Below are positions 1 through 64,000 of a DNA stretch of 64,000 nt, in pieces; the first letter of the stretch is position 1, and each line of letters begins with the position of its first letter. Made by a program: the position numbers and the translations under genes. The stretch covers positions 620,001 through 684,000 of the forward strand of contig NZ_CP041203.1 in NCBI RefSeq assembly GCF_008033115.1, read 5' to 3'. Under the pieces are notes generated by a model. The model was not told the origin of the DNA and searched no databases. It worked only from the letters and a program-made list of their open reading frames with translations. Source of the DNA: Cellulomonas sp. Y8 (GTDB lineage: Bacteria; Actinomycetota; Actinomycetes; Actinomycetales; Cellulomonadaceae).

Positions 1-924
1 CGCACCCTCGCGCTGTCGGGGACGGACGCGGACCTGGTCGCGACGGTCGTCCGCCGGACCCCGGAGCCCGGGTCGACCCCCGGGGGCGGCGCCGTGCTGC
101 ACGTGCACGGGTTCAACGACTACTTCTTCCAGACCCACCTCGCCGACGCGTTCGCCGCGGCGGGCCACACGTTCTACGCGCTCGACCTGCGCCGGTGCGG
201 CCGGTCCTGGCGCGAGGGCCAGGTGCCGCACTACGTCGACGACCTCGCCGAGTACCGCGCCGACCTCGGCCTGGCCGCCCGGCTGCTGCGCGACGAGCTC
301 GGCCACGACCGGCTCACGGTGCACGGCCACTCGACCGGCGGGCTCACGGCCGCGCTGTGGGCGGACAGCCCCGGCGGCCGCGGGGCCGTCGACGCGCTGG
401 TGCTGAACAGCCCGTGGTTCGACCTGAACTCCCGGTGGTTCCACCGCGTGGTGTCGACCTGGGTGCTGGACAGCCTGGGGCCGGTGGACCGGATGCGGGT
501 GCTGGCCGACGGGCCGTCCGCCTACTCGTGGCACCTGCACGCCGACCACGGCGGGCGGTGGGACTACGACCGGTCGCTCAAGCCCGCCGAGGGGTTCCCG
601 GTGCGGGCGGGCTGGCTGCGCGCGGTGCGCCGGGGCCAGGCGCGGCTGGGCCGCGGGCTGCGGATCGACGTCCCCGTCCTGGTCGCCACCGCGGCGGAGT
701 CGGGGCCGAACTCCCGGTCGAACCCGCTGCTCGACGCCCAGGACACCGTGCTCGACGTGCAGCAGATCTGGGCGCGCGCGCCCCGGCTCGGCGACGACGT
801 CACGCTCGTGACGATCCCGGGCGGCATCCACGACCTCGCGCTGTCCGCCGACGGCCCGCGGACGGAGTACCTGCGCACGGTCACGGAGTTCCTCGCGCGG
901 GTGCAGGGCGACCGCGCGGCCTGA
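1..924 (+). CDS. alpha/beta hydrolase, 5' end outside window
   Basis: Serine hydrolase of the alpha/beta fold, lysophospholipase/S33 type. The frame is open from base 1, so the true start lies upstream; the visible part is 307 residues. An HGFNDY segment (oxyanion-hole region) precedes the nucleophile elbow GHSTGG, whose Ser codon is at 331-333. A GIHDL segment near the C terminus can supply the catalytic His. No signal peptide is visible in this part, and the substrate cannot be told from sequence. It is probably monocistronic, as the next gene is convergent 6 bp downstream. The fold is sure, the exact function is not. Confidence 0.85.
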   Translation, partial: RTLALSGTDADLVATVVRRTPEPGSTPGGGAVLHVHGFNDYFFQTHLADAFAAAGHTFYALDLRRCGRSWREGQVPHYVDDLAEYRADLGLAARLLRDELGHDRLTVHGHSTGGLTAALWADSPGGRGAVDALVLNSPWFDLNSRWFHRVVSTWVLDSLGPVDRMRVLADGPSAYSWHLHADHGGRWDYDRSLKPAEGFPVRAGWLRAVRRGQARLGRGLRIDVPVLVATAAESGPNSRSNPLLDAQDTVLDVQQIWARAPRLGDDVTLVTIPGGIHDLALSADGPRTEYLRTVTEFLARVQGDRAA

Positions 925-929
925 TCCGC

Positions 930-1277
930 TCAGATGCCGGTGACGAGGCGGATGCCGGCCGCCACCGCGTTCGCCAGGTAGGCCGGGAGGTGGCCGGTCG
1001 GGAACGGCTCGAGGAACTCGCGCGACACCGGGCCGACCTGCGAGACGACCGCGACGCTGTCCCGGTCGAGGCCGCTCGCGGCACCGGGGACCAGCACGTT
1101 GCCCGGGAACACCTCCAGTGCCAGGTTCGACGTGAGGGGCACCACCAGCACCGTCCCGATCTCGGTCGCGAGCAGCCAGTCGTCCTGCACGACCACGGCG
1201 GGACGGACCTTGCCCGGCTCGCTCCCCCTCGGCTGACCGAAGTCGACCCACACCACGTCGGAGCGGGCGATCACCAC
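930..1277 (-). CDS. mazF: MazF/PemK-family toxin (endoribonuclease)
   Basis: Toxin of a type II toxin-antitoxin pair; MazF enzymes cut mRNA at short sequence motifs. The 115-residue length is normal. Family features are the N-terminal DVVWVDFG strand, the G-KVRPAVVVQ motif whose Arg is usually catalytic, and the VVPLTSN segment with the conserved Thr. Translation is coupled to the antitoxin: a GTGGTG at 1277-1272 overlaps the antitoxin stop, giving a 7-bp overlap, or a 4-bp GTGA overlap if the second GTG is used. A GGAGGGG ribosome site lies just upstream, inside the antitoxin gene. Confidence 0.9.
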   Translation of the reverse strand: MVIARSDVVWVDFGQPRGSEPGKVRPAVVVQDDWLLATEIGTVLVVPLTSNLALEVFPGNVLVPGAASGLDRDSVAVVSQVGPVSREFLEPFPTGHLPAYLANAVAAGIRLVTGI

Positions 1278-1516
1278 TCGGTCCCCTCCAGCACCGCCCG
1301 CTCCGACGCGCGGAGGAACGCGCCGTCGCCGGCCGGCTGCCCGGCGCGCGCGATGGCCGCGTTGGCGAGGGCGGTGAGCTCGCTCGTCCCCTCGAGCTCG
1401 TCCGCGAGGCGGCGTCCCGCAAGGCGGTAGAACTCGGAGCGGTTCATCCCGTGCCGCGCCGCGACGCGCTCGAACCGCTCGAAGTCAGGATCCGGTACGG
1501 AGATCGCGGTCTTCAT
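1271..1516 (-). CDS. mazE: MazE-like ribbon-helix-helix antitoxin
   Basis: 81-residue antitoxin upstream of and overlapping mazF. The N terminus (KTAISVPDPDFERFERVAARHG followed by RSEFYRLA in outline) fits a CopG-type ribbon-helix-helix DNA-binding domain: one beta strand, then two helices. The acidic C-terminal tail would wrap the toxin. The ATG is only 8 bp from a TATACT -10 box, so the mRNA is probably leaderless or nearly so. No Shine-Dalgarno sequence precedes the ATG. The pair probably represses itself through the palindrome that overlaps this promoter. Confidence 0.85.
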   Translation of the reverse strand: MKTAISVPDPDFERFERVAARHGMNRSEFYRLAGRRLADELEGTSELTALANAAIARAGQPAGDGAFLRASERAVLEGTEW

Positions 1517-1523
1517 GGCCCCG

Positions 1524-1540
1524 AGTATAACCGGTCATAC
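1524..1540 (-). promoter_or_regulatory. mazEF promoter and autoregulatory operator
   Basis: On the minus strand a TATACT -10 hexamer (1529-1524) sits inside the 16-bp imperfect palindrome GTATAACCGGTCATAC (1525-1540; one mismatched pair). Binding there would block RNA polymerase. Transcription should start about 1516-1517, at the antitoxin ATG. Confidence 0.6.
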
Positions 1541-1550
1541 CAGCCCGGCG

Positions 1551-2147
1551 TCAGCCCCGCAGCCCCGCCGCGTCGATCAGCGTCGCCGCCGCCGCCCGCG
1601 CCTGCACCGCCGCCTCGGGCGAGCCGGCGATCGCCGCGGTGGTCTGCGCGCCCTCCGCGAGGATCGCGAGCTGCGCCGCGAGCGCGGGCCCTCCGCCGGC
1701 GTCGGCGACGAGGCCCGCGACGTACTCCTGGAACCGCGCCTTGTGCGCGCGGACGATCTCGGCGACCTCGGGCGAGCACCCGCCGAGCTCGCCGAACGAG
1801 TTGATGAAGATGCAGCCGTGGAAGTCGGTCTCGCCGAACCACCCGGCCAGGTGGTCGTAGACGGCCAGCAGCCGCTCGCGCGGGCTCGGCGCCGCGTCCA
1901 CGGCGGCCTGCACGCCGCGCTCCCACTGCGCGCTGCGGCGGCGCAGCACCTCGGCGACGATCGCGTCCTTCCCGCCGAACAGGGCGTAGAGCCGCTTCAT
2001 CGGGACGCCGGCCTCGGCGCGCAGCTCGTCCATGCCGACGGCCTGGATGCCGCGCCGGTAGTAGAGCCCGTCCGCGGCGGCGAGCACCCGCTCGCGCAGC
2101 TCGTCGGCGGACGGCGCCGGACGGGCCGCCTCCTGCACCTGGTTCAT
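1551..2147 (-). CDS. TetR/AcrR-family transcriptional regulator
   Basis: 198-residue repressor. The N-terminal TetR helix-turn-helix (about residues 15-60) includes GIQAVGMDELRAEAGV and KRLYALFGGKDAIV, the usual TetR recognition region. The C terminus is the variable ligand-binding part, similar to regulators of stress or xenobiotic response genes. The start at 2147 was chosen because GAGGAG lies 6 bp upstream; a longer frame to 2201 would run through the operator. It is divergent from the hydrolase at 2243 and probably controls both itself and that gene. Confidence 0.9.
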   Translation of the reverse strand: MNQVQEAARPAPSADELRERVLAAADGLYYRRGIQAVGMDELRAEAGVPMKRLYALFGGKDAIVAEVLRRRSAQWERGVQAAVDAAPSPRERLLAVYDHLAGWFGETDFHGCIFINSFGELGGCSPEVAEIVRAHKARFQEYVAGLVADAGGGPALAAQLAILAEGAQTTAAIAGSPEAAVQARAAAATLIDAAGLRG

Positions 2148-2170
2148 GGCCGCTCCTCGGGGCTTGCGCG

Positions 2171-3076
<906 letters not shown>

Positions 3077-3147
3077 CCCCGCGTCCCCGCGACGGCGCCG
3101 GCCGGGCCCACGAGGCCCGTGTCGGCGCCGTCCGGCATGCTGGAGGG

Positions 3148-4089
3148 GTGCAGCACCCCGGCGGCCCCGAGACCCGCGGGTACGTCCCGGACGGCCCGCT
3201 CGACGTCCGGCTCACGCTGATGCTGGTCCGCCGCGGCGGCCTCGACCCCGCGCTCCGCATCGAGCGCGACGGCACGGTCTGGCACGCCCTGCGCACCGCC
3301 GACGGGCCCGCCACCCTGCACCTGCGCCCCGGGCCCCGCGGGGTCGCCGCGGCCGCCTGGGGACCCGGCGCGGCCCGCGCGCTCGCCGGCCTGCCGGACC
3401 TGCTGGGCGCCCGGGACGACCCGCGCACGTTCGACGCCGTCGGCCACCTCGCGCTCGCCGCGGCGCACCACCGGCTGCACGGCCTGCGGATCCCCCGCAC
3501 GGGCGACGTGCTGGGCGCCCTGGTACCCGCGGTGCTGGAGCAGCGCGTCGTCACGGTCGACGCGCACCACGCCTGGCGCTGGCTGCTGCTCCGGCACGGC
3601 GAGGTCCCGCCCGGGCCGGCACCCGCGGGCATGCGGGTGCCCCCGGACGCCCTCGGCTGGCGCCGGGTCCCGGTGTGGGACTGGCGGCGGGCCGGGGTGG
3701 ACGACCAGCGGTCCTCGACGATCCTCCGCGCCGCCGCGGTCGCGCGCCGGCTGCAGGAGGTGCTGGACGTCGCCCCGGACGCGCCCGGCGCCGCCGCGGA
3801 GGTCCGGCGGCGGCTCGCCACCGTCCCCGGGATCGGCGTGTGGACGGTCGCGGAGACCACCCGGCGCGCGCTCGGCGACGCGGACGCCGTGTCGGTCGGG
3901 GACCTGCACCTGCCCCGGCTCGTCGGCACGGCGATCGCGGGGCGGCGGGTCGAGCAGGAGGAGGTGCTCGACGTGCTCGCCCCCTGGGCCCCGCACCGGG
4001 GACGGGTCGTGCGGCTGCTCGAGCTCACGGACCGGTCACGCTCCCCCCGCACCCGGCCGCGGCCCCGGCGCGCGGTCCGCCCGGCCTGA
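3148..4089 (+). CDS. HhH-GPD DNA glycosylase (AlkA-like)
   Basis: Base-excision repair glycosylase of the DNA-3-methyladenine/8-oxoguanine type, 313 residues. The C-terminal half has the helix-hairpin-helix VPGIGVWTV followed by a Gly/Pro-rich stretch; SVGDLHLP should carry the catalytic Asp (about residue 252). The N-terminal half (about 1-110) is a divergent AlkA-like beta domain. Start is uncertain: GTG at 3148 is the only good in-frame candidate after the preceding gene, although its GGAGG is very close (about 1 nt). The frame stays open far upstream only because of GC bias. Substrate range cannot be read from sequence. Confidence 0.82.
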   Translation: MQHPGGPETRGYVPDGPLDVRLTLMLVRRGGLDPALRIERDGTVWHALRTADGPATLHLRPGPRGVAAAAWGPGAARALAGLPDLLGARDDPRTFDAVGHLALAAAHHRLHGLRIPRTGDVLGALVPAVLEQRVVTVDAHHAWRWLLLRHGEVPPGPAPAGMRVPPDALGWRRVPVWDWRRAGVDDQRSSTILRAAAVARRLQEVLDVAPDAPGAAAEVRRRLATVPGIGVWTVAETTRRALGDADAVSVGDLHLPRLVGTAIAGRRVEQEEVLDVLAPWAPHRGRVVRLLELTDRSRSPRTRPRPRRAVRPA

Positions 4090-4137
4090 CCCGCGACACC
4101 TGCGTCCGGCCCTCGCGCCCGGAATACCGCGCACCCC

Positions 4138-4174
4138 CCGACCGCTGCACAATGTTCCCGTCCGACCGCTGCAC
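4138..4174 (+). promoter_or_regulatory. direct repeats at the luxS promoter
   Basis: The 13-bp sequence CCGACCGCTGCAC occurs twice (4138-4150 and 4162-4174), 24 bp apart, just before luxS. An AT-richer ACAATGT, a possible -10 element, lies between them. The arrangement looks like paired sites for a regulator; none is identified. Confidence 0.4.
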
Positions 4175-4188
4175 CCCGAGGGAGTCCC

Positions 4189-4656
4189 GTGAACCAGCCC
4201 CGCATGAACGTCGAGTCGTTCAACCTCGACCACCGGACGGTCGCCGCGCCGTACATCCGGCTGGCCGACACGAAGGTGCTCCCGGCGGGCGACGTGATCA
4301 GCAAGTACGACATCCGGTTCGCCCAGCCCAACAAGGCGCACCTGGAGATGCCGGTCGTGCACTCGCTGGAGCACCTGTTCGCCGAGCACTCGCGCAACCA
4401 CAGCGACCGGGTGATCGACTTCTCCCCGATGGGCTGCCAGACGGGGTTCTACCTGATCCTGCAGGGCGAGTGGGCCGAGGACGACGTCCAGGCCCTGGTC
4501 GCCGACACGCTCCAGGACATCACCACCGCCGGCGAGGTGCCCGCGGCGAACGAGGTGCAGTGCGGCTGGGGCGCCAACCACACCCTGGAGGGCGCGCAGG
4601 GCGCGGCGCGGGAGTTCCTCGCGCACCGCGCCGAGTGGAGCCAGGTGACCGCGTGA
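4189..4656 (+). CDS. luxS: S-ribosylhomocysteine lyase LuxS
   Basis: Cytosolic metalloenzyme that cleaves S-ribosylhomocysteine to homocysteine and DPD, the precursor of autoinducer-2. At 155 residues it is full length. The metal site HSLEH (HxxEH, residues 58-62), the catalytic Cys in MGCQTGF (about 83) and the third metal ligand in NEVQCGWG are all present. GTG start with GAGGGA upstream. Its stop overlaps the next gene (mtnN) by 4 bp, so the two enzymes acting in sequence on S-adenosylhomocysteine are translationally coupled. A metabolic role in the activated methyl cycle is certain; signalling is not shown. Confidence 0.97.
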
Positions 4657-5399
4657 CGGCGGCGAGCGCCCTCGCGGGCGTCGACGTCGTCGTCTCGGTC
4701 GCGATGCCGGACGAGGCGGCGCCGTTCCTGGAGCGCGCCGCCGCCGTCGGCGAGCCGGCCACGGTCGGCGGCGCCGAGCACCATGTCCTCACCGTCGCCG
4801 GCCGGGACGTGCTGCTCGTCCGCTCCGGGATCGGCCTGGCGAACGCCGCCTCGGCCGCGTCCGCGGCGCTCGTGCTGGTCGCGGCCGCGCGCGGCGGCGC
4901 GGCGCCGGCGGCGCTGATCAGCGCGGGCAGCGCGGGCGGCGTCCAGGCGGGCGTGCACGTCGGCGACGTCGTCGTCGGCTCGGAGCACGTGTACACGAAC
5001 GCGGACGCCCGGGCCTTCGGCTACGCGCTCGGCCAGGTGCCGGGCATGCCGGCGACCTACCACGGCGACCAGGCGCTGCGCGGCGCCGCCCTGGGTGCCG
5101 ACGCCGGCGACCTCACCGTGCGCGCGGGCCTCATGCTGTCGAGCGACGCGTTCGTCGACGCCAGCCTGGTCGGTCCGGTGCGCGAGCAGTTCCCCGGCGG
5201 CCTGTCGACCGACATGGAGACCACCGCGCTCGCCCAGGTGGCGCACGTCTACGGCGTGCCCTTCCTCGCCGTGCGCGGGATCTCGGACCTGTGCGGCCCG
5301 GCCGGCGCGGACGACTTCCTCACGCACGTGGACGACGCGGCCGACCGCTCCGCGGCGGTCGTGCTGGCCATGCTCGCCCGGGTGGGCGCGCCCGCCTGA
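4653..5399 (+). CDS. mtnN: 5'-methylthioadenosine/S-adenosylhomocysteine nucleosidase
   Basis: 248-residue nucleosidase (Pfs) that removes adenine from SAH, methylthioadenosine and 5'-deoxyadenosine, giving S-ribosylhomocysteine for LuxS. The purine phosphorylase-1 fold is shown by AMPDEAAPF at the N terminus, the SAGSAGG phosphate/ribose loop, the DMETTA motif with the substrate-binding Glu, and GISDLCG with the catalytic Asp. GTG start overlaps the luxS stop as GTGA. It is followed at once by a strong hairpin shared with the convergent diguanylate cyclase gene. Confidence 0.95.
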
Positions 5400-5405
5400 C
5401 GACGA

Positions 5406-5459
5406 CGGCCGGCGCGCCGGGGACTCGAGGATCCGCCTCAGCCCCCGGCGCGCCGGCCG
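5406..5459. terminator. bidirectional hairpin between mtnN and diguanylate cyclase
   Basis: Perfect 17-bp inverted repeat: left arm 5406-5422 (CGGCCGGCGCGCCGGGG), right arm 5443-5459, loop 20 nt. It lies between convergent stops at 5399 and 5438; its right arm covers the last codons of the minus-strand gene. There is no U tract, as is usual in high-GC actinobacteria. Confidence 0.75.
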
Positions 5460-7135
5460 CCCTCGTCGCCGGTCCCGCGGTCGCCCGCCCGGCGCCCGGC
5501 CGCGGCACCGCCGACGGCCCCGCGGCGCTCCGCGACGGTCCGGCGCACCGCCGCACCCCGGCGCGCGCCGCCGCGCCCCGGCCGGTCGCCGCCGAGCTTG
5601 GCGTCGTACATCACCTGGTCCGCGTCGTGCAGCAGCTTCTCGGTCGTGTGCGCCCGGTCCGCCACCGCGGCCCCGACGCTGGCGCTGACCCGCGCCCACG
5701 CGCCGCCGACGGGCACCGACACCTGGCCCATGTCCTGCACCGCCGCCACCGCGCGCCGCACCGCGGCGGGCGTGCCGGTGACCAGCACGGCGAACTCGTC
5801 GCCGCCCAGCCGGGCGACGGCGCCGGACGGCGGCACGAGCTCGCGCAGCCGGTCGGCCACCGCCACCAGCACCCGGTCGCCCACGGCGTGCCCGAAGCTG
5901 TCGTTCACGGCCTTGAAGTCGTCCAGGTCGACGTACATGACCGCGACGCCGCGGCGCCCGTCGACCCGCCCGGCCAGCGCCTCGTCGACCAGCCGGTGGA
6001 AGTGCGACCGGTTGACCAGCCCGGTGAGCGCGTCGTGGTCGACCATGTGGGCCAGGCGCTCCTCGAGCGTCTTCTCCTGGGTGACGTCGACGAGCACGCC
6101 GTGCAGCCGCGGGCTGCCGTCGCTGTCCCGGCGGAGGACGGCGTCGTCGCGCACCCACACGTCGTAGCCCTCGCGGTGCCGCAGGCGGTAGGTGATCGAC
6201 GGCAGCTGGCCGCCCTCGCCCAGGCCCTCGCGCAGCGCCTCCTCGTGGAACCGCATCGCGCGGTCCGACGGGTGGATCGCGCGGGTCCACTCCCCCGCGT
6301 CGTCCAGCCACTCCTGGGGTGTTCGGCCGAGCATCCACTCCAGGCGCGGGCTCACGTACTCGAACCGGCCGCCGGGCCCGGGCTCGGCGATGTAGACGAC
6401 CGCCGGGACGTGCTCGACCAGCAGCCGGTAGTGCAGCTCGGCGGCGGCGAGCTCGTCGGCCAGCCGCTTGCGCTCGGTGATGTCCTGGACCATGCCGATG
6501 GCGTAGTCCGGCCGCCCGTCGGCGTCCCGGACCAGCGACACCGTGAGGTCCACCCAGAGCGTCGTGCCGTCCTTGCGGACGAACCGCTTCTGCATGGCGA
6601 ACCCGTCGGCCTCGCCCTCGCCGTCCACCATCGCGCGGAACAGCCGGTCGTTCTCGGCCTGGTCCTCGGCCACGGTGTAGTCCGCGAACGGCATCGTCGC
6701 GAACTCCTCGGTCGAGTAGCCGAGCAGCTGCCGCAGGGTGTCGTTCGTCAGCGGCGTGCGGCCGTCGAGCTGCACGAGGCCGATGCCGACCGGTGCCGCC
6801 TCGATGAGCGTCTCGAGCTGCCGCAGCCGCTGCGACTGCCGCGCCATCAGCGCGGGCAGGTCCTCGGGAGCCGGCGCGCCGCCCGCCTCCACGCGGCGCC
6901 GGCGGCGCGGCAGCCCCGGGACCCGCCCGGCGCCCTCGGCCGCCGACGCGGGCGACCGGGGGGTGAGGCCGTCGAGCGGGAACGAGCCGTCCCGGGTCAG
7001 CGCCGCCAGGGCCCCGCGCAGCGCCCGGGCGCCCTCGTCGGCCTCCCACTCCTGCTGCCCTGCGCCGTCCACGTCCCGATCCTCGCTGTTGCACGCGCCG
7101 CCCCGGCGAGCGCGCCGGGGACCTGCTCGTGTCAT
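5438..7135 (-). CDS. PAS-PAS-GGDEF diguanylate cyclase
   Basis: Makes the second messenger c-di-GMP from two GTP. 565 residues: a basic, disordered N terminus, PAS 1 (about 110-230, ending QDITERK), PAS/PAC 2 (about 240-355, ending VDVTQEK), then a GGDEF domain (about 365-520) with an intact RLGGDEF active site and DHDALTGLVNR. The position of the inhibitory RxxD site reads PPSG, so product inhibition is probably lost. No membrane segment, so a soluble sensor. The C-terminal 45 residues are Arg/Gly/Ala-rich and overlap the terminator hairpin. Start 7135 has GAGGA upstream; a GTG at 7072 with its own GAGGA is an alternative. Confidence 0.9.
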   Translation of the reverse strand: MTRAGPRRARRGGACNSEDRDVDGAGQQEWEADEGARALRGALAALTRDGSFPLDGLTPRSPASAAEGAGRVPGLPRRRRRVEAGGAPAPEDLPALMARQSQRLRQLETLIEAAPVGIGLVQLDGRTPLTNDTLRQLLGYSTEEFATMPFADYTVAEDQAENDRLFRAMVDGEGEADGFAMQKRFVRKDGTTLWVDLTVSLVRDADGRPDYAIGMVQDITERKRLADELAAAELHYRLLVEHVPAVVYIAEPGPGGRFEYVSPRLEWMLGRTPQEWLDDAGEWTRAIHPSDRAMRFHEEALREGLGEGGQLPSITYRLRHREGYDVWVRDDAVLRRDSDGSPRLHGVLVDVTQEKTLEERLAHMVDHDALTGLVNRSHFHRLVDEALAGRVDGRRGVAVMYVDLDDFKAVNDSFGHAVGDRVLVAVADRLRELVPPSGAVARLGGDEFAVLVTGTPAAVRRAVAAVQDMGQVSVPVGGAWARVSASVGAAVADRAHTTEKLLHDADQVMYDAKLGGDRPGRGGARRGAAVRRTVAERRGAVGGAAAGRRAGDRGTGDEGGRRAGG

Positions 7136-7199
7136 CGGCGTCCTCGCAGGTCATCTGAGGCGCCGACCGGGTGGACCGCGATGGCGGGCGGGTGACTTC

Positions 7200-8966
7200 T
7201 CAGACCTCCGAGGAGCCGAGGTCGGGACCGGGGACGAACGTCACCCGCGCCTCCGCGGCGCCGTGCAGCTCGAGGACCACGAGCTCGTTGCCGGCGGCGC
7301 GCAGCAGGGGCCCGGGCACGTAGAGCGTCGCGGTCGGGCCCGCGCTCCAGTACCGGCCGAGCAGGAAGCCGTTCACCCAGACCAGGCCCTTGCCCCAGCC
7401 GTCCGTGCGCAGGAAGTGGTCGGCGCCCGCGACGGCGTCGAAGGTGCCGCGCAGGAACGCCGGACCGGCGACCGGCACCGCGGCGTCGGAGGCGGGCGCG
7501 GCGGCCAGCAGGTCGGCCAGCGCCGGCTCGACGCCGTCCAGGCGCAGCGGCGTCACCGCCCAGTCGGTCACCTCGCGGGTCGCCGTCCGCGCGGGCCCGA
7601 TCAGCCCCTTCGGCTCGCCGATCCGCGGGCCGTAGTTGACGCGGCCCTGGTCCTCGACCAGCAGGGTGAGCTCGCCGGCCCGGGCGGGCAGCGCGAGCGT
7701 GCGGCTGTGCTCGGTCCGGCTCAGGACGCCGACCGGCTCGCCGTCGAGCGCGACCAGCGCGCGGTCCCGGACCTCGGCGAACGTGAGCGCGCCGTCGTCC
7801 GCGGTGACGCGGGTGCGGTACAGCGTGAACCCGGTCCAGTGGCCGAGCTCGTCGGTGGTCGGCAGGTGGTCCCACGCCGCGGGCTCGCCGAGCACGGGCA
7901 GCGCCGCGGCGAACGGGACCCGGCGGTCGAGGTCGACCGCGAGCTCCGGCGCCGGCGCCGGGTCGCCGGGCAGCTCGTCCGGCACGGGCGCGTACCGGGA
8001 GATGACCTCGCGCATCGCGTGCCACTTGGCGGTGACCGCGCCGTGCTCCGCGAGCGGGGCGTCGTAGTCGTACGACGTGGTGATCGGCTGGTACGTGTGC
8101 TTGTCGTTGGCGCCGCCGGTGAACCCGAAGTTGGTGCCGCCGTGGAACATGTAGAGGTTCACGGACGCGCCCAGCGCCAGCAGGTCGTCCAGGTCCTGCG
8201 CGTTCATCTCGGCCGGCGCCACGTGGTGCGGCTGGCCCCACCAGTCGAACCAGCCGTCCCAGAACTCCATGCACATGAGCGGGCCGGTCGGCTGGTGCCG
8301 GCGGAGCAGCTCGAGGCGCTCCTTGGCGCGGGTGCCGAAGGTGACCGTCCGGTGCAGCTCGGGGACGCTGCCGCGGGCCTGCATCTCGTCGTCGGCCTGG
8401 TCGCAGCTCAGCAGCGGGACCTCGATCCCGCGCTCCCGGTTCATCGCGATCAGCGCGCGCAGGTAGTCGTGGTCGTCGCCGTAGGCGCCGTACTCGTTCT
8501 CCACCTGCACCGCGATCACCGGGCCGCCGCGGGTGACCTGGCGCTCGGCGACGAGCGGGAGCAGCTGGTCGTAGTACTGCGCGATGGCGGCGAGGTAGCG
8601 CGGCTCGTGCCGGCGGACGCCGACCTCCGGGTCCGCGAGCAGCCACGCGGGCAGACCGCCGTTGTCCCACTCGGCGCAGATGTACGGGCCGGGGCGCACG
8701 ATCGCGTGCATCCCCTCGGCGGCGACCAGGTCGAGGAACCGGCCCAGGTCGCGCGGGCCGTCGAGGTCGAACCGCCCGCGCTCGGGGGCGTGGAAGTTCC
8801 ACGCCACGTAGGTCTCGATGGTGTTGAGCCCCATGAGCCGGGCCTTGCGGATGCGGTCCGCCCACTGCTCGGGGTGCACCCGGAAGTAGTGCAGCGCACC
8901 GGAGACCACCTGGTGCGGGCGGCCGTCGAGCAGGAAGTCGGTGTCGCCGATCTCGAACGTGGGCAT
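7200..8966 (-). CDS. GH35 beta-galactosidase
   Basis: 588-residue glycoside hydrolase family 35 enzyme releasing terminal beta-galactose. The TIM barrel begins with SGALHYFRVHPEQW and RPGPYICAEWDNGG, family signatures. QVENEYGAYG holds the acid/base Glu (about 158-162) and CMEFWDGWFDWWG the nucleophile Glu (about 230). C-terminal beta-sandwich domains follow from about residue 330 (TGFTLYRT, GWGKGLVWVNGFLLGRYW). There is no signal peptide, so it probably works in the cytosol on imported galactosides. It is the last gene after the binding protein and two permeases. Confidence 0.95.
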   Translation of the reverse strand: MPTFEIGDTDFLLDGRPHQVVSGALHYFRVHPEQWADRIRKARLMGLNTIETYVAWNFHAPERGRFDLDGPRDLGRFLDLVAAEGMHAIVRPGPYICAEWDNGGLPAWLLADPEVGVRRHEPRYLAAIAQYYDQLLPLVAERQVTRGGPVIAVQVENEYGAYGDDHDYLRALIAMNRERGIEVPLLSCDQADDEMQARGSVPELHRTVTFGTRAKERLELLRRHQPTGPLMCMEFWDGWFDWWGQPHHVAPAEMNAQDLDDLLALGASVNLYMFHGGTNFGFTGGANDKHTYQPITTSYDYDAPLAEHGAVTAKWHAMREVISRYAPVPDELPGDPAPAPELAVDLDRRVPFAAALPVLGEPAAWDHLPTTDELGHWTGFTLYRTRVTADDGALTFAEVRDRALVALDGEPVGVLSRTEHSRTLALPARAGELTLLVEDQGRVNYGPRIGEPKGLIGPARTATREVTDWAVTPLRLDGVEPALADLLAAAPASDAAVPVAGPAFLRGTFDAVAGADHFLRTDGWGKGLVWVNGFLLGRYWSAGPTATLYVPGPLLRAAGNELVVLELHGAAEARVTFVPGPDLGSSEV

Positions 8967-9041
8967 GCTGGGCGGTGCTCCCGGGGTGTCGTGGGTGGGG
9001 CGCGGTGGCCGGGCGGGGCGGTGGCCGGGCGGGCGGCCGGT

Positions 9042-9085
9042 GCCGGGCCGGCGGCGGGCGTCGTGCGCCGCGCCGCCGGCCCGGC
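9042..9085 (-). terminator. hairpin between sugar-binding protein and GH35 genes
   Basis: 15-bp perfect stem: 9042-9056 (GCCGGGCCGGCGGCG) pairs with 9071-9085 around a 14-nt loop, just after the binding-protein stop. It may end or thin out transcription into the beta-galactosidase gene, or protect the 3' end of the abundant binding-protein mRNA. Confidence 0.55.
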
Positions 9086-9093
9086 GGAGGGCG

Positions 9094-10410
9094 TCAGTCG
9101 ACCGTGAAGCCCTGCTCGTTGCCGTACGCGACCGACTTGTCCTGCCAGTCGAGCAGGCCGTCCTGCAGCGTCGTCCCCGACACGTAGGCCTGGCCGGCCG
9201 TGTCGTTGAAGATGCTGTTCGCGTAGACCTGGAACGGCAGGTACTGCCAGCCCTCGGCCACGTCGGCCGCGGACTGCGCGAGGACCTCGTTGGCCTTCTG
9301 GCCGCCGAAGTACGGGAACTCCTTGTTGAGGAACTCGTCCGACTCGAGGTCGGCGACGGTGGCCGGGAAGGCGCCCGCGTCGATCCGGGTCTGCACGCCG
9401 TCGCCGGCGGTGGCGTACTGCAGGAACTCGTAGGCGAGCTCGGCGTTCTGCGTGCCCGCCGGGATCGACAGGCCGGAACCGCCGTTCTCGGCCGTCACGG
9501 AGTCGCCGGCCTCCCACTGCGGCATGGGCGCGACGCGCCAGTCGCCGGAGGCCTGCGCGACGCCGGACTCCAGGTTGGCGGGCATCCACGCGCCCACGAC
9601 CAGGGTGGCGAGGGTGCCGTTGCCGAGGCCCTGGTACCACTCGTCGGTCCAGCCGCTGATGTCGGAGAGCAGGCCCTCGTCGATCATCTGCTGCCACAGG
9701 TCGGTGTACTTCTGCGTGCCCTCGTCGGTGAAGTCGATGGTCACGTCCGTGCCGTCGACCGTGTACGGGTGGCCGCCGGCCTGCCAGATCATCGAGGTCG
9801 CCGAGCCGGCGTCGCCGGTGTCGGACGCGATGTAGACGCTCGGGTCGGCGGCGTGCAGGGCGCGCGCGGCCGCGAGGTACTCGTCCCACGTGGTCGGCAC
9901 GGCGACGCCGAGCCGGTCGAAGACGGCCTTGTTGTAGAACAGCGCCATCGGGCCCGAGTCCATCGGCAGGTTGTAGATGCCGTCGCCCTGGTGCACCGCG
10001 TTCCACGGCCCGGGGCTGAAGGTGCCGTCCAGGTCGTCGGCGCCGTACTCGGTGAGGTCGAGCAGCGACTCGCCGATCGCGAACTGCGGCACCGCGTAGT
10101 ACTCGATCTGCGCGACGTCCGGGACGCCCGAGCCGGCCGCGATCGCGTTCTGCAGCGCGGTGTACTGGTCGTTGCCGGTGCCGGCGTTGACCAGGTCGAC
10201 CGTCACGTCGGGGTGGTCGGCCTGGAAGTCGGCGACCACGTCCGTCAGCGAGGTCTCCCACGCCCAGATGGTGAGCGTCGTCGAGCCGCCGCCCGAGGCG
10301 TCGTCCGAGCCGCCGCCGTCGCCGCCGGAGCTGCAGGCGGCGAGGCCGAGGGAGAGCGCGCCGGCCAGCGCGACGGTGCGCACCAGCGTCCGGCGGGTAC
10401 GTGCGGTCAT
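9094..10410 (-). CDS. sugar ABC transporter substrate-binding lipoprotein
   Basis: 438-residue extracellular solute-binding protein, family 1 (MalE-like). A basic start (TARTRRT), a hydrophobic run and the lipobox LAACSS mark a lipoprotein anchored outside the membrane. A Gly/Ser/Asp linker follows, then the mature domain (TLTIWAWE) typical of oligosaccharide-binding proteins. Start 10410 chosen for AAGGA 6 bp upstream; the frame opens 15 bp earlier. Followed by GH35 and preceded by two permeases, so its ligand is probably a galactose-containing oligosaccharide (inference). No ATPase gene is nearby; actinobacterial systems of this type often share an MsiK-like ATPase encoded elsewhere. Confidence 0.92.
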   Translation of the reverse strand: MTARTRRTLVRTVALAGALSLGLAACSSGGDGGGSDDASGGGSTTLTIWAWETSLTDVVADFQADHPDVTVDLVNAGTGNDQYTALQNAIAAGSGVPDVAQIEYYAVPQFAIGESLLDLTEYGADDLDGTFSPGPWNAVHQGDGIYNLPMDSGPMALFYNKAVFDRLGVAVPTTWDEYLAAARALHAADPSVYIASDTGDAGSATSMIWQAGGHPYTVDGTDVTIDFTDEGTQKYTDLWQQMIDEGLLSDISGWTDEWYQGLGNGTLATLVVGAWMPANLESGVAQASGDWRVAPMPQWEAGDSVTAENGGSGLSIPAGTQNAELAYEFLQYATAGDGVQTRIDAGAFPATVADLESDEFLNKEFPYFGGQKANEVLAQSAADVAEGWQYLPFQVYANSIFNDTAGQAYVSGTTLQDGLLDWQDKSVAYGNEQGFTVD

Positions 10411-10465
10411 GGGGTGTCCTTCCACGTCGTCGTGAGATGGGTGGTGCTGGGTCGTGCGGGAGGGG

Positions 10466-11389
10466 TCATTCCTTGACGGAGCCGGACGCGAGGCCCGACT
10501 GCCAGAACCGCTGCAGCAGCAGGAACGCGGCGATGAGCGGCACGATCGTGAGGACGGAGCCCGTGATCACGAGGTTGAAGATCGCCTGGCCGCCCGAGGT
10601 CGCCGCCTGGGCGTTCCACGAGTTCAGGCCGACCGTGAGCGGGTACCAGTCCGGGTCCTTGAGCATGATCAGCGGCAGGAAGTAGTTGTTCCAGGTCGCG
10701 ACCATCGTGAAGAGCAGCACCGTGACGATGCCGGGGCCGAGCAGCGGCAGGCAGATCTGCGCGAAGGTGCGCACCTCGCTGGCGCCGTCGACGCGGGCGG
10801 CCTCCAGCAGCTCGGTCGGGATCGCCTCGGCCGCGAACGTCCACATGAGGTAGAGGCCGAACGGCGAGATCAGCGACGGGATGATGACGGCCCACGGGGT
10901 GTTGGTCAGGCCCATCTGGCTGAACATGAGGAACGTCGGCACGGCGAGCGCGGTGCCGGGCACCGCGACCGCCCCGATCACGATCGCGAACACGGCGCGC
11001 TTGCCCGGGAACGTGAACTTGGCCAGGCCGTAGCCGCCGAGCACGGCCAGGGCGGTGGCGCCGCCGGCGCCGACGACCACGTAGAGCAGCGTGTTGCCGA
11101 GCCAGCGGACGAAGATGCCGTCGTTGTAGGTGAGCGTGTCGGCGATGTTCTGGAACAGGGAGAAGTCGCCGGCGAACCACAGGCCGAACGAGCCGAACAG
11201 GTCCTCCTGCGCCTTGGTCGCGTTGATGACCAGCCAGGCCAGCGGGACGACCGCGTACAGGCCGACCACGGTGGTGAGCACCGTGAGCAGGACGCTGCGG
11301 CGGGGCCTGTCGACGCTGTGGCCGCGGCGGGTGCGGAGCTTCGGGCCCGCGACGGGACGGGCGGGCGTGGGGGCGGTGGTGGTCGTCAT
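10466..11389 (-). CDS. carbohydrate ABC transporter permease (MalG-like)
   Basis: 307-residue inner-membrane permease of the CUT1 family. A first membrane helix at about 33-53 (VLLTVLTTVVGLYAVVPLAWLV) precedes five more. The EAA loop ELLEAARVDGASEVRTF, which docks on the ATPase, is intact near residues 195-211. Start 11389 was preferred because GGAGG lies 7 bp upstream; the GTG at 11395 overlapping the previous stop has almost no spacing. Forms a heterodimeric channel with the next permease. Confidence 0.92.
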   Translation of the reverse strand: MTTTTAPTPARPVAGPKLRTRRGHSVDRPRRSVLLTVLTTVVGLYAVVPLAWLVINATKAQEDLFGSFGLWFAGDFSLFQNIADTLTYNDGIFVRWLGNTLLYVVVGAGGATALAVLGGYGLAKFTFPGKRAVFAIVIGAVAVPGTALAVPTFLMFSQMGLTNTPWAVIIPSLISPFGLYLMWTFAAEAIPTELLEAARVDGASEVRTFAQICLPLLGPGIVTVLLFTMVATWNNYFLPLIMLKDPDWYPLTVGLNSWNAQAATSGGQAIFNLVITGSVLTIVPLIAAFLLLQRFWQSGLASGSVKE

Positions 11390-11391
11390 CG

Positions 11392-12321
11392 TCACGCCTC
11401 CTTCCGCATGCCGCGGAGCTGGACGGCGTAGGCGACGACCATCGTGACGACGCCCATGATGATCGCGACGGTGGCCGAGTAGTTGTACTGCTGGCCGGAG
11501 AAGGACAGCGAGTAGGCGTACATGTTCGGCGTGAAGCTCGTCGTGATCGCGTTGGGCGCGAGCTTCTGCAGGATGCTCGGCTCGTTGAACAGCTGGAACG
11601 AGCCGATGATCGAGAAGATCGTGGCGATGACCAGGGCCCCGCGGATCGCGGGGAGCTTGATCGCACGGATCACCCGCCACTGCCCCGCCCCGTCGATGGC
11701 CGCGGCCTCGTAGAGCGAGGCCGGCACCACCCGGAGCGCCGAGTAGAAGATCAGCATGTTGTAGCCCACGAAGCTCCAGGTCACGATGTTGCCGATCGAC
11801 AGCAGCACCAGGTCGGGCGACAGCGGGTTGGGCAGCGAGACCCCGAACGCGTCGTTGATGTTCCCGACCAGGCCGAACCGGGTGCCGTACATGAAGCCCC
11901 ACATGAGCGTGGCGACCACGGCGGGCACGGCGTACGGCATGAAGATCGAGATGCGGAAGAAGCTCTTGCCGTAGAGCCGGCCGCTGTCGATCGCGAGGGC
12001 CACCAGCAGCGCGATGCCGAGCATGATCGGCACCTGCACCGCGAGGAACAGGGTCACGCGCCCGAGCGCCGACCAGAACGCCGGGTCGGCGAACGCGCGC
12101 TGGTAGTTCTCGACGCCGACGAAGGCGTTGCCCCCGACGAGCTGCTTGCGGAACAGGCTGAGGTAGATCGAGTACGCGATAGGCGCGAGGAACACCAGCG
12201 CGAACACGGCCATGAACGGGCCGACGAAGCCCCAGCCGGTCCACCGGCCGCGGCGGGCCGGACGGCGTCCGGGCCGGGCCGGGAGGTCCGCCACGACGGG
12301 CGGGGGGACGGTCTGCGTCAC
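11392..12321 (-). CDS. carbohydrate ABC transporter permease (MalF-like)
   Basis: 309-residue CUT1 permease with six predicted helices (first about 30-52, GFVGPFMAVFALVFLAPIAY). The EAA loop SLYEAAAIDGAGQWRVIRAI is at about 205-225. First gene of the galactoside unit, GTG start with GGAG 8 bp upstream. The perfect palindrome at 12355-12372, about 35 bp from the start, puts it under the divergent LacI regulator. Confidence 0.92.
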   Translation of the reverse strand: MTQTVPPPVVADLPARPGRRPARRGRWTGWGFVGPFMAVFALVFLAPIAYSIYLSLFRKQLVGGNAFVGVENYQRAFADPAFWSALGRVTLFLAVQVPIMLGIALLVALAIDSGRLYGKSFFRISIFMPYAVPAVVATLMWGFMYGTRFGLVGNINDAFGVSLPNPLSPDLVLLSIGNIVTWSFVGYNMLIFYSALRVVPASLYEAAAIDGAGQWRVIRAIKLPAIRGALVIATIFSIIGSFQLFNEPSILQKLAPNAITTSFTPNMYAYSLSFSGQQYNYSATVAIIMGVVTMVVAYAVQLRGMRKEA

Positions 12322-12354
12322 GACGAGCCACTCCTTCGGGGTCGTTGCGCGTCC

Positions 12355-12372
12355 GATGTTGACGTCAACATC
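12355..12372. promoter_or_regulatory. LacI-type operator O1 at the permease promoter
   Basis: Perfect 18-bp palindrome GATGTTGACGTCAACATC with the central CpG typical of LacI-family operators. It lies 34 bp upstream of the first permease gene, where bound repressor would block the sugar-uptake promoter. Confidence 0.7.
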
Positions 12373-12443
12373 CGGTGCGCCCGCTCACGGTGCCACGGGG
12401 TCGCCGCGTGCGTCAACGGGAGCGGTGCCCTCGGAGGTCACGA

Positions 12444-12483
12444 AATGGTGACGTCACCATTGCGTCGATGGTGACGTGAACAC
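12444..12483. promoter_or_regulatory. LacI-type operators O2 and O3 at the lacI promoter
   Basis: O2 is the perfect 18-bp palindrome AATGGTGACGTCACCATT (12444-12461). O3 is a degenerate copy, ATGGTGACGTGAACAC (12468-12483). All three operators share a TGACGTCA-like core. A TAGGGT -10 box (12488-12493) just after O3 implies that the regulator represses its own gene. Confidence 0.65.
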
Positions 12484-12500
12484 GCGCTAGGGTCTGCGGC

Positions 12501-13523
12501 ATGACCGTCGCCGCGCGCGGCCGCCCGGGCCCGTCGATCGCCGACGTCGCGCAGCTCGCCGGCGTCTCCTCGCAGACCGTCTCGCGCGTGTCGACCGGCG
12601 CGGAGAACGTCCGGCCGGAGACCCGCGAGCGGGTGCTCGCGGCGATGGACGAGCTCGGGTACTCCCCCAACCACGCGGCGCGCGCGCTGCGGTACGGCTC
12701 GTTCGGCACCCTCGGCCTGATCGCGCACCGCCTCGCCCGCACCGGCGAGTCCCGCACGGTCGAGGCCGTCGTCGAGGCCGCGCGGGCCGAGGGGTACACC
12801 GTGAGCCTGGTCGACGTGCGCACCCCGGGGTCGGCCGACGTCACCGACGCCGTGGCCCGGCTGTCGCACCAGTCGATCGACGGCCTGGTCATCATCCGGG
12901 CCGAGACCGCCACCCCGGTCACGCTCGCGCTGCCGCCGCGGATGCCGGTCGCGGTCTCCGACTCGCGGTTCGTCGGGCACCACCCGGCGGTCGGCGCGGA
13001 CCAGGTCACCGGCACGCACCTCGCCGTGCAGCACCTGCTCGACCTCGGGCACCGCACCGTGCACCACGTGGCGGGCCCGGAGGACTCGGCCCCCGCCCAG
13101 ATGCGCGCCGCCGCGTGGCGCGAGCACCTGGTCGGATCCGGGCGCCCCGTCCCGGAGGTGCTGGTCGGCGACTGGACGGCGCGGTCCGGCTACGAGCTGG
13201 GGCGGCGGCTGGCCGACGACCCCGACGCCACCGCCGTGTTCTGCGCCAACGACGAGATGGCTGCGGGCGTCGTCCGCGCGCTGTACGAGCGCGGGCGCCG
13301 GGTCCCGGACGACCTGTCCGTCGTCGGGTTCGACGACATCCCGCTCGCCGAGTTCCTCTGGCCGCCGCTCACCACCGTGCAGCAGGACTTCCACCAGATC
13401 GGCAGCCGCCTCATCGACCTGCTGGTCCGGCAGATCCGGGACCGCGAGACGCTGACCGACTCGCGGATCGTGGTGCCCACCCGGCTCGTGGTGCGGGCGA
13501 GCACCGGGGTGCCGCGGGCCTGA
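12501..13523 (+). CDS. LacI-family transcriptional regulator of galactoside genes
   Basis: 340-residue repressor. The N-terminal helix-turn-helix (about 12-35) reads SIADVAQLAGVSSQTVSRV, and the hinge helix is NHAARALRYG. The periplasmic-binding-protein-like effector domain spans about 65-340 (FCANDEMAAGVVRAL and GFDDIPLAEF are family signatures). It is divergent from the sugar transporter genes, with palindromic operators between. The ATG is 8 bp after a TAGGGT -10 box, so the mRNA is probably leaderless. The inducer is likely galactose-derived (inference from the GH35 enzyme). Confidence 0.92.
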   Translation: MTVAARGRPGPSIADVAQLAGVSSQTVSRVSTGAENVRPETRERVLAAMDELGYSPNHAARALRYGSFGTLGLIAHRLARTGESRTVEAVVEAARAEGYTVSLVDVRTPGSADVTDAVARLSHQSIDGLVIIRAETATPVTLALPPRMPVAVSDSRFVGHHPAVGADQVTGTHLAVQHLLDLGHRTVHHVAGPEDSAPAQMRAAAWREHLVGSGRPVPEVLVGDWTARSGYELGRRLADDPDATAVFCANDEMAAGVVRALYERGRRVPDDLSVVGFDDIPLAEFLWPPLTTVQQDFHQIGSRLIDLLVRQIRDRETLTDSRIVVPTRLVVRASTGVPRA

Positions 13524-13565
13524 GCCGCGCGTCCCGCGCGCCGCCGGGTCCGCCCCCGCGGGCCG

Positions 13566-14495
13566 TCAGGCCGACGCCGTCGCGCGCTCCGGTCGCGGCG
13601 GGCGGGACTCCGGCACCGCCTCCGCGCTGCGCGTGACCAGCACCGGGCACTCGGCGCGCTGGACCACCGGGCGGCTGGTCGAGCCCAGCACCAGGCTGGC
13701 GAACCCCCCGCGCCCGCGCGTGCCCACCACCAGCAGGCTCGCGTGCCGGGAGCGCCGCACCAGCGCCTGCGCCGGCCGCCCCTCGGCCAGGTCGAACGCC
13801 ACCTCGACGTCCCGCCGGGACGCCGCCCACGACCGGCCGCGCTCCAGCACGCGCTCCGCCTCCTCCAGCGCCACCTCGCCGGGCGAGCGCTGCGGGTAGG
13901 TGAACGCCCAGTACGCCGGGCTGGTCGTCTCGACCGCCGTGGTCCACGCCGTCACGACGCTCACGCCGGTGCCGAGGTGGGCCGCCTGGTCGCACCCGGC
14001 CTCGAGCGCGCGGAACGAGCCCGGGGACCCGTCGAAGCCGACCAGCACCGGGTCGCGGCCCGCGCCGGCGTGCGCGGACGCGGGCACCACCACCACCGGG
14101 CACCGTGCCCGGTGCAGCACGCCGGTCGCGGCCGACCCGATCAGGGCGTTGACCACGCCCGCGCCGCGCCGGCCGACCACGACCAGCCGGGCGTCGGCGG
14201 CCCGTTCGACCAGCACCCGCGCGGGCGGGCCGTGCCGCACCTCGGGCCGGGCGTCCACGCCGGGGGCCGCCTCGACCGCGATCCGCGCGCCCTCCTCGGC
14301 GACCTGCCGCACCTGCTCCTGCACCTCGCGACCGAGCCACGACTCGCCGGCGCCGCCGCCCTCGCGGCCCGCGAAGCCCCAGACGTGCACCACGTCGAGC
14401 GCCCAGCCGCGGCTCGCCGCCTGCGCCGCGGCCCACCGGACCGCCGCGGCCGACTCGACCGACGTGTCGTAGCCGACGACCACCCTGTCGTCCAT
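13566..14495 (-). CDS. tandem-domain universal stress protein
   Basis: 309 residues with two UspA folds (about 3-145 and 155-290). Each domain ends in an ATP-binding loop: GRRGAG...GSAATG in the first and GTRGRG...GSTSRP in the second (G-2x-G-9x-G-S/T), so both should bind ATP. Homologues respond to hypoxia and starvation in actinobacteria. Start 14495 (DDRVVVGYD) was chosen for the GGAGG upstream; an open frame to 14597 has no support. Single gene, convergent with lacI. Confidence 0.9.
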   Translation of the reverse strand: MDDRVVVGYDTSVESAAAVRWAAAQAASRGWALDVVHVWGFAGREGGGAGESWLGREVQEQVRQVAEEGARIAVEAAPGVDARPEVRHGPPARVLVERAADARLVVVGRRGAGVVNALIGSAATGVLHRARCPVVVVPASAHAGAGRDPVLVGFDGSPGSFRALEAGCDQAAHLGTGVSVVTAWTTAVETTSPAYWAFTYPQRSPGEVALEEAERVLERGRSWAASRRDVEVAFDLAEGRPAQALVRRSRHASLLVVGTRGRGGFASLVLGSTSRPVVQRAECPVLVTRSAEAVPESRPPRPERATASA

Positions 14496-14606
14496 CTCCC
14501 GCACCTCCGTCCCGCTGACGTCGGATGCGTCCACCATGCGCCTCGACCCCGCGGACACGCCAGGCCCTTGGTCCCTCGGGCGAGGCCGCGCGGGCACGCG
14601 CGCAGG

Positions 14607-15407
14607 TCAGCGACCGGTCGTCGAGAAGTGCTGGTAGTCGACCGGCGACGACCAGTCCCCGCCCCACCGCCAGCCGTGCGCCGCGAACGCCCGCACCACC
14701 GCGTCGTCCGCGTGCAGCACGCCCGGGGCGTCGAGCCGCGACGCGTACGGGACGCCCTCCGGCGGGAGCACCAGCGACCCGCGCACGTACGGGTTCTCGA
14801 CCGGGTTCAGGTCGATCGCCCGGCCGTAGGCGTGCTCGGACCAGCCGGTGCCCCGGCTGATCGGCCGGCAGTTGAACGCCGAGGTGTTGTCCGCCGCCAT
14901 CGAGGCGTCGTCGTCGCCGCCGAAGTCGTCGACCAGCCGCATCGAGGCGACCGGGTAGCCCAGGGCGAACAGCTCGCCGAACACCGCCACCACGCTGTCC
15001 GCGACGTCCGCGTGCACGACGAGCTCCCCCGTCGCCGTCGCGCCGTCGAACCCGCGGTAGGTGACCGTGACGTACCGCAGGTCGGCCAGCGGCACCGGGC
15101 AGCCCGCGCGCCAGGAGGACTGCATCCGGGCCGCCAGCTCGGGCGTGATCGGGCCGACGGTGCCCGCGTACCCGAGGGCGTAGGCGTCGGCGGCCACCGC
15201 GCCGTGGTCGGCCCACGCGGCGTCGGGGGCGAGGACCGCGGCGGGCTCGGGGTCCGCGGCGGGCGCGGGCGCGGGCTCGGCGGCCCGCGCGGCGGACTCC
15301 CCCGCCGGGCTCCGCCCCGGGGACGGCGCCGGGTCCCCGCCCGGCGTGCACGCGGCCGCGGCCAGCAGCAGCACGGCCGCGAACCCCGCCGGACGTGCCC
15401 GCCTCAC
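14607..15407 (-). CDS. M15-family D-Ala-D-Ala carboxypeptidase-like lipoprotein
   Basis: 266-residue cell-wall peptidase of the VanX/M15 type (Peptidase_M15_4-like). A short basic start and hydrophobic run lead to the lipobox AAACTPGG; a Pro/Ala linker of about 40 residues follows. The zinc motif SEHAYGRAIDLN (SxHxxGxAxD) lies at about 200 and the second half DYQHFS near the C terminus, so the site is complete. Surface-anchored; probably trims peptidoglycan stem peptides. GTG start overlaps the stop of the upstream endonuclease-like gene (GTGA), so the two are one transcript. Confidence 0.88.
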   Translation of the reverse strand: MRRARPAGFAAVLLLAAAACTPGGDPAPSPGRSPAGESAARAAEPAPAPAADPEPAAVLAPDAAWADHGAVAADAYALGYAGTVGPITPELAARMQSSWRAGCPVPLADLRYVTVTYRGFDGATATGELVVHADVADSVVAVFGELFALGYPVASMRLVDDFGGDDDASMAADNTSAFNCRPISRGTGWSEHAYGRAIDLNPVENPYVRGSLVLPPEGVPYASRLDAPGVLHADDAVVRAFAAHGWRWGGDWSSPVDYQHFSTTGR

Positions 15408-16210
15408 GACGTCAGCTCCACGTCCACGACCACCGCGAAGTGGTCCGACGGGTACCGCCCGCCCACGGGTTCGGTCCCCGCGAGCCGGGCGCCGTCCGCG
15501 CGCAGCGTCCCGCCGGGGCGGCCGGGCCGGGCGAGCACGTGGTCGATCCGCTGGTCGATCAGCTCGACGACCTCCAGCGGCGCCTCCGGCACGACCGAGC
15601 TCAGGGTCGCCGCGGCCGGGTCGCCGCCCCCGAGCGGCCACAGGTCCGCGAGCTGCCGGGTCAGCGCCGCCAGCTGCGGGCCGTCGGGGCGCGCGTTGAG
15701 GTCGCCGAGCACCAGCACGGGCAGGTCGCCGTCCAGCTCGGCGTCCGCCGCGAGGTCCGCGAGCGCCCAGGCCTGCGCCATCCGGTCCTCGGCGTACCGC
15801 GGCTCCCACTCGAGCGTCGCCACCAGGACGTGCAGCGGCCCCGCGGGGTGGTCGAGCGTGGCGTGCAGGACGTGCGCCGGCGGCCCCGGGCGCTGGGTCG
15901 CCGGCAGCGGCACGGTCCGGGTCGCGAGCGGGGGCCACCGGGCGACCAGGGCGATGCCCATCTCGACGCCGGCCAGGTCGGGCTCCGGGGCGTCCGGGAC
16001 CGGCGGCAGCCCGGTCGGCACGAACACCGCGGCGGGCAGGCCGAGGTGGTCCGCGACCAGGTCGGCCTGCGTGCCGTCGGCGTCCCGCCACGTCTCCACC
16101 AGTGCGAGCACGTCCGGGCGGGCGTCGGCGAGCACGCCGAGGACGGCGGGCTCCCGCTCCCGCCACGCGCCCCCGAAGCGCCACCACACGTTCCACGTCA
16201 TGGCCCGCAC
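15404..16210 (-). CDS. endonuclease/exonuclease/phosphatase-family protein
   Basis: 268-residue metal-dependent phosphoesterase of the DNase I/ExoIII-like fold. All conserved blocks are present: TWNVWW, the metal-binding Glu in ALVETW, GDLNARPD, the QRIDHVL block and the SDHFAVV His. There is no signal peptide or membrane segment. The substrate (DNA, lipid or sugar phosphate) cannot be told. Overlaps the downstream peptidase gene by 4 bp. GTG at 16210 is used; an ATG three codons later is equally possible. Confidence 0.85.
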   Translation of the reverse strand: MRAMTWNVWWRFGGAWREREPAVLGVLADARPDVLALVETWRDADGTQADLVADHLGLPAAVFVPTGLPPVPDAPEPDLAGVEMGIALVARWPPLATRTVPLPATQRPGPPAHVLHATLDHPAGPLHVLVATLEWEPRYAEDRMAQAWALADLAADAELDGDLPVLVLGDLNARPDGPQLAALTRQLADLWPLGGGDPAAATLSSVVPEAPLEVVELIDQRIDHVLARPGRPGGTLRADGARLAGTEPVGGRYPSDHFAVVVDVELTS

Positions 16211-16326
16211 GCCGCCAGCGTAGGGACCGGCGCGCCGACGCGCGCGCCCACCTGCGGGACTGGCCTCCCGGGCACCGGCGTGCCTACCGTGGGCCCTCCC
16301 CCGATCCCTGGACGAGAGGCACCCGC

Positions 16327-17952
16327 GTGCGCCGACCCGCCCTGCTGCTCGGCACCGGCGCCGTCGTCCTCGTCCTCGTGCTGCTCGCCGTGGTGCTGCT
16401 GGTCCGGGACGACGACCGCGCCGACGACTCCCCCGCCCCGACCGCGCCCGCGAGCACCGCGCCGGCCGAGGCCATGACCACCGTGCTGTCCAGCAGCTTC
16501 GACGAGGGCGACGAGGGCTGGGCCCCGCTCGGCGACGGCGTGCAGGTCGCCGCGGCGCAGGACGTCACGCACGACGGCGCGGGCAGCCTGCTGGTCAGCG
16601 GCCGGTCGGAGGCCTGGCACGGCGCGGCCGTCGACCTGTCGGGGTCGGTGGCCCGCGGCCAGGTGCACACCGTCTCGGCCTGGGTCCGGCTCGGCGACGG
16701 CGCGCCGGACGCGGACGTGCAGCTCACCCTCGAGCGCGACCCCGGGAGCGAGGACCCCCTCTACCTGCACGTCGCACGGGCCGCCGCCTCCGCCGGTGAC
16801 TGGGTCGAGGTGTCCGGCACCGCCCAGGTCCCGGAGGGCGACGGCGGGTGGCGGCTGTACGTCGAGACCACCGAGTCGACGGCCGACCTGCGGCTGGACG
16901 ACGTCACCGTGCAGCGCCCGACCCCGGAGGTGCAGACCGACGTGACCGCCCTGAAGGACGCGACGGAGGTGCCGCTGGGCGTCGCGGTCGGGCCGCAGGA
17001 TCTCACCGGCCGCCCCGCCGAGCTGCTGCTCCGGCACTTCGACCAGCTGACCCCCGAGAACGCCATGAAGCCGATCACGGTGCAGCCGACGGAGGGCGAG
17101 CTCGACTTCGGACCCATGGACGAGGTGCTGGACTTCGCCGCCGCCCACGGGCTCACGGTGCACGGCCACACGCTGGTCTGGCACCGGTCGACGCCCGACT
17201 GGTTCTTCGAGGCCCCCGACGGCCGCCCGCTCACCGGCAGCGCCGAGGACCGCGCGCTGCTGCTCGAGAGGCTGCGCACGCACACGCGCGCGGTCGCCGA
17301 CCACCTGGCCGAGCGGTACGGCGACGCGAGCCCGGTGACGTCCTGGGACGTCGTCAACGAGGCGCTCGACCCGCAGCAGCCGGACGGCCTGCGGCACAGC
17401 CGGTGGTACGAGGTGCTCGGCCCGGACTACGTCGCCGAGGCGTTCCGGATCGCGCGCGAGGAGCTGGGCCCGGACGTCACGCTGTACCTCAACGACTACG
17501 ACACGGACGCCCCCGACCGCCGCCGCGGGCTGGTCCGGCTCGTGATGGACCTGCAGGCCGCGGGCGCCCCGGTCGACGGCGTCGGGCACCAGATGCACGT
17601 CGACCTGGACACGGACGTCGACCGGGTCGCCACGACCCTCGACGCGGTCGCGGCGCTCGGCGTGCGGCAGGCCGTGACCGAGCTGGACGTCGCGATCTCG
17701 GGGCGGGACGAGCAGCTGGACCGGACGCCGCCGGACCGGCTGGAGGCCCAGCGGGGGCAGGTGCGCGACCTGGCCGCGGCGTTCGCGCAGCGCGACCTGG
17801 CGTTCGTCGGCGTCTGGGGCCTGTACGACACCCGGTCGTGGCTGCGGGCCTGGCCCGAGGAGCGGCCGTACGAGGCGCCGCTGCTGTTCGACGACGACCT
17901 GCAGGCGAAGCCGGCCTACGAGGGGTTCCTCGAGGGGCTGGGCGCGGGCTGA
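16327..17952 (+). CDS. GH10 endo-1,4-beta-xylanase with N-terminal CBM
   Basis: 541 residues. An N-terminal hydrophobic helix (LLGTGAVVLVLVLLAVVLLV) acts as signal or membrane anchor, then a Pro/Thr/Ala linker. A carbohydrate-binding module of the CBM4/9/22 type covers about 58-195 (starting SSSFDEGDEGW). The GH10 barrel runs about 205-535, with the substrate-binding HTLVWH, acid/base Glu in WDVVNEALD and nucleophile Glu in VTELDVAI. Degrades xylan outside the cell. GTG start with GAGAGG upstream. It is a lone gene, convergent with the next. Confidence 0.96.
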   Translation: MRRPALLLGTGAVVLVLVLLAVVLLVRDDDRADDSPAPTAPASTAPAEAMTTVLSSSFDEGDEGWAPLGDGVQVAAAQDVTHDGAGSLLVSGRSEAWHGAAVDLSGSVARGQVHTVSAWVRLGDGAPDADVQLTLERDPGSEDPLYLHVARAAASAGDWVEVSGTAQVPEGDGGWRLYVETTESTADLRLDDVTVQRPTPEVQTDVTALKDATEVPLGVAVGPQDLTGRPAELLLRHFDQLTPENAMKPITVQPTEGELDFGPMDEVLDFAAAHGLTVHGHTLVWHRSTPDWFFEAPDGRPLTGSAEDRALLLERLRTHTRAVADHLAERYGDASPVTSWDVVNEALDPQQPDGLRHSRWYEVLGPDYVAEAFRIAREELGPDVTLYLNDYDTDAPDRRRGLVRLVMDLQAAGAPVDGVGHQMHVDLDTDVDRVATTLDAVAALGVRQAVTELDVAISGRDEQLDRTPPDRLEAQRGQVRDLAAAFAQRDLAFVGVWGLYDTRSWLRAWPEERPYEAPLLFDDDLQAKPAYEGFLEGLGAG

Positions 17953-17959
17953 CGTCCCG

Positions 17960-19597
17960 TCAGGGCAGGTCGTCCGCGGCGACCGCGCCGGCGCGGTAGA
18001 CCACCAGCGCCACGTCGTCCTCCGCGCCGTGCGGGGCGAGCGCGCGGATCAGGTCGTCGGCGACGGACGCCGTGCGCGCGTCGGCGGGCTGGGCCGCCAC
18101 CTCCGCCACCAGCCGGTCCAACCCGGAGCGGAGCGTCTCGCGGCGCCGCTCGATCAGGCCGTCCGTGCACACGACCAGCAGGTCGCCGTCCGTCAGCCGC
18201 TCGACGGCCTCCGGGCGCGCGGCGGTCGAGATGCCGAGCGCCGCGCCGCGTCCTCCGACCAGCATCTCCGCCCCGCCCGCGGCCCGGCGCAGCACGGGCG
18301 GCAGGTGCCCGGCCGACGAGTGCACGACCGTGTGCTCCACCTCGTCGACGACGCCGCAGAACACCGTGGTGCACTCCGCCCCGGGCAGGGTGCGCGCGAA
18401 CCGGTCGAGGCCGTCCAGCACGTCGGCGGGGCTGCGGTCCTCGAGCAGCAGGGCTCGGGTGGCGGCGCGCAGCTGGCCCATCCGCGCGGCCGCGTCGAGG
18501 CCGTGGCCCACGCAGTCGCCGACGACGAGCGCGCGGCGCCCCGGGCCCAGCTCGACCACGTCGTACCAGTCGCCGCCGACCGCCAGGTCGCCGACGGCGG
18601 GGAGGTAGCGGGCGACCACGCCCGCGACGCTGGACCCCTCGGGCAGGATCGCGGCCTGCAGCGTGTCGCTGACCTCCCGCAGGTGGTCCACCTCGATCTG
18701 GTGCCGCAGCGTGCCGCCGACCGCGGCGCCGACGATGCTCGCGACCAGGTGCAGGTACGACCGGTAGGCGTCGTCCCAGGGCCGGCGCCCGGCGCCGGTC
18801 AGCACCATCACCCCGACGGGCGCCGCGTCGACCACGCCCGCGAGCGGGACCACCACCGTCCGGCCCCGTTCCTCGGCCACGCCCGTGCGGGCGACCCGGT
18901 CCACGACGTCTCCGGGGGCCTCGGCTCCGCGTGACGCCCCGGCGCTGCCCCGCAGCTCGAGCGCGCCCCCGGCACCCCGGACGTACAGCGCCGCGGCCAG
19001 CACGTCGGGCGCGTCCTCGAACAGCGCGAGCGCCGCCGACGACAGCGCGTGCAGGTCGTCCCGCGCGGTCGTGACCGCGGCCGACAGGTCGCCGAGCAGC
19101 CGCATCCGCCGCTGCTCCACGACCCGCTCGGTGGTCTCGGTGACGATGTCCAGCAGCCCGCGCACCTCGTCGGAGGAGTCCCGGATCGGCGAGTACGAGT
19201 ACGTGAAGTAGACGTCCTCGTCGTACCCGGAGCGGTTGGTCACCAGGTGCCGGTCGACCTCCCAGGTCCGCTCGCCGCGCTGCATGACCGCCTCGACCGA
19301 CGGCCGCAGGTCGTCCCAGACCTCCTTCCACACCTCGGCGAGCGGCGCGCCCATCGCCCCCGGGTGCTTGTCGGAGCCGAGCATCTCCCGGTAGCCGTCG
19401 TTGTAGATCATCGTGAGCTCGGGCCCCCAGGTGACCAGCACGGGGAACCGGGTGCTGAAGCACATCTCGACCGTGAGCCGCAGCGCGGTCGGCCAGGTGC
19501 TCGGTACGCCCAGCGGCGTCGCCGCCCAGTCCACCTCGCGCGCCAGCGCGCCGGTCGCGCTGCCGGCGGTGACGCGCAGGAACCAGGGGGATCGCAC
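17960..19597 (-). CDS. PAS-GAF-SpoIIE (PP2C) phosphatase
   Basis: 545-residue serine phosphatase of the RsbU/SpoIIE type, which usually acts on anti-anti-sigma factors. N-terminal PAS-like domain (about 15-150; TPLGVPSTWPTALR and MIYNDGY are typical), GAF-like region (about 175-310), and C-terminal PP2C/SpoIIE domain (about 325-540) with GGDWYD, GDCVGHGLDAA and TDGLIERR metal-binding motifs intact. No membrane segments. Start at GTG 19597; the upstream frame belongs to no recognisable domain. No anti-sigma partner gene is next to it. Confidence 0.88.
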   Translation of the reverse strand: MRSPWFLRVTAGSATGALAREVDWAATPLGVPSTWPTALRLTVEMCFSTRFPVLVTWGPELTMIYNDGYREMLGSDKHPGAMGAPLAEVWKEVWDDLRPSVEAVMQRGERTWEVDRHLVTNRSGYDEDVYFTYSYSPIRDSSDEVRGLLDIVTETTERVVEQRRMRLLGDLSAAVTTARDDLHALSSAALALFEDAPDVLAAALYVRGAGGALELRGSAGASRGAEAPGDVVDRVARTGVAEERGRTVVVPLAGVVDAAPVGVMVLTGAGRRPWDDAYRSYLHLVASIVGAAVGGTLRHQIEVDHLREVSDTLQAAILPEGSSVAGVVARYLPAVGDLAVGGDWYDVVELGPGRRALVVGDCVGHGLDAAARMGQLRAATRALLLEDRSPADVLDGLDRFARTLPGAECTTVFCGVVDEVEHTVVHSSAGHLPPVLRRAAGGAEMLVGGRGAALGISTAARPEAVERLTDGDLLVVCTDGLIERRRETLRSGLDRLVAEVAAQPADARTASVADDLIRALAPHGAEDDVALVVYRAGAVAADDLP

Positions 19598-19658
19598 GCT
19601 GGTGACCCTACGCGCCGCCGACCCCCGCCGCCGGGTGACGGCGGGCGGTCCGCGCGGG

Positions 19659-20039
19659 TCAGCCGTCCCGGTAGAGGCAGAACGGGTGGCCGGCCGGGTC
19701 CAGCAGCACGCGACGGGAGGGCTGCGGCTGGTGCCCGGCGAGGCGCGCACCGAGCCGCAGCGCGCCCGCGACCGCCTCCTCCAGGTCCAGCACCTCGACG
19801 TCCAGGTGCAGCTGGCGCTGCTGGCGCCCGTCCTCGGCGGGCCACACCGGCGGCTGGTGGTCGGGGCTGCGCTGCACCGCGAGGTACGCCACGCCGGACG
19901 GCGCCGCGACGACCGCGTGATCGGGGTCGTCGCCGACGACCTGCCAGCCCAGCACCTCCGCGTAGAAGGCCGCGAGCGCGCACGGCTCCGGCGCGTCGAG
20001 CACCACACCCCACCAGCCGTCGTCGGCCCGCCCCTGCAT
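19659..20039 (-). CDS. VOC/glyoxalase-like protein
   Basis: 126-residue single-module pair of beta-alpha-beta repeats of the vicinal-oxygen-chelate superfamily (Glyoxalase_6-like). AFYAEVLGW and LLDPAGHPFCLYR are the characteristic ends of the fold. Enzymatic role unknown; such proteins include resistance proteins and small dioxygenases. Starts with ATG at 20039, in the cytosol, and is convergent with nothing close. Confidence 0.78.
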   Translation of the reverse strand: MQGRADDGWWGVVLDAPEPCALAAFYAEVLGWQVVGDDPDHAVVAAPSGVAYLAVQRSPDHQPPVWPAEDGRQQRQLHLDVEVLDLEEAVAGALRLGARLAGHQPQPSRRVLLDPAGHPFCLYRDG

Positions 20040-20107
20040 GCGCCCATCGTGGGGTCAGGTCGGGCCCCGCCGCACGTCGGGAGCGGACCGCGGGCGGCCC
20101 GCGCCGC

Positions 20108-21004
20108 TCAGCGCGCGCCCAGCTCCGCCACCCGCGGCACCGCCGGCGCCACGTGGTCCCGGACCCAGGTCGCCAGCGGCACCTCGGCCGGCGGGCGCAG
20201 GATGACCGTCTCGACGCCGAGGTCGGCGTACGGGCGCGCCGCCGCGACGAACCCGTCGACGTCGCCGGACAGCAGCTGGTCGCCGCCCATCAGCAGCGTC
20301 ACCCGGATGTCCGCGTAGTCCCGGCCGACGTCGTCGCAGTGCCCGCGCAGCACGTCAAGCTTGCGGCCGACCTCCTGAGGGCCGGTCTCGAACAGGTTGC
20401 ACGCGTCGCCGTACTGCGCGACGAGCCGCAGCGTCTTGCGCTCCCCCGACCCGCCCACGAGGATCTCGGGGCCGCGCCCGGGCCGGCTGAGCGGCAGGGG
20501 GCGGCACAGCGTCTCCGCGAGCCGGTAGTGCTCGCCCTCGAACGGGCCCTCGTCCTCGGGGTCCCACATCTGCCGGCAGATCCGCAGCGTCTCCTCGAGC
20601 CGCTCGAACCGCTCCTTCAGCGGCGGGTAGGGCACCCCGAGCGCCACGTGCTCCTTCTCGTACCACGCGGCGCCGATGCCGAGCGTCGCGCGGCCCTGGG
20701 ACAGCACGTCCAGGGTGGCGACGATCTTCGCGAGCAGGCCGGGGTGCCGGTAGGTCACGCCCGTGACGAGCGCGCCGAGCTGCACCGTCTCCGTGCGGCC
20801 GGCCAGCATGCCGAGCGTCGTGTACGCCTCCAGCATCGGGTCGCTCGCGGGGAAGCCCGCGGGCTCCATCTGGAAGAAGTGGTCCATCACCGACAGCCAG
20901 GCCAGGCCGGCGTCCTCCGCCGCCTCGGCCGTGTCGGCGAGCTCGGGACCGAGCCGGGCGGGCTCGACCGCGTCGAACCGCATGAGGTGGGCGCCCAGGC
21001 GCAT
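20108..21004 (-). CDS. LLM-class F420-dependent oxidoreductase
   Basis: 298-residue luciferase-like (bacterial TIM barrel) flavin/F420 enzyme. Visible are LGAHLMRFD at the start, the LGIGAAWYEKEH motif typical of actinobacterial F420-type members, and GPEILVGGSGERKTLRL. Start 21004 has GGAGGAG 5 bp upstream, while the longer frame to 21088 runs into the clgR regulatory region. Substrate unknown; probably a redox reaction on an organic hydride acceptor. Confidence 0.88.
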   Translation of the reverse strand: MRLGAHLMRFDAVEPARLGPELADTAEAAEDAGLAWLSVMDHFFQMEPAGFPASDPMLEAYTTLGMLAGRTETVQLGALVTGVTYRHPGLLAKIVATLDVLSQGRATLGIGAAWYEKEHVALGVPYPPLKERFERLEETLRICRQMWDPEDEGPFEGEHYRLAETLCRPLPLSRPGRGPEILVGGSGERKTLRLVAQYGDACNLFETGPQEVGRKLDVLRGHCDDVGRDYADIRVTLLMGGDQLLSGDVDGFVAAARPYADLGVETVILRPPAEVPLATWVRDHVAPAVPRVAELGAR

Positions 21005-21128
21005 GGTGGCTCCTCCGGGGGGTCGTGCCGGGCGCGCGGACCGCGCCGGCTCCTCGGACGATGCCGCTTGGAGCGCGCTCGAAGTCAAGAGCGCTGAGCG
21101 CCCGGGCGGGCGGGGCGGGTGCCGCGGC

Positions 21129-21145
21129 GTCTGCTGAGGGCAGAA
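21129..21145 (+). promoter_or_regulatory. candidate ClgR box upstream of clgR
   Basis: GTCTGCTGAGGGCAGAA is an imperfect palindrome with core TGC-N5-GCA. The same motif appears twice upstream of the clpP genes. It lies about 40 bp before a TAGCGT -10-like element (21179-21184), an activator-like position, so clgR may control itself. Confidence 0.55.
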
Positions 21146-21208
21146 CGGCGCGCCCGGCCGCGGCGGGGGTCACGGCGCTAGCGTGGCGGGGACCGAGGAG
21201 GTCCGCCC

Positions 21209-21658
21209 ATGCCGCACGTCGCCGCAGCCCCGTCCGCCGGCCCCGCCACGCCTGGCGGGCGCACCGGGCCCGCCCGGCCCGCCGACCCCGTCGCCGCCCG
21301 GCCCGAGCCGCCGCTGCGCGTCCTCGTCGGCGCCGTGCTGCGCCGGCACCGCGAGCGCCAGGGCCGCACGCTGCGCGACGTCGCCGACGCCGCCCGGGTG
21401 TCGGTGCCGTACCTCTCCGAGGTCGAGCGCGGCCGCAAGGAGGCGTCCTCCGAGGTGCTGGGCGCGGTCTGCCGGGCGCTGGGGCTGCGGCTGGTCGACC
21501 TGGTGGGCGACGCGCACGCCGTGCTGGCCCGCGCGGAGGGCCGGGTGGTCGTCGACCTGGCGGGCGCCCCGGGCGCCGCGGTCCCCGGCCTCGCCCCGGT
21601 CACCCCGCTCGCCACCACCCGCCCTCCCTCGCGCACGGCGCTCCTCCTCGCCGCCTGA
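21209..21658 (+). CDS. clgR: ClgR-like XRE regulator of Clp protease genes
   Basis: 149-residue DNA-binding protein. The XRE helix-turn-helix (about 36-95) contains [22 protein letters not shown] and [12 protein letters not shown] (in outline), close to ClgR of Streptomyces and Mycobacterium, which activates clpP, clpC and related genes. A Pro/Ala-rich N-terminal extension of about 35 residues precedes it. ClgR proteins are themselves Clp substrates, often through C-terminal Ala residues, and this protein ends LLLAA (outline), which fits. Convergent with the clpP pair, with the shared box upstream of both. Confidence 0.9.
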
Positions 21659-21664
21659 TCCCGC

Positions 21665-21713
21665 CGAGGTCGAGGGTTTCCGGCCGGCACGCGGCGGGAA
21701 ACCCTCGACCTCG
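21665..21713. terminator. bidirectional hairpin between clgR and clpP genes
   Basis: 17-bp perfect stem: 21665-21681 pairs with 21697-21713 (core GAGGTCGAGGGTTTCC), loop 15 nt. A third, slightly changed copy of the inverted arm (GGAAACGCTCGACCTC, 21716-21731) follows. It lies between convergent stops at 21658 and 21746. Confidence 0.7.
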
Positions 21714-21745
21714 CCGGAAACGCTCGACCTCGGCCGGCGCCGCGG

Positions 21746-22366
21746 TCAGGCCGCCGCGGACGGGAGCGCGGGCCGCTTGAGGGTCGTGATCACCGTGTCC
21801 GCGATCCCGTACGCCACGGCCTGCTCGGCGGTCAGCACGAGGTCCCGGTCGGTGTCGGCCCGCAGCTGCTCGCGGGACCGCCCGGTGTGCGCCGCCAGGA
21901 TGTCGTCGACCTGCCCGCGCAGCCGGAGGATCTCGGCCGCCTGCAGCTCCAGGTCCGCCGCGGTCCCCTGCGCCCCGCCCGACGGCTGGTGCAGCAGCAC
22001 GCGCGCGTGCTCGAGCACGTGCCGCTGCCCGGGCGCCCCGGCCGCGAGGAGCACTGCCGCCGCGGACGCCGCCTGCCCGAGGCAGTACGTCGCCACGTCG
22101 GGCCGGACGTACCGCATGGTGTCGTAGATCGCGAGCAGGGCCGTGACCGAGCCGCCCGGCGAGTTCAGGTACAGGTGGATCGGCTGGTCCGGGTCCTCGG
22201 ACTGCAGGTGCAGCAGCTGGGCGACGACCACGTTCGCCACGCCGTCGTCGATCTCGGTCCCGACGAACACGATCCGGTCGCTCAGCAGCCGGGAGAACAC
22301 GTCGGACGCGCGCTCGCCGTTCGGCCGCTGCTCGACGACCACCGGCACGGTGTAGGTCCCGGCCAT
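21746..22366 (-). CDS. clpP: ATP-dependent Clp protease proteolytic subunit (second gene)
   Basis: 206-residue serine peptidase subunit that forms the ClpP chamber with an AAA+ partner (ClpC or ClpX). All catalytic elements are present: NSPGGSV oxyanion loop, the nucleophile Ser in GQAASAAA, the His in LLHQPSG and the Asp in ADTDRD. A mixed complex with the other ClpP is likely. Its ATG shares one base with the upstream stop (TGATG), so translation is coupled by re-initiation. Confidence 0.95.
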
Positions 22367-23001
22367 CACAGGCCCGCCCGTCGCTGCGCGGCGTCCGGGC
22401 GGACGTCGTCCAGGTGCTCGACCACGCGGTCCACGAACCCGTAGGCCAGGGCCTCCTCGGCGGTGAACCAGCGGTCCCGGTCGGAGTCGCGCTCGATCGT
22501 CTCGACGCTCTGGCCGGTGTGCTCGGCGATCAGCGCCTGCATCGTCCGCTTGGTGTGCGCCAGGTTCTGCGCCTGGATCGCGATGTCGACGGCCGTGCCG
22601 CCGATGCCCCCGGACGGCTGGTGCATGAGCACGCGGGCGTGCCGCATGACGTTCCGCTTGCCCGGGGTGCCGGCGCTGAGCAGGAACTGCCCGGCGCTCG
22701 CCGCGAGCCCCATCGCGAGCGTCGCGACGTTGTTCGGGATCAGCCGCATGGTGTCGTACATCGCCATGGCGGCCGTGACCGAGCCGCCGGGCGAGTTGAT
22801 GTACAGCGCGATGTCGCGCCGCGGGTCCTCGGCGGAGAGCAGGAGCAGCTGGGCGCAGACGCGGTTGGCGACGGTGTCGTCGACCTCCTGGCCGAGCACG
22901 ACGATCCGCTGGTGCAGCAGGCGGGCCGCGAGGTCGTCGTCGAACGCACGGGCCGGCGGGGCCTCGGCGCGGTCGGCGGGCGGGACGGGGACGGGTGACA
23001 T
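22366..23001 (-). CDS. clpP: ATP-dependent Clp protease proteolytic subunit (first gene)
   Basis: 211-residue ClpP subunit. Catalytic Ser in GLAASAGQF, His in LMHQPSG and Asp in RDSDRD; substrate loop NSPGGSV. The N-terminal 20 residues are a Pro/Ala-rich propeptide. Start 23001 follows GAGGAGG by 5 bp. First gene of the pair, downstream of the two palindromic ClgR-type boxes. No Clp ATPase gene is next to it. Whether this or the other pair elsewhere in the genome is the essential one cannot be told. Confidence 0.95.
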
Positions 23002-23065
23002 GCGGGCCTCCTCGGGTGGGCTGGTCCCCGCACGCTCGCACCGCGCACGCCCCCGACGGCCCCGG

Positions 23066-23102
23066 GTCTGCCCAGGGCAGACACCGTCTGCCGGGAGCAG
23101 AC
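23066..23102 (-). promoter_or_regulatory. two candidate ClgR boxes upstream of the clpP operon
   Basis: GTCTGCCCAGGGCAGAC (23066-23082) and GTCTGCCGGGAGCAGAC (23086-23102), centres 20 bp apart, on one face of the helix. They share TGC-N5-GCA with the site before clgR. They also sit just after the PP2C stop, so a terminator role is the alternative; the match to the clgR promoter favours an operator. Confidence 0.6.
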
Positions 23103-23107
23103 GGCGG

Positions 23108-23914
23108 TCAGCCCGCGGCGGCCGGCAGCCGGTCGTCCGCGGCGGCCCCGGCCAGGCGCGCCCGCCCGTCCGCCCGCGCCTCCCCCGCAGCCACCACGTC
23201 CGCCACCACGACCGTGACGTTGTCCCACGCGTCGGCGTCCAGGGCCTCGCCAACGAGCGCCTCCGCCACGGCCTCGGGCCCGCCCGGGGTGCCGAGCAGC
23301 GCCAGCACCCGCTCCTCCGGCACGTAGTCCGTCAGCCCGTCGGTGGACATCAGCCACCGGTCCCCCGGCCGCGCGTCGACCTCGAGCACCGTGACGTGCG
23401 CGGCGTCCTCGGCGTCGCCGGCCAGGCAATGCAGGATCACGTTGCGCCGAGGGTGGTGCGCCGCCTCGGAGGCGTCGATGACCCCGGCCTCGACGAGCAG
23501 CTGCACCAGCGAGTCGTCCCGCGTCACCCGGCGCCCCTCGCCGTCGCGCCACAGGTACGCGCGCGAGTCGCCGATGTGCATCACGCGCACGGCCTCGTCC
23601 GCGCAGAACACGCCGGTGAACGTCGTCGCCATGCCCTCCAGCGACGGGTCCGCGCGCACCCGCTCCGCGAGGTCGGCGTTCGCGGTCGCCACCGCGGCGC
23701 GCAGGTCCTCGGCGGTGAACCGGTCCGCGTCCGAGGCCGCCAGCGCCGCCATGAGCCGGTGCGCGACGGTCCAGGACGCGACGTCGCCGCCCGCGTGCCC
23801 GCCGACCCCGTCCGCGACGAACGCGTACCCCGGCGCGCAGCCGGCCGAGTCCTCGTTGTGCGGCCGGTGCTCGCCCGCGACCGAACGCAGGGCGGCGTCG
23901 AGGGTGAGCGGCAC
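23108..23914 (-). CDS. PP2C-family serine/threonine phosphatase
   Basis: 268-residue metal-dependent phosphatase. Metal-binding motifs of the PPM family are present: RPHNEDS, VADGVGGHAGGD, HIGDSRAYLW, STDGLTDYV and DNVTVVV. Soluble, no membrane helix. It resembles bacterial phosphatases that oppose Hanks-type kinases (PstP, PrpC). Start GTG 23914 is 7 bp after GGAGGT; the longer frame begins inside a GC-rich leader. No kinase gene is adjacent. Confidence 0.9.
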   Translation of the reverse strand: MPLTLDAALRSVAGEHRPHNEDSAGCAPGYAFVADGVGGHAGGDVASWTVAHRLMAALAASDADRFTAEDLRAAVATANADLAERVRADPSLEGMATTFTGVFCADEAVRVMHIGDSRAYLWRDGEGRRVTRDDSLVQLLVEAGVIDASEAAHHPRRNVILHCLAGDAEDAAHVTVLEVDARPGDRWLMSTDGLTDYVPEERVLALLGTPGGPEAVAEALVGEALDADAWDNVTVVVADVVAAGEARADGRARLAGAAADDRLPAAAG

Positions 23915-24050
23915 TGCGGCACCTCCAGGGGGATCGGGCACCTCGTGACCCCACGATGCCACGTCCGGGCGCACGTGCGCAGCCGGGTGCGGCCGGACGC
24001 AGCTCCCGGCCGCGCCGCCCGGGTGGCAGCACCCCGCGGGCGCGCCGGCG

Positions 24051-25244
24051 TCAGCCGATCAGCCCGCGCAGCGCCTCCGGCCGGACGTCGGTCTGCCCCG
24101 CGATCACCTCGCGCGCGCGGTCGGTCGCGTCCCACACGTCCCACAGCAGCACGCCCACCACCCGGCCGCCGTCGAGGTAGTAGACGACGCCCGCGCCGAG
24201 GTCGTCGCCGTGCCAGTCCTCGACGGTCTCGAGCGACGCGTCCAGCCGGCCGACCGCCTCGTAGCCGAGCTCGAACAGGTCGGAGTAGAAGAACGGGGTG
24301 TGGTCGTACGGCTCGTCGGCGCCCGCCAGGTTGCGGCCCGCCTGCCGGCCCATCGTGGTGGCGTTGTCGACGTGCTCGACGCGGCGGCGGCCCAGCAGGC
24401 GGTCCGGGTACTGCGCGACGTCGCCGGCGGCCCACACGTGCGGGTCGGACGTCCGCAGCCGGTCGTCCACCACCACGCCGTCGTCGACCTCCAGGCCCGC
24501 GGCGCGCGCGAGGTCGGTCTCGATCTCGAGGCCGGCGCCGACGACCACGCCGTCCGCCTCCAGCGTCCGCCCGTCGTCCAGGGTGACGACCACCCCGTCC
24601 GGCCCGGACTCCGTCGAGGAGACCTTCGCGCCGCGCAACAGCGTCACGCCCGCGTCGGCGTACCGGCGCTCGACCTTCCGCGCCAGCGCGGCCGGGAACG
24701 TCGATCCCGTCAGCACGTCCTGGGTGAACACCAGGGTGACCCGGGTGTCGTTCTGCACCAGGGCCGCGGCGAGCTCGGTGCCGATGTAGCCGCCGCCGAC
24801 CACGACGACGTGCCGGCCGCCGCCGGCGAGGTCGCGCAGCCGCTCGTAGTCGCGCACGGTGCGGAAGTAGATGACGCGGCCGGAGTCCTCGACGCCCGGC
24901 AGCCGGCGCGGGTGCCCGCTGGTCGCGAGCAGGAGCGCGCCGTAGCCGACCGTGACGTCCGCGTCCGTCGTCACGGTGCGCGCCGCGGTGTCGACGGCGA
25001 CCACCGCCTCGCCGAGCAGCAGCTCCGCGCCCGTCTCCTCCGCGGTCGGCAGCCACACCTGGTCGAGCGCGAACTCCGGGTCCGTCCAGAGCTTCTTGGT
25101 CAGGGCGGGCCGGGTGACAGGCGCGGTCGGCTCGCGGCCGATCACAAGGACCGTCCCGTCCGGGTCGACCTCGCGGATCCCGTGCGCCGCGGCGTCGCCC
25201 GCCATCCCGGCCCCGACGACGACGTAGTCGTAGCTGTCCCGCAC
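24051..25244 (-). CDS. FAD-dependent NAD(P)H oxidoreductase (ferredoxin reductase-like)
   Basis: 397-residue flavoprotein of the AIF/rubredoxin-ferredoxin reductase type. The FAD Rossmann motif VVVGAGMAGDAAA is at the N terminus, the NAD(P) motif VVVGGGYIGTELAAAL at about 146-160, and VWAAGDVAQYPD completes the FAD site. There is no redox-active Cys pair. C-terminal about 320-397 is the dimerisation-type domain. Electron partner unknown. GTG start at 25244. Confidence 0.9.
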   Translation of the reverse strand: MRDSYDYVVVGAGMAGDAAAHGIREVDPDGTVLVIGREPTAPVTRPALTKKLWTDPEFALDQVWLPTAEETGAELLLGEAVVAVDTAARTVTTDADVTVGYGALLLATSGHPRRLPGVEDSGRVIYFRTVRDYERLRDLAGGGRHVVVVGGGYIGTELAAALVQNDTRVTLVFTQDVLTGSTFPAALARKVERRYADAGVTLLRGAKVSSTESGPDGVVVTLDDGRTLEADGVVVGAGLEIETDLARAAGLEVDDGVVVDDRLRTSDPHVWAAGDVAQYPDRLLGRRRVEHVDNATTMGRQAGRNLAGADEPYDHTPFFYSDLFELGYEAVGRLDASLETVEDWHGDDLGAGVVYYLDGGRVVGVLLWDVWDATDRAREVIAGQTDVRPEALRGLIG

Positions 25245-25325
25245 CGTGCCTCCCGAAGGTCGCGTCCTCGCGGCCCAGCCTGGCGCGGCCGGTCGCAGGA
25301 CGCCACCCCCGGGCGCGCCCGGGCC

Positions 25326-26090
25326 TCACGGCAGCGGCGTGACCGTCCAGGTCCCGTTGGTGCTCAGCGCCACGACGCCGGGCAGCGCCACGTCCGCCGT
25401 CTCGCTCAGCGCCTCGTCCCCGCCGAGCACCAGCGACGCCGGGCCGGTGGCGGGGTCGACGTCGACCGCCGACACGACCCGGGCCAGCAGCGAGTCGTCC
25501 GGCCCCGCCGGGGTGTAGTCGATCCGGGCGCCGCTCGCGGTGTCGCCGAGCAGCAGCACCGCGGCGCCGGCCCCCTGCTGCGGCCCGGTCAGCACCGGCA
25601 GCTCGTCCCAGCTGGAGAACGTGAGCGTCCAGGGGCCGACCGCGTCCAGCAGGAAGCCCTGCTTGGCGTCCGTGCCCTCGAGCACGTCAACGAGGTACGT
25701 CCCGGTGAGCGGCGCCGGGCCCGCGCCCCAGGGCGACATGCGGCCGTCGGAGGTGAGCACGACGTCGCCGGTGCAGGCGCCGCAGTCGAGCTGCGCCACG
25801 ACGCCGAAGTCGCCGGCCCGGACGACGGCGATGCGCGCCGGCCCCTCGCCCGAGACGGAGGCCGGCGCGCCCTCCGCCACGGTGCCGGCGTTGAGCAGCG
25901 GGCGCGCGGGCCCGGCGGTCGGCGTCGGGCTGGGCGCGGGCGTCGAGGTCGCGCTCGGGGCGGGCGCCGCCGACGTGGCGGCCTCCGGGTCGGGCTCCGG
26001 CCCGTCCGACGTCCCGCACCCCGCGAGCAGCAGGAGCGGCAGGGCGACGAGGGCGACGGCGCGCACGCGGGCGCCGGGTCGGATCGGCAT
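25326..26090 (-). CDS. hypothetical lipoprotein
   Basis: 254 residues. A basic start and hydrophobic segment lead to the lipobox LLAGCGTS, so an exported lipoprotein. A Pro/Thr/Ser/Ala linker (about 25-65) precedes a beta-rich domain with a GACTGDVV Cys pair that could form a disulfide. No known domain recognised. Start 26090 has AGGA upstream at good spacing. Separated from the neighbouring oxidoreductase by about 80 bp. Confidence 0.75.
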   Translation of the reverse strand: MPIRPGARVRAVALVALPLLLLAGCGTSDGPEPDPEAATSAAPAPSATSTPAPSPTPTAGPARPLLNAGTVAEGAPASVSGEGPARIAVVRAGDFGVVAQLDCGACTGDVVLTSDGRMSPWGAGPAPLTGTYLVDVLEGTDAKQGFLLDAVGPWTLTFSSWDELPVLTGPQQGAGAAVLLLGDTASGARIDYTPAGPDDSLLARVVSAVDVDPATGPASLVLGGDEALSETADVALPGVVALSTNGTWTVTPLP

Positions 26091-26111
26091 GCCCGCCATC
26101 CTGCCCGCGGC

Positions 26112-27320
26112 TCAGGCCGGCAGCGCGCCGGCGACGACCCGCCCGCGCGACACGACGGCCACGATGTTCTCCACCCGCAGCGCGTCGACGTCCTCCCACG
26201 GGCGACCGCGCAGCACGACGAAGTCGCTGCCGAGCCCCGGGCGGAGCCGGCCCGTGACCGACCCCAGCCGGATCGCGTCGGCCGCGTCCGAGGTGGCGGC
26301 GGCGAGCGCCCGCGCGGGCGTCCAGCCGAACATCGCCGCCATCGTGCGCACCTCCTCCATCTGGTCCCCGAAGCCGACGAACTGCCCCGAGGCGTCCGTG
26401 CCGAGCACGAACCGCACCCCCGCCTCCGCGGCGCGGGCGAATCCGGCGTCCCGCAGCGCGACGACGTCGCGGGCCTTGGCCTGCGCCTCCGCGGACACCG
26501 GCCGGCGGGCCTCCGCGATGATGTCGTTGATCAGCAGCGTCGGCGCGACCGGCAGGTCCCGCTCGACCAGCGCGGCGAGGTGGTGCTCGGCGATCGCGGT
26601 GCCGTGCTCGATCGAGTCGACGCCCTCGGCGAGCGCGATGTCGAGCCCTTCCACCGAGTGCGTGTGCGCGGCGACCAGCAGGCCGAGGGCGTGCGCCTCG
26701 TCCACCGTGGTGCGGATCTCCTCGGTGGTCTGGTTGCGCCAGCCGACCTTGTCCCCCATCGAGAGCACGCCGCCGGAGGTGTAGATCTTCACGCCCGCGG
26801 CGCCGGACCGGGCCCACACGCGGACCAGCTTGCGGCACTCGTCGGGGCTGTCGGCGGTCGGCGGCCGGTGCGGGTAGTGCGGCGGCACGAACAGGTCGCC
26901 GTGGCCGGCGGTCATGCCGACCTGGCCGTGCGACAGCAGGCGCGGTCCCGTCAGGACGCCCGCGTCGAACGCGCGGCCCACGGCGAGCTGGATCGAGTCC
27001 GCGGCCAGGTCGCGCAGCGTGGTGACACCCGCGCGGGCGCAGCGCAGCGCGTTCGCGGCGACGTGCAGCGACCGCTCCTCCGGCGGGGTGAGGATCGGCC
27101 ACGCCGACGGGTCCTTCGCGGGCGCGCCCGCCGGGTAGCCGAGGTGCACGTGCGTGTCCACGAGCCCCGGGACCACGCTGAGGTCCGCGTGCCGGGCCGG
27201 TGCCTCCTCCACCGCGAGGATCTCGTCGCCGGACCAGGTCAGCCGGGCCGGGCCGACCTCGCGCTCGCCGTCCCAGAGCGGGAGGCCGTCGAGGACGTTC
27301 TCGTGGGTGCTGTCGGTCAT
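26112..27320 (-). CDS. metal-dependent amidohydrolase (imidazolonepropionase/prolidase-like)
   Basis: 402-residue amidohydrolase-superfamily enzyme. The metal-binding HxH is in VDTHVHLGYP, the bridging Lys in GVKIYTSGG, further His in AAHTHSVEG and EHGTAIAEHH, and the catalytic Asp in LGTDASGQ. Similar enzymes cleave Xaa-Pro dipeptides, N-acyl or cyclic amides. The ATG at 27320 has its own AAGGA ribosome site, but as sequenced the upstream PLP-enzyme frame runs into it with no stop. Last gene of the ABC/D-amino-acid unit; product family fits amino-acid amide breakdown. Confidence 0.88.
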   Translation of the reverse strand: MTDSTHENVLDGLPLWDGEREVGPARLTWSGDEILAVEEAPARHADLSVVPGLVDTHVHLGYPAGAPAKDPSAWPILTPPEERSLHVAANALRCARAGVTTLRDLAADSIQLAVGRAFDAGVLTGPRLLSHGQVGMTAGHGDLFVPPHYPHRPPTADSPDECRKLVRVWARSGAAGVKIYTSGGVLSMGDKVGWRNQTTEEIRTTVDEAHALGLLVAAHTHSVEGLDIALAEGVDSIEHGTAIAEHHLAALVERDLPVAPTLLINDIIAEARRPVSAEAQAKARDVVALRDAGFARAAEAGVRFVLGTDASGQFVGFGDQMEEVRTMAAMFGWTPARALAAATSDAADAIRLGSVTGRLRPGLGSDFVVLRGRPWEDVDALRVENIVAVVSRGRVVAGALPA

Positions 27321-27394
27321 GGCGGGTCCTTCGCGGGTGGTGCGGGCCGGGGTGGTCCCCGGCGGGGGGGCGGGCGGGCGGGCGCGCGGGCGCC

Positions 27395-28604
27395 CTAGAG
27401 GCGGGGGCGTGATCTCGCCGACGACGCGGTCCTCGACGTCGACCAGCGGGAGGTGCCGCCACCGGTCGAACGCGCCGCAGGGGTGGCTGATCCCCAGCCG
27501 GAGCACGGTACCCGGGGCGACGCGGGTGCCCGGCGGGACGCGGAGGAAGGCGTGGTGGTCGTTGACGCCGGTGACCTGCCACTCGGCGACGTCGGGCGCG
27601 TCGGGCGCGTCGGCCGCGTCCCCCGCGACCCCCAGCACCACGGGCAGCCGGTCGTCGGTCGGCGCCTCGCGGCGCCCGAACCCGGCGATCACCAGCCCGT
27701 CCTCCGGGGCCGACAGCACGGCCGCGCGCAGCTCGAACGCGGGCCGCAGGGTCGCGGACCCCCGGTCGGCGCCGAGCGGCGACGTGCGCCGGTAGACGCC
27801 GTGGTCGTGCGTCACGTAGCAGCCGGACCGCAGCACGGTCGTGACCGGCCGGTCCCACATCGCCGGGCCGAGCTCGCGCGCGACCAGGTCGAAGTACGAG
27901 GAGCCGCCGGCCGTGACCACGGGCACACCCGCGACCAGGCCGGCCTCGGTGATCGCGGTGACCAGCGCCCGGACCCGCGCCAGCAGGTCGGCGGCCCCGG
28001 GCGGGGCACCGGGGTCGTCGCCGACCGGCATCAGGCCCTCGAACGCGGAGACGCCCGCGAGCCGGACGCGCTCGGCGCCCGCCACCCGGCCGGCCAGCGC
28101 CAGCGCGGCGACGTCGTCCCGCACGCCCGTGCGGCCGCCGCGGAACCCGAGCTCCAGCAGCAGCGGCAGCGGCCGGTCGGGCCGGAGCCGGTCGAGCTCG
28201 GTCAGCAGCAGGTCCAGGCCCGCGTCGCTGTCGACGTAGCAGAGGTACTCGGTCGCGGAGCCGGCGGCGAGCAGGTGCTCGGCGACCCAGGCGATCGACC
28301 CGCGGTCGACCAGGACGTTCGCGTGCAGCACGCGGCCGACGCCCCAGCCGGCGAGCGTGCGCACCTGCGCGGGCGTCGCGGCGGTGAAGCCCCACGCCCC
28401 CGCGGCGGTCTGCCGGCGGACCAGGTCGCGGGACATGTGCGTCTTGGCGTGCGGGGCGAGCTGCACGCCCGCGGCGCGGCACCAGTCGGCCATCACCCGG
28501 ACGTTGTGCTCGATCGCGTCGTCGCGCAGCAGCATGGCGGGCAGCTCGAGGTCCGCGGCGGCCGCGGCGGCGGTCGCCGGGCCGGCGGCGTGCCGGCCGC
28601 TCAC
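27395..28604 (-). CDS. D-threonine aldolase/D-serine dehydratase-like PLP enzyme
   Basis: Fold-type III (alanine-racemase-like) PLP enzyme, about 403 residues. The N-terminal barrel carries the PLP Lys in PHAKTHMS. The C-terminal beta domain has VNDHHAFL and SHPCGAFDRW, where His and Cys bind the metal seen in D-threonine aldolases and DSD1-type D-serine dehydratases. As sequenced it has no stop before the amidohydrolase: the frame runs to 26112. Dropping one G of the run 27403-27407 would give a TAG stop at 27397-27395, which I take as the original end. GTG start overlaps the deacylase stop by 4 bp. Confidence 0.78.
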
Positions 28605-30250
28605 GCGTCGACCCCCGCCCCGCCCGTGCGGCCGACCGGCTCGGGCCGGCCCGCCCGCAGCACCCGCCCGGCGCGCGCCCCGGTGAACTCCCCGCCGTCG
28701 ACGACCACGGTCCCGGCGAGCACGGTGCACACGACGCCCGTCGGGCGCTCCCACGGCCGTTGCGGCGTCCCGGGGTGCCCCACGGTGGCGGGGTCGAAGA
28801 CGGCCACGTCCGCGATCGCGCCCGGCACGAGCCGGCCGCGGTCGGGCAGCCCGAGCGCGTCGGCGGTCAGCGAGGTCATCTTCCGGACCGCCTCCGCGAG
28901 GTCGAGGACGCCGAGGTCCCGGACGTACCGGCCGAGCACCGTCGGGAAGCAGCCCCAGCCGCGCTGGTGCGCGTTGCCGACGGGCACGGAGTTGTCCGAT
29001 CCGATGGCGATGAGCGGGTCGGCGAGGATCGCGCGCACGTCGTCCTCGGCCATGAGCTCGTAGACCATCATCGCGCCGGGGTCGGCGAGCACAAGGTCGC
29101 ACAGCGCGTCCCAGGCGTCGAGGCCGCGCTCGGCGGCGACGTCGGCGACGCTCCGGCCGAGCAGGCCCGCGTCGGTGTGCATCGACAGCAGCACGCCCGC
29201 GGGGGTCGTCTGGGTCCAGGACCCGGAGCCCGGGCCGCCGGCCTGGGCACGCTCGAGCAGGGCGGCGCGGGTGGCCGGGTCGGACAACCGGCGCACGAGC
29301 TCGGCGCGCCCGCCGACCTGCGCCTCGGCCGGGAGCAGCGCGGTGAGGAAGCTCTCCCCCGTCGTGTACGGGTACGCGTCGCCGTGCGCGTCGACCCCCT
29401 GGGCCCGCGCGGTCCGGAGCGCCGCGAGCAGCTCGCCGGCGCGCCCGTGGTTCCGCCGGCCGGCGGCCTTGCAGTGCGAGACCTGCACCCGGACGCCGGT
29501 GCGCCGGGCGACGTCGAACGTCTCGGCGAGCGAGTCCACCAGGCCGTCGCCCTCGTCGCGCATGTGCGTGGCGTACGGCCGGCCCCAGCGGGCGGCGACC
29601 GCGGCGAGGGCGGCGACCTCGTCGGTGTCCGCGTACACGCCCGGCGCGTAGATCAGGCCGGTCGACAACCCGAAAGCGCCGTCGGCGAACGCCTGGTCCG
29701 CGAGCTCCACCATCCGGTCCAGCGCGCCCGGCGCGAGCGCCTCGGCCATGCCGTTCGCGCTGATCCGCAGCGTGTGGTGCCCGACCAGCGACGCGACGTG
29801 CGTCGTCGGGCCGTGCTCCTCGACGGCCTCCAGGTAACCGGCGAACGTGCGCGGCCAGGAGGACACCCCGGCGGCCACGGTCGACGAGATCGGCCGGTGC
29901 AGCTCCACCGCGCGGTCGTCGACCAGCGGGGCCGCCGAGTTGCCGCAGTTGCCGACCACCTCCGTGGTGACGCCCTGGAGCACCTTGAACGGCTGGGCTT
30001 CGGCCATGAACGGCACGACGTCCGAGTGGGTGTGCGCGTCGATGAACCCGGGCGCGACGACCAGGCCCGCGGCGTCGACCACCCGCGCGCCGGCGGGCGC
30101 CGAGGCGGCCAGGCCCGGGCCGACCGCCGCGACCCGGTCGCCGGCCACGAGGACGTCCGCCACCACGGGGGCGGCGCCGGTGCCGTCGACGACGGTCCCG
30201 CCGCGCAGGACGAGCGTCACGGCACCCGCGCGGGCCCCGGCACTGGTCAC
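28601..30250 (-). CDS. N-acyl-D-amino-acid deacylase
   Basis: 549-residue zinc amidohydrolase that frees D-amino acids from N-acyl forms (D-aminoacylase family). Motifs: IDAHTHSD, the family Cys in VGNCGNSAAP, LVGHHTLR, STGLIYAPG, and GSDNSVPVGN with the catalytic Asp. C-terminal small beta domain. Soluble. GTG start overlaps the permease stop (GTGA). In this unit it would feed the D-threonine-aldolase-like enzyme downstream (inference). Confidence 0.92.
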   Translation of the reverse strand: MTSAGARAGAVTLVLRGGTVVDGTGAAPVVADVLVAGDRVAAVGPGLAASAPAGARVVDAAGLVVAPGFIDAHTHSDVVPFMAEAQPFKVLQGVTTEVVGNCGNSAAPLVDDRAVELHRPISSTVAAGVSSWPRTFAGYLEAVEEHGPTTHVASLVGHHTLRISANGMAEALAPGALDRMVELADQAFADGAFGLSTGLIYAPGVYADTDEVAALAAVAARWGRPYATHMRDEGDGLVDSLAETFDVARRTGVRVQVSHCKAAGRRNHGRAGELLAALRTARAQGVDAHGDAYPYTTGESFLTALLPAEAQVGGRAELVRRLSDPATRAALLERAQAGGPGSGSWTQTTPAGVLLSMHTDAGLLGRSVADVAAERGLDAWDALCDLVLADPGAMMVYELMAEDDVRAILADPLIAIGSDNSVPVGNAHQRGWGCFPTVLGRYVRDLGVLDLAEAVRKMTSLTADALGLPDRGRLVPGAIADVAVFDPATVGHPGTPQRPWERPTGVVCTVLAGTVVVDGGEFTGARAGRVLRAGRPEPVGRTGGAGVDA

Positions 30251-31038
30251 GACAGCTGCCCGATCCGCTCCTGCACCAGCGTGTCCACGATGCTCAGCAC
30301 CGCGTACGCCAGCATCGTCACCGCGGCGACCGTGATCGCCGAGGCCCACATCGCGTCGTAGCCGAACGAGCCCGCGGCCTTGGAGATCGCGCCGCCCAGG
30401 CCCTGGCCGGTGGACAGCCACTCGGCGATCATCGCGCCGGTGACGGCGGACGGGACGGCGATCCGCGCGGAGGCCAGCGTCGACGGCACGGCCGCGGGCA
30501 GGGCGACCTTGCGCAGCACCGTCCACGACGAGCCGCCGTACGCGAGCACCAGGTCCCGGTGCTCCCCGGACACGCTCCGCAGGCCGTACAGGATGTTCGC
30601 CAGCGCGGGCAGGAACACCACGAGGATGACGATCGCCGTCACGCCCGCCTGGCCGATGCCGAAGATCAGCGTGATCAGCGGCGTCAGCACGACGAGCGGG
30701 ATCGACCGCAGCACCATCGCGGTCGGCATGACGATCCGCTCCAGCACCGGCGACACGCAGAACACCACGGCGAGCAGGAACGCTGCGGCGAGGCCGACGA
30801 CGTACCCGATGCCGGCGTCCCGGACCGTGACCGCGAGGTCCGCGGCGATGGTCGCGCGGTGGTCGGCGGCGCCCTCGGCGGTGACGACGTAGTCGAACAC
30901 GTCCCAGGGGCGCTTGCCGATGAGCGGGCTGACGTCGAACACCTCGAGCACCGCCACCCACAGGGCGAGGGCCACGACCACGGCCGCCGCGAGGGTGCCG
31001 ACCCGGCGGGCGACGAACCGCCCCGTCCCGCCGCTCAT
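30247..31038 (-). CDS. ABC transporter permease (SsuC/TauC-type), second
   Basis: 263-residue permease of the nitrate/sulfonate/taurine superfamily. Helices at about 15-33, 80-100, 112-135 and later. The EAA-like loop is around AYGGSSWTVLRKVALPAAVPS. ATG overlaps the upstream permease stop (ATGA), so translation is coupled. It differs from the other permease, so the channel is probably a heterodimer. Confidence 0.9.
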   Translation of the reverse strand: MSGGTGRFVARRVGTLAAAVVVALALWVAVLEVFDVSPLIGKRPWDVFDYVVTAEGAADHRATIAADLAVTVRDAGIGYVVGLAAAFLLAVVFCVSPVLERIVMPTAMVLRSIPLVVLTPLITLIFGIGQAGVTAIVILVVFLPALANILYGLRSVSGEHRDLVLAYGGSSWTVLRKVALPAAVPSTLASARIAVPSAVTGAMIAEWLSTGQGLGGAISKAAGSFGYDAMWASAITVAAVTMLAYAVLSIVDTLVQERIGQLS

Positions 31039-31820
31039 CCGCGCTTCTCCTTCGCCCAGGGGGTGAGGACCCGCCCGACCAGGCCGACGAGCGCGTAGCC
31101 GCCGAGCGCGATCAGACCGGCCAGGATGCTCAGCGCCCACACGCGGTCGGGCTGGATCTGGCGCTGCGCCGCGTTGAGCGCCACGCCGATGCCCGCGTCG
31201 ATGCCGCCGAGGTACTCCCCGACGACGGCGCCGAGCAGCGCTGCCGGGACCGCCACCTGCAGGGCGGTGACGATCGCCGGCAGCGCCGACATGAGCTGGA
31301 CCTTGCGGATCTGCGTCCACCGGCCGCCGCCGTACGCGGCGACGAGGTCCAGCGAGCTGCGGCTCGCCGAGCGCATCCCGAGGATGGCGCCGACGAGCGT
31401 CGTGAAGAAGACGAGCAGCGCGCCGAGGAAGATCGCCGAGGCGCGGCCGCCGAAGATGACCATGACGATCGGGCCGATCGCGGTGACGGGCAGGCAGGCC
31501 GAGATGACGCCGATCTGGGTGATCACGTCCTCCAGCCGCGGCACCACCAGCACGACCGCCGCCAGCGCGAGGCCGGCGAGGTTGCCCCACAGGTAGCCCT
31601 GCGCGGCGCGCGTCAGGGTCGGGACGACGTTGGCCTCGTAGAACGGCCAGCCGTCCGCGACCGCGGAGCGGGCCACGTCGACCGGGGACGGGAACGACGT
31701 GCTGTTCTCCAGGCCTGCGGTCATCGCCCACCACAGGGCGATCAGCAGCACGATGCCGACGGTGCCGCCGACCCACGGGCGGGCCAGGGCGCCGCGGAAC
31801 CGCGCGAGGGCGACGCTCAC
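31035..31820 (-). CDS. ABC transporter permease (SsuC/TauC-type), first
   Basis: 261-residue inner-membrane permease, about six helices (first [17 protein letters not shown], about 13-30). The cytoplasmic loop [15 protein letters not shown] is the ATPase-contact motif. GTG start overlaps the ATPase stop by 4 bp. Second permease follows at once, a layout seen in riboflavin, pyrimidine and other NMT1-type importers. Confidence 0.9.
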
Positions 31821-32671
31821 TCGTCGCCCTTGCCGACGGATCCCGGGGAGAACAGCAGCCCGGACAGGTGGTCGACCACCTCGTGGAACTCCGGGGTCCG
31901 CATCATCTCCGGCGTGCGCGGGCGCTCGAACGGGATCTCGACGACCTCGACGATCCGGCCCGGGCGCGCCGACATCACGGCGACGTAGTCGGACAGCAGG
32001 GCCGCCTCGGCGATGCCGTGCGTGACCATCAGGGTGGTCGCGGAGCGCTCGGTCCAGATCCGCTGCAGCTCGAAGTTCAGCCGCTGCCGGGTCATGTCGT
32101 CGAGGGCGCCGAACGGCTCGTCCAGCAGCAGGAAGTCCGGCCGCACCGCGAGGGCCCGGGCGATGGACGCGCGCTGCCGCATGCCGCCGGACAGGTGCGC
32201 CGGGCGGGCCTTCTCGAAGCCCGTGAGGCCGACGAGCTCGATCAGCTCGTCGACGATCCCGTCGTCCTTCCGCTTCTGGATCTCCAGCGGGAGCCGGATG
32301 TTCTTCTGCACCGAGCGCCACGGCAGCAGGGCCGGGTCCTGGAACGCGATGCCCATGCCGTCGGCGCGCTTGCCGGTCGCGACGGGCGTGCCGTTCACGG
32401 CGACCGTGCCCGACGTCGGCGTCTCGAGCCCGGCGAGGATGCGCAGGATCGTCGACTTGCCGCACCCGGACGGCCCGAGCAGCGACAGGAACGAGCCGCG
32501 CGGGGTGGACAGGCTCACGTCCTCCAGCGCGGTCACCGACCGGCGGCCGGAGCGGAACTCCTTGCCCAGGCCGGTGATCTCGATGCCCGGGGCCGGGGAC
32601 GTGGGCACGCCCGCCCCCGCGGCCGAGGGGGTCGGCAGCACGGGGGCGGGCGTGGACCGGGGGTCGGTCAC
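31817..32671 (-). CDS. ABC transporter ATP-binding protein (SsuB/TauB-type)
   Basis: 284-residue ATPase with Walker [10 protein letters not shown] (about 72-80), Q-loop FQDPALLPW, signature LSGGMRQR, Walker [10 protein letters not shown] and switch His in THGIAEA. Drives the two permeases. A Pro/Ala N-terminal tail of about 30 residues precedes the domain. GTG start overlaps the binding-protein stop by 4 bp. Confidence 0.94.
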
Positions 32672-33738
32672 GAGAGCAGGTCCGGGTTCTCGGCGTAGAC
32701 CTCGTCGAGGAGCGACAGGTCGAACAGCTCGTCGGCCGTGATGTCGACGCCGGCGTAGCCGAGGGAGGCGATGGTGCCCTCCTGCAGCTCGTCGCTGACG
32801 GTGAGCAGGCCGTTCGTCGCGGTCTCGTCCGACTCGATCAGCGTCGCCTGGCGGTCGAACGACAGCGTGATCGCGTCGGCGTCGTACTGCTGCTCCTTGC
32901 CGTACGTGTTCACGGTGAGGTCGACGGCGCGCTCCGGGTCGTCCAGCGCCGCGCGCCAGCCCTCGGCCGTGGCGAGCAGGAACGCCTTGACCTCCTCGGG
33001 ACGCTCGTCGATGGCCTCCTGGGAGGTCACCAGCACCTCGCCCACCATCGGCAGGCCGTTCTCGGCGAGCAGGAACTCGGTGGCGTCGAAGCCCGCCGCG
33101 GTCAGCGCGGCGGCGCCGGTCGTGGTGTAGCCGATGAAGCCGTCCACCTGGCCGGTGGTGAGCATCGACGTGTCGGACAGCGGCACCGTCGTGACCTCGG
33201 AGGCGTCGATCTCGTTGGCGGCGAGGAACGCGTTCCACACCAGGGTGTTCGAGTCGGAGACCGCGATCGTCTTGCCGGCCAGGTCGTCCGGGCCCTCGAT
33301 CGGCGCGGAGGTCGCCGACACCAGCGCGAACGGGTTCTGCTGGTACGTGGCGCCGACGATCTTCAGGGCGGCGCCGCTCTGGATCGCCGGGGCGGTGATC
33401 AGCGGGGAGGACAGGCCGACGAAGGCCTGGCCGGAGGCGACGGCCGCCTCGGCGGAGGTCGCCGACGAACCGCCCGCGGTCAGCGTGACGTCCGCGAACC
33501 CGGCGTCCGTGTACAGGCCGTCCTCCACCGCGAGGTACTCGCCCGCGAACTGCTGGTTCTTCAGCCAGGACAGCTGGACGCTCACCGCGTCGAACGACTC
33601 GGCGGCACCGGACGCGTCGTCGGACGAGCCGGCGGTGTCGTCCGAGGAGCAGGCGGAGAGCAGGAGGCCGGCGGCGGCCACGGCGGCGGCCAGGCCGGCG
33701 ATCCGGCGCCGGGGGCGCGCGGTGAAGGAGCGGGTCAC
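32668..33738 (-). CDS. NMT1/SsuA-type ABC substrate-binding lipoprotein
   Basis: 356-residue periplasmic-type binding protein. Arg-rich start, hydrophobic segment and lipobox LLSACSS show a lipoprotein; Ser/Asp linker follows. The NMT1/THI5-like domain begins [19 protein letters not shown] and has the family GKTIAVSDS. This group binds small organic acids, pyrimidines or sulfonates; the downstream deacylase suggests an N-acyl amino acid or related amide here (inference). Start GTG 33738 has GAGG at 5 bp; the frame opens 15 bp earlier. First gene of the unit. Confidence 0.88.
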
Positions 33739-33753
33739 GTCAACCTCGATCAC

Positions 33754-34117
33754 GTCGTGCGGCGCCCGCGGCTACGGGCGGCCGCGGTGCCAGGGGGAGG
33801 GTCGCGCCGGGCGACCCGGCGACTGCACCCATTCGACAGGCCCGGGCTCGGCCGTCGCCATGTGGGATCCTCCGAACTCGACCCGCCCCGGCGGTGCGGT
33901 CCGTTGTGCGACCCACCGAGCGCGTCACGTGCGCGTCACACGACGAGGGCGTACGGCCACGCACCCGGCGGATCGACCAGCCCCTCGCCGCAGGACCGCC
34001 GCCGGTCGTTGGTGGATCGCACGAGGCCGCAGGCCACGGCCCTGTGGTTGGCTTCCCGGCAAGCGTGGACGACACCTCCGCGACGACCGACGAACGACGA
34101 ACGACCGGGAGCAGGAC
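33754..34117. promoter_or_regulatory. divergent intergenic region with direct repeats
   Basis: 364 bp without a gene, between the minus-strand ABC unit and the plus-strand deaminase, so it should hold both promoters. The one structure I see is the direct repeat GCGCGTCAC at 33920-33928 and 33931-33939, an 11-bp step (one helical turn) that could be a regulator site. GC content drops modestly around 33900-34110. No riboswitch fold recognised. Confidence 0.35.
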
Positions 34118-35137
34118 GTGTGGCCGACGGCTGAACTGCACGTGCACATCGAGGGCACGCTGGACGCCGACCTCATCCGCGCGCTGGCGGACCGCAACGG
34201 GCTGCCCGTCCCCGCGGGCGCCGGGCGGGGCGCGCCGTTCCGCGACCTGCAGGAGTTCCTCGACGTCTACTACGCGAACCTCGACGTGCTGCGCACGCGG
34301 CAGGACTTCCAGGACCTCGGGGCCCGGTACCTGGCCCGGGCGGCCGCGGCCGGCGTCCGGCACGCCGAGATCTTCGTCGACCCGCAGTCGCACACCGAGC
34401 GCGGCGTCCCGGTCGAGGACGTGCTGCTGGGGCTGTCCGCGGCGCTCGCCGACGCCCGCGCGGTCCACGGCATGTCCGGCGGGCTGATCGTCTGCTTCCT
34501 GCGGCACCTCGGTCCCGAGGCGGCGATGGCGACGCTCGAGGCCGTGCTCCCCCACCGGTCGCTGCTGCTCGCGGTCGGCCTGGACTCCAGCGAGGTCGGC
34601 TTCCCGCCGTCGCTGTTCCGCGACGTGTTCGAGCGCGCCGCCGCCGAGGGCCTGCGCCGCGTCGCGCACGCCGGCGAGGAGGGCGGCCCGGACTACGTGT
34701 GGGAGGCCCTGGACATCCTGGGCGCCGAGCGGATCGACCACGGCAACCGCGCGCTGGAGGACGTCGAGCTCGTCGCCCACCTGCGCGCCACCCGCACCCC
34801 GCTGACCGTGTGCCCGCTGTCCAACCTCGCGCTGCGCACCGCCGGGCCCGACCTCGCGGACCACCCGATCGCGGTCATGCTCGACGAGGGCCTGCGCGCG
34901 TCGGTGCACTCGGACGACCCCGCCTACTTCGGCGGGTACCTGGACGACAACGTGCGCGCGCTGGTCGCCGCCGGGACCGTCACCGAGGACCAGGTCGGCG
35001 TGCTCGCCGCGAACGCGGTCGCGTCGTCGTTCCTGCCCGACGCCGGCAAGGCCGCGCTCCTCGCCGAGATCCGCGCGCACGCGGAGCGGGTCGGCGCCGC
35101 CGTGCCCGCGCTCGCCCTCGACCCGGCGGAGGTCTGA
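34118..35137 (+). CDS. adenosine/adenine deaminase-family protein
   Basis: 339-residue zinc deaminase. Metal motif LHVHIEGTL, HAGEEGG with catalytic Glu and Zn His, IDHGNR and SVHSDDPAYFGGYL are all present. The short length and DLQEFLDVYY match bacterial adenine deaminases of the Ade/Aah1 type, which make hypoxanthine from adenine in purine salvage, more than adenosine deaminase. GTG start with GGAG 6 bp upstream. Followed 2 bp later by a PPC-domain gene. Confidence 0.9.
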   Translation: MWPTAELHVHIEGTLDADLIRALADRNGLPVPAGAGRGAPFRDLQEFLDVYYANLDVLRTRQDFQDLGARYLARAAAAGVRHAEIFVDPQSHTERGVPVEDVLLGLSAALADARAVHGMSGGLIVCFLRHLGPEAAMATLEAVLPHRSLLLAVGLDSSEVGFPPSLFRDVFERAAAEGLRRVAHAGEEGGPDYVWEALDILGAERIDHGNRALEDVELVAHLRATRTPLTVCPLSNLALRTAGPDLADHPIAVMLDEGLRASVHSDDPAYFGGYLDDNVRALVAAGTVTEDQVGVLAANAVASSFLPDAGKAALLAEIRAHAERVGAAVPALALDPAEV

Positions 35138-35139
35138 GC

Positions 35140-35598
35140 GTGCGGAGCACCGAGGTGACCACCGGCCGGCGCGTGGCGGTCGTGCTGGAGCCGGGCGACG
35201 AGGTGCTGGCGGCGCTGACGGAGGCGTGCCGGGACCACGGCATCCGGCAGGGCTTCGTCCCCGTGTTCTCCGGGGCGTTCCGCACCGCGCGGTTCATCGC
35301 GGCCGACGTGCCGGTCGACGACCAGGAGCCGCCGCTCCCCCACGAGGTCACCGTGACCTACACCGAGGGCATCGGCAGCGGCACGATCCTGTGGGACGCG
35401 GAGACCGGCACCCCCACGCCGCACCTGCACCTGGCCGTGGGCGTGAAGAACGCCGCCGCGGCGGGCTTCGCCGGGCACGTGCTGAGCGCCGAGACGCACT
35501 ACACGGTCGAAGTGCTCGTCGAGGAGGTCGTCGCGCCGGCGCTGCTGCGCGTGCCGGACCCGCGCGCGTACGGCATCCCGACGATGCACTTCGCCTGA
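35140..35598 (+). CDS. PPC (DUF296) domain protein
   Basis: 152-residue single PCC/PPC domain, trimeric in known structures and linked to AT-hook proteins in plants; in bacteria its role is unknown. The fold is shown by VVLEPGDEVLAALTEACRDHG (outline) and the TPHLHLAVGV metal-type His motif. No DNA-binding hook is seen. GTG start just after the deaminase stop, so one transcript. Confidence 0.82.
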   Translation: MRSTEVTTGRRVAVVLEPGDEVLAALTEACRDHGIRQGFVPVFSGAFRTARFIAADVPVDDQEPPLPHEVTVTYTEGIGSGTILWDAETGTPTPHLHLAVGVKNAAAAGFAGHVLSAETHYTVEVLVEEVVAPALLRVPDPRAYGIPTMHFA

Positions 35599-35609
35599 CC
35601 GAGCGGTTC

Positions 35610-36185
35610 TCAACCCGGATCGCGCTGTTCCTCAGCGATAATCACTACAGCGATCTGACTGAGCGTGAGAATCACGATCAATAACTCAGCGAACGCGTAA
35701 AAGGCCGAGAATAGGCCGAGCGCTAGCGCGACCCTGTGGGAGGTCAACATGCCCGCGGGCGCTACATCGATATCGCCTCCAAACGCTACGGCGAGCGAGC
35801 AGGTCACAATAAGGACGAACTGGCACACCGACGCCCAGGCCAGCACAAAGATGAGGTCCGACAGTGCACTCTTTCCCGGGACTGACCCTGCCGCGCGCGA
35901 CCATAGCCGTGCACGGCGAGCCCCCGGTAGGCCGATTGACAGTACAGTAGCTGAGACACAGGCACCAAACGCGATTGCCGCAAAAGTGAACCCTATGTCG
36001 GCGAGCTCGTTAATCCGCATCCCGCCTACTGGCAGGTGATCCACCGCGAGCGCGACCACCACCGCGGAAGCCCCCGCGAGCCCGAAGGCAGGGTGAGCGA
36101 TTATCTCGCGACGCCGAGGCCAAACCTGGCCGCGCACAAATCTCAGGTCTCTCTCCGCGACGGCAAGCTCGGGCGAGTCGCCCAT
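35610..36185 (-). CDS. four-helix membrane protein, RexB-like partner
   Basis: 191 residues, no known domain recognised. Four membrane segments are predicted by eye: about 31-50, 63-88, 110-136 and 150-184. The N terminus is charged and faces the cytosol. Start ATG 36185 has GAGGAG 5 bp upstream inside the end of the partner gene; a GTG at 36191 would overlap that gene. Base content is near 50% GC against 74% outside, so acquired DNA. The soluble-plus-four-TM pairing resembles lambda RexA/RexB, where RexB forms a channel that depolarises infected cells. That is inference. Confidence 0.7.
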   Translation of the reverse strand: MGDSPELAVAERDLRFVRGQVWPRRREIIAHPAFGLAGASAVVVALAVDHLPVGGMRINELADIGFTFAAIAFGACVSATVLSIGLPGARRARLWSRAAGSVPGKSALSDLIFVLAWASVCQFVLIVTCSLAVAFGGDIDVAPAGMLTSHRVALALGLFSAFYAFAELLIVILTLSQIAVVIIAEEQRDPG

Positions 36186-36187
36186 CG

Positions 36188-37102
36188 TCACTCCTCAGCG
36201 TCACCCGTCTCTGCGCTCTCCCGGCCCATCGCACGGATGCGAGCCACCAACCGCCTCGCACCAGCAGCGAGCGCGACCACTTGCTGCTCTAGCGGACTTG
36301 ACGCATCGACTTGGGCGGTCGCTCGCATTATATGACTAGAGAGGCTCACTGAACGCTCGCCGTCGTAGTCTGGCATCGAACCCTTGACGGTGGCATTCCT
36401 GAGCGGACCGACAGGGTTCTCGGCAACTTCCTTGACGTCCTGGACAATCCCCTCGTCTTTGGCGAGACTCTGACCGCGATCCGCATTCAGCTGCACCTGG
36501 ACCTGCGCCGCGTTTGAATCACCGGCCTGAGCCAGAAGATTGATCGCGCTCGCCGTCCAACTCTTGTTGGGCCGCCGCATGGTGATCGACGCTTCTCGGA
36601 TTCGCGCGAATCGCTCAATCTCGCGCACGAAAGACGCAGCAGGAACGGGATTCAGGCTGATAACGAGCTCGTCTAGACCGAGCCTTTCTCGGCCGATCGC
36701 AGTAAGAAGTCGCTCAATTTTCGAAACGGGCACGCCAGGCCGCTTCCGCTCGACCACGAGGAAGCGGGAGCCGTAATCAAAGAAACCCCAAACTCCGTTC
36801 ACCATGAAACGACCGGCGCCAGGATCAACGACGGATGCCACGGAAGTAACAGGATCGAAGAGGAGCGGGTACTCGTCCTCGCTCCCCGACACAAAAAGGA
36901 GCGCGAGAGTCCCCGATGAGTCCTGCATGTCGCTCACTGCAACTGTCTCTCCGGAGACCGAGGCTCGCAATTGTCCGAGCGGCAGTTTCGCGATCCGGGA
37001 GAAGAACTGGCGATAGTCGAGAAGTTCTTCGTCGCCGGAGCCTGGATTGATGTGGCCGTGGACGCTGAAGGCTGTGAGCGAACGCGTTACCTTGCGAGCC
37101 AA
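36188..37102 (-). CDS. hypothetical protein, RexA-like sensor candidate
   Basis: 304 residues, soluble. A beta-rich N-terminal half (LTAFSVHGHI, then MVNGVWGFFDYGSRFLVVERK) is followed by a helical segment VSKIERLLTAIG, a beta stretch LDELVISLNPVPAASFVREIERF, then a C-terminal helix pair ending ARRLVARIRAMGRE. This order (strand-rich N half, VEPK-like segment, scaffold repeat, C-terminal helices) recalls RexA and related DUF families in prophages, though the match is by layout, not by motif. TTG start is weak. Low GC and codon use unlike the neighbours point to horizontal transfer. Confidence 0.65.
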   Translation of the reverse strand: MARKVTRSLTAFSVHGHINPGSGDEELLDYRQFFSRIAKLPLGQLRASVSGETVAVSDMQDSSGTLALLFVSGSEDEYPLLFDPVTSVASVVDPGAGRFMVNGVWGFFDYGSRFLVVERKRPGVPVSKIERLLTAIGRERLGLDELVISLNPVPAASFVREIERFARIREASITMRRPNKSWTASAINLLAQAGDSNAAQVQVQLNADRGQSLAKDEGIVQDVKEVAENPVGPLRNATVKGSMPDYDGERSVSLSSHIMRATAQVDASSPLEQQVVALAAGARRLVARIRAMGRESAETGDAEE

Positions 37103-37196
37103 TTCTCCCCCTGAGTGATTGGTGCGCGAGAGCTGTCCGCGCCCACCGAGGCTAGAGCGCGCGCCTCGGCGCTGGTCGTAGACCGTGTCCCATTCA

Positions 37197-37220
37197 GCCG
37201 ATCGGCGTAATGCGATCGGC
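37197..37220 (-). terminator. hairpin downstream of the PucR gene
   Basis: Inverted repeat with 8-bp arms GCCGATCG (37197-37204) and CGATCGGC (37213-37220) around 8 nt, 6 bp after the PucR stop. It also marks the right edge of the low-GC island. Confidence 0.5.
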
Positions 37221-37225
37221 TCTGG

Positions 37226-38779
37226 CTACTCGGTCTCGTCCAGGCAGGTCATCGCGAGGAACAGGTCGACGCGGTCGGACATGGTGCTCATGTCGCGGCT
37301 GGTCAGCTCCTCGATGCGGGCGATCCGGTAGCGCAGCGTGTTCGTGTGCAGGTGCAGCTGCCGCGCGGTCTCCTGCCACGCGCCGCCGCCGTCGAGGAAC
37401 GCACGCAGCGTGCCGACCAGGTCCGCGTTGTGCCGCTCGTCGTAGGACAGCAGCGGTGCCAGCACCTCGCGGGCGTACCCGGACCGGGTGCTCTCGCCGA
37501 GCATCCGCAGCAGCGCGCGGTGCGTCTGCACGTGCAGCGACGTCGACACCACCACGGGCTCGGGGCCCGAGGCGTTCTGCACCCGCTCGACCGCCGTCGC
37601 GATCGCCGAGTTCAGCCGGCTGACCCCGCTGACCGGGTCGCTCATCCCGACGCGCAGCTGCCGGCCGTCGAGCAGCAGCAGGTACTCCTCGGCCAGGTGC
37701 TCGGCGAGCGGCCGCTCGTCGTCGCCCACGCCGTTGACCAGCAGGATCGCCTGGTCGTCGAACCGGCAGCCCAGGACCCGGTGCCCGCGGGCCGTCAGCG
37801 TGCGCTGCAGCATCTCGAGCACCGCCGCGCGCGGGAACCGGGCGTCGTCGACCCGGGCCGCGACGATCGTCGTCTCGTCCGACGGGGCCATGCCCTCCAG
37901 GCGCATCCGGGCGGAGATCGCGCCCGGCGACGCCTCGGCGTCGCGGATCGCCGTGATCAGCGCGGCGACCTGCGCGTCCCGGGTCTCGCGCCAGCGGGCG
38001 GCGAGCTCCATCTCGACGCGCAGCGCGCCCACGACCGCGTCCAGCGCGAGCGCCACCTCGTCCGAGAACGACCGGTGGTCGCCCCAGCAGCCGAAGAAGC
38101 CCGACCGGTCGCGGGCGCCGGTGCGGACGATCGTGGCCGGCCCGTGCTCCGTGCCCTCTCCGGGCAGGATCACCCGCTTGTCGTGCTCCCGGGCGATGAC
38201 GGCGTTCCACTGCTCGGCGACCTGCGCGCGGTCCGGGGCGGCACCCGCGGTGGCCAGCAGCATCCCGGTCTCGTCGATCACCCAGCAGCCGACGGCGAAC
38301 TCCGCGGTGAACTGCGCCAGCAGCTCGGCGACCCCGCCGCCGCGCGACACCGTGTCGGCGATCCGGCGGCTGAACCGCATCGTGCGGTTCGCCAGCCCGG
38401 CCGCGGAGCCCGGCTGCCGGGTGGCGATCTCGTCGGCGATCCGGCGGAACGACACCCCGGGCGACACCGTGAGCAGCGTGAGCCCGCGGGCGCGGCAGAT
38501 CGCGATGACCTCGTCGGGGATCACGCCGATCTCGATGAGCCCGAGGACGACCGCCGCCACGTTCTGCTGCGCCAGCGCGCCGAGGAAGGTCGCCGCACCG
38601 TCCGGCCGGTCGAGCCACAGCCCGCTGGTGAGCACCACGTCACCCGTCGACAGGAACCGCGACGGGTCGGGCAGGTCGGTGATGTACGCGGCGGTCACCG
38701 GGCGGTCGAGCGCGTCCGGCTCGGCGGCCACCACGCTCAGCCCGAGATCGGGTGCGGCCAGGAGGTCACGGACGTCCAC
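37226..38779 (-). CDS. PucR-family transcriptional regulator
   Basis: 517 residues. N-terminal PucR sensor domain (about 5-125, SVVAAEPDALDRPV and YITDLPDPSRFL) and C-terminal helix-turn-helix of the HTH_30 type (about 455-510, ARQLHLHTNTLRYRIARIEE). Members switch on purine or amino-acid catabolic genes in response to a ligand. It lies near the adenine-deaminase gene, but separated by the low-GC island, so a regulatory link is only a guess. GTG start at 38779. Confidence 0.88.
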   Translation of the reverse strand: MDVRDLLAAPDLGLSVVAAEPDALDRPVTAAYITDLPDPSRFLSTGDVVLTSGLWLDRPDGAATFLGALAQQNVAAVVLGLIEIGVIPDEVIAICRARGLTLLTVSPGVSFRRIADEIATRQPGSAAGLANRTMRFSRRIADTVSRGGGVAELLAQFTAEFAVGCWVIDETGMLLATAGAAPDRAQVAEQWNAVIAREHDKRVILPGEGTEHGPATIVRTGARDRSGFFGCWGDHRSFSDEVALALDAVVGALRVEMELAARWRETRDAQVAALITAIRDAEASPGAISARMRLEGMAPSDETTIVAARVDDARFPRAAVLEMLQRTLTARGHRVLGCRFDDQAILLVNGVGDDERPLAEHLAEEYLLLLDGRQLRVGMSDPVSGVSRLNSAIATAVERVQNASGPEPVVVSTSLHVQTHRALLRMLGESTRSGYAREVLAPLLSYDERHNADLVGTLRAFLDGGGAWQETARQLHLHTNTLRYRIARIEELTSRDMSTMSDRVDLFLAMTCLDETE

Positions 38780-38859
38780 TGCTCACCACCTGGTCCCGCT
38801 CGGCACCGGGACAGTGTACGAGCGGGGCGGCCCGGCCGGTTTCGCGGCAGGATGGCGAC

Positions 38860-40239
38860 GTGACGTCAGCCCTCGACCCCAGCCGCCCCGACGCGCCGCG
38901 CCGCCTGCGCACGGCCATGTTCGTCGACTTCGACAACGTCTACATCGGCCTGCGCCGCCTGGACCCGGACGCCGCCGAGGCGTTCGCGACCGACCCCGGC
39001 CACTGGCTCGCCGAGCTGGAGAGCGGCAGCGACGCGGACGGCGACTTCACCCGCCGGTTCCTGGTGCGCGCCTGCTACCTCAACCCCTCGGTCTTCAGCC
39101 GGTTCCGCCCGAACTTCACGCGCGCCGGCTTCCAGGTCGTCGACTGCCCGTCGCTGACCCAGCAGGGCAAGAGCAGCGCCGACATCAACCTCGTGCTGGA
39201 CGCCGTCGACGCGCTGGATGCCGACACCCGGTACGACGAGTTCGTCATCGTCTCCGCCGACGCCGACTTCACGCCGCTCGTGCAGCGGTGCCGCGCCGCC
39301 GACCGCCGGGTCACGATCATCACCGCGAGCCCGGCCGCCAGCGCGTACCGGGCCGTCGCGGACACCGTCATCACGGCCGACGACCTGGCGGAGCTGGTGA
39401 CGGCCGGCCGGGGTGCCGCCGAGGCCGCGGACGCGGCGCCGGCGCCCGAGCAGCCCGCCGCCGCGGCCGAGCCGGAGCCGGAGGCGTCGTCGGAGGTCGC
39501 AGCCGCGCCCGAGCCCGCGGGCCCCGGGTCCCGCGGCGGGGCGCGCCGCGACGAGCAGAACCCCGCGACGGGCTCCCCCGGCTCCCTCGCGGCGCGCCGG
39601 GCCGTGCTGCAGCGCGTCCGGTCCGCCGACCGCCCCGTGCCGACCGGCGCCGTCGCGCAGGCCGCGCAGAAGGCCGACCCGACGCTGCCCAGCACCCGCT
39701 GGGCCGGCACCGGCGGCTTCCTGCCCTGGCTGGGCGAGGCCGTGCCCGAGCTGGGCGTGGCCGCGCGGCCGTCGCCCGGGTACGTCTGGGACCCGAAGCG
39801 GTTCGGCGAGGCGGACCTCCCGGGCGCCGCGGCCGAGGGCCCGGCGGGCACGGACGCGTCGGCGCTGCAGCGCCAGGTCGTCGCCGTCACCGACACCCCG
39901 GGCCTCAGCAAGGACAACTACCGCGTCCTGCTGACCGCCCTCGCGGACGACGTGCGGGCGCACCCGTTCGAGCGCACCGCCACGGCCCGCCGGGTCCGCG
40001 ACGCCTGCCAGGCGGCGGGCGCCGCCGTGGGCCGGTCGACCGTCAACACCGTCATCTCGGGGGTGCTCTACGTCGGGCTCGAGCTCGACGACACGGTCAC
40101 CGCGGTCGACGTGGCGGAGGCCTGGGCGGACAACGTCGTCGGGCTCTGCCGCGGCGCGCGGATGGAGCTGACCGAGGCCGACGAGGTCGCGATCGACGAC
40201 TGGGTCGGCGGCGGTCTCCTGGACGACCTGGAGGACTGA
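38860..40239 (+). CDS. NYN-domain ribonuclease-like protein with C-terminal LOTUS-like region
   Basis: 459 residues. N-terminal NYN domain (about 15-180, PIN-like fold) with MFVDFDNVYIGL, DINLVLDAVD and VSADADFTPLVQRC; these Asp residues would form the nuclease metal site. A Pro/Ala/Glu linker (about 190-240) leads to an OST-HTH/LOTUS-like module (about 245-310) and a further helical module (about 330-450). Similar architectures bind RNA. GTG start at 38860. Confidence 0.82.
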   Translation: MTSALDPSRPDAPRRLRTAMFVDFDNVYIGLRRLDPDAAEAFATDPGHWLAELESGSDADGDFTRRFLVRACYLNPSVFSRFRPNFTRAGFQVVDCPSLTQQGKSSADINLVLDAVDALDADTRYDEFVIVSADADFTPLVQRCRAADRRVTIITASPAASAYRAVADTVITADDLAELVTAGRGAAEAADAAPAPEQPAAAAEPEPEASSEVAAAPEPAGPGSRGGARRDEQNPATGSPGSLAARRAVLQRVRSADRPVPTGAVAQAAQKADPTLPSTRWAGTGGFLPWLGEAVPELGVAARPSPGYVWDPKRFGEADLPGAAAEGPAGTDASALQRQVVAVTDTPGLSKDNYRVLLTALADDVRAHPFERTATARRVRDACQAAGAAVGRSTVNTVISGVLYVGLELDDTVTAVDVAEAWADNVVGLCRGARMELTEADEVAIDDWVGGGLLDDLED

Positions 40240-40325
40240 GGCCCGCCTCCGCCCCGCCGACGGGGGCGTCGGCCCGGCGCGGCGGCGCCGCTCAACCCGC
40301 CCGCCCCGGCGGCCGATGGGACGGT

Positions 40326-41213
40326 GTGCCGTTCCGTCGCCGCGACCGACCTCCGCCGGGCTGGGCCCCGTCGTCCGACCCCCGCACGTGGTCGCCGGCG
40401 CCGCTGCCCGTGCGGCGGCGCCGGCGCGCCGCGAGCGTGCTGCCCTGGCTGGTCGTGCTCACGATCGCGGCCGTCTACGGCACCCGGTGGCTGCCCGCGC
40501 TCGGCGTCGAGGCCCCCTGGCTCGCGCTCGTCCCGGCGGCCGCGCGCGACCACCCGCGCCCGGGCGTCGAGGAGGCGGACGAGCGGCTCGCGCCCGCCGT
40601 CGTCCCCGCGGCACCGGCGACGTCGTTCGCGTTCCTCGCGACCCAGCAGGACAGCACCGGCGCCACGGTCCCGGTGACGTGGTCCCCGTGCCGCCCGATC
40701 CACGTCGTCGTGGACCCGACCGGGGCGCCCGCGGACTTCGCGGCGCAGGTGCAGGCGGCGACGGCGGAGCTCGCCGCGGCGACCGGTCTGACCTTCGCGG
40801 ACGACGGCGTCGTGGCGGAGCCCGCCGACCCCGACCGGGACGCGTTCCTCCCCGACCGGTACGGCGACCGCTGGGCGCCGGTCCTCGTCCGGTTCACCGA
40901 CGCGGCGACCGTGCCGTCCCTCGCCGGCGACGTGGTCGGGGTCGGCGGCCCGCAGTCGGTGACCGACGCCCGCGGCCGGACGTCGCACGTGTCCGGCGCG
41001 GTCTACCTCGACACCGACCTGCTCCAGCCCGGGCTGACCGCGACACCGTGGCCGGCGGTGCTGCGGCACGAGCTCGCGCACCTCGTCGGCCTCGACCACG
41101 TCGACGACCCCACCCAGCTGATGAACCCGGTGGCGACGGTGTCGACGTTCCAGGCGGGCGACCTCGCGGGGCTCGCGGCGCTCGGCCAGGGCGCGTGCGC
41201 GCCGGGCGTCTGA
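40326..41213 (+). CDS. membrane-anchored metzincin-like zinc metalloprotease
   Basis: 295 residues. A basic N terminus, one membrane helix (about 42-60, SVLPWLVVLTIAAVYGTRWL) and an extracellular domain with the zinc motif HELAHLVGLDHVDD (HExxHxxGxxH) near residue 250, followed by the LMNP Met-turn. These are matrixin/metzincin hallmarks. Substrate unknown; probably surface or secreted. GTG start; no clear ribosome site. Confidence 0.85.
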   Translation: MPFRRRDRPPPGWAPSSDPRTWSPAPLPVRRRRRAASVLPWLVVLTIAAVYGTRWLPALGVEAPWLALVPAAARDHPRPGVEEADERLAPAVVPAAPATSFAFLATQQDSTGATVPVTWSPCRPIHVVVDPTGAPADFAAQVQAATAELAAATGLTFADDGVVAEPADPDRDAFLPDRYGDRWAPVLVRFTDAATVPSLAGDVVGVGGPQSVTDARGRTSHVSGAVYLDTDLLQPGLTATPWPAVLRHELAHLVGLDHVDDPTQLMNPVATVSTFQAGDLAGLAALGQGACAPGV

Positions 41214-41235
41214 CCCCGGCGCGGCCCGGCACCGT

Positions 41236-41301
41236 GAGTTCGGTGGCTCCGGCCGAGTTCGGTGGCCAGGGGCACCGAACTCGGCGGGAAGCACCGAACT
41301 C
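41236..41301. repeat. intergenic repeat with nested hairpin
   Basis: GAGTTCGGTG occurs twice forward (41236-41245, 41255-41264) and its complement CACCGAACTC twice (41273-41282, 41292-41301). The inner pair makes a 13-bp stem (41252-41264 with 41273-41285, loop 8 nt). It lies between convergent genes and probably ends transcription from both sides. Confidence 0.7.
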
Positions 41302-41355
41302 GGCGAACGACACCCCCGGCAGCGCGACCGTCCCGGGACGCCCGGCACGAGGCGC

Positions 41356-43191
41356 TCAGGCCCCGGCCGGTGCGGCGGCCAGGGCCGGGTTGTCGATCCC
41401 CGCCACCAGGGCCGCGGCGTGCTCCGCCGCCCCCGGCTGCCCGAGGGCCGCCCGGTGCCGGCCCGCCCGGGCCACGAGCTCCCGCATCCCGCGGCGCGCG
41501 GCGAACGCCTCCAGCTCGTCGACCCAGCCCGTCGCCCCCGTCACCGCGCGCGGCACCGCGAACCCGCACAGCGCGTCCAGGCAGTGCGCCTCCACCCAGT
41601 CGTGCGCGTCGCGCTGCCGGCGGCAGGCGCCCGGCGCGGCCGTCAGCAGCTCGAGCGCGGCGGCGTCGTCGCCGCGGGCCGCCGCGAGCAGGCCGCGCCC
41701 GCGCAGCGCGTAGCCCTCCCAGCACGGGTCGCCGACCTGGCAGGCCAGCGCGTACGCCCCCTCGAACCCCGCCTCGGCGGCGGCCAGGTCGCCCGCCCGG
41801 AGCAGCACCTCGGCGCGCTGGGACCGCGGGAACGGGAGGAACGACGTCCAGCCGAGGTCCTGCGCGACGGCGCACGCGCGGTCCAGCGCCGCGAGCGCCG
41901 GGCCCGGCTCGTCGCGCAGCACCCGCAGGCGGCCGAGGGCGGTCAGGGCGTACGCCTCCGCCCGCAGGTCACCGGCCGACCGCGCGTCCTCGGTCGCCTC
42001 CGCCAGCACGGCGGCCGCCCCGGCGTAGTCGGCCTGGTCGCTGCGGCCGATGCCGTCGAACACCCCGACCCAGGCGCGCAGCCGGGCGTCGTCGCCGCCC
42101 AGCTCGCGCGACCGGCGGAACCACATGCCGGCGCGCGGGTACCGCCCCCGCAGCGTCTCGACGTGCCCGAGCTCGAGCGCGGCCCGGGCGGCCACGTCGG
42201 CGGACCCGCTGCGCCGCGCCGCGACGAGCGCCTGGTGCAGGACCGCGACCGCCTCCTCGTCGCTCCCGCGGACGCCGTGCACGAGGACCCGGCCCAGCGC
42301 GCCCAGCGCGGTCGCGAGCCGGGCGTCGTCGCCGAGGTCCCGCGCGCCGTCCACCCCGGCGCGCAGCAGGTCGATCGCGCGCTCGTACGCCCCGACGTGC
42401 GCCGCCCCCTCGCCGCCCTCCACGGCGGCGTCGACCGCGGCGGGAGTGCCGGGGGCGGCCGGCCCCGGGGTGCGGAGCGCCGCGGCGAGGCTCGGCGACG
42501 GCTCGACCCCGAGCTCGCGCCGGAACAGCGCCCGGCACTCGGCCACCCGCCGCTCGGCGCCGGCGAGGTCCCCCGCCGCGACCAGCGCGCGGGCCCACAG
42601 CTCGTGCCCGCGCTCCGCCAGCGGCTCGGCCGCGACCAGCCGCGCCGCGAGGTCGACGGCCCCGGCGGCGTCGTCGCGGGCGAGCCGGGCGTGCGCGGCC
42701 TCGTGCAGGATCGCCGCGGTCAGGCCCGCGACCCGCTCCCGCTCCGCCGCGAGCCAGAGCTCGAGCGCCGCACCGCCGCGCGGCGTCACCCCCTCCAGGA
42801 GCGCGCCGCCGAACCCGGGCAGCGCGAGCGCCTCGGCCCACGCCCCGGACGCCAGCACCCGGACGTCGACGACCGTGCCCGGCCTCAGGTCGAGGACCAG
42901 CGGGTCCCCGCCCAGGTCCGCCACGCCGTCGAGCGCGCGGCGGAGCTGCGACAAGTTCCACCGCAGCGCCGCCCCGGGGTCGTCCGCGTCGCCGACCAGC
43001 AGGCCGGTCAGCCGGCTCCGCGGCACCGCGCGGCCGGCCAGCACCAGGTACGCGAGCAGCAGCCACGCCTTGCTGCCGCGCGGTCCCGGACGCGCGGGTG
43101 CGCCCTGCTCGGCCGGCCGGATCGCCGGCGGGCCGAGCAGGGCGACCGCCCCCGGGGTCAGCCCGCGTTCCCCGCGATGTTCACGAGCCAC
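41356..43191 (-). CDS. SARP-type transcriptional regulator with BTAD domain
   Basis: About 611 residues. An N-terminal winged-helix part (SKAWLLLAYLVLAGR, WNLSQLRRAL) is followed by a bacterial transcriptional activation domain (about 105-220, DAAGAVDLAARLVAAEPL, RRELGVEPSPSL) and then tetratricopeptide-like helical repeats to the end. Resembles SARP/AfsR regulators without the ATPase domain. Start is uncertain: GTG 43191 is inside the upstream VOC gene, and a non-standard start near 43161 that overlaps its stop is also possible. Confidence 0.8.
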   Translation of the reverse strand: MAREHRGERGLTPGAVALLGPPAIRPAEQGAPARPGPRGSKAWLLLAYLVLAGRAVPRSRLTGLLVGDADDPGAALRWNLSQLRRALDGVADLGGDPLVLDLRPGTVVDVRVLASGAWAEALALPGFGGALLEGVTPRGGAALELWLAAERERVAGLTAAILHEAAHARLARDDAAGAVDLAARLVAAEPLAERGHELWARALVAAGDLAGAERRVAECRALFRRELGVEPSPSLAAALRTPGPAAPGTPAAVDAAVEGGEGAAHVGAYERAIDLLRAGVDGARDLGDDARLATALGALGRVLVHGVRGSDEEAVAVLHQALVAARRSGSADVAARAALELGHVETLRGRYPRAGMWFRRSRELGGDDARLRAWVGVFDGIGRSDQADYAGAAAVLAEATEDARSAGDLRAEAYALTALGRLRVLRDEPGPALAALDRACAVAQDLGWTSFLPFPRSQRAEVLLRAGDLAAAEAGFEGAYALACQVGDPCWEGYALRGRGLLAAARGDDAAALELLTAAPGACRRQRDAHDWVEAHCLDALCGFAVPRAVTGATGWVDELEAFAARRGMRELVARAGRHRAALGQPGAAEHAAALVAGIDNPALAAAPAGA

Positions 43192-43580
43192 ATCGTGCCG
43201 AACTTGTCCGCCACCATCCCGAACGCGTCGCCCCACGGCGCCGTGGCCAGGGGCTCGACGACGTTGCCGCCGTCGGACAGCTTGTCCCAGTACCCGCGCA
43301 GCTCGGCCTCCGAGTCGGGGCCGCCGCTGAGCGAGACCGAGAAGTTGTCCCCCGGGGTGTACGACATGGCGTTCGGGGTGTCCGACGCCATCAGGACGAG
43401 GCCGCCGGGCGTCTCGAGCTGGGCGTGCATGACCTTGTCCTTCTCGGCCGGGTCGTCGCTGGCCTGGAAGTCCCCGAAGGTGCTGACGGTGAGCTCGCCG
43501 CCGAACACGGACCGGTAGAACTCCATGGCCTCCCGCGCCGTGTCACGGAAGCCGAGGTACGGGTTGAGGCGCGTGGGCAT
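43158..43580 (-). CDS. VOC-family protein (PhnB-like)
   Basis: 140-residue vicinal-oxygen-chelate protein of the PhnB/DUF899-like kind. LNPYLGFRDTAREAMEFYRSVFGG (outline) at the start and FGMVADKFGTMWLVN at the end are typical. Function unknown; homologues are often regulatory or unknown. ATG with AAGGAG upstream. Lies between the methyltransferase and SARP genes on one strand. Confidence 0.85.
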   Translation of the reverse strand: MPTRLNPYLGFRDTAREAMEFYRSVFGGELTVSTFGDFQASDDPAEKDKVMHAQLETPGGLVLMASDTPNAMSYTPGDNFSVSLSGGPDSEAELRGYWDKLSDGGNVVEPLATAPWGDAFGMVADKFGTMWLVNIAGNAG

Positions 43581-43650
43581 GGCGGGCTCCTTCTGCCGGA
43601 CTGCGCAGTGCTGTGACCTGGCTCACACTGCCGCCGTCGTCTCGCCGCCG

Positions 43651-44523
43651 TCAAGACGCGGCGGCGCTCGTCCGGCGGGCGGTCACGAGCAGGTACTCCC
43701 ACGCGAGGGACATGCCCCCGCCGGGCCCGACCCGGGCCGCGTCCCTCGCCAGCGCGACCAGGTCCGCGTCGAGCGCGGCCGTCCGGTCCGGGTCGTCGGC
43801 CACCGCGCGGTACGCCGCGATCGTCGGGCCGTACCGGGTGGCGAAGTAGTCACGGAACTCCTCCGGCGTGCCGAACGCGTCGACGGGCAGCGACCGGCGC
43901 TCGACCCGGACGTCCTCGACCCCGGCGCCGAGCAGGTCGCGCACGTGCGCCTCGTCGCCCCACAGCGGCGGCGGCTGCACGCCGGGCGGCGGCGCCGGCA
44001 GGTACGGCTTCATGGTCGCGAACAGCCGCCCGATGAACCCGGTCGGCGTCCAGGACAGCAGCCCGACCCGCCCACCGGGCCGGCAGACCCGGAGCAGCTC
44101 CGCGGCGGCGACGGCGTGCCGCGGGGCGAACATCACCCCGATGCACGACGTGACCACGTCGAACGACCCGGCCGGGAACGGCAGCGCCTCGGCGTCCGCC
44201 TCCCGCCAGTCCAGCGCGACCCCCCGCGCCTCCGCCGCCCGGCGCCCGGCGTCGAGCAGCGCGGGCGTGAGGTCCGACGCCACCACCCGGCCGCCCGCGA
44301 GCGCCGCGGGGACGGCCGCGTTCCCCGTCCCGGCGGCCACGTCGAGCACCCGCTCCCCGGGCTGCACGCCCACCGCGCCGACCAGCACCGGACCCAGGCC
44401 GCCGACCACCTCGGCCGCGAGCGCCGGGTAGTCGCCCAGCGCCCACATCGCCCGGTGCCGCTGCTTGAGGGCCGTCACGGCCGCGTCCTCCGTCGCGCGC
44501 GCTCCCCCGACGATCGTCATCAT
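43651..44523 (-). CDS. class I SAM-dependent methyltransferase
   Basis: 290 residues, Methyltransf_11-like. SAM motif I VLDVAAGTGNAAV (about 70-82), acidic residue in VVASDLTP, motif for SAM adenine DAEALPF, and motif IV FDVVTSCIGV. Soluble, substrate unknown. ATG at 44523 or 44520; AGGTGG precedes. Divergent from the NAGPA gene. Confidence 0.88.
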   Translation of the reverse strand: MMTIVGGARATEDAAVTALKQRHRAMWALGDYPALAAEVVGGLGPVLVGAVGVQPGERVLDVAAGTGNAAVPAALAGGRVVASDLTPALLDAGRRAAEARGVALDWREADAEALPFPAGSFDVVTSCIGVMFAPRHAVAAAELLRVCRPGGRVGLLSWTPTGFIGRLFATMKPYLPAPPPGVQPPPLWGDEAHVRDLLGAGVEDVRVERRSLPVDAFGTPEEFRDYFATRYGPTIAAYRAVADDPDRTAALDADLVALARDAARVGPGGGMSLAWEYLLVTARRTSAAAS

Positions 44524-44610
44524 CTCGTCCACCTGCTCCTCGCCCTGGGGCCCGGCCCTCGTGCCGGTGCCCGGATGCGGACCACGGAACCCCCGCGGCG
44601 TGTGCGCGGG

Positions 44611-44640
44611 CGTGTGACGCCGCGCCCGACGTCTCACACG
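44611..44640. promoter_or_regulatory. inverted repeat in divergent promoter region
   Basis: CGTGTGA (44611-44617) and TCACACG (44634-44640) form 7-bp arms with a 16-bp spacer between the methyltransferase gene and the NAGPA gene. Could be an operator for either; no regulator is adjacent. Confidence 0.35.
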
Positions 44641-44695
44641 GGGCGCACAGCGCCCGCACGGGGCCGCCCTGAGCGGGCTCCGTAGACCTGTCCGC

Positions 44696-45700
44696 ATGAC
44701 CCGACACCCCCGCACCCGACCCGACGGCGAGCCCGCCGGCCGGCCCCCGCGCCGCCGCCGGCTCCGCCGCTCCCTGCTGGTCTCGACGCTCGTCCTGCTG
44801 CTCGCCGTCGGCGGCGGGTCGGCCTGGGCCCTCGACCGGTTCGTGGTCGACCACGTCGAGATCGCGGACGTCCAGGCCTACGAGGCCGCGCAGAACGGCA
44901 CGACGACCACCGACGACGACGCCGGCACCGGCACCGGCACCGGCGGGACCGTCACGGGCACCACCTACGAGTCCGACGACGCGAGCATCAGCATCTCGAC
45001 GGTCGTGACCGGCAGCGGCGACGACCAGGTCACCTACTACGTCGCCGACGTGACCCTGTCCGACGCCACCGTGCTCCGCTCGGCCTTCGCGAACAACCAG
45101 TTCGGCACCAACATCACCGCGACCACCTCCGCCATCGCCGAGGACAACGACGCGGTGTTCGCGATCAACGGCGACTACTACGGGTTCCGGGACACCGGCA
45201 TCGTGATCCGGAACGGCGTCGTCTACCGCGACGAAGGCGCCCGCGAGGGCCTCGCGTTCTACACGGACGGCCACGTCGAGGTCTACGACGAGACCGCCAC
45301 GACGGCCGACGCGCTCGTCGCGGACGGGGTGTGGAACACCCTGTCGTTCGGGCCGGCGCTGGTCGAGGACGGGCAGGTCGTCGACGGCATCGAGGACGTG
45401 GAGGTCGACACCAACGTCGGCAACCACTCGATCCAGGGCGACCAGCCGCGCACCGCGGTCGGCGTGGTCGACGACAACCACCTGGTGTTCGTCGTCGTGG
45501 ACGGCCGGTCCCCCGGCTACTCGGCGGGCGTCGACATGACCGAGCTGGCCGAGATCATGCAGTCGCTCGGCGCCACCACGGCCTACAACATCGACGGCGG
45601 CGGCTCCTCGACGATGTACTTCGACGGCTCGCTCGTGAACGACCCGCTCGGCAACGGCACCGAGCGCGGCACCTCCGACATCCTGTACATCGGGGGCTGA
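44696..45700 (+). CDS. phosphodiester glycosidase (NAGPA)-family membrane protein
   Basis: 334 residues. Basic start, one N-terminal membrane helix (about 25-45, SLLVSTLVLLLAVGGGSAWAL), a Thr/Asp/Gly linker, then a NAGPA/DUF2233 domain (about 100-330). Signature residues are NGDYYG (about 163) and IDGGGSSTMY (about 300). Members remove phosphodiester-linked sugars (as in exopolysaccharide or teichoic acid) outside the cell; the substrate here is unknown. Followed 3 bp later by a glycosyltransferase, so likely one pathway. Confidence 0.85.
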   Translation: MTRHPRTRPDGEPAGRPPRRRRLRRSLLVSTLVLLLAVGGGSAWALDRFVVDHVEIADVQAYEAAQNGTTTTDDDAGTGTGTGGTVTGTTYESDDASISISTVVTGSGDDQVTYYVADVTLSDATVLRSAFANNQFGTNITATTSAIAEDNDAVFAINGDYYGFRDTGIVIRNGVVYRDEGAREGLAFYTDGHVEVYDETATTADALVADGVWNTLSFGPALVEDGQVVDGIEDVEVDTNVGNHSIQGDQPRTAVGVVDDNHLVFVVVDGRSPGYSAGVDMTELAEIMQSLGATTAYNIDGGGSSTMYFDGSLVNDPLGNGTERGTSDILYIGG

Positions 45701-45703
45701 GCC

Positions 45704-46867
45704 GTGATCGTCCTGGTCCCCGCCTACGAGCCGGACGACCGCCTGGTGCGGCTGGTCGGCGACCTGCGGGCCTCCGCGCCCGGCGTGCGCGTCCTCGTGG
45801 TCGACGACGGCTCCGGGCCGGTGTACCGACCCCTGTTCGACCGGGTCCGCGCGCAGGGCTGCACGGTGCTGACCCACCCCGGCAACCGCGGGAAGGGCTG
45901 CGCGCTCAGGACCGGGTTCGCCCACGCCGAGCGGCATCTCCCCGGCGAGCCGGTCGTGTGCGCCGACAGCGACGGGCAGCACTCGGTCGCCGACGTGCTC
46001 CGGGTGGCCGCCGCGCTGGACGCGCAGCCCGCCGACCGGCCCGCGACCGTGCTGGGCGTGCGCGCGTTCACCGGGCGGGTGCCCGCGCGGTCGGTCCTCG
46101 GCAACCGGGTCACCGCACGGGTGTTCCACCTCGCCACCGGGCTGCGGCTCCGCGACACCCAGACCGGCCTGCGCGGCTACCCGGCCGCGCTGCTGCCCTG
46201 GCTGCGGAGCGTGCGCGGCGAGCGCTTCGAGTACGAGCAGAACCTGCTGCTGCGCGCCGCCGCCGAGGGGCAGCCGGTCGAGGAGGTCGAGATCGCCACC
46301 ATCTACCTGGAGGGCAACGCGTCGTCGCACTTCCGGCCGCTCGCGGACTCCGCCCGGGTGCTCGCGCCGCTGCTGCTGTTCTCGCTGTCGTCGCTGTCGG
46401 CGTTCGCGATCGACACGGTCGCGCTGCTGGCGCTGCACGCGGCGTCCGGGTCGCTGGCGGCGTCGGTGCTCGGGGCGCGCGTGCTGAGCGCGGGGGTGAA
46501 CTTCGCGGTGAACCGGGTGGTCGTGTGCGGGCGCACGGGCCGGGGCGGGCCGCACGGCCGCGGCGCGACCCGCCGGGTGCCGTGGGGCCGGGCCGCCGCG
46601 CGGTACGCGACGCTCGCCGTCCTGCTGCTCGGCGCGAGCTACCTGCTGCTCGCGGCGCTCACGGGCCTCGGCGTCGGCCTGCTGCCGGCGAAGGTCGCCA
46701 CCGAGGCGGTGCTGTACCTCGTGAGCTTCCAGGTCCAGCGCCGGTTCGTGTTCGCGGGCGCGCGGTCGACGGCGCCGGTGCCGCGCGGCCCCGCCCCCGA
46801 TCCCCTCCCTGCTCTCGCACCCCCCGCCGATCGATCGGGCGGCAGCGCGAGGATCAGGAGGGGATGA
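45704..46867 (+). CDS. GT2 glycosyltransferase fused to GtrA-like membrane domain
   Basis: 387 residues. N-terminal GT-A transferase (about 1-215) with VVDDGSG, GNRGKGCALRTGF, the CADSDGQHS DxD-type motif and TQTGLRGYP, as in dolichol-phosphate mannose synthases. The C-terminal GtrA domain (about 220-350) has four membrane helices and a FQVQRRFVF end. Probably moves a lipid-linked sugar to a surface polymer. Downstream of, and co-transcribed with, the NAGPA-type protein. Confidence 0.88.
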   Translation: MIVLVPAYEPDDRLVRLVGDLRASAPGVRVLVVDDGSGPVYRPLFDRVRAQGCTVLTHPGNRGKGCALRTGFAHAERHLPGEPVVCADSDGQHSVADVLRVAAALDAQPADRPATVLGVRAFTGRVPARSVLGNRVTARVFHLATGLRLRDTQTGLRGYPAALLPWLRSVRGERFEYEQNLLLRAAAEGQPVEEVEIATIYLEGNASSHFRPLADSARVLAPLLLFSLSSLSAFAIDTVALLALHAASGSLAASVLGARVLSAGVNFAVNRVVVCGRTGRGGPHGRGATRRVPWGRAAARYATLAVLLLGASYLLLAALTGLGVGLLPAKVATEAVLYLVSFQVQRRFVFAGARSTAPVPRGPAPDPLPALAPPADRSGGSARIRRG

Positions 46868-46874
46868 GCCGGCG

Positions 46875-48122
46875 TCACCCCCCGAGCAGCCGCCGCGCCA
46901 CCGCCCGCGCCGCGCGCCGGCCCGACGCGATCGCGCCCTGCTGCGACGGCGTGTCCCGGTGGTCGCCGCACACGTACAGCCCGTCGCCCAGGTCGACCGG
47001 CTGCCGCACCCGGAGCGGCGGCGTCGCCGCGGGGAGCGCGTGCGCGATCTCGTGGGTCGCGAGCTCCCGCCAGCCCCGCGGGTCGGCTCCGAGCATCTCC
47101 CCCGCCTGGCGCCGCACCTCGGCCGGGTCGGGGCGGGCCGCGGCGTCCCACGGGCCCGACGGCAGCACCGAGGTCGCCTGCACCAGCTGCGCGCCCGCCG
47201 GCGCGTACGACGGGGCGGCCGCGGAGATCAGCGCCGCGTCCACCACCGGCCCGCGCCGCCGCCCGTCGACCACGACCGCGTCGACCCGCGGGATCCCCTC
47301 GGCCGCCCACCAGGTCGTCGTGAGCCCCCGCATCGGCGGCGCCTCGACCCCGGCGAGGTCGGCCGCCGTGACCGGGTCCGCCGCGACGACCACCGCCCGC
47401 GCCCGCACCCGGCTGCCCTCGACCCGCACCGCCCGACCGCCGTCGACCCGCTCGATCTCCGCGACCCGGGCGCCGGTCGTCACGTCCGGCAGGCCCTCCG
47501 CGAGCAGCGCGGGCAGCGCACCCGCGCCCCCGACCGGCAGCCCCGGCGTCCCCCGCAGCATCGACCGCACCACCAGCCGGGCGAAGGTCGCCGACGTCGC
47601 GCCGGACTCGTCGGCCAGCACCCCCGCGAGGAACGGCTCCAGCACCTCGTGCCGCAGCCGCCCGTCGACCCCGGCCGCGGTCAGCGACTCCGCGAGCGTG
47701 GCGTCCGGCCCGGCCTCCAGCGCACGCACCGGTCCGAGCGCCGGGGCCGCCCAGCGCGCGAGGGCCGCGAGCTCCCCGACCCGGACGTAGCCGCTGCCGA
47801 GCGTCTCGCGCAGCCGGGCCGGCGCGCGCCGCGGGTCCGCCAGCACCGCCAGGCCGTCGCCGCGCCGCACGGCGACGCCGGGCAGGAACGGCTGGAGCCG
47901 GAGCGCGTCGACGTCGACCGCGTCCCGCAGCGCCGGGTAGGCCGGGTTGATCACCTGGAACCCGCGGTCGAGGGTGAACCCGTCGACCTGCTCGCTGCGC
48001 ACCCGCCCGCCCACGGCCGGACCCGCCTCCAGCACCCGCACGTCCAGCCCGCGCGCGTGCAGGGCCCGTGCGCAGGTCAGCCCGGCCAGCCCGGCCCCGA
48101 CCACCACGACGTCGCAGTCCAT
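46875..48122 (-). CDS. FAD-dependent amine oxidase/protoporphyrinogen oxidase-like flavoprotein
   Basis: 415 residues with an N-terminal FAD-binding motif VVVGAGLAGLTCARAL and the second GG motif GPAVGGRVRSE. The C-terminal GDHRDTPSQQGAIASGR completes the FAD site. Similar proteins are NAD(P)-binding flavin oxidases of unclear substrate. No membrane segment. Convergent with the glycosyltransferase gene, 7 bp away. Confidence 0.85.
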   Translation of the reverse strand: MDCDVVVVGAGLAGLTCARALHARGLDVRVLEAGPAVGGRVRSEQVDGFTLDRGFQVINPAYPALRDAVDVDALRLQPFLPGVAVRRGDGLAVLADPRRAPARLRETLGSGYVRVGELAALARWAAPALGPVRALEAGPDATLAESLTAAGVDGRLRHEVLEPFLAGVLADESGATSATFARLVVRSMLRGTPGLPVGGAGALPALLAEGLPDVTTGARVAEIERVDGGRAVRVEGSRVRARAVVVAADPVTAADLAGVEAPPMRGLTTTWWAAEGIPRVDAVVVDGRRRGPVVDAALISAAAPSYAPAGAQLVQATSVLPSGPWDAAARPDPAEVRRQAGEMLGADPRGWRELATHEIAHALPAATPPLRVRQPVDLGDGLYVCGDHRDTPSQQGAIASGRRAARAVARRLLGG

Positions 48123-48166
48123 GCGCCGGAGCCTAGGGGCGGGGTCGGCCCGGCGCCCGGCGGGCG

Positions 48167-49069
48167 TCACACCGGGTCGATGCCGGACGCCACGGCCAGC
48201 AGCTCGTCGATCACCGCCACCACCGCGGGGCCCGGCTCGCGGCGCGTCGCGCGGTGCCGGGCGACCAGCCGCCGCGACCCGAGCCCCGGCACCGTCGCCA
48301 CCGTCACGCCGTCCGGGAGCTCGCCCTGCAGCGCGAGCGCCGGGAGGAGGGCCACCCCCTGCCCTGCCGCGACGAGCGCGAGCGCGACGTCGAAGTCGTA
48401 GTAGAGGTGTTGCGAGGTGACCGGGCCCAGGGCCGCCGTCACCCGGCCCATCGCCCGCGCCGCGGCGGTGTGGGGCTCGGCCGCCAGCCAGGTCACGCCG
48501 GTGAGGTCGGACAGCTGCGTGGGCGTCGCGACCGACCCGGGCAGCACCAGCCGCCACGGCTCCTCCAGCAGCACCACGTCGCGCTGCCCGCGCGGCACGT
48601 GCGTGTCCGCGTCCTCGTCCCGCTCCAGCAGCACGATGTCCGCGTCGCCCTCGCGGAGCCGGCGCATCGACTCGCCCTGCTCGCGCTCCTCGATGAGCAG
48701 CTCGATGCCGGGGTGGTGCTCGGCGACGACGGCGAACGCCGGGGCGATGACTGCGCGGATGGCGGTCTGGAACGCCGCGACGGTCACCCGGCCGGACAGC
48801 TCCCCGCCGAGCTCCGCGAGCGACTTGCGCGCCTCGACGAGCTCCGACTCGATGCGCTCCGCGGCCTCCGCGAGGATCCGGCCGGCGGCCGTCAGGGTCG
48901 CGCCGCGGGGGTTGCGGTCGAGCACCGCGACCCCCTCCTCCGACTCCAGCCGGGCGATCTGCTGGGACACCGCGGAGGGCGTCACGTGCAGCAAGTCGGC
49001 GGCGGCGAGCACCCCGCCGGCGCGGTGCACGGCGAGCAGGACGGCGAGGCGGCGGGGATCGGTCGGCAC
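48167..49069 (-). CDS. LysR-family transcriptional regulator
   Basis: 300 residues. N-terminal winged helix-turn-helix (about 5-62, AAADLLHVTPSAVSQQIARLE) and a C-terminal effector domain (about 90-290). GTG start with AGGA. It may control the small membrane protein gene divergent from it. Confidence 0.9.
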   Translation of the reverse strand: MPTDPRRLAVLLAVHRAGGVLAAADLLHVTPSAVSQQIARLESEEGVAVLDRNPRGATLTAAGRILAEAAERIESELVEARKSLAELGGELSGRVTVAAFQTAIRAVIAPAFAVVAEHHPGIELLIEEREQGESMRRLREGDADIVLLERDEDADTHVPRGQRDVVLLEEPWRLVLPGSVATPTQLSDLTGVTWLAAEPHTAAARAMGRVTAALGPVTSQHLYYDFDVALALVAAGQGVALLPALALQGELPDGVTVATVPGLGSRRLVARHRATRREPGPAVVAVIDELLAVASGIDPV

Positions 49070-49223
49070 CGTTTCATCCTAATTCAGTTCTGCTGCACCC
49101 CTGTCGCAACATCATTCGATTGTGCTGAACCCGATCTGGCCGCATGATTCTGCTGCCGGCGAACCGCGGGACCCCGCGCGGCCGGCCCTCCACCCACCCC
49201 TCTGCCTTGCCAGGAGTACGCCC
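49070..49223. promoter_or_regulatory. divergent promoter region of the LysR gene
   Basis: 154 bp of lower GC between the LysR gene and a small membrane-protein gene. TTCAG (49083-49087) and CTGAA (49125-49129) form a wide, weak dyad such as LysR proteins bind. No clear -10/-35 pair. Confidence 0.3.
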
Positions 49224-49571
49224 GTGTCCGCTCTCGTCACCGCGCTCGGCTGGGTCGGCGCGGTCACGTGCCTCGTCGCCTACGTCCTCGTCACCCGCGG
49301 GAAGTGGGCGCCCACGTCCGGGCGCTACCAGCTCGCCAACGTCGTGTCGGGGCTCTTCATGGGCCTGGTCGCCGCGAGCAGCGGGGTGTGGCCGTCGGTG
49401 GTCACCAACGCCGTGTGGGCCGTCGTCGGCGCGCACGCCGTCTCCGTGGTGCTCAAGGCCCGGCGGCAGCGGCAGCGCGAGGCCGCGGAGCGCGCGGCGG
49501 CCCAGGTCGCCGAGGTGCCGGCCGTCGTGGTCGAGCCGGTGCCCGCCCGCGTGGTCGACCTCGCGGCCTGA
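49224..49571 (+). CDS. small membrane protein of unknown function (CBU_0592-like)
   Basis: 115 residues with three hydrophobic segments (about 3-23, 40-55, 58-78) and a basic, Ala-rich tail. Resembles a small uncharacterised membrane family (CBU_0592-like); no enzyme motif. Start GTG 49224 has GGAG 7 bp upstream; the longer frame begins in the promoter region. Confidence 0.7.
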   Translation: MSALVTALGWVGAVTCLVAYVLVTRGKWAPTSGRYQLANVVSGLFMGLVAASSGVWPSVVTNAVWAVVGAHAVSVVLKARRQRQREAAERAAAQVAEVPAVVVEPVPARVVDLAA

Positions 49572-49595
49572 CGCCCTGCCGTCGGACCCGCGTAC

Positions 49596-49898
49596 TCAGA
49601 CGTCCAGCACCCGCAGCCGGACGCGCACGGACCCGCCGACCTCCAGGCCCTCCGCGGCGCGCACGGCCTTCTTGATCGGCAGCGAGTAGGCCCGCTTCCC
49701 GCCGTCCGGGAAGATCGACGTCCGCCAGGTCGTGCCGCCGACGGTGACCTCGACGCGCAGCGACCCGAACCCGCGCACGAACGCGCCGGCCCGCTCGAGG
49801 ATCTCGTCGGACGCGTCCTCCGGCACGCTGACGAAGGTCCAGCGTTCGGCGCGCCGCGCCTCCCACAGCCAGAGCGGGGCCTCGAAGTCGAAGGTCAT
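49596..49898 (-). CDS. DUF1905 protein, copy 1
   Basis: 100 residues, a small beta-barrel of the DUF1905 type (WTFVSVPEDASDEI, WRTSIFPDGGKRAYSLPIKK in outline). Function unknown. Closely related to the copy at 54200-54490, which lies on the same strand about 4.6 kb away. Confidence 0.82.
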   Translation of the reverse strand: MTFDFEAPLWLWEARRAERWTFVSVPEDASDEILERAGAFVRGFGSLRVEVTVGGTTWRTSIFPDGGKRAYSLPIKKAVRAAEGLEVGGSVRVRLRVLDV

Positions 49899-49961
49899 GC
49901 CCCGATGCTGCCGCACCCCGCCGACACGCGACGGCCGTGCGGCAGCACCGGCGCCCGCGGA

Positions 49962-50897
49962 TCACGGCACCGTGTGCCCCGCCGCGCGGTACAGCTCGTA
50001 CCACTCCGCCCGCGTCAGCGGCACCTCGGACCCCGCCGCCGACTCGGTCACCCGGGACGGCGTCGTCGTCCCGAGCACGACCTGCATCTGCGCGGGGTGC
50101 CGGGTGATCCAGGCGACCGCGATGCCGGTCGGCGTCACGCCGTACTTCTCGGCGAGCCGGTCGATCGCCGCGTTCAGCTCGCCGTAGGTCTCCCGGTCCT
50201 CCAGGAACACCCCGTCGAAGAACCCCTTCTGGAACGGCGACCACGCCTGCACGGTGATGTCGTGCAGCCGGCAGTAGTCGAGCAGCCCGTTGTCCCGGGA
50301 GATCGACTGGTCGAGCGCCGCCATGTTCGCGGCCACGCCCTGCGCGACGAGCGGCGCGTGCGTGATGCTCAGCTGCAGCTGGTTGACCACGAGCGGCTGC
50401 TGCACCGACTTCTTCAGCAGCTCGATCTGCTGCGGCGTGTGGTTGGAGACGCCGAACGCGCGCACCTTGCCGGCGGCGGACAGCTCGTCGAACGCCCGCG
50501 CGACCTCGTCCGGCTCGACCAGGGCGTCCGGGCGGTGCAGCAGCAGGATGTCGACGTGGTCGGTGCGCAGCGCGCGCAGCGATCCCTCGACCGAGGACAC
50601 GATCTCCTCGTACGAGAAGTCGAAGTACGGGCCGTCCTTGATGATCCCGGCCTTCGTCTGGATGACGAACTCGTCGCGCTGGGAGGGCGTCAGGTCGAGC
50701 GCCTCGGCGAACCGGGCCTCGCAGCCGTGCTTCTCGTCGCCGTAGACGGCGGCGTGGTCGACGAACGCGATCCCCGCGTCCCGCGCGGTGCGGACGAGCT
50801 CGCGGACCTCGTCGTCGGACTTCTGCTGGATGCGCATCAGGCCGAGGATCACGTTCGGCGCGACGATGTCGGTGCCGGGCAGGGTGAAGGTCTTCAT
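49962..50897 (-). CDS. aldo/keto reductase
   Basis: 311-residue NADPH-dependent oxidoreductase with a TIM barrel, YdhF-like. Catalytic Tyr in DHAAVYGD, and RPDALVEPDEVARAF, GVSNHTPQQIE and GTTTPSRV for cofactor binding. Start ATG 50897 has AAGGA; the longer frame has no support. Confidence 0.92.
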   Translation of the reverse strand: MKTFTLPGTDIVAPNVILGLMRIQQKSDDEVRELVRTARDAGIAFVDHAAVYGDEKHGCEARFAEALDLTPSQRDEFVIQTKAGIIKDGPYFDFSYEEIVSSVEGSLRALRTDHVDILLLHRPDALVEPDEVARAFDELSAAGKVRAFGVSNHTPQQIELLKKSVQQPLVVNQLQLSITHAPLVAQGVAANMAALDQSISRDNGLLDYCRLHDITVQAWSPFQKGFFDGVFLEDRETYGELNAAIDRLAEKYGVTPTGIAVAWITRHPAQMQVVLGTTTPSRVTESAAGSEVPLTRAEWYELYRAAGHTVP

Positions 50898-50955
50898 GCT
50901 GGTCCTTCGGGGTCGACGGTGACGTGCGCCCGGTGACCGGGCCGCGTGACCGACT

Positions 50956-51255
50956 CTAGGCATCCCCGCCGGCACGTGCCTCGCGGCGCCGGCCCAGCAC
51001 CGACCCGACCACGCAGCCCCACAGCGCGCAGCCGAGACCGAGCGCGACCATCCCGGCGAGCGACGGTCGCGGGCTCGGCACCAGCGCGTGCTCGCTCAGC
51101 GGCGCGTAGGCGAACCAGGCGACGACTGGCCGGGTCAGCAGCCAGCCGCCGACGACCGTCAGCACCACGCCGGCGATGCCGACAGCAACCAGCGGCAGGG
51201 ATGCACGTGGGCGGCCCGCCCGCGCGGAGGGGTCGGGTGACGAGGTGGAGGTCAT
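50956..51255 (-). CDS. hypothetical two-helix membrane protein
   Basis: 99 residues, two hydrophobic segments (about 20-40, LPLVAVGIAGVVLTVVGGWLL; and 66-87). No family recognised. Divergent from the MurL-like gene. Confidence 0.6.
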   Translation of the reverse strand: MTSTSSPDPSARAGRPRASLPLVAVGIAGVVLTVVGGWLLTRPVVAWFAYAPLSEHALVPSPRPSLAGMVALGLGCALWGCVVGSVLGRRREARAGGDA

Positions 51256-51386
51256 CGGCCGATCGTGACACGTCGCCGCACGGTCCCCGCAGGGATCACG
51301 CCGCCCTCCGGGACGTAGGTCCCCTGGTGAGCGCGTCGCTGCGGTCGAACGAAGGGATGCCCCTCCCTCGACCCGCGGAGCACGTC

Positions 51387-51667
51387 ATGACCGTCAGCGC
51401 TGTCCCCGTCCCCCGACCGCCGCTCGACGTCGCCGCCGGTGCCGACTCCTCCGCCGGGCGGCTGGAGCTCCTCGACATCGTGGCGCACGGGCACCGGCTC
51501 CGGTACTCGTTCGCCGTCGCGGGCCAGCACTACGCGGCCTCGGTCTGGTACCACTCGGTCGACCTGGACGCGCTGCGAAGCCGGATGGGCGCCGACCAGT
51601 TCGAGCGGATGGCGTTGCACGTGGCGCTCTTCGACATGAACCGCGGGCTCAATGCCGCCCCGCGGAG
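51387..51667 (+). pseudogene. N-terminal part of the MurL-like gene, out of frame
   Basis: ATG 51387 starts a frame of good coding sequence (LDIVAHGHRLRYSFAVAG, MNRGLNAAP) that flows into the next frame at about 51657-51664. One missing base (or two extra) near GCCGCCCCGCGG breaks it. The MurL-like gene should therefore start here; the intact protein would have about 930 residues. Either a sequencing error or a real frameshift. Confidence 0.65.
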
Positions 51668-54175
51668 GTGGTGCTGCCCGAGCACCTCCGCCGTCACGTC
51701 ACGGACGGGCTCGCGGACCTGTGGACCCTCGTCGCCGACCACGTGTGGGCGCAGTGGCGGTACGAGAACGACATGCCCGGGTACCGGGCCCCCTCCCTGC
51801 CGCGCGTGGTCGATCCTGGGGAGGTCCCCGACCTCGCCGGCCCGGGCGCTGGAACCGGCGGCGTGCGCCCGCTCGTCATGTGCGGCGGCGGCAAGGACTC
51901 GCTCGCGGTGCTCCAGCTGCTCGACGAGGCCGGGGTCGAGTACACGACACTCGGGTACTCGTCGAGCGGCTACGGCCTCGCCGAGCACCAGCACGACCTG
52001 ATCGAGGCGGTCGCAGGATCCGGGTTGCGTTCATCGGGCCACATCCGGGTGACGCACCTGGACGACTGGGAGGACAGCCCCTACCTCGAGCTCGCGGCGC
52101 CTGCGGGTATCGGCGCGCGCACAGCCTCCGAGACACCGTTCTCGGTCTTCATGGCGCTGCCCGTCATGCTCGCCGGAGGGTTCACGCATCTCCTCGTCGG
52201 CCACGAGCTCTCGGCAGGCGTGCCCAACCTGGTGTGGGACGGCGAGCCCGTCAACCACCAGTGGGGCAAGTCCGCTGCCGCCGAGGCCGCCCTCGACGGC
52301 TATCTCTCCGACCTCACCGGTGGCCGGTGCCACTACGCGAGCATGCTCGGGTCGCTCTCGGATCCCCTGATCTTCGGGATCGTGGCGCGTGCCGGCGGGC
52401 GGTTCGCCTCGACGCACTCGTGCAACGTGGCCAAGCCGTGGTGCCTCCGCTGCCCCAAGTGCCTGTACGTCTGGATGAGCGCACGGGCCTACCTCGATCC
52501 CGCCGTCGTCGAGGCGACCTTCGGCGCGATCAACCTGTACGACGAGCCCGACCTCGACACGTCGTTCGAGGCGCTCCTGGGCCTGGCCGACCACACGCCC
52601 TTCGAGTGCGTGGGCAGCGCGGCCGAGGCACGGCTCGCCGCACTCGTCTGCCATCGGAGCGACCGTGGCGGCGCCCTCATCGACCGCTTGGGCGACTGGC
52701 TCGGCACCGCGGTCACGGAAGCCGAGATCGCTCGCCTTCTCGCGGCAGACCCCGACGCCGACAGGTGCCCGGAAGCCTGGCGGTCCGCGGTCGACCCCGT
52801 GCTGCGGGAGGTCGAGCGCGCCGTGCGCGACCTGATCGACCACACCGCTTCCCCGACGCCGACGACCGGGACGGCCGTCCTGGACGGCGTGTCCTTCATC
52901 GCACCCTTCGAGCAGGGCTTCACGCTGGATCTGCCCGCATTCCTGCGCCGCGGTGCGCGGCAGTGGTTCTGGGACTGGCACCACGGCGACACCGTCGAGG
53001 GCGGCGGACCGATCCCGTGGTCGGTCGCAGGAGACCGCGCACGGGCCAACGGTCTCGTCTACGACGTGGATACCTACGAAGGCACCTCGGTCGTGCCGCG
53101 CACGCTCGCGGAGCTGCATGTCGACCGCTCGGCCACGGCCGCGCCGGCTCTCCAATGGGCCCGCCGCCGGCTGGAGGCAGCGCTCGGGGACTCGCTCGCC
53201 TTCCGGTCGGCGCACGTGGAGCTGACACCGTTCGGGATCGGGTCGATCCGCGTCCGAGCAGTCCCGGTGCATCCGATCGCACGCCCCGGCCTCGCCCGAG
53301 ACGTCTGCGAGAGCGCGAGCTCGCGCCTCGCCGACGCGATCCGCGAGGTGTGCACAGCGCTGGCGGACGACGCGTCCCGGCACGTCGAGGACGGCTGGTC
53401 GCGATCGATGCCTGCCGCGGTCGCCGGTCGCGTCAAGTGGGTCCACCGCGTGCTGGACATCCGCACACCCGAGGCGACGGCGGCCGACGGATGGTGCGGC
53501 GAGATCCTCGGTGGCGGAGACACGCCCGTCGTGAGGACCGCCGGGGGCTGCGTCGCTCCGGGGATCGGCACGTCGGTCGTCCAGGAGAGCTCGGGCGGCG
53601 CGGGCGGAGACGTCGCCTCGGTCATCGCCCTCGCCAACACCGCGTGGGCAGCGGCCGACGCGTGGTCGCAGGAGCTGCTCGCGCAGTCCTCGTGCGTCAC
53701 GGCCAGCCGGCGCAGTGGTGAGATCGCCGAGCTGCGTGCGATGTCCGACGCGGTTGCGGAGACGATCGACGCCACCTCAGGGTTCCGTGCCGTGCTGCAC
53801 GACGAGGTCGCGAGCCTGACCCCGCGCCAGCTCGACTTCTGGGGCCACATCGTCCGCACCTGGCACCTGGATGACCTGATGGACGAGCTCGACCGTCGTC
53901 GAGGGGAGCTGAAGAGCTCCCACCGCGAGACGCTCGACCTGCTGCAGTCGCAGCTCAGCAGCAGGCTCAACACGATCGTGACCACGCTGACCGTCCTGAG
54001 CGCCTTCTCCGTGCTGGCCGCGATGATCGACTACTTCTTCGGTGGCCCGCTGTCGTCGCTCGACGCGCAGCGGTCGATCCTGTTCGCGCTCCTCGGCGCC
54101 GCGGCCGGTGGCGGTCTCTGGGTGCTCTGGCGGCGGCTCGGGCCTCGGCGTCCGAGGACGGGCCGCGACCGCTGA
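51668..54175 (+). CDS. MurL-like PP-loop ATPase with membrane-tailed C terminus
   Basis: 835 residues as read, lacking its N terminus. PP-loop motif GGGKDS (about 73-78), the PVNHQWGKS segment (about 194) and a zinc-type CNVAKPWCLRCPKC cluster (about 250-268) match MurL, which epimerises UDP-MurNAc-L-Ala-L-Glu by ATP-driven activation; QueC-like enzymes share the fold. A long extra region (about 290-735) of no known family is followed by a coiled-coil and two membrane helices (about 773-792, 805-825). Slightly lower GC (about 67%) than the neighbours. Role in wall synthesis, antibiotic synthesis or defence is open. Confidence 0.75.
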   Translation: MVLPEHLRRHVTDGLADLWTLVADHVWAQWRYENDMPGYRAPSLPRVVDPGEVPDLAGPGAGTGGVRPLVMCGGGKDSLAVLQLLDEAGVEYTTLGYSSSGYGLAEHQHDLIEAVAGSGLRSSGHIRVTHLDDWEDSPYLELAAPAGIGARTASETPFSVFMALPVMLAGGFTHLLVGHELSAGVPNLVWDGEPVNHQWGKSAAAEAALDGYLSDLTGGRCHYASMLGSLSDPLIFGIVARAGGRFASTHSCNVAKPWCLRCPKCLYVWMSARAYLDPAVVEATFGAINLYDEPDLDTSFEALLGLADHTPFECVGSAAEARLAALVCHRSDRGGALIDRLGDWLGTAVTEAEIARLLAADPDADRCPEAWRSAVDPVLREVERAVRDLIDHTASPTPTTGTAVLDGVSFIAPFEQGFTLDLPAFLRRGARQWFWDWHHGDTVEGGGPIPWSVAGDRARANGLVYDVDTYEGTSVVPRTLAELHVDRSATAAPALQWARRRLEAALGDSLAFRSAHVELTPFGIGSIRVRAVPVHPIARPGLARDVCESASSRLADAIREVCTALADDASRHVEDGWSRSMPAAVAGRVKWVHRVLDIRTPEATAADGWCGEILGGGDTPVVRTAGGCVAPGIGTSVVQESSGGAGGDVASVIALANTAWAAADAWSQELLAQSSCVTASRRSGEIAELRAMSDAVAETIDATSGFRAVLHDEVASLTPRQLDFWGHIVRTWHLDDLMDELDRRRGELKSSHRETLDLLQSQLSSRLNTIVTTLTVLSAFSVLAAMIDYFFGGPLSSLDAQRSILFALLGAAAGGGLWVLWRRLGPRRPRTGRDR

Positions 54176-54199
54176 CGCGACCGCCCCGGACGCGACCCC

Positions 54200-54490
54200 T
54201 CAGCGCACCTCGACGCGGAGCCGCAGCTCCACCTCGTCGCCGAGGTCCACGCCCTCGGCCCGCCGCACGGCCGTCTTGATCGGCACCAGGTAGCCGCCGT
54301 CCTTCGGGAACAGCGACGTCTCCCACCGGGTCCGCCCGAGCGTCACCGCGACCGGGATGACTCCCCAGCCGTACGAGACCAGCGACGACGCCGCGCGCAG
54401 CTCGTCCGCCTCGGGGCCCGGGACGGCGACGTAGTGGTACGGCGCCGGGCCGCGCCAGTGGATGATCTCGCCCCGGAACCGCAGGTCCAT
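54200..54490 (-). CDS. DUF1905 protein, copy 2
   Basis: 96 residues of the same small beta-barrel family as the copy at 49596-49898 (WETSLFPKDGGYLVPIKTAVRRAEG in outline). Function unknown. Start ATG 54490; the longer frame is an accident of GC bias. Confidence 0.82.
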   Translation of the reverse strand: MDLRFRGEIIHWRGPAPYHYVAVPGPEADELRAASSLVSYGWGVIPVAVTLGRTRWETSLFPKDGGYLVPIKTAVRRAEGVDLGDEVELRLRVEVR

Positions 54491-54625
54491 GGGCGTCAGC
54501 GTACGAAAGGGGCACGCGTCCGCGCCCAGGTACCGCCCCGAAACCCCTTGCCCCCGGGCCACGACCGGGAGAACCCTGGGTGGGGTCTCAGCCGCCGCAG
54601 TGCCGCAGTGCGTCAGGAGCGCCGC

Positions 54626-55999
54626 ATGACCGCCTCGCCGAGCACCCAGGACGTCGACGACCTCCGGACCCGGTTCTCGGGCCGCGTCGTGCAGCCGGAC
54701 GACCCCGAGTACGACGCCCTCCGGGTGGTGGTGCTCGGCGGCGCCGACCCCCGCCCCGCCGTCATCGCACGCCCGCTGGACGACGCCGACGTGTCCGCCG
54801 CGGTCGCGTTCGCGCGCGACGCTGGCCTCCCGCTCGCCGTCCGCAGCGGCGGGCACAGCGGCGCGGGCCACGGCACCGTCGACGACGGCCTCGTCATCGA
54901 CCTCCGGGACATGCGCGCGGTGGACGTCGACCCCGGGGGCCGCACCGCGTGGGTCGAGGCCGGCGCCACCGCGGGCGAGACCACGGCCGCGACCGCGGCG
55001 CACGGGCTCGCCGTCGGGTTCGGGGACACCGGCTCGGTCGGCGTCTCCGGCATCACGCTGGGCGGCGGGGTCGGCTTCCTGTCCCGCTCGCACGGCCTCA
55101 CGGTCGACAACCTGCTGGCCGCCGACGTGGTGCTGGCGGACGGCCGGGTGGTGCGCGCGGACGCCGACCAGCACCCGGAGCTGTTCTGGGCGCTGCGCGG
55201 GGGCGGGGGCAACCTCGGGGTCGTCACCCGGTTCCGGTTCCGGCTGCACCCGCTCGACGGCGTGACCGGCGGGATGCTGCTGCTGCCCGCGTCGGCGCCG
55301 GTGGTCGCGGGTTTCCTCGGCGCGCTGCAGGACGGGCCGGACGAGCTCACCGCGATCGTCAACGTCATGCCCTGCCCGCCGCTGCCGTTCGTCGCCGCCG
55401 AGCACCACGGCGCGCTCGCCGTCATGGCGCTGGTCTGCTGGTCCGGGCCGCCGGAGGCCGCCGACGCCGCGCTGGCGCCGATCCGGGCGCTCGCCGAGCC
55501 GATCGCCGACCTGGTCCGGCCGGTCGCCTACCCGGAGCTGTTCCCGCCGGCCGACCCCGAGTACCACCCGACCGCCGTCGCGCGGACGCTGCTGCTCGAC
55601 CGCGTCGACCTGCCGCTCGCGGAGGCGGTCGTCGGCCGGCTGGAGCAGATCGACGGCATGCGCGTCGTCCAGCTCCGGGCCCTGGGCGGCGCGATCGGGC
55701 GGGTGCCCGCCGACGCCACCGCCTTCGCGCACCGGTCGAGCCGCCTGATGGGGAACGTCGCCGCGTTCGTCACCGGACCCGAGGACCGGGCGGCCCGCAC
55801 CGCGTGGGTCGAGGGCACCGCGGCCGTCCTGGACCAGGGCGACCGGGGGGCGTACGTGAACTTCCTCGGCGACGAGGGGCCGGAGCGGGTGCGCGCGGCG
55901 TACCCGGGCGCCACGTGGGACCGCCTCGCGGCGGCCAAGGCGGCGTACGACCCGGGAAACCTGTTCCGCCGGAACCAGAACGTGCCGCCGGCGGGGTGA
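54626..55999 (+). CDS. FAD-binding oxidoreductase (berberine bridge enzyme-like)
   Basis: 457-residue flavoenzyme. RSGGHSGAGHG includes the His that links covalently to FAD in this family; GDTGSVGVSGITLGGGVGF (outline) is the FAD-binding PP-loop and NLLAADVVLADG follows. The C-terminal BBE segment NFLGDEGPERVR ... YDPGNLFRRNQN is complete. Oxidises sugars or secondary metabolites; substrate unknown. AGGAG upstream. Its stop overlaps the next gene by 4 bp. Confidence 0.9.
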   Translation: MTASPSTQDVDDLRTRFSGRVVQPDDPEYDALRVVVLGGADPRPAVIARPLDDADVSAAVAFARDAGLPLAVRSGGHSGAGHGTVDDGLVIDLRDMRAVDVDPGGRTAWVEAGATAGETTAATAAHGLAVGFGDTGSVGVSGITLGGGVGFLSRSHGLTVDNLLAADVVLADGRVVRADADQHPELFWALRGGGGNLGVVTRFRFRLHPLDGVTGGMLLLPASAPVVAGFLGALQDGPDELTAIVNVMPCPPLPFVAAEHHGALAVMALVCWSGPPEAADAALAPIRALAEPIADLVRPVAYPELFPPADPEYHPTAVARTLLLDRVDLPLAEAVVGRLEQIDGMRVVQLRALGGAIGRVPADATAFAHRSSRLMGNVAAFVTGPEDRAARTAWVEGTAAVLDQGDRGAYVNFLGDEGPERVRAAYPGATWDRLAAAKAAYDPGNLFRRNQNVPPAG

Positions 56000-57086
56000 C
56001 CACGACGACGCTCACGCTGCGCCGGCTCAACCGCACCCTGCTGCGCCGCCAGCTGCTCGACGCGCGCGCCGACGTCCCCGTCGCCGAGGCCGTCGCACGG
56101 CTGCTGGCGGTGCAGGCGCAGGAGCCGAACTGGGTGTTCGCCGCGCTGTGGTCGCGGGTCGCCGGCCTCGCGCGCGCCGACGTCGAGACCACCGTCGAGG
56201 CGCGGGCGCTCGTGCGCGGCCCGCTGCTGCGCGGGACCCAGCACCTGGTGACGGCCGACGACTACCGGTGGCTGCGCCCGACCGTCGCGCCGGTGCTCGA
56301 CCGCCTGTCCCGGGCGGCGTACTACCGCGACCAGACCGGCGGGATCGACCCGGCGCAGCTGGTCGCGGTCGCCCGGGACGTCCTGGGCGACGACCTCGTG
56401 CCGCGGCGCGACCTCGGGGCCGCGCTGGCCGCCCGCTGGCCCGGTCGGCGGGCCGCGGTGCTCGCGGCGGCGGTCGAGGCGCTGACGCCCGTGGTGCACG
56501 GTCCGGCGACCTCGGCGTTCGGGTCCTGGTGGAGCCGGCGGTCGATCCGGGTCGCCGACGCGGCGGCGTGGCTCGGTGCCCCGATGCGGGAGCCGGACCT
56601 GCCCGCCCTCGTGCACCGGTACCTCGCGGCGTTCGGCCCGGCGTCGGTCATGGACCTGCAGGCGTTCACCGGCCTGACCCGGCTGCGGCCGGTGGTCGAG
56701 GACCTGCGCGGCGGGCTCCGGACCTACCGCGGCCCGGACGGGGCCGAGCTGCTCGACGTCCCCGACGGCGCGCTCGTCGACGAGGACGCGCCGACGCCCG
56801 TGCGGTTCCTCGGGGCATTCGACAACGCGGTCCTCGGCCACCGCGACCGCACCCGGCTGCTCCCCCGAGCCGTTCCGGACGACGGTGATGCCGGGCTACT
56901 CGATGGTGCACGCGACGGTGCTGGTCGACGGGTTCGTCGCCGCGACGTGGACGGTCGACGACGGCGCGCTCGCCGTGCACCCCCCTCGCGCCCCTGCCGG
57001 CCGGGGCCGAGGACGACGTGCGGGCGGAGGCGACGCGGATGGCGGCGTTCCTCGACCTCGACCCCGTCGTGACGATCACCCGGTGA
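55996..57086 (+). pseudogene. winged-helix DNA-binding protein (DUF1006/HTH_42), two frameshifts
   Basis: A protein of the YcaQ/HTH_42 type (LLRRQLLDARADVP, WVFAALWSR, RTQ-like RGTQHLVTADDYRWLRP in outline), thought to act in DNA repair or regulation. The frame breaks twice, once at CCCCC 56862-56866 and again at CCCCCC 56980-56985; removing one C at each restores a 362-residue protein ending in VVTITR at 57086. Homopolymer errors are likely. GTG start overlaps the flavoenzyme stop. Confidence 0.75.
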
Positions 57087-57834
57087 CGGGGCGCGGCGGG
57101 CGCACCGCCGGGTGCGCGGGCGGCGGCGGCGCGACCACGTACCCGGCATCCCCGGACCCGTAGACCACGAGCGCCCCCGGGCGGTGGTGCCACAGCCACG
57201 CGAGGTGCGCGCACAGCACCGCGTCGAGCTCGTCCTCCACCCGGTCGAGGTCGCCCGGTCCCGGGTCCGCGACGACCGCGCGCAGGTGGGGCCACCGCGG
57301 GCTCTCCCCCACCCGCAGCTCCGGCACCGACTCCAGGTTCCCGACGAGCGCCTCGAACCCGGCCCGTCGCCGCTCCCGCGGGCCCTTCTTGTAGTCCAGC
57401 CGGTACGGCAGCCCGAACAGGGCGACCAGCGCGGGGTGCGGGTACACCTCGAGGCACACCGTGCGGCCCGCGCAAACGGGCGTCGCCGGGTCGACCGCCC
57501 AGCCGAACCGCTCGGCCAGCCGCCACGCGCGCGGGTCCGCTCCCCCGAAGGTGCCGCGGTTCGCCGTGTGCGCCGAGGCGCCGTAGGCGCCGAACGCGCG
57601 GCCGATCGCCCGCTCCGCCTCCCGCTGACCCGTCGCGTTCGGGACCACCAGCGGCGCGTCGACGCCGACCACCGCGACCGGGCCGTGGAGGCCGCCGAGC
57701 CAGGCCGCGATCTCGTCGTCGGCGCGGCACGACCCCGAGTCGAGCAGGCGGCCGGCGTCGTCGACGACCGCGAGACCGGTGACGCCCGTGGACCACGCGA
57801 GGTCGAGGCCGACGTGCAGCGCGGAGGTCGTCAC
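57076..57834 (-). CDS. DUF429 RNase H-like protein
   Basis: 252 residues of the DUF429 family (RNase H fold). The metal-site Asp residues are in VGLDLAWS, VGVDAPL and EDELDAVLCA; DYKKGPRERR is a typical basic patch. Function unknown. Convergent with and slightly overlapping the winged-helix gene (57076-57086). Confidence 0.82.
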   Translation of the reverse strand: MTTSALHVGLDLAWSTGVTGLAVVDDAGRLLDSGSCRADDEIAAWLGGLHGPVAVVGVDAPLVVPNATGQREAERAIGRAFGAYGASAHTANRGTFGGADPRAWRLAERFGWAVDPATPVCAGRTVCLEVYPHPALVALFGLPYRLDYKKGPRERRRAGFEALVGNLESVPELRVGESPRWPHLRAVVADPGPGDLDRVEDELDAVLCAHLAWLWHHRPGALVVYGSGDAGYVVAPPPPAHPAVRPPRPVTG

Positions 57835-57919
57835 GCGCCCGAGCCTACGGAGGGCCCGGACCGCGCCTCACCCCGGCCGGGCGAGGCCCGGCCGGGCGCC
57901 CGCGCGGTGGGATCGGCGC

Positions 57920-58894
57920 ATGACCGCGCACCCGGACCCCGGCCACGAGCACCCGCGGGCCTGCTGCGCGCCCGGATCCGCACCGCGCACCGCCGTCGAC
58001 GCCTCGTCGCCACCGGGACCCGTGGCCGCCCGCACCCCCGGCACCGCCGCCGACCTCGTCGCCCTCCCCGGCGGCGAGTTCGTCATGGGCCACGACGGTC
58101 CCGACGGCTACCCGGAGGACGGCGAGGGCCCGGCGCACCGCGTCCGGCTCGCCCCGTTCCGCATCGACGCCACCGCGGTGACGAACGCGCGGTTCGCCGC
58201 GTTCGCCGCCGCGACCGGCCACGTGACCCAGGCCGAGCGCGACGGCTGGTCGTTCGTGTTCGCCGGCCTGCTCCCCGACGACTTCCCGCCGACCCGCGGT
58301 GTGGTCGGCGCGCCCTGGTGGCGACAGGTCGAGGGCGCCGACTGGCGGCACCCCCGGGGGCCGCGGTCGGGCCTCGACGGGATCGCCGACCACCCGGTCG
58401 TGCACGTCACCTGGGACGACGCGGCGCGGTTCGCCGCCTGGGCGGGCGGGCGGCTGCCGACGGAGGCGGAGTGGGAGTACGCGGCGCGCGGCGGCCTGAC
58501 CGGCGTGCACTACCCGTGGGGCGCGGAGCGGGAGCCGGGCGGCCGGCACCGGATGAACGTCTGGCAGGGCGACTTCCCCGCGCACGACACCGCCGAGGAC
58601 GGCTACGCCGGCACGGCCCCGGTCGACGCGTACCCGCCGAACGGGTTCGGGCTGTCGGGGACCACCGGCAACGTCTGGGAGTGGTGCGGCGACTGGTTCG
58701 CCGCGGACACCTACCGCGCCGGACCGCGCACCGACCCGCGCGGCCCGGCGAGCGGCGCCCGGCGGGTGCTGCGCGGCGGGTCGTACCTGTGCCACGCGTC
58801 GTACTGCTTCCGGTACCGCGTGGACTCCCGCAGCTCCAGCACGCCGGACTCGGCGGCGGGCAACGTCGGCTTCCGGTGCGCCGCCGACGCCTGA
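57920..58894 (+). CDS. formylglycine-generating enzyme (sulfatase maturation)
   Basis: 324 residues. Converts the active-site Cys of sulfatases to formylglycine with copper and O2. The FGE/SUMF1 fold shows LVALPGGEFVMGHD, HPVVHVTWDDAARFAAW, LPTEAEWEYAARGG and the key RGGSYLCHASYCFRYR, where the two Cys (C-x4-C) are the copper and catalytic residues. An extra Pro/Ala N-terminal part of about 45 residues is present. Next to a sulfatase with a CxPxR site, its likely substrate. Confidence 0.95.
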   Translation: MTAHPDPGHEHPRACCAPGSAPRTAVDASSPPGPVAARTPGTAADLVALPGGEFVMGHDGPDGYPEDGEGPAHRVRLAPFRIDATAVTNARFAAFAAATGHVTQAERDGWSFVFAGLLPDDFPPTRGVVGAPWWRQVEGADWRHPRGPRSGLDGIADHPVVHVTWDDAARFAAWAGGRLPTEAEWEYAARGGLTGVHYPWGAEREPGGRHRMNVWQGDFPAHDTAEDGYAGTAPVDAYPPNGFGLSGTTGNVWEWCGDWFAADTYRAGPRTDPRGPASGARRVLRGGSYLCHASYCFRYRVDSRSSSTPDSAAGNVGFRCAADA

Positions 58895-58998
58895 CACCGG
58901 GCCCGCGACCGGCACGCGGCCGCCCGTCGCGGGTGAGGTGCGCCGCGCCGGACCCTCCGTAGCGTGCGGGGCACGTGCCCCGACCCGGAGGTCCCGCC

Positions 58999-61365
58999 AT
59001 GCGACCCGACCCGCACGCCCGCACGATCCTGCCGATCCCCGACCGCCCGCCGACGGGTCTGGTCACCTACGACGCCAAGGACCCCGAGACGGCGTTCCCG
59101 CCCATCGAGCCGCTGCTGCCGCCGGAGGGCGCGCCGAACGTGCTGGTGGTGCTGCTGGACGACGTCGGCTTCGGGGCGTCGAGCACCTTCGGCGGCCCGT
59201 GCCGGACCCCCACGGCCGACCGGCTGGCGGCCGGCGGGCTGCGGTTCAACCGGTTCCACACCACGGCGCTGTGCGCGCCGACGCGGCAGGCGCTGCTGAC
59301 CGGCCGCAACCACCACTCGGTCGGCATGGGCAGCATCACCGAGACGGCGACGTCGGCGCCCGGCAACTCGTCGGTCCGCCCGAACTCGATGGCCCCGCTG
59401 GCCAAGACCCTGCGGCTCAACGGGTACGCGACCGCTCAGTTCGGCAAGTGCCACGAGGTGCCGGTGTGGCAGACCTCGCCGGCCGGGCCGTTCGACGCGT
59501 GGCCGACGGGCGGCGGCGGGTTCGAGACGTTCTACGGGTTCATCGGCGGCGAGAACAACCAGTGGGACCCGGCGCTGTACGAGGGCACGACGCCCGTCGA
59601 GCCGCCGGCGACGCCCGAGGAGGGCTACCACCTGACCGAGGACCTGGCCGACCGGGCGACCGCGTGGATCCGCATGCAGCGCGCGCTGACGCCGGACCGG
59701 CCGTTCTTCGTCTACTTCGCCCCCGGCGCCACGCACGCGCCGCACCACGTCCCCGCCGAGTGGATCGAGGGCTACGCCGGGCAGTTCGACGACGGCTGGG
59801 ACGCGCAGCGCGAGCGGACCTTCGCGCGCCAGCGCGAGCTCGGCGTGGTGCCGCCCGACGCCGGGCTGACGCCCCGGCACGACGAGATCCCCGCGTGGGA
59901 CGCGATGCCGGACGAGCTCAAGCCCGTGCTCGCCCGCCAGATGGAGACGTACGCGGGGTTCCTCGAGCACACCGACGCTCAGGTGGGCCGGCTGGTCGAC
60001 ACGCTCGAGGAGCTGGGCGAGCTGGACCGGACGATCGTCTACTACGTCCTCGGCGACAACGGCGCGTCGGCGGAGGGCACGGTCAACGGCGCGTTCAACG
60101 AGATGGCGAACTTCAACGGGATGGCCGCGCTCGAGACGCCCGGGTTCCTGCGCAGCCGGATGGCCGAGATCGGCTCCCCGAGCTCGTACAACCACTACGC
60201 CGTGGGCTGGGCGTGGGCGATGGACACCCCGTACCAGTGGACCAAGCAGGTGGCGTCGCACTGGGGCGGCACCCGCACCGGCACGGTCGTGCACTGGCCG
60301 GACGGCATCGCCGAACCCGGCGGCCTGCGGTCGCAGTTCACGCACGTCATCGACATCGCGCCCACGATCCTGGAGGCGGCGGGCCTCCCCGAGCCGGTCG
60401 TCGTCGACGGCGTCCAGCAGGCGCCGATCGAGGGCACCTCGATGCTGTACGCGTTCGGGGACGCCGCGGCCCCGGAGCGGCACGACCTGCAGTACTTCGA
60501 GATGTTCGGCAACCGCGGCATCTACCACCGGGGCTGGAGCGCGGTCACGAAGCACCGGACCCCGTGGGTCATGGTCGGCGGCACCGTCCCGGCGTTCGAC
60601 GACGACGTGTGGGAGCTGTACGACGGCCGCAGCGACTTCAGCCAGGCCCGCGACCTCGCGGCCGAGCACCCCGACGTCCTCGCGCGCCTGCAGCGGCTCT
60701 GGCTCGTCGAGGCGGTCCGGCACCGCGTGCTGCCGATGGACGACCGGACGGCCGAGCGCATCGACCCCGCCACGGCCGGGCGGCCGACCCTCGTGCGGGG
60801 CGACACCCAGGTCTTCTACCCGGGGATGGGCCGGCTGTCGGAGAACAGCGTCGTGTCCGTCAAGAACCGGTCGTTCGCCGTGACGGCCGAGGTCGACGTC
60901 CCCGCCGGCGGCGCGCGCGGCGTGCTGATCGCGCAGGGCGGGCGGTTCGGCGGCTGGGCGGCGTACTGCACCGACGGCCGGTTCGCGTTCGTCTACAACG
61001 TGCTCGGCATCCAGGAGTTCGTGGTCACCGCGGACTCCCCCGCGCCGGAGGGTCGGCACCAGCTGCGCGTCGAGCTGGCCTACGACGGCGGCGGGCTGGG
61101 CCGCGGCGGCGACGTGACGCTGCTGGTCGACGGTTCGCCGGTCGGGGCCGGCCGTGTCGGGGCCACCCAGCCCCTGGTGTTCTCGGCGGACGAGACCACC
61201 GACGTCGGGCGGGACACCGGCACCCCGGTCGGCTCGGGCTACACGACCGCCACCAGCCGGTTCACCGGCCGGATCCACCGGGTGCAGCTGGACGTGGGGC
61301 CGCTCCACCCGGACCACGTCGTGAGCGCCGAGGAGCGGATGCGGGTGGCGATGGCGCGGCAGTGA
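58999..61365 (+). CDS. type I arylsulfatase (alkaline-phosphatase superfamily)
   Basis: 788 residues. The sulfatase signature LCAPTRQALLTGRN (CxPxR; about 89-103) is the formylglycine site, and VVLLDDVGFG (about 48-58) the metal-binding region. The remaining parts include the ATHAPHHVPAEW His site. The C-terminal 150 residues are a beta-rich extra domain. No signal peptide is apparent. GGAGG before the ATG. Paired with the formylglycine enzyme 105 bp upstream. Confidence 0.95.
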   Translation: MRPDPHARTILPIPDRPPTGLVTYDAKDPETAFPPIEPLLPPEGAPNVLVVLLDDVGFGASSTFGGPCRTPTADRLAAGGLRFNRFHTTALCAPTRQALLTGRNHHSVGMGSITETATSAPGNSSVRPNSMAPLAKTLRLNGYATAQFGKCHEVPVWQTSPAGPFDAWPTGGGGFETFYGFIGGENNQWDPALYEGTTPVEPPATPEEGYHLTEDLADRATAWIRMQRALTPDRPFFVYFAPGATHAPHHVPAEWIEGYAGQFDDGWDAQRERTFARQRELGVVPPDAGLTPRHDEIPAWDAMPDELKPVLARQMETYAGFLEHTDAQVGRLVDTLEELGELDRTIVYYVLGDNGASAEGTVNGAFNEMANFNGMAALETPGFLRSRMAEIGSPSSYNHYAVGWAWAMDTPYQWTKQVASHWGGTRTGTVVHWPDGIAEPGGLRSQFTHVIDIAPTILEAAGLPEPVVVDGVQQAPIEGTSMLYAFGDAAAPERHDLQYFEMFGNRGIYHRGWSAVTKHRTPWVMVGGTVPAFDDDVWELYDGRSDFSQARDLAAEHPDVLARLQRLWLVEAVRHRVLPMDDRTAERIDPATAGRPTLVRGDTQVFYPGMGRLSENSVVSVKNRSFAVTAEVDVPAGGARGVLIAQGGRFGGWAAYCTDGRFAFVYNVLGIQEFVVTADSPAPEGRHQLRVELAYDGGGLGRGGDVTLLVDGSPVGAGRVGATQPLVFSADETTDVGRDTGTPVGSGYTTATSRFTGRIHRVQLDVGPLHPDHVVSAEERMRVAMARQ

Positions 61366-61405
61366 CCACCGCGGGCGCGGACGAGGTTGACGCGACAGGC
61401 GCTGG

Positions 61406-61424
61406 TAAGGATAGGTTCCCCTTA
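61406..61424 (+). promoter_or_regulatory. iron box (IdeR/DmdR-type)
   Basis: TAAGGATAGGTTCCCCTTA matches the actinobacterial IdeR/DtxR consensus (TTAGGTTAGGCTAACCTAA) at 13 of 19 positions, 47 bp before the siderophore-binding-protein gene. Iron-loaded repressor here would switch the importer off when iron is ample. Confidence 0.75.
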
Positions 61425-61470
61425 CTTCGGCCGCCGGATCCTGTCCCGACTCCCGCTAGGAGCCTTTGCC

Positions 61471-62481
61471 ATGCCCACGCGCCAGAGCCACCACCGGCTC
61501 GCCGCCGTCCTCACGGCCGTCCCGCTCGCCCTCGTCCTCGCGGCCTGCGGCGGGACCGCCGACGCGGGGACCGACGCCGAGGGGGCGGAGACCGCCGCCG
61601 CGGCCACCACCGTCACGATCGAGGACAACCACGGCAGCGTCGAGGTCCCCGTCGACCCGGAGCGCGTCGTCGCGCTCGACAACCACGTGTTCGAGACGCT
61701 GTCCGCGTGGGACGTCCCGCTGGTCGCCGCACCGAAGGGGATCATGGGCGACGGCCTGTGGCCCGGGTACACCGAGGACGACGCGGTGCTCGACGTCGGC
61801 ACGCACCGCGAGCCGAACCTGGAGTCGATCGTCGCCGCCGAGCCCGACCTCGTCATCGGCGGGTACCGGTTCTCCGACAGCTACGACGACATCGTGGCGC
61901 AGAACCCGGACGCCGTCGTGATCGAGCTGCACCCGCGGGACGGCGAGGAGCAGTCCGCCGAGCTCGTCCGCCAGGTCGAGGCCCTCGGCCAGATCTTCGA
62001 CCGCGAGGACGAGGCCGCGCGGGTCGTCGCCGACTACGAGCAGGCGATCGCGGACGCCACCGAGGCGTACGACGGCGAGAGCACCGTCGTCGGCCTGATC
62101 ACCTCGGGCGGCGAGATCTCCTACAGCGCCCCGGTCACCGGCCGCAGCATCGGCACCCTGTTCCCGACGCTCGGCCTGCGGCCGGCGATCGAGCAGGCCG
62201 CCGAGGACACCTCGCACGGCGACGACATCAGCGTCGAGGCGATCGCCGCGGCGAACCCCGACTGGATCATCGTGCTCGACCGCGACGGGGCCGGCGTCGG
62301 CGAGGGCGAGTACCGCCCCGCGGCCGAGCTGATCGGCGGCTCCGAGGCGCTGGCCGGGGTGACCGCGGTCGCGCAGGACCAGGTGATCTACCTCGACCCC
62401 GACTTCTACCTCACCGAGGACATCCAGGCGTACACCGCGCTCTACGAGCAGGTCGCCCAGGCGTTCACCGACGCCGCGTGA
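61471..62481 (+). CDS. siderophore ABC substrate-binding lipoprotein (FatB/CeuA-like)
   Basis: 336 residues. Signal and lipobox VLAACGG, then a class III (TroA-like) binding fold: VEVPVDPERVVALDNHVFETLSAW (outline), IVAAEPDLVIGGYRF and AQDQVIYLDPDFYL. Binds iron-siderophore complexes outside the cell. TAGGAG upstream of ATG 61471; iron box upstream. Start of an operon with two permeases. Confidence 0.92.
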   Translation: MPTRQSHHRLAAVLTAVPLALVLAACGGTADAGTDAEGAETAAAATTVTIEDNHGSVEVPVDPERVVALDNHVFETLSAWDVPLVAAPKGIMGDGLWPGYTEDDAVLDVGTHREPNLESIVAAEPDLVIGGYRFSDSYDDIVAQNPDAVVIELHPRDGEEQSAELVRQVEALGQIFDREDEAARVVADYEQAIADATEAYDGESTVVGLITSGGEISYSAPVTGRSIGTLFPTLGLRPAIEQAAEDTSHGDDISVEAIAAANPDWIIVLDRDGAGVGEGEYRPAAELIGGSEALAGVTAVAQDQVIYLDPDFYLTEDIQAYTALYEQVAQAFTDAA

Positions 62482-63470
62482 CCCTCGCGACCGACGCCGC
62501 GAGCGCCGCCCCGGGCACCCGCCCGGGGCGGCGCTCCGTCGCGCCGCTGCTCGTCGCGGCCCTCGTCACGCTGGCCCTGGTCGTCGCGTCGCTGTTCGTC
62601 GGCGTCTACGACCTGCGCGCCGACGGGGGCGCCGCGATGTTCCTCATCACCCGCGTCCCCCGCACGCTCGCGCTGGTGCTGGCGGGGAGCGCGATGGCGG
62701 TCAGCGGCCTGGTGCTGCAGCAGCTCACCCAGAACAGGTTCGTCGAGCCCACCACCAGCGGCACCAGCGAGTGGGCCGCGCTCGGCCTGCTGCTGTCGGT
62801 GATCCTGCTGCCCGGCGCGGGCATCGCGACCCGGATGGTGCTCGCGAGCCTGTCCGCCTTCGCCGGGACGATGGTGTTCCTCGCGGTGCTGCGCCGGGTG
62901 CAGGTGCGCTCGACGCTCGTCGTGCCGGTCGTCGGGATCATGCTGGGCGCCGTCGTCAGCTCGCTGACCACCCTGATCGCGATCTCGACGAACTACCTGC
63001 AGCTGCTCGGCACCTGGTTCATGGGCAGCTTCACCAGCGTGGTGCGCGGGCAGTACGAGGTGCTGTGGGTGGTCGCCGCGGTCTGCGTCGCGATCTTCGT
63101 GCTCGCCGACCGGCTCACCGTCGCCGGTCTCGGCCGGGACGTCGCCACCGGCCTCGGGCTCCGCTACGACCGGCTGATCCTCGTCGGCACCGCGCTGGTC
63201 GCGGTCGCCTCCGGGGTCACCACGGTCGTCGTCGGGTTCCTGCCGTTCCTCGGGCTGGTCGTGCCCAACGTGGTGTCCCTGCTGCGCGGCGACGACCTGC
63301 GGTCGAACCTGCCGTGGGTGTGCCTCGGCGGCGTCGCGCTGGTCACCGCGTGCGACATCGCGGGGCGGACGGTGCGGATGCCGTTCGAGGTGCCGGTGGC
63401 GATGATCCTCGGCCTGGTCGGCGCGGCCGCGTTCGTGGCCCTGGTCCTCCGGGTGCGGCGCCGTGGCTGA
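62478..63470 (+). CDS. FecCD-family siderophore ABC permease, first
   Basis: 330 residues, nine or ten membrane helices of the BtuC/FecCD family. TRVPRTLALVLAGSAMAVSGL and FLPFLGLVVPNVV are family motifs, and GTWFMGSF is the central region. GTG start overlaps the binding-protein stop by 4 bp. Confidence 0.92.
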   Translation: MTLATDAASAAPGTRPGRRSVAPLLVAALVTLALVVASLFVGVYDLRADGGAAMFLITRVPRTLALVLAGSAMAVSGLVLQQLTQNRFVEPTTSGTSEWAALGLLLSVILLPGAGIATRMVLASLSAFAGTMVFLAVLRRVQVRSTLVVPVVGIMLGAVVSSLTTLIAISTNYLQLLGTWFMGSFTSVVRGQYEVLWVVAAVCVAIFVLADRLTVAGLGRDVATGLGLRYDRLILVGTALVAVASGVTTVVVGFLPFLGLVVPNVVSLLRGDDLRSNLPWVCLGGVALVTACDIAGRTVRMPFEVPVAMILGLVGAAAFVALVLRVRRRG

Positions 63471-64000
63471 GGCCGCGACGACGTCGCCGTCGAGCGCCCG
63501 GGCCGGGGCGTCCGTGCCGACGGGCGGACCGGGGTCCCCCCGGCGCACGGCGACCGCCGGAGTCCGCGCCGTGACCGGCTCGTACGGCTTCCGGCTCGCC
63601 GCGGTCGCGCTGGTGGCCGTCGTGGCCGCCGTCGGGATCCTCACCTACGGCAACCCCGCCGCGCCCGGCTCGCCCGGCTTCTGGGTCATCGTCCGGAGCC
63701 GGTTCTCCTCGGTCGGCACGATCCTCGTGGTCGCGTTCTGCCAGGGCGTGGCGACCGTCGTGTTCCACACCGTGACGCACAACCGCATCCTCACGCCGTC
63801 GATCCTGGGCTTCGACGCGATGTACCGGGTGATCCAGACCGGGCTGGTGTTCCTGTTCGGCGCCGGCACCCTCGCGGCCACCGACGGGCTGGGGAAGATC
63901 GCGCTGCAGAGCCTGGTCATGGTCGGCGCGGCCTCGCTGCTCTACGGCTGGCTGTTCACCGGGACCAGGGCCGACCTGCACCTGCTGCTGCTCGTGGGCG
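63463..64000 (+). CDS. FecCD-family siderophore ABC permease, second (3' end outside window)
   Basis: The first 179 residues of a second permease, read from GTG 63463, 8 bp before the previous stop. A Ser/Ala/Gly tail of about 35 residues precedes the first helix (FRLAAVALVAVVAAVGIL); TILVVAFCQGVATVVFHTVTHNRILTPSILGFDAMY (outline) is typical FecCD. The partner ATPase is probably next, outside the window. Confidence 0.88.
   Translation, partial: MAEAATTSPSSARAGASVPTGGPGSPRRTATAGVRAVTGSYGFRLAAVALVAVVAAVGILTYGNPAAPGSPGFWVIVRSRFSSVGTILVVAFCQGVATVVFHTVTHNRILTPSILGFDAMYRVIQTGLVFLFGAGTLAATDGLGKIALQSLVMVGAASLLYGWLFTGTRADLHLLLLVG

Follow-up and report, generated by a model that had tools for sequence, protein, structure and literature searches.

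A horizontally acquired gene pair in Cellulomonas sp. Y8, a candidate anti-phage module with the layout of RexAB

Background

The RexAB system of phage λ is marked by a two-domain RexA/RdgC-like fold (8TWQ), non-specific DNA binding and depolarisation of the membrane upon infection, and to our knowledge it was long known from λ only. Kiwa, another defence system, consists of the four-TM protein KwaA and of KwaB (about 315 aa), for which a membrane sensor and an effector acting on phage DNA have been proposed.

A paper of 2026 counts five RexAB-like systems, and those named in the excerpt used here are prophage-borne (λ, Sbash, CarolAnn, Butters and a P. putida prophage; PMC12894663). According to excerpts of the respective papers, DUF4747 is the reported domain match of Sbash gp30 (PMC6426596), CarolAnn gp44 (PMC6426606) and Butters gp30 (HHpred E 140; PMC7542560), as it is of λ RexA, and all three are soluble proteins paired with a four-TM partner. 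The same kind of excerpt states that both genes are required in the CarolAnn and Sbash systems (PMC12894663), that inhibition in Butters is due chiefly to the soluble gp30 (PMC7542560), and that "DUF4747/CarolAnn" is treated as an immune operon (PMC13373217, 2026).

The DNA analysed here, called the window, is a stretch of 64,000 nucleotides, positions 620001-684000 of the 4.48 Mb, one-contig genome of Cellulomonas sp. Y8. It carries an acquired pair of genes, A and B, which shares its order and predicted topology with these phage systems and may function in a similar way.

Gene arrangement and insertion site

The features of the locus, from left to right, are as follows.

35140..35598, plus strand: left flank gene, native, 152 aa, with the same ORF in L035; we take it to resemble a PPC/DUF296 protein
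35599..37225, no strand: acquired insert between two native genes, delimited by GC contrast and by empty sites in congeners
35610..36191, minus strand: gene B, 193 aa (GTG start) or 191 aa (ATG start), from ORF reading and hydropathy; putative channel effector
36188..37102, minus strand: gene A, 304 aa, soluble, TTG start, from ORF reading
37105..37111, minus strand: GGGGGAG, a purine-rich possible ribosome-binding site, 2 bases short of the TTG start of A
37226..38779, minus strand: right flank gene, native, 517 aa; presumably similar to a PucR-type regulator

The two minus-strand open reading frames lie where the first-pass annotation had placed them, and its description of overlapping or abutting genes for a soluble and a four-helix membrane protein is borne out: B follows A on the same strand with an overlap of 4 bp, and at a threshold of 1.6 the hydropathy plot has four segments in B (residues 30-48, 70-88, 113-131 and 167-185) and none in A. 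The length of 191 residues originally given for B is correct from an ATG; the GTG that overlaps A lies two codons earlier and gives 193. That both are real genes follows from the joint presence of their homologues in each of four other genomes (below). No third gene lies inside the insert, a scan found no promoter- or terminator-like site at it, and a reading of the window ORFs by eye showed neither prophage nor repressor genes beside the pair.

The insert has a GC content of 61.5% (A 60.2%, B 62.0%) against 75.3% for the window, and when sampled every 50 bases it is the lowest-GC stretch of its length in the 64 kb, about 4 standard deviations under the mean. GC3 is 0.67-0.69 in A and B versus 0.98 in the right-hand neighbour. 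The compositional contrast claimed at the outset (about 50% against about 75%) is real, with the figure of 50% set too low.

A DNA search with both flanks against 60 congeners, our own genome included, found at least 11 others in which the flanks are near each other, with identities of 78-96% for the left and 79-94% for the right. Among the matches listed (11 congeners), the site is empty in seven, with 6-119 bp between the flank matches (G1143 6 bp, G009 8, G001 13, G1134 19, G1152 20, G015 37 and G017 119), and holds unrelated genes in four. G009, by flank identity (94-96%) the closest congener among the matches listed, has the empty site, with a few bases between the stop codon of the left gene and the end of the right one. 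Because the orthologous site is empty in congeners, the pair must have been gained, and the insert is horizontally acquired. The proposal of acquisition is thereby upheld by the seven empty sites among the 11 congeners listed together with the GC contrast; the opposite pattern, a pair kept at this site in all relatives with normal base content, was looked for and did not occur. As to the mechanism of insertion, the window has no tRNA gene, no integrase marks the event, and the repeats at the insert are short and imperfect.

We note that the gap between the flanks is a variable site in the genus, with quite different genes in four other genomes among the matches listed. By eye, the occupants in G1136 (2.3 kb) and G034 (2.2 kb) are a glycosyltransferase-like gene and a second small gene, and those in G1133 (8.8 kb) and G253 (9.0 kb) are genes for beta-glucosidase and ABC transporters. 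Judged by the look of these occupants, a defence hotspot at this site was rejected.

Homologous pairs in other genomes

A first protein survey found A in none of 57 other genomes. Within the order there were three further matches among 396 genomes (our own included), one of which, in G081 (L005), was later dropped as chance (21.9 bits, two stops in frame); the class added one more, G491, among 394 genomes, and the phylum, under a looser limit, added G859 and four weak matches (L010-L013, E 0.004-0.01) among 396 genomes, the four being dropped before the family was counted. These samples of order, class and phylum overlap. In the class to which G859 belongs, A was found in one of 24 genomes, G859 itself.

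The search for the pair across genomes that the first-pass annotation had advised recovered it, with the gene order kept, from four further Actinomycetota: Zhihengliuella salsuginis (Micrococcaceae), G064, G491 and G859, which with the window represent several families and include one member of another class. Identities to the window proteins are 46% (A) and 51% (B) in Zhihengliuella, 41% and 39% in G064, 38% and 34% in G491, and 23% and 30% in G859. In all five loci the soluble gene A precedes the membrane gene B in the same orientation; the junction is an overlap of 4 bp in the window and in G491 and of 38 bp in G859, and a gap of 69 bp in Zhihengliuella and of 149 bp in G064. Three of the B proteins have four hydropathy segments; those of G491 and G859 have three, their first segment falling below the 1.6 threshold. 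Pairwise identities of A and of B are correlated with r = 0.92, and the true labeling ranks highest of the 120 possible, a result that with five genomes is inseparable from the shared ancestry of the genomes. G491 apart, the kilobases that bear the pair in the other loci (three of four) are GC-poorer than the entire stretch. The pair is rare and moves together between distant bacteria.

Searches of mobile DNA gave little. Among phages, a third of A was matched by five records (E 0.05-0.3), four of them annotated as packaging or terminase genes and one unannotated. Nothing useful came from plasmids and IMG/VR with A, from IMG/VR with B, from phages and IMG/VR with the G859 A, or from plasmids and phages with the G064 A (L004), which gave one partial match at E 0.7.

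Genes of defence or of mobile elements lie near the pair in three of the four other loci (known defence genes in two, a TrwC relaxase in one). In Zhihengliuella (L017) the genes upstream on the same strand encode an Eco29kI endonuclease and C5 methyltransferase, an HSP90-type ATPase, an Mrr-domain helicase and a 198-aa protein. In G064 (L014) a gene for a DDE transposase precedes A by about 0.3 kb, and a defence gene, PD-Lambda-3_B, is found 5 kb past B; in G491 (L015) the relaxase gene is about 2 kb from the pair, and in G859 (L016) an integrase-like ORF, recognised by eye, is 8 kb off. PADLOC matched four of the 10 neighbour proteins submitted (eight from L017, two from L014), which is a raw count with no background rate. 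Defence-gene neighbours, for which a test had been advised, are present near two relatives of the pair, in Zhihengliuella and G064, and the insert itself has no other genes.

Two observations concern these neighbourhoods in their own right. Downstream of the Eco29kI restriction-modification genes, L017:4893-9548 holds the genes for the HSP90-type ATPase, the Mrr-domain helicase and the 198-aa protein head to tail; the last has no Pfam or PADLOC match, and the three-gene run is possibly a further defence operon. In G859 a gene for a 234-aa protein with no Pfam match (L016:7793-8497) converges on B.

Sequence relationships of protein A

The window A has no match above the cut-off in any library scanned, and the other four A proteins have none above the cut-off in Pfam; PADLOC matches neither A nor B of the window. 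The weak matches that were seen, to DUF4747 and DUF6731, are collinear with the models and all lie under the curated cut-offs. DUF4747 (cut-off 27 bits, best A score 17.0) is matched by the G064 protein at E 0.0042 (residues 151-223 on 151-223 of 257), by the window A at E 0.11, and by the five-member consensus at E 0.069 (128-224 on 124-222). DUF6731 (PF20505, cut-off also 27 bits) is matched by the consensus of the five at E 9e-4 and 19.3 bits over 149 residues (77-225 on 79-227 of 295), a level seen with the consensus only; of the single proteins L004 alone matches it, at E 0.081. The A proteins of Zhihengliuella, G491 and G859 (L003, L007 and L009) have none of these Pfam matches. At the same place on A, phrog_10040 is found at E 0.2 with the window protein and at E 0.036 with the consensus and L004, and phrog_10865 matches L004 at E 0.049. 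MMPL was matched by the window protein alone (E 9e-4, 18.7 bits, cut-off 20.5); as neither the other four members nor the consensus has this match, it was set aside as chance.

Profiles of A and B found nothing credible among PDB sequences, and an AlphaFold2 model of A built from two sequences only has a mean pLDDT of 36.6 and a pTM of 0.24. Genome surveys for DUF4747 (0 of 58 and 0 of 246) carry little weight since no control genome was detected either; that for DUF6731 gave 0 of 197, with one control detected below the cut-off. Within the collection of papers searched, none names DUF6731 and five name DUF4747.

Comparison with λ and actinophage Rex proteins

The Pfam models of RexA (PF15969) and RexB (PF15968) match none of the A and B proteins, respectively, of the window, L003, L004, L007 and L009, and the λ controls score E 1e-97 and 8.5e-92. 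In profile comparison with hhalign, A matches RexA with a probability of 0.3% and B matches RexB with one of 0.1%. RexA itself reaches only 0.1-0.5% against the accepted actinophage Rex-like families in the same comparison, so the failure of the profiles does not dispose of a Rex reading. In shuffle tests A gave z 3.2 against λ RexA and nothing against three other RexA sequences (1 of 4), and B gave z of about 2.4-2.5 against Toast gp41 and Sejanus gp45, with the control of RexB against CarolAnn gp43 at 3.3; we regard these values as noise. Of the resemblance to RexAB first proposed, the layout and order have held up, in five genomes, and the Pfam models and profile comparison (0.3%, 0.1%) lent it nothing.

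No pairwise or profile similarity of A or B to the CarolAnn, Sbash or Butters proteins was detected. A reaches 0.4% against the CarolAnn family and 0.1% against both the Butters family and DumpsterDude; B against the phage membrane partners reaches 0.1-8%, including 2.6% (E 0.018) for Butters/Toast and 8% (E 0.0043) for DumpsterDude. As controls, CarolAnn versus DumpsterDude gives 96.6% and CarolAnn versus Butters 1%, and their membrane partners (CarolAnn versus Butters) 29%. The controls show the profile method to be underpowered for RexA, and they show that A is not close to the CarolAnn family, which hhalign links to DumpsterDude but not to A. The weak collinear DUF4747 match of A is one thin lead to the Rex kind: the connection depends on HHpred matches from the literature, some of them very weak, and our own hmmscans of λ RexA and of the CarolAnn, Sbash, Sejanus, Butters, Toast and DumpsterDude proteins gave no DUF4747 match. 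We note that in Mycobacterium phage Sejanus (L051:1213-2764) a gene annotated as RexA-family, with 35% identity to CarolAnn gp44, precedes one for a small hydrophobic partner.

Interpretation

Our preferred reading, which we hold with belief and doubt in balance, is that A and B, gained by horizontal transfer, make up an anti-phage module of two genes that would operate as RexAB does, membership of RexAB itself being unproven. The same-order pair in five genomes, the empty sites, the defence and relaxase neighbours and the weak DUF4747 match all point that way; our confidence is lowered by λ RexA having no DUF4747 match in our own scan, and by a profile method that joins CarolAnn to DumpsterDude and A to neither. 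By analogy with the Rex-type systems we infer an anti-phage role with A as sensor and B as effector channel. A, the putative RexA-like sensor or DNA-binding part, would reside in the cytoplasm and detect phage DNA or some phage product; this would trigger it to act on B, the four-helix membrane protein, which might then open and depolarise the membrane, and the infection would abort. A further proposal, that the pair represents an undescribed chromosomal two-gene phage-defence family of Actinomycetota, in which a protein of the DUF6731/DUF4747 superfamily is paired with a membrane effector of a new four-helix kind, is tentative, and we lean slightly against it. If it were true, it would show that RexAB-type immunity also belongs to islands of the cell's own genome and is not chiefly a matter of prophage exclusion.

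Three other explanations were weighed. The roles of the proteins could be reversed, as in Kiwa, with B sensing an envelope change at phage attachment and A being an effector on phage DNA, or the soluble protein could be the antiviral component, as in Butters; sizes and topologies are comparable. For the window proteins PADLOC (version 2.0.0, E up to 1) gives no match to KwaA, KwaB or any other model, Pfam gives none to KwaB, and the A-B order is opposite to that of kwaA-kwaB. A survey for the KwaB family found it in one of 149 genomes, G171, which is not a known carrier of the pair. The Butters variant draws on gp30 being the main inhibitor there, according to the excerpt cited (PMC7542560), and A has a profile probability of 0.1% against that protein. 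We judge such an arrangement improbable as a whole.

The pair might also be mobile cargo with a non-defence role, toxin-antitoxin-like or in envelope stress, lying near defence genes because both ride mobile DNA. Mobile-element genes are close in two of the four other loci (the transposase in G064 and the relaxase in G491), and the nearby defence genes are raw counts with no background rate; against this, order and topology agree with proven Rex-type systems, and known defence genes occur in both loci whose neighbours went through PADLOC. We think a non-defence role unlikely, if a serious competitor. The view that the two genes are native and simply lie where the DNA is richer in AT is refuted by the empty sites, seven of 11 congeners among the matches listed, to which the lack of A in all 57 other genomes of the first survey adds, and we give it next to no credence.

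A chromosomal pair in distant actinobacteria, its window copy unrecognised by PADLOC, would widen the RexAB-like class. The pair would also supply new proteins for structural work, and it would make a link between DUF6731, DUF4747 and RexA testable.

Comparison with known systems

λ RexA and RexB share the layout of A and B: the gene for a soluble protein of some 300 aa comes first, and that for a small four-TM protein follows in the same orientation. The two systems differ in that B exceeds RexB in length by about 50 residues (193 versus 144), that A and B do not lie beside a CI-type repressor gene, and that Pfam and profile matches between the two systems are lacking. Kiwa likewise combines a four-TM protein with a soluble one of about 300 aa. 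The consensus of A is collinear with DUF6731 (PF20505), but below its cut-off.

The CarolAnn, Sbash and Butters systems share with A and B their actinobacterial hosts, a soluble gene that precedes a small membrane gene, genes that overlap as A and B do in the window, and DUF4747 as a reported weak domain match. The six phage soluble proteins compared are 332-403 aa long versus 294-307 aa for A (as aligned), and the phage membrane partners have 115-200 aa and three or four hydropathy segments. The CarolAnn, Sbash and Butters systems are carried by prophages, A and B by a chromosomal insert.
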